From contig CAIFEG010000021.1 of the NCBI GenBank assembly GCA_903789415.1, positions 1-38,136 on the forward strand: DNA of 38,136 bases, written 5' to 3'. The translations under genes and the position numbers were made by a program. The notes beneath the pieces were generated by a model, which was not told the DNA's origin, did not search any database, and worked only from the letters and a program-made list of their open reading frames with translations. The DNA is from an uncultured Eggerthellaceae bacterium. GTDB lineage: Bacteria > Actinomycetota > Coriobacteriia > Coriobacteriales > Eggerthellaceae. This document shows, in pieces, positions 1 through 38,136 of the stretch (the stretch's first letter is position 1; every line of letters begins with the position of its first letter).

Positions 1-432
1 CATCGAGCACACTGCTACCACATTCCCGCCTGCTGCTTCTACCAAATCGCATACATCTTTGACAGAGCCGACGGTGGTGACCACGTCTTCACAGATCAAG
101 ACGCGCGCACCCTTTGGCACCTCAAAGTTGCGACGAAAGACCATCTTGCCTTCTTTACGCTCGGCAAAGATCATCATCTTACCCATCGCAAGTGCCACGG
201 GGAAACCCCAAAGAATGCCACCCATCGCGGGGCTCGCCACGAGATCGATATTAAGATCTTTCGGAAGACGCGCAACAGCTTCTTTAGCAAGGCGAAGCGT
301 AAGATCGGGATGTTCTTGCACACGGGCGCACTGAATGTAGGTATCTGAATGACGTCCGCTGGTTAACTTGAAATGGCCATGGCGAACGGCACCAACCTTT
401 TCAAATTCATGCAGAATTTCTTCTTGTTCCAT
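1..432 (-). CDS. pyrE: orotate phosphoribosyltransferase, 3' end cut by window edge
   Basis: Converts orotate plus PRPP to OMP, the fifth step of UMP synthesis, in the cytoplasm. The first 144 codons are present; the gene runs off the left edge with no stop. The start ATG (430-432) lies 5 bases after the pyrF stop, as the last gene of the operon. Recognisable family features are the GHFxLTSGRHSDTYIQ block near residues 19-35, the SPAMGG loop near residue 66 and the PRPP-binding loop near residues 112-123. That loop reads EDVVTTVGS: Val121 (codon 70-72) replaces the glycine that is nearly invariant in type I phosphoribosyltransferases, where TTGGS is usual. The family call is secure; whether this affects activity is unknown. 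Confidence 0.95.
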   Translation of the reverse strand, partial: MEQEEILHEFEKVGAVRHGHFKLTSGRHSDTYIQCARVQEHPDLTLRLAKEAVARLPKDLNIDLVASPAMGGILWGFPVALAMGKMMIFAERKEGKMVFRRNFEVPKGARVLICEDVVTTVGSVKDVCDLVEAAGGNVVAVCSM

Positions 433-437
433 AACGC

Positions 438-1163
438 TTACAGTCCTTCCACGATGTTTTCGAATGCTTGTGCGGGATCTGCCGATTGGGTAATCGGACG
501 ACCGATAACGATATGCGATGCACCTGCAGAAAATGCCTGTTTAGGCGTTGCAACGCGCTTCTGATCCCCTACTTCAGAGCCGGCGGGGCGAATGCCTGGG
601 GTAACGATATACGCATCGTTTCCGAGGGTTTGACGCAGCTGGGAAGCTTCTTGGGCCGAAGCTACGACCCCTGAAAGTCCCGCTTGCTGTGCTTGCTGAG
701 CAAGTGAGACCACCTGATCGGGCACCGAACGGGTGACCCCGATAGCTGAAAGTGCTTTTTGATCCATACTCGTCAGTACCGTAATGCCAAGGGTGATTGG
801 CGCGGACGCATTGATTTTCTTGGCGCCTTCCGCGGCGCCTTCGACGACGGCGCGCATCATGTCGGCACCACCCATTGCATGCGTCGTGAGCATATCGGCG
901 CCATATTCTGCAGCCGCAGCCGCCGCACCCCGTACCTGGAACGGAATGTCGTGAAGTTTGAGATCCAAAAATACCTTGAACCCGCGCGCTTTCAGACGCG
1001 CGACGATCATGGGTCCCTCTTGGTAATATAAGGTCATCCCAATTTTGAGCCATGTTGCATGACCAGCAAGAACACTCGCAAGCTCCACGGCGCGCCCCGC
1101 ATCGCAGTCGAGTGCAACGATGATGCGCTCACGTTGGGGAATATCGTCAAAAGAAGTTAGCAT
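438..1163 (-). CDS. pyrF: orotidine 5'-phosphate decarboxylase
   Basis: Decarboxylates OMP to UMP, the final step of the pathway. It has 241 residues, normal for the bacterial type I family. The catalytic Asp-Lys-x-x-Asp array is visible as DLKLHDIP at residues 67-74 (Asp67, Lys69, Asp72). The C-terminal phosphate-binding stretch HIVIGRPIT is also present. The ATG at 1161-1163 sits 6 bases behind a GGAGG ribosome site that lies inside the end of pyrD; the two genes overlap by 7 bases, so translation is probably coupled. pyrE follows after 5 bases. Confidence 0.97.
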   Translation of the reverse strand: MLTSFDDIPQRERIIVALDCDAGRAVELASVLAGHATWLKIGMTLYYQEGPMIVARLKARGFKVFLDLKLHDIPFQVRGAAAAAAEYGADMLTTHAMGGADMMRAVVEGAAEGAKKINASAPITLGITVLTSMDQKALSAIGVTRSVPDQVVSLAQQAQQAGLSGVVASAQEASQLRQTLGNDAYIVTPGIRPAGSEVGDQKRVATPKQAFSAGASHIVIGRPITQSADPAQAFENIVEGL

Positions 1164-2134
1164 ATAAGGCCTCCAATAAGGTCATTTACGTCCGAGACTC
1201 CCTGGTCAATGCAGTACTGCTTGATCCCTTCGATGACATCAAGGGTGGCGTGGGGATTTACGAAGTTTGCCGAGCCAACCGCAACCGCTGTTGCTCCTGC
1301 CAACATAAATTCAACTGCATCGATGCCCGAACGAATTCCGCCAATGCCGATCAGCGGCACGTCAACGGCCTTGTGCGTTTCCCACACATCGCGAAGCGCA
1401 ATCGGCTTGACCGCAGGGCCGGACATGCCACCTTCGACACGCGAAAGCTTTGGCTTGCGCGTGTATGCGTCAATGACCATGCCTTTTGGCGAATTGATAA
1501 GGGATAAGGCATCGGCTCCCGCATCCACACATGCCTTTGCGATGACCGTGATGTCGGTAACATTTGGCGTAAGTTTCACGATAAGCGTCTTGTTCGTAAG
1601 GTCGCGAACCGCGCGGATGCATTTGCCCGCCTCGTTCGGGTCGGTGCCAAGCGACATTCCCCCGGTGCTGATGTTGGGGCAGCTGATGTTGATCTCGAAG
1701 GCATTGATCTTGTCGTCATCATTCATGTATTCGACAACTCCTTTGTATTCGTCTACCGAATGGCCCGCAACGCTTAAGATGATCGGCACATTTTGTGTTT
1801 CAAGCCAGGCCAAATCCCCCGCGCGAAGTGCTTTCATGCCGGGGTTTTGCACCCCGATGCAATTGATACACCCCGAATCAATCTCGGCAATGCGCGGAGG
1901 CACATTGCCCTCCCACGGCTCGGATGCCACGCTTTTCGTGGTAACCGCACCGAGTTTTTCAAGCGAAACAAATTGGCTGTATTCACGTCCTGCAGCAAAT
2001 GTACCTGCAGCATCGGTCACTGGATTTTTCATGTGCAGTCCGGCAACATCGACTGCCATCTGCACTTGAGTGCTGGAATACTGAGGTTCGATTGTCTGGG
2101 TATCCTGATTTACCTGATTTTTTGTTTGCACCAT
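1157..2134 (-). CDS. pyrD: dihydroorotate dehydrogenase class 1B, catalytic subunit
   Basis: Oxidises dihydroorotate to orotate with FMN, passing electrons to PyrK and NAD. It has 325 residues. NISCPN with Cys152, the class 1 catalytic base position, and the C-terminal FMN phosphate motifs (GIGGI, then AVAVGSANF) are visible. Because pyrK is adjacent, this is the NAD-dependent heterotetrameric 1B type and not the quinone-linked class 2 enzyme. The conserved fold begins near residue 26, so there is an N-terminal extension of about 24 polar residues rich in Gln and Thr that most family members lack. The start overlaps the pyrK stop in a TAATG arrangement, indicating translational coupling. Confidence 0.96.
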   Translation of the reverse strand: MVQTKNQVNQDTQTIEPQYSSTQVQMAVDVAGLHMKNPVTDAAGTFAAGREYSQFVSLEKLGAVTTKSVASEPWEGNVPPRIAEIDSGCINCIGVQNPGMKALRAGDLAWLETQNVPIILSVAGHSVDEYKGVVEYMNDDDKINAFEINISCPNISTGGMSLGTDPNEAGKCIRAVRDLTNKTLIVKLTPNVTDITVIAKACVDAGADALSLINSPKGMVIDAYTRKPKLSRVEGGMSGPAVKPIALRDVWETHKAVDVPLIGIGGIRSGIDAVEFMLAGATAVAVGSANFVNPHATLDVIEGIKQYCIDQGVSDVNDLIGGLIC

Positions 2135-2934
2135 TACCAGATCACTTCCTCAGCATCAAAAATGGGTCCGTCAACGCACACACGCACGCGTCCGCGCGTG
2201 GTATCGGTCACACATCCTAAGCATGCGCCCACGCCGCAGCCCATATGACTTCCCAGCCATACCTGACACGGGGTGTTTGCCTGCTTTGCGAGATCGGCAA
2301 CCTTTGATGTGATTGCTCGGGGGCCGCTGCATGCGATGTAATCGAAAGAGTGATCTTTCAAAAGGTCCCCCGCACGTTCGGTGCAATCGCCGCTAAACCC
2401 GAATGTTCCGTTCGTCGTGCACACATCAACGGGACCATCGAGCAAGTCATCAAATTTGCGCGCCGTATCCATAATGGTGTGCTTGGTGCGTCCACCCATG
2501 ACCAGATGGACCTTAACATCATTCTTGATCAGCTGTTTTGCAAGGAGATACAGCGCAGCTGTGCCCGTGCCATCACCAACGAGCAGCGCCGATTTGATGT
2601 CCTCAGGTACACTCCATCCATTTCCCGTAGGTCCTTCGCATTCAAACGCGGCACCTGGTTCAAGTTTGCTTAAGTGATCGGTTCCAAATCCTTGAATGCC
2701 ATACAAAAAATCGATATCACCGCGGGTGGTGTCTGCGTCAAAAATCGTAAAAGGACGGCGCAACATATGCTCGGTCATGCCAGGAATCCGCAGATGAACG
2801 AATTGACCCGGTAGACACGTCCGTGCGATCCGAGGTGCATGCAGCGTCGCTACATGCCATGAGCCCCCGACATTTCTGTTATCTACAAGTAACGCCACTT
2901 CATTGACCAGTTTTGGGCGTTTTTCTTCGGTCAT
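2134..2934 (-). CDS. pyrK: dihydroorotate dehydrogenase B, electron transfer subunit
   Basis: An FAD and [2Fe-2S] protein that moves electrons from PyrD to NAD. It has 266 residues. The FAD-binding RRPFTI motif is at 59-64, a nucleotide-binding GDGTGTA stretch follows near 120, and the iron-sulfur ligands are Cys233, Cys238, Cys241 and Cys253, the spacing expected for PyrK. A GGAGG site lies 6 bases before the ATG. It starts 8 bases after the carB stop and its own stop overlaps the pyrD start. The pairing of PyrK with the class 1B PyrD is typical of Bacillota and some Actinomycetota. Confidence 0.96.
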   Translation of the reverse strand: MTEEKRPKLVNEVALLVDNRNVGGSWHVATLHAPRIARTCLPGQFVHLRIPGMTEHMLRRPFTIFDADTTRGDIDFLYGIQGFGTDHLSKLEPGAAFECEGPTGNGWSVPEDIKSALLVGDGTGTAALYLLAKQLIKNDVKVHLVMGGRTKHTIMDTARKFDDLLDGPVDVCTTNGTFGFSGDCTERAGDLLKDHSFDYIACSGPRAITSKVADLAKQANTPCQVWLGSHMGCGVGACLGCVTDTTRGRVRVCVDGPIFDAEEVIW

Positions 2935-2942
2935 ATACCCTC

Positions 2943-5900
2943 CTAAATTTCTTTTTGCGGAAGATCTTGCAGAGCCACAATGTCCAAATCGTGCTTTGAG
3001 GTGGCATCAAGCGCCGAAACCATTGCCGATGCCCCAGCAAGCGTGGACACATACGGAACGACATAGCGAACTGCTTCGGTACGCAGGTAATATCCGTCGC
3101 CCTGCGTCCTATGGCCAAACGGCGTGTTGATCATGAACGCAATCTTGTTGTTCGAAAGGTAATCAGAAATATTGGGGTGCGGCTGGCTTACGCGGCGAAC
3201 GGTTTCCACCTGAATGCCGGCTGCCGAAAGCACCTGCGCTGTGCCCTCGGTTGCAAGGATGTGGAATCCCATGTTTTGCACCGCCATAGCGATCGGAGCA
3301 ATCGCACGTTTGTCGCGATCACACACCGAAATAAACACATTGCCCTTGTGCGGAAGTTCATAGTTAACCGCCAAGAACGTCTTCGCGTAGGCAAGCGGGA
3401 AGTTGGACGCGATGCCCATGACTTCGCCGGTCGACTTCATCTCTGGTCCCAAAATGGTGTCGGCACCAGGGAAACGACCGAATGGCATAACCGCTTCTTT
3501 GACGCTGTAGTGGTCGATCTTGCGGGTATCGGACGGCAAGTTCAGATCGGCGATGGTCTTGCCAGACATGATGAGTGCCGCGCATTTCGCCAGCGGTACA
3601 CCGGTGGCCTTGCTCACAAACGGAACGGTACGCGATGCACGCGGATTTGCCTCAATCACATATACCTTGGAGTCTTTGACGCCGTATTGCACGTTAATAA
3701 GCCCCACAACTCCCAGATCAAGAGCGAGTTGCTTGGTGATTTCGCGCAGACGATTTTGGATCTCTTTACTGAAGGTAAACGGAGGCGTGCAGCATGCAGA
3801 ATCGCCTGAATGGATTCCTGCGGCCTCGATATGTTCCATGATGCCACCGATATAGACTTCTTTGCCATCGCAGAGTGCATCGACATCACATTCGGTTGCC
3901 GATTCCAAGAAGCTATCCAAATATACCGGGTGATCAGGAGAAACTACCGTGGCAGCCTTCATGTAGGTATTCAGATCGTTGTCGTCATAGACAATCGCCA
4001 TGCCGCGCCCGCCGAGCACGAAGCTCGGACGAACCAACAGCGGATAGCCAATCTGTTTTGCCACCTGGTGCGCCTCTTCAAGCGTTGACGCCTCACCAGC
4101 GCGAGGATATCTGATATGGTTGCGATCCATGAGAGCCGCAAAGCGATCGCGGTCTTCTGCCAGATCGATAGCCTTTGGCTGGGTGCCCATGATATGCACA
4201 CCCGCATCCTTGAGCGCCTGTGCGAGATTTAAGGGCGTCTGCCCACCCAAGGTGACGATTACGCCATCAGGACGTTCAACATCAACGATATCCATGACGT
4301 CTTCGTAGGTAACGGGCTCAAAGAACAGCTTGTCAGAGGTGTCATAGTCGGTCGAAACGGTTTCAGGGTTGCAGTTAACCATGATGGTTTCGTATCCGGC
4401 CTTATGAAGCGCATAGCTTGCATGCACGCAGCAATAGTCGAATTCAATGCCCTGTCCAATGCGGTTTGGACCAGCGCCCAAAATCATGACGCGTTTCTTG
4501 TTGCCCGGCGTAACCTCCGACTCGCCCGACTCATAGGTCTTGTAGTGATATTCGGTTGCGCTTGCAAATTCCGCCGCACAGGTATCGACCGTTTTAAATA
4601 CCGGCGTCACACCGAGGCCCTTGCGATAGGCGCGCACTTCAAGTTCGTTTGAGCCGGTCAGATATGCAATTTGTTTGTCAGAAAGCCCATATTGTTTGGC
4701 TGTGCGCATGCCATCGGCATCAAGTTCATCCAGGCGCATGCCGCGCAGTGCCTCTTGCACCGCCACGATGTCGGCCATTCGACTGATGAAGAATCGGTCG
4801 ATGCCCGTTGATGCACATATAGCATCAATGCTGCGTCCTCTGCGAAGTGCCTCGGCAATGTAGTAGATGCGCTGTGCGGTCGGACGGCTCGCAAGATCAT
4901 CGAAATGTTCTTCATCGAAGGTGGTTCCGTCGGCGCCAAGACCTGCATGGCCATCTTCCATACTGCGAAGTGCCTTGCCCAGCGCCTCTTCAAACGTGCG
5001 CCCGATAGCCATGACTTCGCCGACCGCCTTCATGCGTGTGGTAAGCGTGTCATCTGCACCTTTGAACTTTTCAAACGTAAAACGCGGAACTTTCACCACG
5101 CAGTAGTCAATCGATGGTTCAAAACACGCCGGGGTTGCCTTGGTGATGTCGTTGGTAATTTCATCAAGCGTATACCCTACGGCCAATTTCGCAGCAGCCT
5201 TCGCAATCGGGAATCCTGTTGCCTTTGACGCCAGCGCCGAAGAACGCGACACGCGGGGGTTCATTTCGATGACCACCATGCGGCCGTCTTTGGGGTTGAT
5301 GGCAAATTGCACGTTTGAGCCGCCGGTTTCGACACCGACCTTCTCCAAAATTGCCAAGCTCGCGACACGCATGCGCTGGTATTCGACATCAGATAGAGTC
5401 TGAGCAGGGGCAACGGTGATTGAGTCGCCGGTGTGCACGCCCATGGCATCCACATTTTCGATGGAGCACACGATAATGCCGTTGCCCGCCTTATCGCGCA
5501 TGACCTCCATCTCGTACTCTTTCCAGCCTTCGATGCTCTCCTCTACCAGCACCTCGCCTTCAGGTGAGAGATCAATGCCCTGCGCCACAATCTGGCGCAG
5601 TTCGTCAACGTTGTGCGCGATGCCGCCGCCGGCACCACCTAAGGTGTACGACGGACGCAACACCACGGGATAGCCCAGCTTGTCGGCGATCTTGACGGCA
5701 TCGTCGACCGAATAGGCGTAATCGGAATGGGCAACATCCAATCCCAGTTCATCCATGCATTTCTTAAAGAGCTTACGATCTTCACCACGCTGAATTGCTT
5801 GAAGATCGCAGCCGATGAGCTCGACGCCATATTTGTCGAGAACACCTGATTCAGCCAGCTCAACCGCTGTATTTAAGGCTGTCTGACCACCGAGCGTGGG

Positions 5901-6161
5901 AAGTAAGGCATCGGGGTGTTCCTTCTTGATAATCTTTTCGCAGAATTCTGGGGTGATCGGCTCTACGTAGGTACGATCTGCCGTTGCCGGATCAGTCATG
6001 ATCGTAGCAGGGTTCGAATTCAGCAGGATGACCTCGTAGCCATCTTCACGCAACACTTTGCACGCCTGCGTGCCGGAATAGTCAAACTCACACGCCTGAC
6101 CAATGACGATCGGTCCGCTTCCGATAACAAGAATACGATGGATATCGGTGCGTTTAGGCAT
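2943..6161 (-). CDS. carB: carbamoyl-phosphate synthase large subunit
   Basis: Makes carbamoyl phosphate from bicarbonate, ATP and the ammonia delivered by CarA. It has 1072 residues, as usual for the family: an N-terminal ATP-grasp carboxyphosphate half (about 1-400, GGAGGG loop), an oligomerisation region, a second ATP-grasp half (about 555-935, GGRG loop) and an MGS-like allosteric domain in the last 135 residues. The start chosen is ATG 6159-6161, reading [17 protein letters not shown], with AAAGGAG 7 bases upstream; an in-frame start 48 bases earlier has no such site and would add a non-conserved stretch. The chosen start overlaps the end of carA by 8 bases. In PyrR-regulated operons the MGS domain commonly binds UMP or PRPP; the ligand here is not shown. 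Confidence 0.97.
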
Positions 6162-7632
6162 TGGTGTTCTCCTTTCCAGACGCTTGTTTAGGTGTCGCAG
6201 GGTTGGCACCTAAATTTTTCTCTTCTTGAACGTGGCGTTTCGCCGCCGCCGTCACAGCCGCTTCATATCCCGGAGGATTGATCTTTACCGCTTCACCCTC
6301 GTCTTCCTCAAACTTCCAACCGTGCAGGCGATCTGCGGCAATATCGATATCCAGGTAGTCATCGCGACCATCCATAAGCCTGCCAAATGCCGTGAACAAA
6401 TAGTGCGCATCCGTTGGCCCAGGATTTGCTTCCGGATGGTATTGAACCGAAAATGCGGGAATATCCAGGCACGCCATGCCTTCGGGGGTGCCGTCGTTGA
6501 GGTTTACATGCGTGAGTTTAATACGGCCGACCTTGTCGTTTTGAACCACCGGCGCCACATGACGCTCGGTCCAAAAGCGAAGATCGTGTGCATGCTCGGT
6601 GACTCCATCGGACTCTTCAGGAACCAGCGGGCCGAGCGAATCGAATACCTGGCCAAATCCATGGTTTTGCGCCGTGATTTCAACACGCCCCGTAAGCAGG
6701 TTTTCCACCGGCTGGTTGCCACCATGATGGCCATACTTCAACTTTTCGATGCGCGCTCCGCAGGCCTTAGAAAGCATCTGATGGCCCAGGCAAATACCAA
6801 AGAACGGAACCTTACCGAGAAGCTTTTCTACCTGGGAATACGTTCCTTCTACCCTGTCAGGATCACCCGGTCCATTTGAGACAAACACGCCGTCGGGATG
6901 TTTTGCGAGCACCGCTTCGGCAGGCGTGTCCCATGGCACGATTTCAAGATCGCATCCCGAACGCGCCAGACCTTCCAAAATGCCATCTTTGACGCCGCAG
7001 TCATACACCACCACATGATGGGTTGCCCGCTCAGGCTCTTTCAGGGCAAAATCATGCCCCTTTGGCATATCAGATGCGTGGTATTCCTGAGGCTGCTCGC
7101 GAGACACATCGGAGACAAAATTGTGGTCGACGAGCGAAGGCTGCGCCGCGAGTTTTTTCATCAAGCTTTCGACATCGTCATCTTCGGTTGACAAAACAGC
7201 CTGTTGAGCTCCCGTTTCGCGAATATGGCGCACGAGGGAACGCGTGTCGATACCTTCGATGGCAACCACGTTATGCCGCTTCAGAAAATCGGGCAAGCTC
7301 TCCTGGCTGCGCCAGTTGCTTGGTTCGGTGCACATGTCGTGAACCACAAAGCCCGACAGCGCCACGTGATCGCGCTGCACGTCGTCTGGGCATACCCCAT
7401 AGTTTCCGATCTGAGGATACGTCATGGCAACAATCTGGCCCGCATAACTGGGGTCAGTCAGCACTTCTAGGTACCCCGTCATCGACGTGTTGAAACACAC
7501 TTCGCCAAATACTTCACCGCGTGCCGCGGGTGCAAAACCACGATACGTCGTGCCGTCGGCAAGCACGAGCAGCGCCTTAGCATTGGAATGCTTTGACGTA
7601 TGTGCCAACAATTGTTCAGAAATTGTACTCAT
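6154..7632 (-). CDS. carA: carbamoyl-phosphate synthase small (glutaminase) subunit
   Basis: Hydrolyses glutamine and channels ammonia to CarB. The N-terminal CPSase domain has the [14 protein letters not shown] block near residue 42; the class I glutaminase domain has Cys281 in GICLGHQ and His399/Glu401 in YHPEANPG. At 492 residues it is over 100 longer than the usual 360-380. The excess comes from an insertion of about 30 residues at roughly 333-372, between QNHGF and the [10 protein letters not shown] block, and a charged C-terminal extension of about 75 residues after 415. The start overlaps the pyrC stop as ATGA. All catalytic residues are present, so it should be active. Confidence 0.97.
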
Positions 7633-8918
7633 TGGACCTTTCCGTCCTCCATTGTTGCGTAACCACCCACATAGGTATCGGTTGCGCGTCCTTTCAGCTG
7701 CGCCCCAATAAACCCAGAGTTTTTACCCTTGCTATAGAAATCATCAACCGACACAACCCATTCGGCATCGGGATCAATGATGGTGAAATCAGCCGTTTGA
7801 CCTTCGGCAATCGTCACCGGATCAAGACGAAGAATCTTGCGCGGATTGATAGCCATAAGCTCAATCATGCGGTTGTAGTCGATGACACCCGTGTTCACGA
7901 GCTGGGTAAGTACCAGGCCTAAAGATGTTTCCAGTCCCGTCATGCCAAATGGCGCACGCTCAAATTCCTCATCTTTCTCCCATGCGGTATGAGGCGCGTG
8001 ATCAGTCACGATGCAATCAACAGTGCCATCGATGACGCCACGAACAAGTGCATCGTTGTCGGCTTGCGTGCGCAGCGGTGGGTTTACTTTCAAATTAGTG
8101 TCGTAGGTTTCATCGAGCGCATTTTCGTTTAGGAACAGATGATGCGGCGTAACTTCGCAGGTCACCGGCAACCCATCTGCTTTCGCCTGCCGAATAAGAT
8201 CAAGTCCATGCGCCGTGGTTACATGCTGAATATGAAGTGGTGTTCCCGTTAAGCGGCAAAGCTCAATATCACGGGCAATCTCCACTTCCTCTCCTGCTGC
8301 AGGCCATCCTTCCACGGCCAGACGCGTCGAAGCGGCACCCTCGTTTACCTGGCCATCTCCTACCAGGGATTTATCCTGACAGTGTTCCAAGATAGGCGTG
8401 CCGAATTGGTGTGCATAATCCATCATACGGCGCATGACACCGGTGTCCGCGATACCCGACCCGTCATCACTAAACGCAACGGCACCTGCACGCACCATGT
8501 CGCCCATTTCGGTCATGATCTTACCTTCACGACCCACCGTGCATGCACCTGAAACATACACGCGGCATTTCGCCACTTCTTCAGCGCGTTTGTTCACGTA
8601 TTCGACCATGGCCGCATTATCGATGGTCGGTTTGGTGTTTGGCATCTGCAGAACTGCGGTAAATCCACCATGCGCGGCAGCGCGCGAGCCACTTTCGATG
8701 TCTTCCTTTTCCTCGAAACCGGGATCGCGAAAATGTACATGCATGTCCATAAGACCCGGAACCATGATGTGTCCCGTCATATCGCGCGTGAGCCCTTTCG
8801 GAATGGACAAATCTTGCCCCAGCTGCACATACTTGCCGTCGCGCACGATGACGTCGCAAACTTGATCGAGGTTTTGCTGTGGGTCAATGACACGAATATT
8901 TTTAAGCAACAACGCCAT
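7629..8918 (-). CDS. pyrC: dihydroorotase
   Basis: Cyclises carbamoyl aspartate to dihydroorotate. It is a class I (amidohydrolase-fold) zinc enzyme of 429 residues. The metal-binding HVHFRDPG motif begins at His60, and further metal or substrate motifs QMPNTKP and DHAPHT follow. Two start codons compete: ATG at 8922-8924 lies only 2 bases after GGGAGG, while ATG at 8916-8918 has a normal 8-base spacing and is chosen here. The gene overlaps pyrB upstream by 17 bases and carA downstream by an ATGA. Confidence 0.96.
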   Translation of the reverse strand: MALLLKNIRVIDPQQNLDQVCDVIVRDGKYVQLGQDLSIPKGLTRDMTGHIMVPGLMDMHVHFRDPGFEEKEDIESGSRAAAHGGFTAVLQMPNTKPTIDNAAMVEYVNKRAEEVAKCRVYVSGACTVGREGKIMTEMGDMVRAGAVAFSDDGSGIADTGVMRRMMDYAHQFGTPILEHCQDKSLVGDGQVNEGAASTRLAVEGWPAAGEEVEIARDIELCRLTGTPLHIQHVTTAHGLDLIRQAKADGLPVTCEVTPHHLFLNENALDETYDTNLKVNPPLRTQADNDALVRGVIDGTVDCIVTDHAPHTAWEKDEEFERAPFGMTGLETSLGLVLTQLVNTGVIDYNRMIELMAINPRKILRLDPVTIAEGQTADFTIIDPDAEWVVSVDDFYSKGKNSGFIGAQLKGRATDTYVGGYATMEDGKVQ

Positions 8919-9846
8919 TGTCATTGCCTCCCATCAATAGATAAATGACTGCCATACGCACACATAAGCCAGAGAAAACCTGGTCAAGTACGAGCGAGCG
9001 CTTTGGATGATCGGCAATGTAGGAATCGATTTCAACGCCACGGTTCAAGGGACCCGGATGCATGATCACCGCGTCGGGGCGCATCAGGCGTTCGCGCTCT
9101 TCGGTGATGCCGTAGAGCATGTTGTATTCACGCAGTGAAGGGAACGGAGCGGTTTCCAAACGCTCAAGCTGTATGCGTAAGGTATAGATGACATCGAGAT
9201 CAGGAAGTACCTCTTCGAGATGTTCCGAGACATGATCGATGCCCAAAACCGAAGGATCATCAGGCAAAAGTGTTTGCGGCCCTATGACCGTGACATCTGC
9301 GCCCATAATCTTGAGCGCCGGGATAAGCGATCCGCAAACACGTGAATGCGAAACATCGCCCACAAACCCCACGTGCAGACCCTCCAAGCGTCCAAGCTTG
9401 CGCCACATGGTATACAGGTCGAGCAGCGCCTGAGTTGGGTGCACATGTTTGCCTTCACCTGCAGAAATAACATGTGCCTTGGTGTGTTGAGCAACCTTGA
9501 CAGAAGACCCTGCATATGAATTACGCATCACGACCAAATCAATGTTGTAGGAATTCAACGTCTGGATGGTATCCGTTAAGCTTTCGCCTTTCGTCATGGA
9601 ACTGGAAGAGCCACTGACCGCAAGCACGCTGCATGACAAACGCTGCTCGGCAAGCGTAAATGAGCTGCGCGTACGGGTTGAATGCTCGGTAAACAAATTC
9701 ACCGCCGTGCGCCCGCGCAAGGTAGGCAGTTGCTTGATTTCGCGTTGGTTGACTTCCTTCATCGCTTCTGCGGTATGGATGACCGTCATGATGTCATCGC
9801 GCGAAAGTTCGGTGATATCAATGAGGTTGTAGTGGTTAAACGCCAT
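8902..9846 (-). CDS. pyrB: aspartate carbamoyltransferase catalytic subunit
   Basis: Condenses carbamoyl phosphate with aspartate, the committed step. It has 314 residues. The carbamoyl-phosphate site STRTR is at 56-60 inside LFTEHSTRTRSSF; the second loop SSSMTKGES contains Lys86; HPTQA is at 136-140 and MHPGPLNRGVEID near the C-terminus. No pyrI regulatory subunit is nearby, consistent with the unregulated trimer found in operons of this type, where control is by PyrR. The start overlaps the pyrR stop as TAATG. Confidence 0.97.
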   Translation of the reverse strand: MAFNHYNLIDITELSRDDIMTVIHTAEAMKEVNQREIKQLPTLRGRTAVNLFTEHSTRTRSSFTLAEQRLSCSVLAVSGSSSSMTKGESLTDTIQTLNSYNIDLVVMRNSYAGSSVKVAQHTKAHVISAGEGKHVHPTQALLDLYTMWRKLGRLEGLHVGFVGDVSHSRVCGSLIPALKIMGADVTVIGPQTLLPDDPSVLGIDHVSEHLEEVLPDLDVIYTLRIQLERLETAPFPSLREYNMLYGITEERERLMRPDAVIMHPGPLNRGVEIDSYIADHPKRSLVLDQVFSGLCVRMAVIYLLMGGNDNGVVA

Positions 9847-10538
9847 TAGTTTGTGCTCCCCTCACGCTGATGATTTGGTTGATTATCCGTGGTGGAATTT
9901 TGGCTTTGCGGTGTGCGAGCAGAATTGTTCGTGGTTGCCGCGCCGGAAGCTTTCTGCGCCGAAGAGCTCAGCGGCGCCGAGCTCGGACGGCCACCCTTGG
10001 GAATGTTCAAGATCTCTACACGCGTAAATCCGTCGGTCGCTTTTAAGAACAAGCGCACGTTTTCGTTTTCTGCGGTCGGAACATTTTTGCCTACATAATC
10101 AGGGTGAATTGGGAGCTCACGATGTCCACGATCGATGAGCACCGCAAGCTGTACACGCGCAGGACGGCCTAGATCCATAAGTGCATCCAGTGCCGCACGA
10201 ATGGTGCGCCCGGTATATAACACGTCATCGACCAAAATGATGGTCTTGTCATTGATGCTAAACGGAATATTGGTAGCATGAACTTCCGGAGCATACGTGG
10301 TGTAGTCATCGCGGTAGAAGCTGATGTCTAAGCTTCCCAGAGGAACTTTGACCCCTTCGATTGCCTCGATCTTGTCTTGAAGCTCGTGCGCAAGAACATC
10401 TCCTCGCGTCACGATTCCCACCAGCGCAAGGTTGTTTGCGCCATGGTTTACCTCAAGTATTTGATGCGCGATACGCGTAAGCGTTCGCTCGACATCCGAC
10501 TCATCCATGCAAATGGACTTTACCTGAGATTCCGTCAT
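9846..10538 (-). CDS. pyrR: PyrR attenuation regulator / uracil phosphoribosyltransferase
   Basis: An RNA-binding regulator that senses UMP and PRPP and usually also has weak uracil phosphoribosyltransferase activity. It has 230 residues from the ATG at 10536-10538, preceded by AGGGGAG; a GTG two codons earlier lies inside that ribosome site and is rejected. The PRPP loop is ILVDDVLYTGRT at residues 101-112. The conserved protein ends near residue 183; a tail of about 47 residues rich in Ser, Ala, Thr, Asn and Gln follows, absent from typical 175-190-residue PyrR. It is the first gene of the operon and lies just behind the attenuator that it is expected to bind. Confidence 0.96.
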   Translation of the reverse strand: MTESQVKSICMDESDVERTLTRIAHQILEVNHGANNLALVGIVTRGDVLAHELQDKIEAIEGVKVPLGSLDISFYRDDYTTYAPEVHATNIPFSINDKTIILVDDVLYTGRTIRAALDALMDLGRPARVQLAVLIDRGHRELPIHPDYVGKNVPTAENENVRLFLKATDGFTRVEILNIPKGGRPSSAPLSSSAQKASGAATTNNSARTPQSQNSTTDNQPNHQREGSTN

Positions 10539-10653
10539 ACACACTCCCCTTCTTTCAGTTCGGGTGCAGGAAACCCACAGGTATCATCGCCAGGAAGTTC
10601 AGAGGTCATACGCGCATGGTTCATACAATAAGTGCCATGTGCGCTGGGGGCAT

Positions 10654-10684
10654 AAAAAATGCCTCCACGAACGAACGTGAAGGC
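10654..10684 (-). terminator. intrinsic terminator inside the pyr leader
   Basis: The minus strand reads a GCCTTCACG arm, a TTCGTT loop and a CGTGGAGGC arm, followed by six T residues. It lies about 115 bases ahead of the pyrR start, so it acts within the leader and can be overridden by the antiterminator pairing described for the attenuator. Confidence 0.88.
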
Positions 10685-10753
10685 TCGATTTCTGGGGTAT
10701 ATGTTAGCTATGTTCATCAAACCTTGTCGGTCTCTCTGTACCGCATTTAAAGG
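10654..10753 (-). promoter_or_regulatory. PyrR-binding transcription attenuator of the pyr operon
   Basis: Reading the minus strand, three mutually exclusive elements are visible. (1) CCTT (10753-10750) pairs with AAGG (10725-10722) around a CGGT/ACCG hairpin whose loop carries ACAGAGAG, a close match to the PyrR-binding loop of Bacillus pyr leaders. (2) AAGGTTTGAT (10725-10716) can pair over 10 positions, including two G-U pairs, with ATCGAGCCTT (10689-10680), forming an antiterminator. (3) A 9-pair terminator stem runs from 10684 to 10661 and is followed by TTTTTT (10659-10654). Established mechanism: UMP-bound PyrR stabilises element 1, which frees the terminator. The pairing is seen in the sequence; the regulation is inferred from the family. 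Confidence 0.88.
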
Positions 10754-10761
10754 ACGTCTTT

Positions 10762-10790
10762 ACTATACATGTTTTCCTTTGATGAAAAGA
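10762..10790 (-). promoter_or_regulatory. candidate pyr operon promoter
   Basis: TATAGT (10767-10762) is a good -10 box. Transcription would begin near 10755, just before the PyrR-binding hairpin, which is where pyr leaders normally start. The -35 region at a 17-base spacing is TCTTTT, a poor match, so the call rests mainly on the -10 box and position. Confidence 0.4.
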
Positions 10791-11163
10791 GCAGGATTGG
10801 CAAATGGCCAAAAATCATCGTAGCGCTCAATATTCAACCTCAGCGATACACTTGTCACACTCAGCGCAACGTGTTGCGATCGTATTGCGATGTCTATGGC
10901 GAATGCCGATCATTTCTCCCACTCTTTTTCTATAGTTTTCCTAAAAAACACCCATTTTTTTGAAAATAAAATCAACGGATAGTAAAATTTTACAAGTTTC
11001 GAATTAGTAGACACATCAATACCTATCAAACTAAGAGCGTTAAGAACTGATGGGTTTGCATAGGTACGATTACATAAAGAACTGCGTGCAAACACAGGCA
11101 CTATGGCATGCAAACGCGCGCAATATCAGGCGTGTTTTGACCGCACAATTGAGGAGTTATTGG
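10768..11163. other. divergent intergenic region between pyrR leader and tetR
   Basis: No convincing gene lies here. The left part holds the pyr promoter firing leftward; the AT-rich centre (10920-11000) holds the tetR promoter firing rightward. A reading frame open at 10769-10963 has no ribosome site and crosses both promoter regions, so it is not called. Confidence 0.6.
10960..10993 (+). promoter_or_regulatory. promoter of the TetR-family gene with overlapping palindrome
   Basis: TTGAAA (10960-10965) and TAAAAT (10983-10988) are separated by exactly 17 bases, a good vegetative promoter. The -10 box lies inside the perfect 12-base palindrome GTAAAATTTTAC (10982-10993), which could be an operator, although AT-rich palindromes arise easily by chance. 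The leader to the tetR start is about 170 bases. Confidence 0.6.
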
Positions 11164-11781
11164 TTGGCGAAATTTACCAAAATAGCTATAGAGAAAACAT
11201 TTATTGATCTTTTAAACGAACGTCCGCTCGACCAAATTACCGTAACCGACATCGTGAATCGTTGCGGAGTTAATCGCAACACGTTTTATTACTATTTTGA
11301 AGATGTATATGCGCTGATCGACGAGATCTTTCGCGAACAAACAAACGAACTCTTGGACAACTACCCTGTTGAATCAGTCAACAGCTTAAAAAGTGGATTT
11401 GAGGTTGCCACGAAGTTCATGCGCGAGAACAAGACGGCAATTTTCCATTTGTACAATTCGCTCAACCGTGGCCGCTTAGAAGAATATGTCTACGATATTG
11501 CCGAGAAAACGGTTGATCGTTTCATCCATGCACAGGCCGAAGGAATGAACGTTTCCGAGCATGACCTCAACGTTCTCACGCGTCTGTATACCTCGGCATT
11601 TGAAGGAGTGGCACTTCGCTGGATGAGTGAGGGAATGTCTGTTGATCCCATCGAATACATCAACGATATCGATCGCTTAATCCACGGAGTTACGAAATCA
11701 ATCCTGAAAAATGCTTCCAAGGACGCGGCCGATACCTCAAGCTCCGATTCATCTCGTCCTCAGAATTCGAAGAAGAATTAA
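11164..11781 (+). CDS. TetR/AcrR-family transcriptional regulator
   Basis: A 205-residue regulator. The N-terminal helix-turn-helix (residues about 10-47) reads ITVTDIVNRCGVNRNTFYYYF, the TetR signature; the rest is an all-helical ligand or dimer domain, ending in a polar Ser/Asp/Lys tail. The start is taken as TTG 11164-11166, placed 7 bases after AGGAG; an upstream in-frame ATG at 11050 would add 38 residues before the usual TetR N-terminus and has no ribosome site. It precedes the metK-like/MMPL/YhgE operon on the same strand, with a palindromic operator candidate in between, so it probably represses that operon. The inducer is unknown. Confidence 0.9.
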   Translation: MAKFTKIAIEKTFIDLLNERPLDQITVTDIVNRCGVNRNTFYYYFEDVYALIDEIFREQTNELLDNYPVESVNSLKSGFEVATKFMRENKTAIFHLYNSLNRGRLEEYVYDIAEKTVDRFIHAQAEGMNVSEHDLNVLTRLYTSAFEGVALRWMSEGMSVDPIEYINDIDRLIHGVTKSILKNASKDAADTSSSDSSRPQNSKKN

Positions 11782-11788
11782 CGCACGC

Positions 11789-11815
11789 GCACGCGCATTT
11801 GCGCGGTTCGCGTGC
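11789..11815 (+). terminator. possible weak terminator after tetR
   Basis: GCACGCG (11789-11795) pairs with CGCGTGC (11809-11815) across a 13-base loop and is followed by only a short ATTTG. It ends 34 bases after the tetR stop. The weak T-tract makes this uncertain. Confidence 0.35.
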
Positions 11816-11942
11816 ATTTGTGCGACGAGCCCAGGTCCGAGCGATTAATGTATCTTCGTGCGATTAAAATGCTCCCGTGTAGCACTGACAAATCACCTGA
11901 TCATTTGCGTATTCATCGCACCAAACCATTCAAATCCGCGTA

Positions 11943-11981
11943 ATTGTCTAATTTTCAGACAATTTAATTTGATTGTCTGAA
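11943..11981 (+). promoter_or_regulatory. candidate TetR operator upstream of metK-like operon
   Basis: TTCAGACAAT (11954-11963) and ATTGTCTGAA (11972-11981) form a perfect 10-base inverted repeat separated by 8 bases. A third half-site ATTGTCT at 11943-11949 makes another inverted pair with AGACAAT (11957-11963). The 28-base symmetric element is the right size for a TetR-family dimer or pair of dimers. It lies 91 bases before the metK-like start and about 160 after tetR. Binding by the adjacent regulator is inferred. Confidence 0.65.
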
Positions 11982-12072
11982 TTTCGAACGCATCCACATT
12001 TATTGACCGTAGCCTGCATAAATCTTTTGATTCATAGTTTTTTATGTACTATCAATCGACGATTGCGGATTT

Positions 12073-13272
12073 ATGGAACCAAGCACGTATTTTACAAGCG
12101 AAGCAGTATGCACCGGTCATCCGGATAAGGTGTGCGATCAAATTGCCGACGCGCTCCTAGACCATACGCTTGCCCAAGACCCCTCTGCACTTGCCGATTA
12201 CGACGTGGCAATATGCCCCGGTCACGTGCTTGTTATGGGAAAATCATCGGTCAGAATCAAAGACATCGAAGGCATCGTACGTGCCGAGCTTACGCGTATT
12301 GGTTATACTCGCGAAAATTCGGGGGTCGACCCTGCAACATGCACCATCGATGTACACCTGCGCAAACCTTCTTTTGATGTGTCCCGAACGGTCATGCGCA
12401 GCAACAGGGCCGACGCGGGAAGCAGCGACGGTGGCATGTGCATCGGATATGCCTGCGATGAAACATCCACCTATATGCCCGCGCCGATTGAACGAGCCCG
12501 TCAGATGGCAAAAAAGCTTGAGGCGCTTCATCACGATCATAAAGAACAAATCTTTCCTGATGGAAAAGCCCAGGTGTGCTACGAGTACGAAGACGGCGTA
12601 CCAAAACGGGTGCAGTCCGTGATTCTGTGTGTTCAGCACTCCCCTGAAATGAGCACCGATCTGCTCCGTGACAAGTTGGAACAAGACATTGTTCGCTCGA
12701 CAATCCCCGCATCTCAGATGGATGACGATACCCAGATCTACATCAACCCAACCGGCTTTTTTATGACCGGCGGCCCCAACGTAAAAGCGGGATGCACGGG
12801 AAGAAAAACCGGAGCCGATTTCTATGGGTCTGCCACCCACCACATCGGAAGTTCGGTAGCGGGCAAAGATCCAAGCAAAACAACTCGTTCGGGTGCGTAT
12901 ATGGCGCGCTACATCGCCAAAAACATTGTGGCGGCTGGCATCGCACATGCCTGCGAGGTGCGCCTGACCTATGCAATCGGTCTTACCGACCCGGTATGTG
13001 TCGCGATTGACCTGGATAGACCGATTCACCAGAAACCAAAACTGCTCAAATCATCTAAAAAATCCGAAGGACTCGTCCATCAATTAAAAAAGTGGATCGA
13101 TTCCAACTTAGATTTGCGACCGGAGAAAATCATCGAAAAGTTTGATCTGCGTCGCCCGATATATCATTCGCTTTCGTGTTTTGGAAATGTGGGGTTATAT
13201 GCGAAACAAATGTCGTGGGAGAAAACAGATATCGCCCAGAAGATCGCAAATGATCTGGGATTTCAGAAATAG
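12073..13272 (+). CDS. divergent S-adenosylmethionine synthetase-like protein
   Basis: A full-length 399-residue member of the MetK family, which makes S-adenosylmethionine from methionine and ATP. Conserved blocks include FTSEAVCTGHPDK (His15, Asp17 region), MPAPI, PDGKAQV, INPTG, TGRK, AGKDPSK and ARYIAKNIVAAG. By manual comparison with E. coli MetK, several residues invariant in active enzymes are changed: the Glu of GGEI is Lys (LVMGK), the methionine-site Asp of GPMGDCG is Lys (GPNVKAG), the metal-ligand Asp of KVDRS is Thr (KTTRS), and the QSPDINQGVD loop is replaced. It may be a neofunctionalised paralogue and not the housekeeping enzyme. It is first in an operon with an MMPL transporter. 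Confidence 0.85.
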   Translation: MEPSTYFTSEAVCTGHPDKVCDQIADALLDHTLAQDPSALADYDVAICPGHVLVMGKSSVRIKDIEGIVRAELTRIGYTRENSGVDPATCTIDVHLRKPSFDVSRTVMRSNRADAGSSDGGMCIGYACDETSTYMPAPIERARQMAKKLEALHHDHKEQIFPDGKAQVCYEYEDGVPKRVQSVILCVQHSPEMSTDLLRDKLEQDIVRSTIPASQMDDDTQIYINPTGFFMTGGPNVKAGCTGRKTGADFYGSATHHIGSSVAGKDPSKTTRSGAYMARYIAKNIVAAGIAHACEVRLTYAIGLTDPVCVAIDLDRPIHQKPKLLKSSKKSEGLVHQLKKWIDSNLDLRPEKIIEKFDLRRPIYHSLSCFGNVGLYAKQMSWEKTDIAQKIANDLGFQK

Positions 13273-13296
13273 AGGACACGCCAGCAAGGAAAAATA

Positions 13297-15489
13297 ATGA
13301 CAAAGACAACACCAGAAAATACCGAAAAGAAGAAGCACCAACCTGGCTTGGCGTTCGGACATTTTATTGTCAAACACCATATCGCCATCTTGATACTTGC
13401 GATTGTGCTGCTAATCCCGTGTATTATCGGGAACAACATGACACGCATTAACTACGACTTGCTTACCTATCTTCCTGATGATATGGAAACAGTTAAAGGC
13501 CAAGACATCCTGATGGACGATTTTGGCAAGGGCGCATTTTCCCTGATCGTATGCGAGGGAATGCCACAGCAACAGGTAGATAGCCTGGCGGATCAGATCA
13601 GCGATGTTCCGCACGTTGCTCAGGTGCTCTATACCAATGATCTAACCGATATGGGAATCCCTCAAGAGGCAATCCCGAGCGACATTTACGACAAATTCAA
13701 TAAAGGCGACGATACGATGATGGCGGTGTTCTTTGAAGAAGGAACATCTGCCGACGATACCATCAACGCCGTAACCCAGATCAGAAGCATCTCAAACGAG
13801 CATGTTTTCATCAGCGGACTTTCCGCGATGGTCACCGACTTAAAGGACGTTGCCCAAAACGAAGAGCCAATCTATGTTGGCCTTGCCGTGTTGCTTTCTG
13901 TTATTGCCCTTCTGTTCTTAACCGATAGTTTCTTAGTTCCCTTTATCTTTTTGGCATCCATCGGTATTGCCATTATGTGGAACTTGGGCTCGAACTACTT
14001 CCTGGGAAATATTTCATACGTCACAAAAGCGCTGGCAGCGGTATTGCAGTTAGCCGTGACGATGGACTACTCCATCTTCTTATGGCATGCATTTACCGAA
14101 GAACGCGAGAATTATCCGGGTAACTCCAACGAAGCTATGGCCGTTGCTATCCAAAATACATTGACGGCAATCGTCAGTTCTGCCCTTACCGCAACGGCGG
14201 GCTTCTTAGCCATGATTTTCATGACGTACCAACTGGGCGCCGACCTGGGCATTGTTATGGCAAAAGGATGCTTGCTCGGTCTGTTAGGATCCGTCACGAC
14301 CCTTCCAGCACTCATTCTGCTCTTTGAAAAGCCATTGATGAAGACGCGCCACAAGACGCTTATCCCAAATGCGCGTCGCCTGTCTAATTCCGTTACAAAG
14401 CACTATGGCATCTATCTTGCAATCTTTGTAGTCGTGCTCATCCCGGCAATCATCGGCTTTAACAACAAACCATTAATCTACGACTTCAGCAGAATTGCCT
14501 CGGGCGGCGGCGGCGACAGCAGCTTTGCGTACGTTACCGCAAACCATAAGGTTGAAGACGACTTTGACGTTGCCACCACCGAAATGGTGCTGTGCAAATC
14601 CGATATGCCGCATGCGCAGGCAAAAGAAATGCTTGATAAGATCAATGACGTCGACGGCGTAGACTACGCGATTGGTTACGACAGTTTGGTTGGTGGACAG
14701 ATTCCCGATCAGATGGTCCCCGATGAAGTGAAGGACGCCTTAAAGAGTGGCGACTGGCAGCTGATCATGATCAATTCGTCCTACAAGGTTTCAACCGATG
14801 AGGTTAACAACCAGATCGACGAAATTAACAGCATCATTAAGAGCTACGATCCAGACGCAATGCTGATTGGCGAAGCGCCTGCGACCAAGGATCTGATCAG
14901 CACGACTGATCACGACTTCCAAGTGGTCGACGCGATCGCAATTGTTTCGATTCTTGTGATTCTGCTTATTGTATTCCGGTCGATTACCCTACCGTTTATC
15001 TTGGTCTTGGTTATCGAATTCGCCATTATGATCAACTTGGGTCTGCCGTATTACATGAATGACCCGATGGTGTTCTTGGCCCCAATCTGTATCAGTACGA
15101 TTCAGCTGGGATCAACGGTGAACTACGCTATCTTACTTACGACGCGTTACCGCAGAGAACGCTTCAATGGCGCGGGCAAACGTGGCGCTATCTCAACCGC
15201 AATGACCACATCACTGCCGTCTGGCGTCACGAGCGCTGTTACGTTCTTCGCAGCAACTTTGGGCGTTTCGCTTTACTCGAACATGACGATCATCAGCCAA
15301 CTCACCGGCCTTATGAGCCGCGGCGCGATCATCAGTATGTTCAGCGTATTATTCATCCTTCCGGCGTTCTTCATGTTGCTCGATGGAGCGATTGTAAGAA
15401 CAAGCCATGGATTCCTTCCACATAAAGGTGGCAAAGGTACAACCCGCAAAGAAATTGGAGCAAAAGCAGGTACGGAGGTCTCCGAATGA
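13297..15489 (+). CDS. MMPL/RND-family transporter
   Basis: A 730-residue membrane transporter with the duplicated RND layout: TM1 at about 27-46, an extracytoplasmic loop, TM2-6 at about 191-335, TM7 at about 371-388, a second loop and TM8-12 at about 546-715. TM4 keeps the Asp257-Tyr258 pair typical of proton-coupled MMPL pumps, but the equivalent position in TM10 is Asn609-Tyr610. Actinobacterial relatives export lipids, siderophores or drugs; no substrate can be inferred here. An AAGGA site lies 7 bases before the ATG, 24 bases after the metK-like stop. Its end overlaps the next gene as ATGA, so the two are co-translated. Confidence 0.93.
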   Translation: MTKTTPENTEKKKHQPGLAFGHFIVKHHIAILILAIVLLIPCIIGNNMTRINYDLLTYLPDDMETVKGQDILMDDFGKGAFSLIVCEGMPQQQVDSLADQISDVPHVAQVLYTNDLTDMGIPQEAIPSDIYDKFNKGDDTMMAVFFEEGTSADDTINAVTQIRSISNEHVFISGLSAMVTDLKDVAQNEEPIYVGLAVLLSVIALLFLTDSFLVPFIFLASIGIAIMWNLGSNYFLGNISYVTKALAAVLQLAVTMDYSIFLWHAFTEERENYPGNSNEAMAVAIQNTLTAIVSSALTATAGFLAMIFMTYQLGADLGIVMAKGCLLGLLGSVTTLPALILLFEKPLMKTRHKTLIPNARRLSNSVTKHYGIYLAIFVVVLIPAIIGFNNKPLIYDFSRIASGGGGDSSFAYVTANHKVEDDFDVATTEMVLCKSDMPHAQAKEMLDKINDVDGVDYAIGYDSLVGGQIPDQMVPDEVKDALKSGDWQLIMINSSYKVSTDEVNNQIDEINSIIKSYDPDAMLIGEAPATKDLISTTDHDFQVVDAIAIVSILVILLIVFRSITLPFILVLVIEFAIMINLGLPYYMNDPMVFLAPICISTIQLGSTVNYAILLTTRYRRERFNGAGKRGAISTAMTTSLPSGVTSAVTFFAATLGVSLYSNMTIISQLTGLMSRGAIISMFSVLFILPAFFMLLDGAIVRTSHGFLPHKGGKGTTRKEIGAKAGTEVSE

Positions 15490-18143
15490 AACATCAAACA
15501 GGAAATATCAGCAAACTTCGCAACGTTGCACTTGCAATGATTTTGACCGCAGGTGTGGGCGTACCAAGTATTGCCGCAATCAATAGCACGAACGGTTTGC
15601 AAGCCAACCAAGCACAGGCGGCCGAGCAGGCGTCGGATTCGCAGAACTCAAATGCAGATTCTCAGAATTCAGATTCCGAGAGCTCAGACAGCTTGAAGAA
15701 TGCGTTGGATGCGTTCAACCAAAACACCGAAACAGACACGATATCCACGAAGCAATCGAAAGAAGAAAGCGTGTATTTGCTTTCTCAAGCGAATGGCGAT
15801 GTGAAACAAACCATTGTGTCTGACTGGCTGCACAACGTTAACCAGGATCAAAAACTTACCGATGTAAGCAACCTGGATGACATTACGAATACCGAATCGG
15901 AGGCGGGATACACCAAGACCGGCGATGGTCAGAAGCTTACATGGGATGCAAATGGTGAAGATATTTACTATCAGGGCACCACAAATCAAGAAGCTCCTAT
16001 CAGCATGCATGTAACCTACAAGCTGAATGGCCAAGAGGTTTCGCCGGACGACATTGCGGGCAAAAGTGGCCAGGTAGAGATCACCTATAGCTTCACTAAC
16101 AACACCGGCAGAACTACCACCATTGATGGACAAGATCAGCAGATCTATACCCCGTTTACGTGCATTACGGGTGTGGTGCTGGACAACGACAACTTTAAGA
16201 ACGTGCAGGTGACTAATGGCCGTAGCGTCAACGATGGCGACCACACCACCGTGGCCGGACTTGCGATGCCTGGTATGCAAGAGGATCTGGGAATCGATAA
16301 GGAAGACCTGGATATCCCTGATCACTTCACCATCACCGCCGACGCAACGGACTTCAAGCTTGCAAACACCGGTACGATTGTGACAAGCGACGCGTTAAAC
16401 AACATCGATACCACCAATCTGAACGACCAAAGTGTGGAAGATCAACTCAACCAGGTACAAGATGCCATGCAGCAGTTGATGGATGGATCGAGTCAGCTTT
16501 CTGATGGCTTAGATCAACTTGCCGATGGTGCAGATCAACTTGATAGTGGCGTTGGTCAGCTACAGAGCGCAACCGCAAGCCTTCCTGATAGCGCAAACCA
16601 GCTGGCAGATGGATCAAACCAGCTTGCCGTAGGTATTCAGAGTGCCTATGACGGATCTGGCCAGCTTGAGCAGGGCATCAATTCTGCTGCCGATGGCACG
16701 CAGCAACTCTCAAGCGCAAATTCGCAGATCTACAATGGCTTGCATGCCCTGAAATATGGCACAAGTTCTGAAACAGGCTTACAAGATGCTGTGAGCGCCG
16801 TGAACCAATTAGAAGCCGGCACGCAGAGCCTATCTGCTGGCCTTAAGACGATGCAAACATCAACGAATGGCGGATATACACAGCTCGAAGCTGGTGCAAC
16901 TCAGCTGAATCAGGGTCTAACGACAGGACAGCAGCGATTAGATGGCGCACTCGCTGACAATGGTCCTATAATGACTGGGATCGGAACGATAAAATCAGAA
17001 GCTTCTTCAACAGTTAGCCAACTACCTGATCAAGCTGCACCTATAGTCAATAATTTAAACCTTGCTGCAGAACAATCAGATAATGCTGTTGATCGTTTAT
17101 CAAACCCAAATGGAAGTGCAACAACTGACTTAGCTTCCGCTTCAGCATCTATTGATAAGCTTCAAGATCAGTTAGATCTATTAAATACTCAATACGGGAG
17201 CTTAATGAATGATGATCAAAAAACTGAATTCAACAATGCCCAGAATAATTTAAACGATGCGAAAGCTTCTATAGCAGCAGCTCAGTTAAATACTAGAGAT
17301 GCAAATACATCAGCAGTAGAGTCTGCCCAAAGAATTAATTCGACCATAAGTCCTCAAAATTTAACAAACATATATTCCGGGATTAGCAATAGCAATGATC
17401 AACTTCAGGATGGCCTTGACCAAATCCAAGGTGGCCTTACGCAGCTAAGAGACACATCTCATAACAGTTTGCAGTCCGCAATCGATGGATCATCAAAAAT
17501 TGCTTCTGGACTTACCACGGCAAACACCCAGATGAACGCTGGATATGCACAATTAATCCAGGGTTGCGACACCATCGACAACGGCCTCAATGCCGTAAAC
17601 AACGGTGGAGGAAACGTCGGCGGCAAGGAAAACAAGGGTCTTCAGGGTGCTCTGGATGGGCTCGGAGACAACAACACCTCAGGCACGCTGCTTTACGGCT
17701 CCAATGCCATGGGCAATGGTCTCAACCAGCTCAACGGTGGTATGTCACAGCTCTCCTCTGGTTCAAATGCTCTGACATCTGGTCTTGGGACTGCCGCAAG
17801 TGGATCTGATCAGCTTGCAGGCGGACTTGGTCAGCTGCAGTCGCAAACCCCTGCCCTGGTTGATGGCATCGGTCAGCTCAAAAATGGATCTGGCCAACTT
17901 GCAACGGGCGCGCAAAGTGCTGCAACTGGTTCTGTACAACTTCAAGATGGCCTGACCCAGTTCAACGATCAAGCAGTACAGCGTGTGGTCGATGCTTACA
18001 ATGACAACATAAAAGGATTTTCTTCACACCTGACCGCTACAGTGAATGCTGGCAAACAGTATGACAACTTTAGCGGTAAGGATTCTCAGATGGCTGGATC
18101 GGTGAAGTTCATTATCGAGACTGACAGCATCAACATGGACTAG
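15486..18143 (+). CDS. large secreted YhgE/Pip-like repeat protein
   Basis: An 885-residue protein with a signal peptide: basic start, hydrophobic core at about 14-31 and likely cleavage after AQA near residue 44. After an acidic Ser/Asn-rich linker comes a folded region (about 90-310), then long heptad-like repeats of the x-QL-x-x-G-x type (about 320-480 and 640-850) as in YhgE/Pip proteins. The C-terminus has no membrane segments, unlike classical YhgE with its ABC-2-type membrane domain. A central part (about 480-640, bases 16930-17400) is AT-richer with different codon choice. Overlap with the MMPL gene suggests a shared machine; a stalk or adaptor role is an inference. Confidence 0.82.
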   Translation: MKHQTGNISKLRNVALAMILTAGVGVPSIAAINSTNGLQANQAQAAEQASDSQNSNADSQNSDSESSDSLKNALDAFNQNTETDTISTKQSKEESVYLLSQANGDVKQTIVSDWLHNVNQDQKLTDVSNLDDITNTESEAGYTKTGDGQKLTWDANGEDIYYQGTTNQEAPISMHVTYKLNGQEVSPDDIAGKSGQVEITYSFTNNTGRTTTIDGQDQQIYTPFTCITGVVLDNDNFKNVQVTNGRSVNDGDHTTVAGLAMPGMQEDLGIDKEDLDIPDHFTITADATDFKLANTGTIVTSDALNNIDTTNLNDQSVEDQLNQVQDAMQQLMDGSSQLSDGLDQLADGADQLDSGVGQLQSATASLPDSANQLADGSNQLAVGIQSAYDGSGQLEQGINSAADGTQQLSSANSQIYNGLHALKYGTSSETGLQDAVSAVNQLEAGTQSLSAGLKTMQTSTNGGYTQLEAGATQLNQGLTTGQQRLDGALADNGPIMTGIGTIKSEASSTVSQLPDQAAPIVNNLNLAAEQSDNAVDRLSNPNGSATTDLASASASIDKLQDQLDLLNTQYGSLMNDDQKTEFNNAQNNLNDAKASIAAAQLNTRDANTSAVESAQRINSTISPQNLTNIYSGISNSNDQLQDGLDQIQGGLTQLRDTSHNSLQSAIDGSSKIASGLTTANTQMNAGYAQLIQGCDTIDNGLNAVNNGGGNVGGKENKGLQGALDGLGDNNTSGTLLYGSNAMGNGLNQLNGGMSQLSSGSNALTSGLGTAASGSDQLAGGLGQLQSQTPALVDGIGQLKNGSGQLATGAQSAATGSVQLQDGLTQFNDQAVQRVVDAYNDNIKGFSSHLTATVNAGKQYDNFSGKDSQMAGSVKFIIETDSINMD

Positions 18144-18224
18144 TTTGGCTATCTAGTTTGGCTAGTTTCGGCTCGTTGCAGAAGTTGTTCACGTCGATTT
18201 AAAACATAGATAGACCTTCGTACA

Positions 18225-18258
18225 TGGCCCGCAGTTCATAGAGCTGCGGGCCATTTTC
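18225..18258 (+). terminator. intrinsic terminator of the metK-like/MMPL/YhgE operon
   Basis: TGGCCCGCAG (18225-18234) and CTGCGGGCCA (18244-18253) form a perfect 10-pair stem with a 9-base loop and a TTTT tail on the plus strand. The minus strand has no T-run, so it serves the plus-strand operon and separates it from the convergent transporter gene. Confidence 0.85.
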
Positions 18259-18295
18259 GTACTGACAAACTTTTCAATTCTTACGACTACGTGCA

Positions 18296-19279
18296 TCATT
18301 CCTGCGACGGATGCCGCGGCAAACTCTCTTCTTCCTCTTCTTCTTTTATGGCTATCTGCTCTTCGCGGGCATCGTTGAGCGTCACGATAACGACCATGCT
18401 GATCATCAACGCAAATCCGATGAGATCTGCCACACCGAGCGCACTTCCTAACAACCACCAAGAGAATATCGTTGCCGAAACCGGCTCAGAGAGCCCCAGA
18501 AGATTCGCCCGCACTCCCCCAACATCTTTCACACCTTGTAAGAACAGCGTGAATGCGACAAACGTTCCTAAGAAGACCACGGCAATGGTTGCCCAGATAG
18601 AAAGCGCGTCCCATTGTATTCCGTAGTCGCGCCATGGCTGTGCAAGCGGGAACGAGTAAATGCCGCCCATTAAAAGAGTGATCGACATGACCGGAATGCT
18701 GCCCCACTTCGCAAGAAGTTTTTTGGGGTATCCGGAAAAGAACGCCTGGCCGCATGCATTGACCATGCCCCACGCAAGACCAGCCACACTCATTTCAAGC
18801 GTAAAGGATCCTTTTGTCGCGATTAAAAATACACCGGCAAGTGCCAACACCGTTGCGATAACGTCCATCTTCTCGGGCAGTTTCCGCTCAATAATACAGG
18901 TAGCCACGATCAAAATGACGATGCCAAAGCTCTGCAGCACGGTCGCGATACCGGCCCCGTTGTACTGAATAGAAGAAATATAGGGAAGCTGAATGGCGAA
19001 TGCGCCGAACACCGACAAGATGAGAATCTCGAGCAGCGTATGAGGGCTGCGAATCATCTTTTTCATTCTGTCGGGCTCAAGGATGAACGCCAAGACCGTA
19101 AGCGCAAGACCAGCGAACAGCATACGCATCCAGGTAAGCAGGATAGGCGGAACCCCATAGGTTTCAGTTAAAAGCTGGCAGCACATGCCGGAAAAACCCC
19201 AGCATGTTCCACCAACTAACACGCATATTGTGCCACGCGCCGTATGACTATGGCGAGAAGTCGTATGTTGCTTGGTCAA
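18296..19279 (-). CDS. EamA (DMT superfamily) transporter, copy 1
   Basis: A 327-residue integral membrane protein with about ten hydrophobic segments arranged as two EamA repeats; GGTCWGFSGMCCQLL at the start of repeat 1 and GLSEPVSATIFSW in repeat 2 are diagnostic. The family exports metabolites such as amino acids; the substrate is unknown. The start is TTG 19277-19279, with GGGGGA about 8 bases upstream and a perfect TATAAT (19302-19297) about 18 bases upstream of the start, giving a very short leader. It ends in a poly-Glu stretch. It is clearly paralogous to the next gene on the same strand. Confidence 0.92.
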   Translation of the reverse strand: MTKQHTTSRHSHTARGTICVLVGGTCWGFSGMCCQLLTETYGVPPILLTWMRMLFAGLALTVLAFILEPDRMKKMIRSPHTLLEILILSVFGAFAIQLPYISSIQYNGAGIATVLQSFGIVILIVATCIIERKLPEKMDVIATVLALAGVFLIATKGSFTLEMSVAGLAWGMVNACGQAFFSGYPKKLLAKWGSIPVMSITLLMGGIYSFPLAQPWRDYGIQWDALSIWATIAVVFLGTFVAFTLFLQGVKDVGGVRANLLGLSEPVSATIFSWWLLGSALGVADLIGFALMISMVVIVTLNDAREEQIAIKEEEEEESLPRHPSQE

Positions 19280-19346
19280 ACCGTAATCCCCCGAAAATTA
19301 TATGGAGCAAATCGAAGGAACAGCCATGGGACGTTCCGTGATCACG

Positions 19347-20402
19347 CTAGGCGATCTTGCGATCGGAAACCCGATCAGGAACCTTGTGATCAACAATCTT
19401 TCTATCGGTATGCTCTTGTATACGTGCGCCGCTCAGTTGGTTCGTTTTGGAGGGGTGACCAACGCGGTGTACGCGAATATGTTTTGTTTCTTTAGGCTTT
19501 ACTAGTGTAACAATAATCACCATGCTAATCATCAACGCAAAGCCAACTATATCGATGGGAGCAAGCGCCGATCCTAACAGTGCCCAGGAGAAAATCGATG
19601 CGCTCACTGGCTCAGAAAGTCCCACGAGTGTCGCACGAACTGATCCGATGCGTTTGACGCCTTCTAAGAATAAGAAGAATGCGGCCAGCGTGCCTAAAAG
19701 CACCATGGAAGCCATGGCACCAATAGCGATGGGATCCCAGTTCACGTGCATATTCCAAGGCTGAGCCAGAGGAATGCCGTATATTCCGCCCATAAACATT
19801 GCGATGCCTAGCACCGGCATTACTCCATATTCACGAAGCATGCGAATTGGATATTGCGCATAAAATGCGCTTGTGGTCGCATCGACAAGGCCCCAGAGCA
19901 ACCCAAGCACCGGAATCGCTAAGGCGCCAAAGTTTCCGTGCGTGGCAATCAAAAACACACTTGTGATGCCCATGATGGTTGCAATGATTTCAACGTTTGA
20001 TGGAGCCTTTTTATAGTGTACACATGCCCACACAATCAGAATGACAACCTGAAAGCTCTGAATGACGGTGGCCATACCCGCACTGGTGTACATCGTGGCC
20101 AGTGCATATGAAGTCTGCACGAGAAATAAACCAAAAACTGAAAACAGAAGCAAGCTAAAAAATGTTTTCTTGTTTTTTAGCATCGCAACAATTTTTTCGC
20201 GTTGAGCAAGCAGCAGATACGCCATCGCAAGAAGTCCCGTACACGACATTCGCACCCAGGTGATAAATGTTGCTGGGACATCATAGGTGGTCGTGAGCAG
20301 CTGCGCACACGTACCAGAAAAGCCCCAGAGAATACCGCCTACAAGCGTACAAAGAACGCCAACGAGCAATTGGCTATGAGCAACTGCAGTTTTTTGAGAC
20401 AT
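19347..20402 (-). CDS. EamA (DMT superfamily) transporter, copy 2
   Basis: A 351-residue membrane protein with two EamA repeats, sharing WGFSG.CCQLL-like, PLAQPW and GLSEPVSA..FSW blocks with its neighbour; the two look like a tandem duplication. The start is ATG 20400-20402, with AAAGGA 6 bases upstream; an earlier in-frame start would add 21 residues without a ribosome site. Compared with copy 1 it has a hydrophilic C-terminal tail of about 45 residues containing repeated His-Asp-Arg-Lys motifs. The substrate is unknown; 67 bases separate it from copy 1. Confidence 0.92.
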   Translation of the reverse strand: MSQKTAVAHSQLLVGVLCTLVGGILWGFSGTCAQLLTTTYDVPATFITWVRMSCTGLLAMAYLLLAQREKIVAMLKNKKTFFSLLLFSVFGLFLVQTSYALATMYTSAGMATVIQSFQVVILIVWACVHYKKAPSNVEIIATIMGITSVFLIATHGNFGALAIPVLGLLWGLVDATTSAFYAQYPIRMLREYGVMPVLGIAMFMGGIYGIPLAQPWNMHVNWDPIAIGAMASMVLLGTLAAFFLFLEGVKRIGSVRATLVGLSEPVSASIFSWALLGSALAPIDIVGFALMISMVIIVTLVKPKETKHIRVHRVGHPSKTNQLSGARIQEHTDRKIVDHKVPDRVSDRKIA

Positions 20403-20838
20403 CTCCGATCCTTTTCTCAACGCGTTTTGCCGAACAAATTTTGCCAACCAAATTTGGTTGTGCAACCCGAAAATCAGTGAAGATTTTCCTCTGGTATCGT
20501 GATGTTCACGCCCTTTTTGAAGTCTGTCAACAGTTAATTGGAAGACTTCACGCGACGGGTAGAACTCCCTTGAAATAAGGGTAAAAATCGCCGAAAAACA
20601 GGCAGAAAATGATCCGAAAAGTCAAACATGCGAGTGCTGAAAAGAGGCGCCGAAGAATCAAGTTAAAGAACAAGGTGGGAACCTTCCGCGGACATAAAAA
20701 TGGCTCCCTTCCGAGAGAAGAGAGCCACATACAATCAGTTTCTGATCGAGCGCCGTAGGTATCAATCTCGTTTTGTCAACGCCAACCACGATGGTGCGGC
20801 AAGCACAGGCTGTCAGCACCGCACCCGCCAAACAAAGA
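20403..20838. other. 436-base gene-free region upstream of EamA copy 2
   Basis: No gene is supported. On the minus strand it contains, in order, a hairpin CGATCAG-AAA-CTGATTG, the terminator at 20727-20696, a short AAGGT/ACCTT hairpin, and TTGACA (20530-20525) with a weak GAACAT box 17 bases on, a promoter candidate for the EamA gene. The size leaves room for a small RNA or a long leader, but nothing was recognised. Confidence 0.5.
20696..20727 (-). terminator. intrinsic terminator downstream of yqeY
   Basis: The minus strand reads TGGCTC, one mismatch, CTTC, a 5-base loop, GAAG and GAGCCA (20727-20701), followed by TTTTT (20700-20696). It lies about 110 bases beyond the yqeY stop and 294 bases before EamA copy 2, so it most simply ends the yqeY transcript. 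Confidence 0.7.
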
Positions 20839-21282
20839 CTACTTCAAAATTTCTTGAGCCATCTTTGCGGCGGCAGCTTTATCAAAGTTGCCGTCGGTAG
20901 CTTTGGAAAGAGCACCCATGATTTTACCCATGTCCTTTTTCGAGGTCGCACCAAGATCAGCGATGGTCCGCTGGACAAGATCGTTCAGTGCATCGCCGGA
21001 GAGCTGTTCGGGAAGCATATCCTGCAAGATCTTCACCTGACGAGCCAAGTCATCGGTGCGTTGCTGGTTGTTGTTCGCTTTGATGGACGATTCAAGCGTT
21101 TCGTTTGTCTGCTTGATCGTACGTTTAATCATCGCGGTAACATCAGCATCGTTCGGCTCGCGTTTTTCTTCAACTTTGAGGTTTTGCACTTCCCCAAGCA
21201 CCTGACGCACAATATTGAGTCGTACCTGATCGTGCGCCTTCAGGGCGTCGGTCATTTGCTCGCGAAGTTCTTTTACATTCAT
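20839..21282 (-). CDS. yqeY: GatB/YqeY domain protein
   Basis: A 147-residue helical protein of the YqeY family, which resembles the C-terminal tRNA-binding tail of GatB. Visible family blocks are an N-terminal DALKAHDQVRLNIVRQVL helix, a Gln/Asn-rich middle, DMLPEQLS near residue 90 and DMGKIMGALSKATDGNFDK near the C-terminus. The role is not established; a link to tRNA-dependent amidation or tRNA metabolism is inferred from homology. The ATG at 21280-21282 follows AGGGTGAT; an in-frame TTG two codons earlier is less suitable. It lies 28 bases after the radical-SAM gene and is probably co-transcribed. Confidence 0.92.
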   Translation of the reverse strand: MNVKELREQMTDALKAHDQVRLNIVRQVLGEVQNLKVEEKREPNDADVTAMIKRTIKQTNETLESSIKANNNQQRTDDLARQVKILQDMLPEQLSGDALNDLVQRTIADLGATSKKDMGKIMGALSKATDGNFDKAAAAKMAQEILK

Positions 21283-21310
21283 GAACAATCACCCTACTTC
21301 AAACGTTTGT

Positions 21311-22156
21311 TTAAAGATTTCCCAAAAACACATTGTGCAAATGCTTCTGAGCGCGTTTTGCACATTCGCGTACTTCATCATCAGGAACAGGCTTGACCTT
21401 TTTCATCTGATACGCTGGATGATACTGCGTGACGTGATATGGCAGATCAGGATCAAGCATCGCCAGCCAGTTCGCGCCCGCCTCAAGCTCGTTTGGATCC
21501 GTCATTCCGGGAACGACCAGCGTGGTAACTTCAACGTGGCAGGTCGGACAATCAATTGCATTCTGAATGGTCATCTCGACCTCTTCGAGGTCACCATAAC
21601 CACATGCAGAATAAAAGCGCGGAGTAAAGCCCTTCAAATCGATATTCACCGCATCAAGGTACGGAAGAATCTCATTGAATGGTCCCTCTTCGATCATGCC
21701 ATTAGTTACGACAACATTCTTGAGTCCCGCTTCATGTGCAAGCTTTGCGGTGTCACGAACATATTCGTAGCCAACGAGCGGCTCGTTGTAGGTAAAGGCA
21801 ATACCAATGTTCCCCTCAGGTTTCAGATCAAGTGCCTTTTGAACCAACTGCTCAGGAGTTACTTCCTCATACTTCACGTCATCTTCTGAAGCCTGAGAAA
21901 TCTCGTAATTCTGGCAGAATGGGCACTTCAGGTTGCACCCAAATGTTCCCACCGAAAGAAGCTTCTTGCCGGGATTCCACATCGCAAGCGGCTTCTTTTC
22001 AACCGGGTCTAACGCCATCGCGCAAATTTTGCCATAGTTCAACGGAATGATTTTCCCATCAACATTTTTGCGGGCGCGGCAACGACCAACCTGGCCTTCA
22101 GCGAGCTGACACTTAAAGGGGCAGACCTTACATTTGACCTTTTGGTTGCTGTCCAT
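21311..22156 (-). CDS. amrS: AmmeMemoRadiSam system radical SAM enzyme
   Basis: A 281-residue radical SAM protein. The cluster-binding CxxxCxxC is Cys74, Cys78 and Cys81 in TFGCNLKCPFCQN. An N-terminal Cys group (Cys9, Cys12, Cys16, Cys26) and the TYNEP motif match the AmrS family, which resembles pyruvate-formate-lyase activases. The start at 22154-22156 has AAAGG 7 bases upstream; the longer in-frame reading would run through a terminator hairpin. The partner domains AMMECR1 and MEMO are fused in the next upstream gene. The set is widespread but has no proven substrate. Confidence 0.92.
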   Translation of the reverse strand: MDSNQKVKCKVCPFKCQLAEGQVGRCRARKNVDGKIIPLNYGKICAMALDPVEKKPLAMWNPGKKLLSVGTFGCNLKCPFCQNYEISQASEDDVKYEEVTPEQLVQKALDLKPEGNIGIAFTYNEPLVGYEYVRDTAKLAHEAGLKNVVVTNGMIEEGPFNEILPYLDAVNIDLKGFTPRFYSACGYGDLEEVEMTIQNAIDCPTCHVEVTTLVVPGMTDPNELEAGANWLAMLDPDLPYHVTQYHPAYQMKKVKPVPDDEVRECAKRAQKHLHNVFLGNL

Positions 22157-22199
22157 GTCTATCCTTTCGAAAATATACATCTGGAAAAGCCCAGACACG

Positions 22200-22221
22200 A
22201 AAACGCCCGATTTCTCGGGCG
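22200..22221 (-). terminator. hairpin terminator between AMMECR1 and radical-SAM genes
   Basis: CGCCCGA-GAAA-TCGGGCG (22221-22204 on the minus strand) is a perfect 7-pair stem with a GNRA-type tetraloop, followed by TTTTCG. It lies 154 bases beyond the MEMO-AMMECR1 stop and 44 bases before the amrS start. It may only partly terminate, tuning the ratio of the two proteins. Confidence 0.6.
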
Positions 22222-22375
22222 CATTCATTTGTAACTTTCTCTATTGTACTCGGTTGTGGTCAAACCGGTCTCATTTCGCTCCCAAAACCTTACGGTCTGC
22301 AAATATTGATAAGGAAATGCGATGCTTTTATGGCGAGATCTGCTCGACGTGGATAAATCCGTCCCACCAGCAAAA

Positions 22376-23806
22376 CTAAATCTGCTCGGCATGATCGGGA
22401 TAGTGCCTGACCACGGTAAACTTTTCAAGGTTGCATGATTCGCTTGGCGCGATCCCCGCTTTCTGCTTTGCGATCGCAACCTGCTCAGCCACCGTGTCTA
22501 CCCCATCCAAGTTTGGAAGGAGCACACCACGACGCATGCCTTTCGACACAATCACACCGAAATGTTTCGGATCAAGCTCTGCGGCTTCACACGGCTGTGA
22601 CGGAGAAAGCACGTCCACCGAAAAATCCAGATGTGGAAGTTCTTCTTCGCGAACTGCCGGAAACCGCGGATCTTGGCTGCACGCAGAAATCGCATTGCCG
22701 ATAATTTCTTCGGCGATGTTTTTGCGATATGGCTGAAGCGTTCCAATGCATCCACGCAGCTCGCCGTCCTCATGAATCGAAACAAACGTACCCGCACGCT
22801 TTTCCGTCATTTCCGCAGGAAGCCCATCGGGTACGGGTAGGTGATCACGGTGCTTAACGTAGGCGTCAACCGCAGAAATCGCAAGCGACACATAGGGATC
22901 AGTTACCTTTGGAGCGGCGGCATTTGAACCGTCGCCCGATGCGGTATCCGATGTCTTGTTCGATGCCGCCGACTCGGCTGCAGACTCGCTGCCAGCCGCC
23001 TGATTTCCCGCAACTTCAAACGCCGCAACACCATAGCCCACGCCAAACGGACCTTCATAGCTTAAGAGCCTGCCCGAATACTGCGTGCCATCGAGCGCTC
23101 CTGCCATCATTTCCCAAGATGGGAGTCCACAATATGCCGCATCTTCGCACATCTGTGGATCAAGAGAAAACAGCTTGTGCAAATCACCCGATTTGAAAAT
23201 TTTACATACCGCTGCATCAAATTTTGGACCCGCCGGGTTGAACCCATACGGACCATCCTCGGTGAGCTTATGTGACATGTCACCGCTGGCGATCCACACC
23301 ACACGACGCCCTAGATCGTTTGCGCAGTTCGCGATAACTTGTCCCAGCCTGAAATGATCTTGCGCAGAAAAGCCCGAAAGACCTACTTCAACAAGCTTGT
23401 AGTCGTGATAAAACTTTTCGACAAAATGAAGTGGAATGAGCGCCGCATAATCCATAGGTTTTCCGCGCCATGCCGTAGATGAAACTCTGAACTTCGCATC
23501 ATTCGTAACGTCTAAAATGCGATCTACCAGCTCGGTATCAATATCGGCATCAACGCGCACCTTGCGCGCCCTGAATTGAGCCATGTCACCATGAAGCGTA
23601 GGACCAGGCGCAATCGCAAACGCATCATAATATGCAGGGGCATGAGGCGAGCTCACCACGATAGTATCTGGTTTGAGCTCAGCAACACGACGCGCAACCT
23701 GGATATATGCATCGATGGTGTCCTGAATCCCCTTTTCTTCGCCACGACCCACTTCGTGAATGATCAGTGGTGGATGCGGAACAGCAAATCCAGCAAGAAT
23801 ACTCAT
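22376..23806 (-). CDS. fused MEMO and AMMECR1 protein (AmmeMemoRadiSam A+B)
   Basis: A 476-residue fusion. Residues 1-266 are a MEMO/class III extradiol dioxygenase-like (LigB) domain with His-containing motifs VPHPP, SSPHAP and SGDMSH. Residues about 267-300 are an Ala/Ser/Gly linker. Residues 301-476 are an AMMECR1 domain with its hallmark LRGCIGT at 350-356 and DPRFPAV. The start ATG 23804-23806 follows GAGG at 8 bases; a GTG three codons earlier overlaps that site. Association with the radical-SAM gene downstream is the recognised but unexplained AmmeMemoRadiSam set. A protein-modification or redox role is only speculative. Confidence 0.92.
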   Translation of the reverse strand: MSILAGFAVPHPPLIIHEVGRGEEKGIQDTIDAYIQVARRVAELKPDTIVVSSPHAPAYYDAFAIAPGPTLHGDMAQFRARKVRVDADIDTELVDRILDVTNDAKFRVSSTAWRGKPMDYAALIPLHFVEKFYHDYKLVEVGLSGFSAQDHFRLGQVIANCANDLGRRVVWIASGDMSHKLTEDGPYGFNPAGPKFDAAVCKIFKSGDLHKLFSLDPQMCEDAAYCGLPSWEMMAGALDGTQYSGRLLSYEGPFGVGYGVAAFEVAGNQAAGSESAAESAASNKTSDTASGDGSNAAAPKVTDPYVSLAISAVDAYVKHRDHLPVPDGLPAEMTEKRAGTFVSIHEDGELRGCIGTLQPYRKNIAEEIIGNAISACSQDPRFPAVREEELPHLDFSVDVLSPSQPCEAAELDPKHFGVIVSKGMRRGVLLPNLDGVDTVAEQVAIAKQKAGIAPSESCNLEKFTVVRHYPDHAEQI

Positions 23807-23850
23807 TTGTATCACCTCAAAAGCCAGAGACTTTTTATTGCCAACGTTTT

Positions 23851-23905
23851 ATCGTCAAAATTGCATCGTCAAAATTTTTCTGTTTTGCTTATCAAAATTT
23901 TATCG
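23851..23905. repeat. short AT-rich direct repeats upstream of MEMO-AMMECR1 gene
   Basis: ATCGTCAAAATT occurs at 23851-23862 and 23865-23876, and the related ATCAAAATTTTATCG at 23891-23905, spaced 14 and about 26 bases. They lie 45-100 bases before the MEMO-AMMECR1 start, where a promoter or regulator site would be expected. No clean -35/-10 pair could be chosen among them. Confidence 0.55.
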
Positions 23906-24033
23906 TGGTAAAAATTCTGCCAACGGTTCGTCCTGCTTTACATGTTCTGTTTTACCTACAGCATAAACCTTTGAAAGTGGGTTCGAGATATGTGTGCCAA
24001 AGCGTAAAAGTGTATCAATTGGCAGGAGTCAGA

Positions 24034-24072
24034 ATGAAGAACGCATACACAAACGCATACAATATGAGGTAA
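24034..24072 (+). CDS. possible 12-residue leader peptide
   Basis: ATG at 24034 follows AGGAG by 6 bases and opens a frame MKNAYTNAYNMR, then TAA, ending 26 bases before the DUF488 start. The ribosome site is as good as that of the real genes, but the peptide is too short to test by composition. It could be a translated leader or chance. Confidence 0.28.
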   Translation: MKNAYTNAYNMR

Positions 24073-24098
24073 ACAGAAGACGGCAGAAGGAGCGAATC

Positions 24099-24512
24099 AT
24101 GCCGGAGTTTTTTGAACTGAGCGCCTATCAAACGAGCGCGAAAGATTTCTTCGAAACGCTTAAGGCTCATAACGCTGATCTTGTATTGGATGTGCGCTTG
24201 AAAAATTCCAACCAACTTTGCGGTTTTACGAAGCGGAAAGATTTGGAATATTTGGTTCCGCAGCTCACGGGTGCTGCCTATGTGCACGACCTTACGTTTG
24301 CGCCCTCGCCCGACCTGCTTGATTCTTATATCCATCATCGAATTGATTGGAATGAATACAAAAACAAATACCTCGAGCAGATGGCGGATGTGGACGCTGT
24401 CGCACATTTCAAGAAGGAATACTCCAAATATAAGCATGTGTGCATTCTAGGAACGGCAACCAAAAAGCGCAGAAGTCACAGCGAAGCACTATCTGAGCTT
24501 CTACATGGGTAA
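24099..24512 (+). CDS. DUF488 family protein
   Basis: A small cytoplasmic protein of 137 residues. The call rests on the DUF488 pattern: an early strand with LVLDVRLKNSNQLCGFTKR (around residues 29-47), a middle KYLEQM helix and a late strand VCILGTATKKRRSHSEAL in the position where many members have a Cys-Glu-His motif; here the motif is not classical. The function of the family is unknown. The ATG at 24099 has AAGGAG 7 bases upstream; an in-frame start at 23994 is rejected for lack of a site. It faces the Nudix membrane gene, with 89 bases between their ends and no obvious terminator. Confidence 0.78.
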   Translation: MPEFFELSAYQTSAKDFFETLKAHNADLVLDVRLKNSNQLCGFTKRKDLEYLVPQLTGAAYVHDLTFAPSPDLLDSYIHHRIDWNEYKNKYLEQMADVDAVAHFKKEYSKYKHVCILGTATKKRRSHSEALSELLHG

Positions 24513-24601
24513 CTGAGCTTCTGGGTAACATTCCTCCTTTTGTGCGGGTAGCCTTTTGCTGACTGTAATGTATGCATAAGAAGTTATAGACACATAGCGT
24601 T

Positions 24602-27001
24602 TTACAACTGGCTGGTTAGATTTTTCTCATGCTCCAGTAAGAGAGTAAACGCGCATATGGTAAAGCTATCATCTATTTCACCTGCAAAAATCGCTTTATG
24701 CAGTTCGGATAAATTGAGTTCTCGAGTACTGATGATGCCCTCATATCCTTCGGAAATATGATATCCATCAATGTCTGCAAGATAGATAGCCACATGATTA
24801 GAAGTCAGCCCACTATCTGAAGTTATAGTCCCCAAATGTTGCAGTGCCTGAGGAGTTGCTTGCAGCTCCTCAAAGAGTTCGCGCGCAGCATTTCCTGAAT
24901 CATCGCAGTCAGGTTCTGCATACCCACGAGGAAATGATAATTGGCGATCTCTAATAGCATGCCGATTTTGATCAATAAGGACATATTTCTCGTGGTAGCG
25001 GGGCACAATAACGACGCCATTACCTGCCGTAGGAATTATTCTTTCGTAAGGGTAATAAGACGACTCGGTATTCGAGCCTGCATCATCTTTTTTATTCTGG
25101 ACTTCGATAGGGTCCACAACCATCCGGTTGTAGTCGCTCTTATATACAATTCCGAATGTGTAACCGTACATTTCTTCTTCCCTAATGAGCTCTTTAATTA
25201 CATTTTGGTCGCTCACATTTGCAAGCGGATACATCGAATTATTTTTGAATAAATCTTCAGACGATTTATTTTCAGCTTTCTTTTTGCTCTCGCATACAAA
25301 TGATTGATAATCCGAAATACTGCGCGGAACAATATAGTTAATGGGACGCTCAGACGAAAGAGGTTCTGCGCTACGCACGTTTTTTGAGTTAGTGACCCCC
25401 TCTACTGAATGAGTAGAAATACGTCCGCCATCAACAAATAGTTGACCAATACTCCCCAACGCCTCAGATAACGCAAGAAATCCCGGTACTCTACGCGAGA
25501 TAATCTGTGTGACAAATTCTGTAATAAACAAAAATAGAATCGTTTCAATAACGCCCGGAAGCACCGATGAAGCGTCTACATAAATATCAAATAGGTCCTG
25601 AACTGCATCAATAGTTAGTTCAATCAGACATGCAATAGCGACGCACAGCATGGCAATACCAAATTTTTTTGTAATATGCGTGAGCATAATATGCTTTAAA
25701 TGATGCTGCTGAAGACTCTGTGCATACTCGTAACGAGGAACAAATGCCTCGTTGGTTTCGTCGGCTAATGCAACGGTATTCTCAGAATCATTTTTAGGTG
25801 AATTGTTTTTCCGCCGATGTTTCTCTTCCGCCTGTACATAGCCGGTTAAACGGACAATATCTGCCAGTCGAGGAATCTTATCAAGTGCTTCAAATTTTTT
25901 AAATGTGTTGGTTTCAGGAGTCAAAAACCGCAAATCAGCATGAACGCCCTGTTGCCAATATCTATCGAGGCGCTGTCTAAAATCAGCCAAAAACGAAGGG
26001 GCGATATTCTCAGGGGCAAGGGCGATATTCTCAGGCGCGATGTTTTGAGGGGCGATATTCTCGTAATTTACGCTCCTACTATAATGATTAGTTGCAGTTT
26101 CTAGCTCGCAAACGTCATAGCGTTTAGAAGTATTGCAAATGCTGATTTCACTTGCGTAGTTGTAACACAAATCAATAATAGCCGCCGCGTATTGGCATGC
26201 ACGGCACAGCTTTGGATTATTCAAAGCTTTATCTCTTATCTTCCCAATCTCACGAAGATACGCTGATCGGTTGTCCTTTTGCTTTGAGTCTTTTTCTTGA
26301 TAGATATCCAAATTGCGAATGATTGAAACTGCATCTGCCCATAAATCGTCATCTTCGAAAGAAGCATTGGTCACAACTTTTAGAATATTCGATAGTTTAA
26401 GGTTTTCGTATTCTCCAAAATCTCGCGGAGAGATATAGATCTGCTGAAGAGCACTAATGCGTAAGATGATGGAAAGAAGCCAGTAGAGATTCGTGGCAAT
26501 AGATCGCATTTCCGCAACACCGATCTCAGCCTTCTTTACATGGCCCTCAATTACCTCCTCAAAAAGTTCTTTAACCTCATCATCGGTGCGTTTTCCGCCC
26601 TCCCGATATTCATTAATTTCAGTAAGGTCAGAGTAGGTAAGGCTGCGACGCATCAAAGCGGTAAGCCGTTTTTGCGAGAACTTAATCGGTATGGCCGAAT
26701 AGATAAATCGTTTATCTTCGGCTATCGAATTGAGCAGATATTGAGAAACCGTACGTGTCTTCCCAAACTGAGAGATCCGAATGCTCCCTTGTTCAAAAAG
26801 TTTCACAAGATTGTTGTAGTATTCTGGATTGCTTATGAGACTGAAAAATCCACGCGAATCGACGAGCTGATTGAATGTGAGCACAACAATATTGCCATTC
26901 TCAACTATTTCGTGATAAAGAGCGCGCTGGCCTTCAATAATATCTGAATCAGTTTTTCGAACTGAATCGAGCTCGAACAAATAAACGTTCTTGCGAGGCA
27001 T
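24602..27001 (-). CDS. membrane protein with C-terminal Nudix domain and unknown N-terminal region
   Basis: A 799-residue protein that I do not recognise as a named family. Residues 1-300 form a mixed, mostly helical soluble region opening with YLFELDSV. Residues 313-335 hold a short NIAPE/NIAPQ repeat. Two hydrophobic helices lie at about 448-464 and 479-502. Residues about 655-790 form a Nudix hydrolase domain with box GYAEPDCDDSGNAARELFEEL (693-713): the catalytic RELFEE is intact, but the first conserved Glu is Cys698 and the later Gly is Gln. The start ATG 26999-27001 has GAGGAG 6 bases upstream. The gene is AT-richer than its neighbours and stands alone, suggesting acquisition. Nucleotide sensing at the membrane is an inference. 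Confidence 0.8.
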   Translation of the reverse strand: MPRKNVYLFELDSVRKTDSDIIEGQRALYHEIVENGNIVVLTFNQLVDSRGFFSLISNPEYYNNLVKLFEQGSIRISQFGKTRTVSQYLLNSIAEDKRFIYSAIPIKFSQKRLTALMRRSLTYSDLTEINEYREGGKRTDDEVKELFEEVIEGHVKKAEIGVAEMRSIATNLYWLLSIILRISALQQIYISPRDFGEYENLKLSNILKVVTNASFEDDDLWADAVSIIRNLDIYQEKDSKQKDNRSAYLREIGKIRDKALNNPKLCRACQYAAAIIDLCYNYASEISICNTSKRYDVCELETATNHYSRSVNYENIAPQNIAPENIALAPENIAPSFLADFRQRLDRYWQQGVHADLRFLTPETNTFKKFEALDKIPRLADIVRLTGYVQAEEKHRRKNNSPKNDSENTVALADETNEAFVPRYEYAQSLQQHHLKHIMLTHITKKFGIAMLCVAIACLIELTIDAVQDLFDIYVDASSVLPGVIETILFLFITEFVTQIISRRVPGFLALSEALGSIGQLFVDGGRISTHSVEGVTNSKNVRSAEPLSSERPINYIVPRSISDYQSFVCESKKKAENKSSEDLFKNNSMYPLANVSDQNVIKELIREEEMYGYTFGIVYKSDYNRMVVDPIEVQNKKDDAGSNTESSYYPYERIIPTAGNGVVIVPRYHEKYVLIDQNRHAIRDRQLSFPRGYAEPDCDDSGNAARELFEELQATPQALQHLGTITSDSGLTSNHVAIYLADIDGYHISEGYEGIISTRELNLSELHKAIFAGEIDDSFTICAFTLLLEHEKNLTSQL
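25998..26063 (-). repeat. in-frame tandem repeat coding NIAPE units
   Basis: Four units of GGGGCGATATTCTCA type (plus-strand reading) follow each other with lengths 15, 21, 15 and 15 bases. All lengths are multiples of three, so unit gain or loss would keep the frame. They encode repeated Glu-Asn-Ile-Ala-Pro in the linker ahead of the membrane helices. Confidence 0.85.
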
Positions 27002-27089
27002 TTCGATCTCCTCTTCTTTTTCAGCTGGGGCAATGCTCCTGAGACAATGCATCTAAGACAATGCACAACAGTATGCAGCTTTTTGAAGC

Positions 27090-27119
27090 AGTATAGTCTG
27101 AAATAATTTCACACGTAAA
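27090..27119 (-). promoter_or_regulatory. candidate promoter of the Nudix membrane gene
   Basis: TTTACG (27119-27114) and TATACT (27095-27090) lie 18 bases apart, about 90 bases before the start codon. The match is moderate. The spacer contains TTCAGAC, and GCATTGTCT repeats follow downstream. Confidence 0.5.
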
Positions 27120-27127
27120 ACGAAGCT

Positions 27128-27170
27128 AAAACGGAAACAGCCTGACCGAGTCCGAGCTCGACCAGGCTGT
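27128..27170 (-). terminator. intrinsic terminator downstream of glpX
   Basis: ACAGCCTG (27137-27144) and CAGGCTGT (27163-27170) pair fully, with an inner CGAG/CTCG stem across a 2-by-2 internal loop. The minus-strand tail reads TTTCCGTTTT. It lies 140 bases beyond the glpX stop and before the promoter of the Nudix gene. Confidence 0.65.
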
Positions 27171-27202
27171 AAAGATTTTCCTATGTAAATAGTGCAAATA
27201 GC

Positions 27203-27227
27203 GAAAGCTTGTATAGTGCAAGCTTTC
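27203..27227. repeat. 9-base perfect inverted repeat
   Basis: GAAAGCTTG (27203-27211) and CAAGCTTTC (27219-27227) are separated by 7 bases. No T-run follows on either strand, so it is not a typical terminator; it could be an operator or an RNA hairpin in the glpX 3' leader. Confidence 0.6.
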
Positions 27228-27311
27228 AATGATGCACACTCATTACCTCATAAGGCTAAAGAGTATGCTTCTGTTTTATCTGGCAAGCCAGAAAAGCAAA
27301 CCTGCGAAAAC

Positions 27312-28286
27312 TTACAGATGAAGCAATCCTTCTGGTGCCTTGTGGCAGGTGCGAACCAAGTGAGCGGTATGATCGCTTGCATTCAGCACGAGTGTTTCGG
27401 TGGTGATAGAACCATCGTCATATCTCTCAACACCCTTGGCCATATCAGAGGAGGTCACGCCGCATCCAATAAATGCGGTATCGTCGCTTGAAACCAAGGT
27501 GTCCATGGTAAGAGTGCCATCAAGATCCAGGTCAGAAGACATCTTTTCCGCACGAGCACGCTTTTCTTTGCCTTTTGGATCCAAGGTGAAGTCCAAACGA
27601 GCGCTGAACTCTCCGCCTGCAGCCTTCAATCCTGCGCAAGCCAGAACACCTTCAGGAGCACCGCCGGCACCCATGTACAAATCAATGCCCGTATTCGGAA
27701 TTGCGGTTGCGATTGCACCGTGAACATCGCCATCATCGATGGTCTGAACACGGCAACCCGCTGCGTAGCACTCATCTAAGAGTTTCTGATGACGCTCACG
27801 CGCAAGCACGCATACGTTTACTTCGCTGACTGGCTTGTTTAAAGCCTTCGCAACGGCGTTGATGTTTTCGGTTGGAGTCATCTCAACGCTGACTTTACCT
27901 TTGCATGCAGGACCAGCGGCAACCTTCCACATATAAGTATCAGGAGCGAAAAGAAGTGATCCACGAGGCGCAACGGCAATCGTGCACCAAGCTGCGGGAC
28001 GATTGTATGCGCAAAGGTTGGTACCTTCCAGAGGGTCAACCGCGATATCGATCGCCTCTCCACCTTTGCCGAGTTCCTCGCCAATGTAGAGCATTGGAGC
28101 CTCGTCGCGTTCACCTTCGCCGATGACGATACGTCCAGAAAAATCGATTTCGTTAAACGCATTGCGCATTGCTGTGGTAGCAGCTTGATCAGCAGAAGTC
28201 TTGTCTCCTCTGCCGTTCCATTTTTCACAGGCGATCGCGGCCTTCTCAGCCACGGACACAAACTGCATGATACGTCCTGCTTGCAT
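27312..28286 (-). CDS. glpX: class II fructose-1,6-bisphosphatase
   Basis: Hydrolyses fructose 1,6-bisphosphate in gluconeogenesis, a metal-dependent cytoplasmic enzyme. It has 324 residues, as usual. Metal and phosphate motifs are visible: DKTSADQAAT near residue 28, GEGERDEAPML near 56, DPLEGTN near 84 and GAGGAPEGV near 207. The start at 28286 follows AAAGG. It lies 70 bases after the rsmB stop, so it may be the last gene of the def-fmt-rsmB transcript, and is followed by a terminator. Related sugar-phosphatase activity on sedoheptulose 1,7-bisphosphate is possible. Confidence 0.96.
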   Translation of the reverse strand: MQAGRIMQFVSVAEKAAIACEKWNGRGDKTSADQAATTAMRNAFNEIDFSGRIVIGEGERDEAPMLYIGEELGKGGEAIDIAVDPLEGTNLCAYNRPAAWCTIAVAPRGSLLFAPDTYMWKVAAGPACKGKVSVEMTPTENINAVAKALNKPVSEVNVCVLARERHQKLLDECYAAGCRVQTIDDGDVHGAIATAIPNTGIDLYMGAGGAPEGVLACAGLKAAGGEFSARLDFTLDPKGKEKRARAEKMSSDLDLDGTLTMDTLVSSDDTAFIGCGVTSSDMAKGVERYDDGSITTETLVLNASDHTAHLVRTCHKAPEGLLHL

Positions 28287-28356
28287 ACATAACCTTTCGA
28301 TTAAAATTTATGTTGTAAAGTTAAGCGAATTAACTCTATGTGCATTGTACCCCGTA

Positions 28357-29847
28357 TTACGCGTTTCGTATCATCCGAGCGGCGAAATGCGCATCACAAG
28401 CATTTTCGTGCAGTGAAGTCTTGAAAAATACGGGCGAATTATCGCTGATTCCCGAGCGAATGAGCCGAAAGTCTTTCCCGAAATCAGATGCGAGAAACTT
28501 TTCGACGACCATCTCATTTTCTGCATGCGAAATAGTACACGTGGCATAGGTGAGCTGCCCACCAGGCGCAACATGCGTTGATGCGCTCACCAAAAGCTGC
28601 GCTCCCAAAACTGCCAGCTGGGCGATGTCTTTTTGCGTGATGCGCCAGCGAATTTCGGGATGGCGGCGAAGCGTGCCCAAACCCGAACACGGCGCATCGA
28701 TAAACACCGCGTCGAAGGGCTTGTCCGGAAATACCTGGTCGAGATTGCGCCCATCAGCACACACAGTTTTCGTGGTGTGCACGCCATACTGCTTCGCGCG
28801 CTTCTCGATAAGGTTGACCTTGAATTGTTCAGAGTCAAGCGGATACAGCGGCATTTGGCGACCATAGCGCTGTTGGGCATCAGACTGCAAAAGTACCGTC
28901 TTTGTGCCGCGACCTGCACCGACTTCTAAAAATCCATTCTTGGGAAATCGCTTCGGAAGTGCAAGCGATGCAATCTTTTGCGCTGCGGCATCTGAAATGA
29001 GAATTTCTCCGTTGGCAAACATCTGCCGCGCATTGCGCCCCGCAACTACGTGTGCGCTGGCAGCTTTCAAGCACCCAGGAACTTCAGTTTTTGCCGGCAT
29101 ATAGACGCGCTCTGCGGCATGGTGATGTAGAGCTACAGTGTGCTGATTTGGTGAGGTCGCATGTTGATTTGCAGCTGCCGCGCGCTGACGCGAGGATGCC
29201 GCGCTCTGGTGTTGGGCTGAAGCACGCGAATGCGCCATATCGTCATCGAGCTTACGTATTACCTGCTGAGATGTGGCGCGAATGCTGTTGACGCCCACAT
29301 ACACGGGCGCTTGTGTGTTCGAGGCGCGCATAAATTCCCACGCCTCATCACGACCCAGGTCATCGATGAGAAACTCGCACAGCCAAAGCGGAAAACCACA
29401 GGAACGTGCAAGCGCTTCGTTGCTGGTTTGTGGATCCCCAAACGGAAACTGTGGTTTCAGGCGTATTTCTTTGCGCAACACCGCATTCGCCAAACCTGCC
29501 GCTTTCGGCTTTACAAATCTGACGAGGTCGACACCCTGATCGACAGCAACATGAGCAGGTTTATCCAAAAAGAGAATTTCGTAGGTAGAAATGCGCAGGG
29601 CATCGCGCACATCGGCTTTGATGTCGCTCGGTTTTCGCAGACAACGATTGATGAAGTCATCGAGCGTGCCAACCGTTGAAGTCACCCCGAGCGCCAAAAC
29701 GCGCGTAAACGCGCGGTCCGATGCCGACATATGAAGGCCCTTGTTAGCAAGTCGCGTATCGAGCACGCGCGCAGTATATGCCTGATGGCGACGCACATGA
29801 GAGACAACCTGATACGCGAGTCTACGCGCAGGAGAAAGCTTACTCAT
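28357..29847 (-). CDS. rsmB: 16S rRNA (cytosine-967-C5)-methyltransferase
   Basis: Methylates C967 of 16S rRNA using S-adenosylmethionine. It has 496 residues: a NusB-like RNA-binding domain at about 1-135, then a Rossmann methyltransferase domain. The two catalytic cysteines are Cys387 in DAPCSGLGTLRRHPE and Cys437 in YATCTISHAENE. Between the domains, about residues 205-255, is a low-complexity insertion rich in His, Gln, Ala and Ser that normal RsmB lacks. The start overlaps the fmt stop as ATGA. It sits with def and fmt, a common bacterial arrangement. Confidence 0.96.
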   Translation of the reverse strand: MSKLSPARRLAYQVVSHVRRHQAYTARVLDTRLANKGLHMSASDRAFTRVLALGVTSTVGTLDDFINRCLRKPSDIKADVRDALRISTYEILFLDKPAHVAVDQGVDLVRFVKPKAAGLANAVLRKEIRLKPQFPFGDPQTSNEALARSCGFPLWLCEFLIDDLGRDEAWEFMRASNTQAPVYVGVNSIRATSQQVIRKLDDDMAHSRASAQHQSAASSRQRAAAANQHATSPNQHTVALHHHAAERVYMPAKTEVPGCLKAASAHVVAGRNARQMFANGEILISDAAAQKIASLALPKRFPKNGFLEVGAGRGTKTVLLQSDAQQRYGRQMPLYPLDSEQFKVNLIEKRAKQYGVHTTKTVCADGRNLDQVFPDKPFDAVFIDAPCSGLGTLRRHPEIRWRITQKDIAQLAVLGAQLLVSASTHVAPGGQLTYATCTISHAENEMVVEKFLASDFGKDFRLIRSGISDNSPVFFKTSLHENACDAHFAARMIRNA

Positions 29848-30899
29848 GCATGATCCTTCGAGAAGTTTCCGCCGCGTGTCTGTGCATGAGTTCCTTTGCC
29901 GTGTTTGTTATCTTCTTCGGCCTTGCGAAGCTGCTCATCATGAAATTCGTGCGCACCTTCGGTTGGTTGCCATTCGACTCCCGCACGTTTAATGCCTTGA
30001 ATCCCCGCAGCAAATTGGGCACCCGTCATCGAACGCTTGCCATCGGGACGAACTTGCACGATCTCCATAGGCCCAGATGAAAAGCCCATGAACAGGCGCT
30101 TGTGCCACAACAGAAGCTGGCGAGGAATCACCGACATTCCGATAACATCGCGAAGGGCAGGAATATCGGCCTTTTCAATGCGAACCTCGCGCCCGCCCAA
30201 AATTGCTTTTGCGGGATATCCCTCAGAGGATGCACGAACCTTACACCATGCTTTCTCGGGCGAATCCCCCGTCCAAAGATCCAGCTCATGCTTTTCGATC
30301 TTGGACGCATAGTACGGCTCGCCCTCTTGCTTCTTCCACTCCACCGTGCCTGCTTCAATTTTGTCGAGCGAATCGAGCAGAATGGTAGCGCCAACGCGGG
30401 AGATTTCGTCGGTCAGCTGGTCAAGCGGCTTCTTGAGAATTTCGACATACGCCTTTTCGCACACATCGCCGGTGTCCAGCCCCTCATCCATACGCATGAT
30501 GGAGACACCTGTCTGCACATCTGCGGCTAAAATAGCGCGCTGAATCGGAGCCGCACCACGCCAACGCGGGAGCAAGCTCGCATGCACGTTTACGCAACAG
30601 TACTTCGGAGCATCTAAAACTTCTTTTGGAAGAATCAGACCATATGCCGCAACCACAATAACATCTGGCGCAAGATCGACGATCTGCTTTTGCACGTCGG
30701 CTTTCCGTAAGGTCTTTGGAGTAAAAACCGGAATGTCATGTTCAAGCGCAACTTTTTTCACGGGGCTCGCAACGAGTGTTTTCCCGCGCCCGCGAACGGC
30801 GTCAGCGCGCGTAAATGCGGCAACCACCTCGTGTTTTGCAATGAGCGCCTGCAAAATATGCGTGGCAAAATCCGGTGTTCCCATAAAAACGATGCGCAT
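29844..30899 (-). CDS. fmt: methionyl-tRNA formyltransferase
   Basis: Formylates initiator Met-tRNA with 10-formyltetrahydrofolate. It has 351 residues. FMGTPDFA opens the formyltransferase domain; the catalytic NVHASLLPRWRGAAPIQRA block (Asn, His) and GLDTGD follow; an OB-fold C-terminal domain extends to about residue 320. A hydrophilic tail of about 30 residues rich in His, Lys and Gly ends the protein. It starts 61 bases after def and overlaps rsmB. Confidence 0.97.
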   Translation of the reverse strand: MRIVFMGTPDFATHILQALIAKHEVVAAFTRADAVRGRGKTLVASPVKKVALEHDIPVFTPKTLRKADVQKQIVDLAPDVIVVAAYGLILPKEVLDAPKYCCVNVHASLLPRWRGAAPIQRAILAADVQTGVSIMRMDEGLDTGDVCEKAYVEILKKPLDQLTDEISRVGATILLDSLDKIEAGTVEWKKQEGEPYYASKIEKHELDLWTGDSPEKAWCKVRASSEGYPAKAILGGREVRIEKADIPALRDVIGMSVIPRQLLLWHKRLFMGFSSGPMEIVQVRPDGKRSMTGAQFAAGIQGIKRAGVEWQPTEGAHEFHDEQLRKAEEDNKHGKGTHAQTRGGNFSKDHA

Positions 30900-30960
30900 G
30901 ATTACTCCTCTGTTGACCTGCGCGAACAGAAATTTCTACGTATATGGACCTGATGACAAA

Positions 30961-31491
30961 TTACTCTTGAGGGATTTCCGTGTCGCCAGGTTTTGCCCCT
31001 GCCGCCAATGCCTCGCGGTAATCCTTCATCGCCTTGATGCGATCCATTGGCGCACACGCTTCAAACAGCGTACGCCCATCTAAGTGGTCGCATTCATGCT
31101 GCAGACAACGGCCCAGCAAGCCGTCGCCTTCGATGGTGCGCTTTACCCCATTGAGGTCATAATATTCAACTTTTGCGAATGGTTTACGCGTGATGGGAAC
31201 GGTGATCCCCGGAAACGACAAGCACCCTTCGCCGTCGGTCTCAGGTTCACCCGACGTCTCAACGACTACCGGATCAACCAGATAAATTGGGTTTTCTTCT
31301 TCGCCTTCCGAGCAATCAACAACCACTAGGCGCTTAAGAATGCCAACCTGAGGCGCGGCAAGTCCACATCCATTGTTGTCATACATCGCGCGAGCCATCT
31401 GATGGGCAAGTCGCTTGATTGATTTGTCGATATGTTCGCACGGTTCTGCCTTTTCACGCAGCACCGGATTTGGCGCAATTACGATATCCAT
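30961..31491 (-). CDS. def: peptide deformylase
   Basis: Removes the formyl group from nascent proteins. It has 176 residues. The three family motifs are GCGLAAPQVG (41-50), EGCLS with metal ligand Cys90, and QHECDHLDG with metal ligands His132 and His136 and catalytic Glu133. A C-terminal extension of about 15 residues ends the protein. It lies 66 bases after dnaG with no convincing terminator between them; fmt follows, pairing the enzymes that add and remove formyl groups. Confidence 0.97.
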   Translation of the reverse strand: MDIVIAPNPVLREKAEPCEHIDKSIKRLAHQMARAMYDNNGCGLAAPQVGILKRLVVVDCSEGEEENPIYLVDPVVVETSGEPETDGEGCLSFPGITVPITRKPFAKVEYYDLNGVKRTIEGDGLLGRCLQHECDHLDGRTLFEACAPMDRIKAMKDYREALAAGAKPGDTEIPQE

Positions 31492-31557
31492 AGTTCAGCT
31501 TTCTTGTTTGTAGCGTTTCGTATTTTCCGTTGCTATTCTACCGCCTTTACCAAAAGG

Positions 31558-33579
31558 CTACATGCGGTGTTGTTGATGTGTTGCCTTAAGCGTATAAAGC
31601 ATGTTTTGCATCTGCGCGACCGACTGAAAAACCGCATCTTTCTCGTCGTCGCTCATGGTGGATGATGCGGCCGAAAGTGAATAGCGTGCGTTGCTGATCT
31701 GATGTTGTAGGTCGAAAATTTGAAGCGCTTCGGCGACATAAGACGCATATTCTTCAATATGTTCGGGAAGAACCGTTTGCGCCGTCATGAGAATTTCGTC
31801 GGCGCGGCTATCGCTTGCAGAAAGTTTTTGCACCAACTGCTGCGAGGCTATCTGCGGATTTTGCGTCAGCGCGTCAGAGATGACGCTGGCGAGTTTCTTA
31901 CACGTCAGATCCACCCAATTCTGCTGAAGCAGAATGTCCGCATGGAGTTGCGCAACCGCAGGATATTCTGCACAAATGCGAATAAACGACTGTTCAAACG
32001 CTGCCTCGTTTCGCTGTTCAGAGGTAAGCGACATCCGTGGTTTGGCGTTTTGCGTTGCGCCCGCTGCGCGCTGGTTTTCCATATCCTGCCGCACACCATT
32101 GAGACGTTGCTGTTGCGGTTGCTGGCGGCCGCCACCTGCATATCCACCAGCAGCGGTGCCGGTACCACGCCGCTGTGTCGCATTCTGTTCGCGCTGACGA
32201 CGATAGCGATCTTCGGTCTGTTTCTCTTTCCGCAGCTGGGCAATCGCATTTTGCGCGACCTCATCAGGATTCCCCGGCACATGCAAACGCTGCGCGAAAT
32301 CACGTGCGTAATCGATGGCCGCATACTGCGTATCGGCAATGGGAAGCAGCAGGCGCACCACATCGTTAAATGCCGTGCGGCGCTGCGTCCAATCGGAGTC
32401 AGCCGTTAAATGATATTTCGCGGTGTGATATTCAAATCCAAATTCGATGAGCGGCTTGCAATGTGCATCCAAATACTCCTGCATTGCCGCGCCACCATGC
32501 GCGCCAATATATTCCGCAGGATCCATGTTATCGGGAATGGTGCACGCCAAAAGCTGAATCTGACGTGGCCCCGCCTCAGGGGTCATGTCCACATTGATAA
32601 ACTGAAGCGCACGATCAATCGCCCGTTGACCTGCAGAGTCTCCATCGAACAGATACAGAATGCTGTTTCTGGCATGCCGGCGGAGCACGCGAATATGCTG
32701 CGCGGTGAGCGCAGTGCCCAACGTGGCAACCGCGTTGGTAAGTCCGCCTTCATGCATAGCAATCACATCGGTGTAGCCTTCAACCACGATCGCCTGGCCA
32801 CGCGCAGCCATGGTCTCTTTTGCCTTATCAAGCCCATAGAGCACGCGCGACTTCGAAAACAGCGGCGTATCCGAACTGTTCAAATACTTAGGCTCGCCCT
32901 GACCGATCACGCGGCCACCGAAAGCGATCGGCGCCCCGGTCACGTCCGAGATGGGAAACATGATGCGGTTATAGAAGCGGTCACGCAACTGCCCGTCACG
33001 CGCACTGTTCACCGCAACATTAGCCTCAATCATTTCATTCGGCTTGAAACCTTTGCGCGTAAGGTAATTGATAAGCGCATTGCGACCAGGAGCAAAACCT
33101 AAATTCCACTTCGCGGGAATCTGCCCGCCCAAATTGCGTCCCGAAAGATACTTCCGTGCCGCATCGGCTTCGGGACTGCGAAGTGTCATGAGTTGTTTGT
33201 GATAGAACTGCGCCGTCAACACACACAGTGAACGCAAGCGTGCCATATGCGACTGCGGAATAGAATTGCCGCTGCCTTTGGTGTAATGCAGCTCGATATG
33301 CGCACGTTCGGCCAGTTCACGCACTGCGTCAGGAAAGGAAACACCCTCCATTTCCATCACAAAGGTAAATGCATTGCCGTGCTTGTGACATCCAAAGCAG
33401 TACCACAACTGTTTTTCGGGATCGATCTTACACGACGGCGTCTTTTCGTTATGGAAGGGGCAGCAGCACCAAAAATCATGTCCGCGCTGCTTAACCTGGG
33501 TGTGCTCGGAGAAAAGCGAAACAAGGTCGGTGGCATTGCGCACTTTTTCAATATCTTCGTCGGGGATATATCCAGGCAT
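31558..33579 (-). CDS. dnaG: DNA primase
   Basis: Synthesises RNA primers at the replication fork. It has 673 residues from ATG 33577-33579, with AGGAGG 5 bases upstream; an in-frame start 21 codons earlier is unsupported. The CHC2 zinc finger uses Cys40, His43, Cys61 and Cys64; the TOPRIM domain has VVEGYTDVIA and LFDGDSAGQRA at about 250-345; a basic Gln/Arg/Gly-rich linker (about 458-520) leads to the helical DnaB-binding C-terminal domain. The gene is separated from ribF by 205 bases and is likely to have its own promoter. Confidence 0.96.
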   Translation of the reverse strand: MPGYIPDEDIEKVRNATDLVSLFSEHTQVKQRGHDFWCCCPFHNEKTPSCKIDPEKQLWYCFGCHKHGNAFTFVMEMEGVSFPDAVRELAERAHIELHYTKGSGNSIPQSHMARLRSLCVLTAQFYHKQLMTLRSPEADAARKYLSGRNLGGQIPAKWNLGFAPGRNALINYLTRKGFKPNEMIEANVAVNSARDGQLRDRFYNRIMFPISDVTGAPIAFGGRVIGQGEPKYLNSSDTPLFSKSRVLYGLDKAKETMAARGQAIVVEGYTDVIAMHEGGLTNAVATLGTALTAQHIRVLRRHARNSILYLFDGDSAGQRAIDRALQFINVDMTPEAGPRQIQLLACTIPDNMDPAEYIGAHGGAAMQEYLDAHCKPLIEFGFEYHTAKYHLTADSDWTQRRTAFNDVVRLLLPIADTQYAAIDYARDFAQRLHVPGNPDEVAQNAIAQLRKEKQTEDRYRRQREQNATQRRGTGTAAGGYAGGGRQQPQQQRLNGVRQDMENQRAAGATQNAKPRMSLTSEQRNEAAFEQSFIRICAEYPAVAQLHADILLQQNWVDLTCKKLASVISDALTQNPQIASQQLVQKLSASDSRADEILMTAQTVLPEHIEEYASYVAEALQIFDLQHQISNARYSLSAASSTMSDDEKDAVFQSVAQMQNMLYTLKATHQQHRM

Positions 33580-33784
33580 TGCCGCCTCCTTGCTTGTTTT
33601 CGAGCGCCTATTTCTTTGGTGCGATTCGTTTTGCACTGCCAACGCGTTCTCGCGCTTGCTGCAATCTCACGTCCATCATACCCTGAAGGCGCACGCACGC
33701 ATATGAATTGTTGATGCGCGAATCAAACGGACCAGCCGCGCGAACGCGCGCATAAAATTGCTAGCGAGAATTTCCGCCCACAAC

Positions 33785-34714
33785 CTACAGCGGCAGATTT
33801 TCCTTCACCCACGCAATGTTGCCATTGACGGTGTTGACCAGCTCTTCGGTGGACGCAAACTTGATCATGGGGCGCAGCCAATGCTTAAACTCGATGCGCA
33901 GATCACGGCCGTACAAATCTTCGTTGAAATCCAGAATATGCACTTCACAGTTCGATTTTGATTCGCCTTCAAAGGTGGGGCTTACCCCCACCGACACCGC
34001 CGCGCGATACCGTGTGCCATCGACGCATGCATATGCCGCATACACGCCATCGGAAATCGGCTTCATCTGAGGGTCAATCGAAAGGTTCGCGGTCCGGAAC
34101 CCCAGATCGGCACCCTCGCCACGACCGTGCTCCACACGCTGATGAATGGTATAGGGGTGCCCGAGCAGCTCTTCGGCAGGTTCAATTTTTCCATCCGCTA
34201 GAAGCAGACGAATACGCGTAGCCGAGATAGGCTTGCCATCTTCGGCAACCAGCTTATGTGCGTGAATGTGCGTCCCGGTCTCTTCGCCCCACCGCTTCAA
34301 GTCGATGACACTGCCCGAATCGCATTTTCCAAAACGAAAATTATCTCCGACATGCAGATACGCAGGGGTACGTCCGAAAAACGATGTCTCCAAAAATTCC
34401 CACGGCGCCTTGGCAGCAAATTCGCGCGTGAAATGAAACGCGATCACATCGTCCACGCCACTTTCAGCAAGAAAGTGCAGACGATCCTCATTCGACATAA
34501 GCTTCTTCAAGCGCGCAGGATGAAACATTTCATCTGGATCTATATCAAATGTCAACGCAATCGAATGACCACCACATTTTTTCGCGCTTTCGATCGCTTG
34601 TTGAATCAAGTATTGATGTCCCCGATGAATGCCATCAAACACGCCAAATGCGCATGATGAATTTTCAAAAATTGACGGGTCAAACCCATTATCAACAGTC
34701 AATATCAAACCCAC
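33785..34714 (-). CDS. ribF: bifunctional riboflavin kinase / FAD synthetase
   Basis: Makes FMN and then FAD from riboflavin and ATP. It has 309 residues. The N-terminal nucleotidyltransferase domain has GVFDGIHRGHQ near residue 23 and ISATRIR near 163; the C-terminal kinase domain has GRGEGADLGFRTANL near 195 and a VSVGVSPTF block near 241. It overlaps truB by 23 bases, implying translational coupling. The truB-ribF pair downstream of infB-rbfA is a widespread order. Confidence 0.96.
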   Translation of the reverse strand: MGLILTVDNGFDPSIFENSSCAFGVFDGIHRGHQYLIQQAIESAKKCGGHSIALTFDIDPDEMFHPARLKKLMSNEDRLHFLAESGVDDVIAFHFTREFAAKAPWEFLETSFFGRTPAYLHVGDNFRFGKCDSGSVIDLKRWGEETGTHIHAHKLVAEDGKPISATRIRLLLADGKIEPAEELLGHPYTIHQRVEHGRGEGADLGFRTANLSIDPQMKPISDGVYAAYACVDGTRYRAAVSVGVSPTFEGESKSNCEVHILDFNEDLYGRDLRIEFKHWLRPMIKFASTEELVNTVNGNIAWVKENLPL

Positions 34715-35717
34715 GACGTACTCCTATTGCAAAAACACATTTCGCACGATATAAATCATGATCCGCATCAAAGGTGTACAGCGCTTGTAAACGATTATGA
34801 GCAACCACACTCACCATCTCCCCATCAGCAGGCGGCTGATCACTTGATTGGACATCCGAAGAACAGCTTACCGATCCGTTGGGCTGAACAGGATTTCGGT
34901 ACGAAAAAAGTCGAAATCGCGATCGCGGAAGCGAGCGCCCATTCTTCACCGCATCAGAAACCTCATCGCCAGCAAATACAAACCGAAAGCCCAAAAGACG
35001 CACCGGATCGATGAGCTGCGCACACGGATTTTCACGAATCGCATCCAGATCCACGCACGCATCAACAGACAGATTCCCCGTTCGTGTGCGCCGAAGATCG
35101 CCCACATGCGCACAGGTCTTCAGCGCCACACCCACATCACGTGCGATCGCGCGAATATAGGTGCCTGCCGAAACCGAGGCGCGAACGGTCCAGATAATAC
35201 GCTCACCATCGAGCTCGCGTTCAACTTTTTCAAGCTGGGCCTGTTCGATATGGATACGGCGCGGCTGGATTTGCACGATGTGTCCCTTGCGCGCTTCATC
35301 ATACGAACGTTTTCCGTTTACATGAACCGCAGAAAATGCAGGAGGCACCTGGTCATGCCAGCCCACCAAACCGGAAACATACTTGCGCGCAAAACCTTCA
35401 TCGCCAAGACGCGCCGGCACATCGCACACGCGAATGACGTTACCTTGTGCATCATCGGTATCGGTGGCACTGCCAAATGCAATCGTGAACACATATTCCT
35501 TGCTATGACCTGCAAGATACGCGTCCAGACGCGTTGCGGGACCCACGCATACGATCAGCGCCCCACTGGCAGCGGGATCAAGCGTGCCCATATGTCCACA
35601 CCGACGTTCACCGAAGGCATGGCGGCATACGTTTACCACATCATGCGAGCTTAATCCCTTGGGTTTATCGACGCCAACGATGCATGACATTCCACTTGAA
35701 GATCGTGCTTTCGACAA
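34692..35717 (-). CDS. truB: tRNA pseudouridine-55 synthase
   Basis: Converts U55 of tRNAs to pseudouridine. It has 341 residues. The catalytic Asp47 lies in GHMGTLDPAASG, and DKPKGLSSHD and AGTYIRAIARD blocks are also typical. The start is taken as TTG 35715-35717, with GGAGG 8 bases upstream; an ATG at 35688-35690 is possible but has a weaker site. It begins 3 bases after the DHH gene stop. The C-terminal part, with a Ser/Gln-rich stretch at about 280-300, is longer than in minimal TruB. Confidence 0.95.
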   Translation of the reverse strand: MSKARSSSGMSCIVGVDKPKGLSSHDVVNVCRHAFGERRCGHMGTLDPAASGALIVCVGPATRLDAYLAGHSKEYVFTIAFGSATDTDDAQGNVIRVCDVPARLGDEGFARKYVSGLVGWHDQVPPAFSAVHVNGKRSYDEARKGHIVQIQPRRIHIEQAQLEKVERELDGERIIWTVRASVSAGTYIRAIARDVGVALKTCAHVGDLRRTRTGNLSVDACVDLDAIRENPCAQLIDPVRLLGFRFVFAGDEVSDAVKNGRSLPRSRFRLFSYRNPVQPNGSVSCSSDVQSSDQPPADGEMVSVVAHNRLQALYTFDADHDLYRAKCVFAIGVRRGFDIDC

Positions 35718-35720
35718 GGT

Positions 35721-36704
35721 TTAAGCCTCCAGTCGAGGAAGCTCGGTGCGAAAATAGGCGCATGCTTGCTGAAGTGTTCCGTTAAACGAAAAACCCGCTG
35801 CAGCTTTATGACCGCCACCACCAACTTTGCGCGCAAGCACCGAAACATCGGTGTCATCTTTTGCGCGCAGACTTCCACGAACTCCATCAGCCTGTTCGCG
35901 AATGATACAGGCAATCCTGACGCCGCGAATCGAGCGCAGCACCCCGATCAGAGTTTCCGCATCATCTTTTGTGGCATTGGTCTTTTTGAAATCATCGGCC
36001 GAAAGCCAGCTGAACGCGATGTCCTTTTTCTCCCCCAGAAATTCGATGTGATTCACCATGCAGTTTTGCAGCAGCAGTGAAGACAGCGATTTGCTCTGGA
36101 ACACATGCGTGCAAATATACGCAGGATATGCGCCTGCGCGAACCATATCGGCAGCATCATCAAGACATTCGGCGGTGGTATTTTGAAATTGGAATCTGCC
36201 CGTATCGGTCATCAGCCCCGTAAGCAGGCATGTTGCCATATCTTTTGAAGGCTGGACCTTCAAATACGGAAGAAGCTTCCACACAATCTGGCACGTCGCC
36301 GGGGCGTCAGGGTCAACATAGTTGTCCTGGCTGAGCGGCACTTCCTTTTGATGATGGTCGATGGTAAGCGTCCGCGGAGTTTTCGTATGAACCTGCGCCG
36401 CATCACTTAAGCGGTCCTTCGTAGGAACGTCCACGGTCAAAAACAGATCAGGCGAACCATCAAACTGAACTGCGGGAATAAGTTTATCCGCTCCCGGTAA
36501 AAACTCTAAGTTCGGTGGCACAGGATCGTCATGCGCTAAAAGACGGTCAACTTTCTTGCCCGCCGCTTCCAGCGCAAGCGCAATGCCCAGCTCAGAGCCA
36601 ATGCAATCGCCATCAGGATTCACATGTCCGCAAATAGCAATTTCTTTCGCTTTAAGAAGAATGTCTGCAACCTGTTCAAACGATATGCTATCGCTGGTCT
36701 TCAT
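35721..36704 (-). CDS. nrnA: DHH/DHHA1 phosphoesterase, NrnA-like
   Basis: A manganese-dependent phosphoesterase; relatives degrade nanoRNA, pAp or cyclic-dinucleotide products such as pApA. It has 327 residues. HVNPDGDCIGSE (residues 27-38) and TIDHHQ are the DHH metal motifs; GGGGHKAAAGF near residue 300 is the DHHA1 signature. The start ATG 36702-36704 is preceded by GAGGAGG; it overlaps rbfA by 17 bases. The exact substrate cannot be decided from sequence. Confidence 0.93.
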   Translation of the reverse strand: MKTSDSISFEQVADILLKAKEIAICGHVNPDGDCIGSELGIALALEAAGKKVDRLLAHDDPVPPNLEFLPGADKLIPAVQFDGSPDLFLTVDVPTKDRLSDAAQVHTKTPRTLTIDHHQKEVPLSQDNYVDPDAPATCQIVWKLLPYLKVQPSKDMATCLLTGLMTDTGRFQFQNTTAECLDDAADMVRAGAYPAYICTHVFQSKSLSSLLLQNCMVNHIEFLGEKKDIAFSWLSADDFKKTNATKDDAETLIGVLRSIRGVRIACIIREQADGVRGSLRAKDDTDVSVLARKVGGGGHKAAAGFSFNGTLQQACAYFRTELPRLEA

Positions 36705-37050
36705 TGCCCCTCCTCGCAGCTTCACGCTGCAATGCCTTATCAATGCTTTCGGCAGTATCCACGCTTTCGTCGAGCATAAAACGCAGCTCAGGCGCTACGC
36801 GCCACGAAAGAGAATGCGCCATGATCGACCGAATGCGGCCCTTTGCGCTTTCAAATGCCGCAGCCACATCATCATAATCGCGTTTATCAGCGGTGTAATA
36901 GACGTTGCATACGCTGCGATCAAAACTCACTTCGCAACCAGTAATAGTCACCAGTGAAAGTCGAGGATCAGAAATATCGAATAAAAGTGCATTCGCAATG
37001 ACTTCGCGCGCCCGCTCGTTCACTTTTCTACTCGAAGAATTTTGTTTCAT
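36688..37050 (-). CDS. rbfA: ribosome-binding factor A
   Basis: Binds the small ribosomal subunit during maturation and cold adaptation. It has 120 residues with the KH-like fold pattern: an N-terminal RVNERAREVIANALL-type helix (here KVNERAREVIANALL), DPRLSLVTITGCEVSFD and a C-terminal LRFMLDESVD strand. The start follows GGAGGAGG. It lies between infB and the DHH gene, the standard neighbourhood. Confidence 0.96.
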   Translation of the reverse strand: MKQNSSSRKVNERAREVIANALLFDISDPRLSLVTITGCEVSFDRSVCNVYYTADKRDYDDVAAAFESAKGRIRSIMAHSLSWRVAPELRFMLDESVDTAESIDKALQREAARRGNEDQR

Positions 37051-37181
37051 GAGATCCTCCTCCCATCAGATAAATCCAGATAAAACAGATGCGCATCAGC
37101 TCACACACGTAGTATCTACACTTGGATTCGTAGTGCCTACGCCCGGGGCCAATGCGCACATTTCAAATTCAGAACCTTTTC

Positions 37182-38136
37182 TTATTCTGTACGCTTCACT
37201 TCAACTTCGCGGTACGTCTCGATGACATCGCCAACTTTGATGTCTTGGAAGCCCTCGATACCGATACCACATTCGTATCCACTCTTGACGGTTTTCACGT
37301 CATCCTTAAAGCGGCGCAAGCTTCCGATGTTGCCATCGAAGACGATCGTGCCGTCACGAACCACACGCGCCTTATCGTTGCGGTCGATTTCGCCATCGGT
37401 TACATAGCAACCAGCAACCAGACCCGCACGCGGTACCTTGAAGGTGTTGCGCACTTCAGCCGATCCGATATCTTTCTCTTCTTTAACCGGCTTTAGCAAG
37501 CCCACGCGCGCCGCGTTGATATCGTCTATCGCCTGGTAAATGACGCGATAGAAGCGCATGTCAACCTTTTCCTTCTTCGCAAGCTCTTTGGATTTACCCG
37601 TTGGGCGAACATTGAATCCAATGATGATTGCATCAGATGCTGCTGCCAGCTGAACATCGGTTTCGGTAATTCCACCAACTGCCGAGTGGATGATGTTGAT
37701 GTGAACCTCGGACTGGTCCATCTTGCTGAACGCTTCTTTTAACGCGTCGATGGAGCCCATCACGTCGGCCTTCACAACCAAGTTCAACTCGGTGGTCTTG
37801 CCCTCTTCCATGTGGTCGAACAGCTGATCCAAGCTCATGTGAGGCTTCTGGCGTTCAGCCAGGCGCTCACGTAACGAACGCTCTTCAGCAAGTTTGCGTG
37901 CATCGCGTTCATCTTCGAACACGCGGAACTCATCGCCGGCGGTTGCCACAGAGTTCAGGCCCAAGCTCTCGGCAGGATCTGCGGGTGCAGCACTCTGGAT
38001 GCGCTCACCGTGAGTTCCCAACAGTGCACGAACACGCCCCCAGCTGGTGCCGGCAACCACTGCGTCGCCTGGCTTTAAGGTACACCGCTCAACGCGCACT
38101 GTTGCCACCGGGCCCGCCCCTTAATCCAGTTTGCAT
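37182..38136 (-). CDS. infB: translation initiation factor IF-2, C-terminal part, 5' end beyond window and frame broken near the edge
   Basis: Guides initiator tRNA to the ribosome. About 310 codons are intact (37182-38120): the EF-Tu-like domain 2 with GDAVVAGTSWGRVRAL, the IF-2 linker domain with KADVMGSIDAL, IIIGFNVRP and the C-terminal YECGIGIEGFQDIKVGD domain. Before that, at 38121-38123, the frame meets TAA. The conserved LDKGRGPVATV segment can be recovered by assuming one extra T and one missing base, and another base seems missing just upstream, so sequencing or assembly error at a contig end is the likely cause. A true frameshift in an essential gene is improbable. Confidence 0.92.

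Follow-up and report, generated by a model that had tools for sequence, protein, structure and literature searches.

Few known enzymes are as conserved as the S-adenosylmethionine (SAM) synthetase MetK, or methionine adenosyltransferase (MAT). Each active site of MAT combines residues of two subunits, E55 coming from one and Q98 and D238 from the other, and all three residues are listed as methionine contacts in a review of the Escherichia coli structure (PMC1282579); the methionine carboxylate is held by Q98 and K269 (PMC3853416). With regard to TetR-controlled export, FarR/FarE of Staphylococcus aureus is a fatty-acid efflux pair made up of a TetR regulator and an RND/MMPL pump (PMC10019231), and in the same organism an oleate hydratase is deployed against fatty acids of this kind (PMC7948970). 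We regard FarR/FarE, by analogy, as the nearest characterized analogue of the operon described below, in which a TetR regulator and an MMPL pump are found together with a divergent MetK paralogue.

The stretch of DNA analyzed here, hereafter the window, spans contig C21 in full (38,136 nucleotides), and statements about its genome refer to a single assembly of 1.88 Mb that is 96% complete; its genes and relatives point to the order Coriobacteriales. On the plus strand, a gene for a TetR-family regulator (TetR_N and TetR_C_8 domains, DhaS-like; 11164..11781; recognition helix CGVNRNTFYYYF) starts with a TTG codon at 11164 preceded by GAGGAG. It is followed on the same strand by the gene for a 399-aa protein with the MAT fold, here called MetK-like (12073..13272), whose ATG has a weak ribosome-binding site ahead of it. 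A 24-bp junction (13273..13296) that holds the next ribosome-binding site (AAGGAA) leads to the gene for an MMPL/RND-family membrane transporter of 730 aa (13297..15489, plus strand), and this gene overlaps by 4 bp (ATGA at 15486) with that of a secreted XxxLxxG-repeat protein of 885 aa (15486..18143, plus strand). Downstream lies a Rho-independent-type terminator hairpin on the plus strand (GGCCCGCAG...CTGCGGGCC, then ATTTTCG; 18220..18262) with a folding energy of -29.6 kcal/mol and a z score of -6.3. Between TetR and MetK-like, the predicted TetR operator, to which no strand is assigned, comprises two overlapping dyads (AATTGTCT/AGACAATT and TTCAGACAAT/ATTGTCTGAA; 11942..11981), with a core 17-mer, TGTCTAATTTTCAGACA, at 11945-11961.

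A first-pass annotation of this DNA had proposed these four genes with short or overlapping junctions, a palindromic operator beside the TetR gene, and a strong shared terminator, all of which we found at the positions given. Its further view that they make up one TetR-controlled unit is supported, with the reservation that TetR may have a transcript of its own, because a 291-bp operator/promoter region parts it from MetK-like. A SAM riboswitch or other RNA element was considered and rejected, the window giving no Rfam match. The operon is flanked upstream by a pyrC-pyrB-pyrR operon on the minus strand (7629..10544; families named by eye from the sequence), whose PyrR (9846-10544) carries a low-complexity C-terminal tail of about 40 residues rich in Ser, Asn, and Gln, and it is adjoined at 18296-20465 by two tandem, mutually similar minus-strand genes for EamA-type transporters, also named by eye.

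MetK-like matches the TIGR01034 metK profile over its full length (359 bits versus a cut-off of 309), holds all three S-AdoMet_synt Pfam domains and the HPDK motif, and is 36-45% identical to bacterial MetK proteins. AlphaFold predicts the MAT fold for it with confidence (pTM 0.89), the best PDB matches of the model are all MAT, and its reading frame is intact over 399 codons with coding-type GC by codon position. MetK-like is a second metK copy and not the sole one of this genome, the canonical metK being found elsewhere (C3:47130-48347, 422 aa, 41% identity to MetK-like).

We aligned 195 other MetK proteins and counted as near-invariant the 82 columns with an invariance of 97% or more. At least 96% of these columns are retained by each of the other MetK proteins, whereas MetK-like retains 67 and has lost 15; the active-site-altered paralogue announced by the first-pass annotation was thus borne out. 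The substitutions include E42D, E55K, Q98P, G117S, Q119G, D238K, G258I, G260S, and D271T (E. coli numbering), among which E55, Q98, and D238 are conserved in 194, 195, and 195 of the 195 other proteins, respectively. At the metal site, D16 is kept while D271 and E42 are changed. MetK-like also keeps H14, K17, S99, D118, D163, K165, F230, R244, K245, K265, and I302, as well as K269, a further methionine contact. All of the ATP/triphosphate residues (H14, K165, R244, K245, K265, D163, and F230) are therefore present, and mutagenesis of E. coli MAT assigns some of the kept residues a role in binding adenosine or triphosphate. Several are described as binding adenosine or triphosphate in the structural literature (PMC1282579, PMC3853416). 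When the four methionine contacts (E55, Q98, D238, and K269) were compared with the twelve other residues H14, D16, K17, S99, D118, D163, K165, F230, R244, K245, K265, and I302, three of the four were lost versus none of the twelve (Fisher p ~0.007, calculated by hand on sets of our own choosing).

These active-site changes are genuine and beyond chance. Because the residue losses are one-sided and the model is a confident MAT fold, MetK-like appears to be a protein of the MAT fold whose methionine site is disabled or altered, rather than a decayed fragment. As its main methionine contacts are replaced, with two acid-to-lysine reversals among them, MetK-like most likely no longer makes SAM; it probably binds ATP without binding methionine. 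A search of the literature found no dead bacterial MetK paralogue.

The pump module was then compared with its relatives. Thirteen other genomes of the order carry an MMPL protein at 57-67% identity to the window pump, and TetR lies directly before MMPL in eight of them (L128, L129, L130, L131, L134, L136, L255, and L256), being displaced, absent, or lost to a contig end in the remainder. In several relatives, TetR, MMPL, and the repeat protein sit in or beside pyr genes, as in the window. None of the 13 has a metK beside MMPL in the stretches examined. By this comparison, TetR-MMPL-repeat protein appears to be the ordinary, older, ancestral core module, and since the 13 pump relatives are without an adjacent metK, MetK-like appears to be an addition in the window lineage, seen within the order only here. 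Directly after the repeat protein in the locus most closely related to that of the pump lies a gene for a DUF308-like membrane protein (L255:10118-10810); it resembles by eye the DUF308 gene beside MMPL in the Clostridial locus L040 described below, and BLAST at 1e-6 made no link between the two.

The nearest MetK relatives of MetK-like are second MetK (MetK2) proteins of Clostridia that are translationally coupled to a radical-SAM (rSAM)/SPASM enzyme, have canonical active sites, and probably supply that enzyme. A TetR of the same class was found in five of the seven Clostridial rSAM-MetK2 loci with enough flank (L033, L035, L037, L040, and L114). The most complete order is that of L040 (AP025576; L040:2184-15027), namely TetR, hydrolase, oleate hydratase, rSAM, MetK2, RelA-like, DUF308, MMPL, and repeat protein, with an MMPL 52% identical to the window pump. 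L037 has TetR, oleate hydratase, rSAM, MetK2, RelA-like, and DUF308, and L038 has oleate hydratase, DUF308, MMPL, repeat protein, rSAM, and MetK2 in a different order. Judged by gene content, the set of TetR, oleate hydratase, rSAM, MetK2, RelA-like, DUF308, MMPL, and repeat protein looks like a fatty-acid response regulon.

The radical-SAM/SPASM enzyme, of about 456 aa (L143:9078-10475, corresponding to G000:C5:21116-22441; also noted in loci L010, L015, L020, L021, L024, and L167), is also present in 50 of the 92 good genomes of the window's family, where its gene is often an immediate neighbor of the canonical metK. In the window genome, its orthologue (59% identity) lies on another contig and is not adjacent to MetK-like; a search run without a positive control found no oleate hydratase in this genome. 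One lead is that the enzyme might act as a membrane-spanning-lipid synthase (Mss).

We derived a 17-bp dyad consensus, TGYCYAAATTTYRGRCA, by visual inspection of several loci and afterward scored its occurrences. The window copy at 11945 matches it at 16/17 positions, one site versus 0.2 expected per window; this version has no second exact copy in the genome, where none of the three one-mismatch sites lies by an obviously related gene. The consensus is found between TetR and MMPL in L130, L131, L134, L136, and L256 and in weaker form in L128 and L129, and L135, which was left out when the consensus was made, has a 17/17 site upstream of MMPL. In the Clostridial loci L040 and L037, a 17/17 site follows TetR, and in L040 the oleate hydratase is preceded by a second operator-like site (15/17). 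L255 (G357), the nearest relative of the pump, has no clear copy (13/17, p 0.09), and the operator is not recognizable in L257. Between the window, its relatives, and the Clostridial loci, TetR hardly varies in its recognition helix.

The first-pass annotation had put forward conservation of metK beside MMPL genes as the test of its proposal and accidental adjacency as the outcome against it. Within the order, the pairing is indeed peculiar to the window, as an accident would have it, but it recurs in Clostridia. Because MetK-like stands behind the same predicted 17-bp TetR operator as the pump genes of relatives, and because metK and MMPL also share loci in Clostridia, MetK-like does not appear to be a random neighbor.

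With regard to its origin, no MetK-like orthologue above 45% identity was found in 397 genomes of the order or 396 of the phylum, nor in viral contigs, plasmids, phages, or the genome-contig matches listed; the best of the matches listed (G396) is 45% identical and has a canonical active site. In the tree, MetK-like falls on the Clostridial MetK2 side (support 100/95) with a very long branch (3.7 changes per column), yet an AU test did not reject placement on the side of its own family (p 0.39), so that MetK-like is perhaps derived from the Clostridial rSAM-linked MetK2 group. Recent foreign import was not indicated by composition, its GC3 being similar to that of neighboring genes. In three genera of the family, a second metK was noticed whose scores are nearly equal (247 bits; G005:C1:278330-279553, G062:C1:3035021-3036244, and G089:C1:8193-9416) and which perhaps lies on a mobile element.

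The transporter matches PF03176 at 5.8e-53 in two stretches and resembles MmpL3/4/5 and HpnN chains. The repeat protein is predicted to have an N-terminal hydrophobic/signal segment, a beta-rich domain (residues ~95-300), and a long XxxLxxG coiled coil, read from a low-confidence model for secondary structure only; no C-terminal membrane segment was seen. The first-pass annotation had called this last gene YhgE-like, an identity that did not hold: Pfam and NCBIfam gave no YhgE/Pip match, and NCBIfam instead gave the TIGR03057 XxxLxxG heptad repeats together with a weak SMC coiled-coil match. The central coiled-coil part (16900-17430) is AT-rich, with a third-position GC of 0.20-0.38 compared with about 0.5 on either side, as would be seen if foreign sequence had replaced the original segment. 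The closest family analogues of the pump are exporters of lipids or hydrophobes. The pump and its secreted partner most likely move a lipid or other hydrophobe.

Altogether, we favor with moderate confidence a TetR-regulated lipid or hydrophobe efflux operon with a co-regulated, methionine-blind MAT-fold protein, either a pseudo-synthetase or an enzyme with a new substrate. TetR would bind the dyad at 11942-11981 and from there repress or activate MetK-like, MMPL, and the repeat protein, with transcription running through the three genes, presumably as a single transcript, to the terminator. The ancestral core of TetR, MMPL, and repeat protein would move a lipid or hydrophobe, a substrate proposed because of the FarR/FarE analogy and the oleate hydratase in the Clostridial loci. 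In the window lineage, a MetK paralogue would have been placed between operator and pump; its MAT fold and ATP/triphosphate half-site are retained, and its main methionine contacts are replaced. MetK-like may then serve as an ATP-binding pseudo-synthetase, in the role of a sensor, a decoy, or a partner of canonical MetK. Because each MAT active site uses two subunits, neither site of a mixed dimer of MetK-like and canonical MetK would work normally, and a regulatory partnership is plausible. The operon anatomy, shared operator, fold, and residue losses are read from the sequence itself.

A bolder form of this proposal, which we put forward only tentatively, is that the MAT fold was recruited away from SAM synthesis, so that ATP and an anionic ligand other than methionine are used or sensed in a TetR-controlled lipid-efflux response; we know of no bacterial precedent for such a use of the MetK fold. 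Less likely than a pseudo-synthetase, and in our view unlikely, is that MetK-like is a working enzyme that acts on another acceptor, probably an anionic one, still splitting ATP into an adenosyl group and tripolyphosphate for transfer (or only making or cleaving triphosphate) and feeding the pump or regulator. The kept ATP side, the change of the ammonium-binding acids to lysines by E55K and D238K, and an intact frame behind the operon's predicted operator all speak for it, but the altered Mg/K-site residues (D271 and E42) and glycine loops (G117, G258, and G260) argue against efficient catalysis, and a conserved new pocket lacks support, as orthologues were not found among the genomes searched and matches listed.

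It is likewise rather improbable that MetK-like is a second metK without a role, brought into the operon by chance and now degenerating. The absence of metK beside the pump in the 13 other genomes, the very long branch, and the weak ribosome-binding site would fit such a passenger, but 399 codons have stayed open despite that branch with 67/82 near-invariant positions kept, the losses are concentrated in one half-site by the Fisher comparison of self-chosen sets, the junction with MMPL is a clean 24 bp, and metK also occurs in Clostridial TetR/MMPL loci. We give very little credence to the idea that MetK-like makes SAM for the genome's own rSAM enzyme: an orthologue of that enzyme is present and rSAM-metK adjacency is conserved in Clostridia and the window's family, but its gene lies outside the operon, and MetK-like has none of the three contacts E55, Q98, and D238, which the 195 other MetK proteins keep save for E55 in one of them. 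As for the first-pass suggestion that a sulfonium or methionine-like molecule is built into, or used to modify, a compound that the operon produces and exports, it fares very poorly even though the unit does combine an exporter with a MetK fold, since the lost residues are exactly the methionine binders, the pump core occurs without metK in relatives, the unit has no other biosynthetic gene, and the closest analogues of the pump export lipids or hydrophobes.

If the favored lipid-efflux reading with a methionine-blind MAT-fold protein is true, MetK-like is a natural MetK copy with swapped methionine contacts and a kept ATP side, a ready case of fold repurposing. The shared predicted operator also ties the window to the Clostridial set of oleate hydratase, rSAM with its own SAM synthetase, alarmone-synthetase-like protein, MMPL, and repeat protein, suggesting a fatty-acid or lipid response in gut anaerobes.

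Compared with E. coli MAT (PDB 1RG9; TIGR01034), MetK-like has the same fold, three Pfam domains, ATP/triphosphate residues, and HPDK motif, but differs in that E55, Q98, D238, the metal ligand D271, E42, and glycine-loop residues are replaced. The last protein of the operon resembles YhgE/Pip-type and XxxLxxG proteins (TIGR03057) in its repeats and in the position of its gene directly after MMPL, whereas it is secreted, matches no YhgE/Pip model, and shows no C-terminal membrane segment. The Clostridial loci L040, L037, and L038 share the TetR class and recognition helix with the window, L040 and L037 share the 17-bp operator, and L040 and L038 combine metK with MMPL and repeat protein; their MetK2 proteins, however, have a canonical active site and are coupled to an oleate hydratase and a radical-SAM enzyme, neither of which is encoded in the window operon. 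FarR/FarE differs in that its genes are divergent, unlike those of the window, and neither a MetK-like gene nor a heptad-repeat partner has been described for it. It has in common with the window a TetR regulator beside a single MMPL pump, and in the window and its relatives this adjacency comes with a common predicted operator.

What the first reader, a model, noticed from the sequence alone, without database searches (positions are those of the whole stretch)
24602..27001. Novel membrane protein ending in a Nudix domain
An uncharacterised N-terminal region of about 300 residues, two membrane helices in the middle and a C-terminal Nudix domain with an altered box (Cys in place of the first Glu) make an unusual architecture. 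Two-helix membrane modules joined to nucleotide-binding domains are known from nucleotide-sensing conflict systems. The lone, AT-richer gene between housekeeping blocks fits an acquired defence or stress gene. This role is an inference.
Basis: partly seen in the sequence, partly recalled or inferred. Interest (0 to 1): 0.72.

Follow-up and report, generated by a model that had tools for sequence, protein, structure and literature searches.

The report
Horizontally spread membrane-hairpin Nudix protein
An uncharacterised bacterial protein joins a conserved cytoplasmic domain of unknown fold, a two-helix membrane hairpin and an apparently intact ADP-ribose-pyrophosphatase-like enzyme; its gene is scattered across gut Firmicutes and Coriobacteriia by horizontal transfer, but nothing found here ties it to phage defence.

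Summary
The gene is real: 24602-27001 (-), 799 aa, with an RBS before the ATG at 27001. It holds an N-terminal region (1 to about 400) without any Pfam, NCBIfam, PADLOC or PDB relative, a two-helix membrane hairpin (about 449-498) and a C-terminal ADPRase-type Nudix unit (about 600-790). Some 30 relatives were found in gut Firmicutes and Coriobacteriia. The N-terminal region is their best conserved part. The Nudix part is fused, or is the adjacent gene, in all but two or three. The gene is rare (3 of 48 genera in its family; 6 of 397 Lachnospiraceae genomes). The tree rejects a single Coriobacteriia clade (p-AU 0.0005), so it spreads between phyla.

The 'Cys for Glu' is not meaningful: that position varies across the family, while REUxEE and the substrate arginines are conserved, so a working ADP-ribose/NDP-sugar pyrophosphatase is likely. 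Defence is not supported: no enrichment of defence neighbours, no phage or viral copies, no SLATT or SLOG match. Instead 7 of 33 loci against 1 of 32 controls lie near nucleotide-sugar genes (p = 0.054, biased).

Best reading: a membrane-hairpin sensor/effector whose nucleotide ligand is removed by its own Nudix domain, working like the invertebrate TRPM2 channel-enzyme without detectable kinship.

The parts
24602..27001 (-). Whole gene, 799 aa plus stop; RBS GAGGAG at about 27009-27014
   Evidence: single full-length copy in the 1.88 Mb genome
25802..27001 (-). N-terminal region, residues 1 to about 400, fold unknown; motifs VYLFELDSVR (6-15), ALYxEIxxNGNxVVLTxNQLxDSR (27-50), DLCYNYxxExSI (277-288)
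   Evidence: 19 invariant columns in 25 sequences; no match in Pfam, NCBIfam, PADLOC, PHROGs or PDB above chance
25508..25657 (-). Two-helix membrane hairpin, residues 449-498 (449-467 and 480-498), short acidic outer loop, both long domains predicted cytoplasmic
   Evidence: hydropathy in 25 of 25 sequences; family sum K+R/D+E 148/41 before helix 1, 25/60 in the loop
24630..25204 (-). ADPRase-type Nudix unit, residues about 600-791, including the base-recognising strand module (GxxYxSxYNxxxVDPI...YERI) ahead of the Nudix fold
   Evidence: profile match to PDB 5c7q, E 1.4e-14, over chain residues 14-172; NudE NCBIfam hit
24866..24925 (-). Nudix box GYAEPDCDDSGNAARELFEE, residues 693-712; REUxEE intact, position 7 = Cys699
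25997..26062 (-). Short in-frame 15-bp repeat coding (E/Q)NIAP, an insertion seen only in this member

Best explanation
A stand-alone, horizontally spread membrane protein with both large domains in the cytoplasm. SHOWN by sequence: a deeply conserved N-terminal region of new sequence type, a 2TM hairpin, and an ADP-ribose-pyrophosphatase-type Nudix unit that keeps the metal-binding REUxEE core and the two substrate arginines and is fused to, or encoded next to, the N-region/hairpin in nearly every genome. INFERRED: the N-region senses or makes a nucleoside-diphosphate ligand (ADP-ribose or an NDP-sugar) and drives the oligomerised hairpin, which alters membrane permeability; the Nudix domain hydrolyses that ligand and so ends or limits the signal. 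It would therefore work like the invertebrate TRPM2 channel-enzyme (N-terminal nucleotide-binding domain, pore, C-terminal active ADPRase) without being one.
For: Region order and conservation. Nudix fused in about 20 relatives, and adjacent or slightly overlapping as its own gene in 8 further ones, in either order: upstream in L058, downstream in L060, L064, L098, L099, L101, L102 and G356/L032. This is strong evidence of a shared function. N-in/C-in topology by positive-inside counts, 148/41 against 25/60. REUxEE, Arg680 and Arg654 conserved, and an invariant Glu754 within one residue of the catalytic Glu140 of Bd-NDPSase (PMC4629899). Autonomous gene with no other fixed neighbour and one copy per genome (two adjacent fragments in G764). 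Spread across phyla. Precedent: sea-anemone and choanoflagellate TRPM2 hydrolyse their own activating ligand (PMC6461439).
Against: No fold, ligand, pore or activity has been tested. No sequence relation to TRPM/SLOG (LSDAT): no G000 match; hhalign probability 0.06 % to a single LSDAT member, a weak test. Two members (L061, L063) have no Nudix of this type in the genome beyond generic ones. Hydropathy cannot tell a pore from an anchor. The neighbourhood hint points to NDP-sugar genes rather than to a signal.
Confidence: 0.35

Rival explanations
1. A membrane-tethered NDP-sugar or ADP-ribose pyrophosphatase tied to cell-surface polysaccharide metabolism: the hairpin only anchors it, the N-region contacts a sugar-nucleotide enzyme or carries a second activity, and the Nudix domain trims NDP-sugars at the membrane.
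For: Closest solved relative is an NDP-sugar hydrolase preferring GDP-mannose over ADP-ribose (5c7q). Within 6 kb, 7 of 33 loci against 1 of 32 control regions carry dTDP-glucose dehydratase, GDP-mannose or UDP-galactopyranose genes (Fisher p = 0.054). rfbB-type genes sit about 200-320 bp away in L040, L065 and L098.
Against: The Asp-X-Lys mark of NDP-sugar hydrolases is Asp-Gly-Phe/Tyr here, and many members have the ADPRase-type Pro at box +15. Most loci have no such neighbour. Reference proteins were picked from near loci, and polysaccharide loci are themselves variable hot spots.
Confidence: 0.3
2. A single-gene anti-phage defence protein of the nucleotide-sensing kind: infection changes an NAD-derived nucleotide, the hairpin kills or stalls the cell, and the Nudix domain guards against false alarm.
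For: Patchy, phylum-crossing and AT-rich. SLOG-2TM proteins of such systems have a similar plan (L137; identified by Pfam LSDAT_prok). One relative sits 74 bp from a TIR-like gene (L063).
Against: No enrichment of PADLOC families near the gene (against control 74). None in phage or viral collections. No SLATT or SLOG match.
Confidence: 0.15
3. Effector plus built-in antidote: the N-region/hairpin is toxic on its own, and the Nudix part neutralises it by destroying its ligand or by binding it.
For: Nudix encoded as its own adjacent or overlapping gene in 8 relatives, in both orders. The N-region/hairpin is the better conserved core. Damaged copies occur (G016, L041, L060, L100).
Against: Fusion in most members is unlike usual toxin-antitoxin pairs. 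L061 and L063 live without this Nudix.
Confidence: 0.12
4. The Nudix domain is a dead, ligand-binding sensor, as the reader's 'altered box' would suggest.
For: Position 7 of the box is not Glu in 16 of 19 members.
Against: REUxEE and the arginines are kept. Deviating boxes are common among structurally characterised Nudix proteins, some of them active hydrolases (PMC5389931).
Confidence: 0.08

Closest known systems
Bd3179 NDP-sugar hydrolase / bacterial ADPRases (NudF, NudE; PDB 5c7q, 8wv3, 1vhg)
   Same: The whole C-terminal unit, including the N-terminal base-recognition strands and the Nudix core
   Different: Those are small soluble enzymes; here the unit hangs on a membrane hairpin and a new N-region, and the first Glu of the box is not conserved
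Invertebrate TRPM2 channel-enzyme (ADP-ribose-gated channel with active NUDT9H)
   Same: Order: N-terminal domain, membrane part, C-terminal ADPRase-like Nudix with intact REUxEE (PMC6461439)
   Different: 2TM not 6TM; no SLOG/LSDAT match of the N-region; no channel activity known; different domain of life
SLOG/LSDAT-SLATT (2TM) proteins of nucleotide-centric conflict systems
   Same: N-terminal cytoplasmic domain followed by a 2TM hairpin (L137)
   Different: No SLATT or SLOG family among the families listed for 25 members up to E 1; no conflict-system partner genes
Stand-alone Nudix relatives of Streptomyces/Embleya (e.g. NZ_CP108778, G322)
   Same: Nudix unit plus the segment just before it
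   Different: No N-region or hairpin seen nearby; other neighbours, including CHAT proteins

Membership tests
Nudix ADP-ribose/NDP-sugar pyrophosphatases | Nudix fold with ADPRase-type N-terminal strand module | tested here: met
   profile match to 5c7q over chain residues 14-172, E 1.4e-14
Nudix ADP-ribose/NDP-sugar pyrophosphatases | Catalytic core REUxEE | tested here: met
   E708, E711, E712 conserved in 19-21 of 21
Nudix ADP-ribose/NDP-sugar pyrophosphatases | Full box GX5EX7REUXEEXGU | tested here: not met
   position 7 is Glu in 3 of 19, Cys in the window; not required in all characterised Nudix proteins (PMC5389931)
NDP-sugar hydrolases (NDPSase) | Asp-X-Lys on the last helix | tested here: not met
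   Asp-Gly-Phe/Tyr (Asp-Ser-Phe in the window)
ADPRases | Pro 15 residues after the last Gly of the box | tested here: inconclusive
   Pro in many relatives (xxPDSGLT), Ser in the window
SLATT 2TM effectors | match to a SLATT profile | tested here: not met
   none of the 25 Pfam families listed for 25 members at E up to 1 is a SLATT family; none for the window protein at E up to 10
SLOG/LSDAT (TRPM N-terminal domain) | match to LSDAT profile | tested here: not met
   no match in G000; hhalign 0.06 % to a single member
TRPM2-like channel-enzyme | ion conduction gated by ADP-ribose | not testable with these tools
   needs electrophysiology
Anti-phage defence system | recurrent association with defence genes or mobile carriers | tested here: not met
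Anti-phage defence system | protection against phage | not testable with these tools
   needs plaque assays

The most novel reading that the evidence does not exclude
A prokaryotic ligand-gated membrane channel-enzyme: a new nucleotide-sensing domain opens a 2TM pore and a fused ADPRase removes the ligand, a convergent counterpart of TRPM2 that spreads horizontally through the gut microbiota.
Probability: 0.15. Interest if true: 0.85.

Novelty: new variant of a known kind. Interest (0 to 1): 0.5.

Why it matters
It defines an unnamed family in gut bacteria (including Coprococcus comes, Mitsuokella multacida and Parvibacter caecicola) with a conserved region that no library used here knows, tied to a likely NAD/NDP-sugar-metabolising enzyme at the membrane. 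If the hairpin is gated by the Nudix substrate, it would be a compact bacterial example of self-limiting nucleotide signalling at a membrane.

Tried and rejected
The first genome-contig scan, with the protein alone, found nothing; a second with an N-region alignment gave 26 loci. N-region against PDB: only a chance hit to a designed helical protein. PHROGs and PADLOC hits of single members are chance level. ThiN, LPD14 and 'Specificity_I' hits to the window protein were rejected because no relative repeats them. A gene next to the Streptomyces Nudix (L033) looked similar by eye but fails hhalign (0.1 %). LSDAT comparison negative. The stlA salt-tolerance paper (PMC3861447) concerns an unrelated protein. 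Literature searches found no description of this architecture; the library is open-access only. The exact empty site was not shown: rsmB-fbp is kept in most relatives examined, but what follows fbp differs.

Full report
WHAT IS THERE. The minus-strand ORF 27001-24602 codes for 799 aa, with GAGGAG 8 nt before the ATG. It is the only full-length copy in the 1.88 Mb genome. Pfam sees only a weak NUDIX match at residues 663-728 (E 8.8e-4, below cut-off), and NCBIfam sees NudE at 651-790 (E 6e-10, below cut-off). PADLOC gives only chance-level hits. GC is 0.419 and GC3 0.390, the lowest of the long genes in the window.

RELATIVES. Searches of the family, order and phylum and of one genome per species gave full-length relatives in Coriobacteriia (G046, G143, Parvibacter caecicola G016, Tractidigestivibacter G645) and in gut Firmicutes (Coprococcus comes, Mitsuokella multacida, Clostridium paridis, Erysipelotrichaceae, Oscillospiraceae and others). 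A more distant two-gene form is in G356. Lachnospiraceae added five more. The scan works through short peptide patterns, so the list is not complete. Occurrence is thin: 3 of 48 genera of the window's family including the window's own, 6 of 123 genera of the order, 6 of 397 Lachnospiraceae genomes.

ANATOMY. The alignment of 25 sequences shows 19 invariant residues, all in the N-terminal region (E10, D12, S13, E31, Q45, D48, Q87, Y88, R245, S246, E285 and others); the count leans that way because five aligned members lack the Nudix part. The pattern V-Y-L-F-E-L-D-S ... A-L-Y-x-E-I-x-x-N-G-N-x-V-V-L-T ... suggests alternating strands and helices; this is inference only. Then follow two hydrophobic helices in every member, with a positively charged inner flank (148 K+R against 41 D+E over the family) and an acidic loop (25 against 60), so both large parts should face the cytoplasm. 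Hairpin glutamates recur (ET..FL...E in helix 2).

THE NUDIX UNIT. A profile of the family matches bacterial ADPRases and NDP-sugar hydrolases in the PDB (5c7q E 1.4e-14), including the N-terminal strand module that binds the base. Glu708, Glu711 and Glu712 (REUxEE), Arg680 (beta-phosphate), Arg654 (base stacking) and Glu754 (loop; within one residue of the catalytic Glu140 of Bd3179) are conserved (roles from PMC4629899). That Glu is thought to stabilise the loop, and deviating boxes are common among structurally characterised Nudix proteins (PMC5389931). The unit is therefore probably active. Specificity is open: the Asp-X-Lys mark of NDP-sugar hydrolases is missing, and the ADPRase Pro is present in many members but not in the window.

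COUPLING. Where the Nudix part is not fused, it is the next gene, often overlapping by a few bases: upstream in L058, downstream in L060, L064, L098, L099, L101, L102 and G356. L061 and L063 have none beyond generic ADPRases elsewhere in the genome, and in L100 the gene is damaged and no Nudix was found. No other neighbour recurs. The Nudix enzyme and the N-region/hairpin thus form one functional unit.

HISTORY. The five Coriobacteriia sequences need five changes on the tree, and a single clade is rejected (p-AU 0.0005), though three of them (window, L065, L052) could be one group (p 0.35) and some branches are long. The nearest relative of the window protein is from Firmicutes (53 %). In relatives with rsmB-fbp, the gene after fbp differs. 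Acquisition is well supported; the donor is unknown.

CONTEXT TESTS. PADLOC matches among 99 neighbours are not richer than among 102 control genes of the same genomes. No match in 50,697 phage records with the window protein or in IMG/VR with the N-region alignment. Plasmid matches cover only the Nudix part. Genes for nucleotide sugars are near 7 of 33 loci against 1 of 32 controls (p = 0.054). The reference proteins came from the near loci (self-hits removed) and polysaccharide loci are variable by nature, so this is a hint only.

MECHANISM. Shown: architecture, topology by charge rule, conservation, coupling, spread. Inferred: ligand (ADP-ribose or NDP-sugar), sensing by the N-region, action of the hairpin on the membrane, and termination by the Nudix domain. 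The nearest working analogue is invertebrate TRPM2, whose C-terminal Nudix hydrolyses the ligand that opens the channel (PMC6461439). There is no sign of kinship: LSDAT profile and hhalign are negative, as is SLATT. Rivals are a tethered NDP-sugar pyrophosphatase, a defence protein, and an effector with a built-in antidote.

LIMITS. Structure prediction was off, so the fold of residues 1-400, the main unknown, could not be attacked. The negative hhalign to LSDAT used a single sequence. Neighbour lists rest on raw ORFs, and the Pfam/PADLOC neighbour tables show only the 25 most matched families. The discussion of function rests on no experiment.

Noticed in passing
L029:6993-9461 (-), Parvibacter caecicola DSM 22242: The relative carries a single in-frame TGA after residue 219: a nonsense mutation or sequence error.
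   Followed up: partly
L041:9998-12345 (+), Coprococcus comes MSK.16.63: The hairpin part and the Nudix part lie in different frames overlapping by 55 bases, as if a fused gene had a frameshift.
   Followed up: partly
L063:6381-7613 (+): A TIR-like gene (by eye) lies 74 bp before an N-region/hairpin gene that has no Nudix.
   Followed up: no
L058:8310-9230 and 11672-12592 (+): Two copies of one nucleotidyltransferase gene, near identical at their starts, flank the Nudix/hairpin gene pair, which may mark an insertion by duplication.
   Followed up: no
window 25997-26062: In-frame 15-bp tandem repeat, about 4 copies, coding (E/Q)NIAP, seen only in the window protein.
   Followed up: partly
window 21311-23815: A radical-SAM ORF and a long ORF that looks like a Memo/AMMECR1 fusion (AmmeMemoRadiSam type, by eye) lie side by side.
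   Followed up: no
window 18296-20465: Two similar EamA-like transporter ORFs in tandem (by eye).
   Followed up: no
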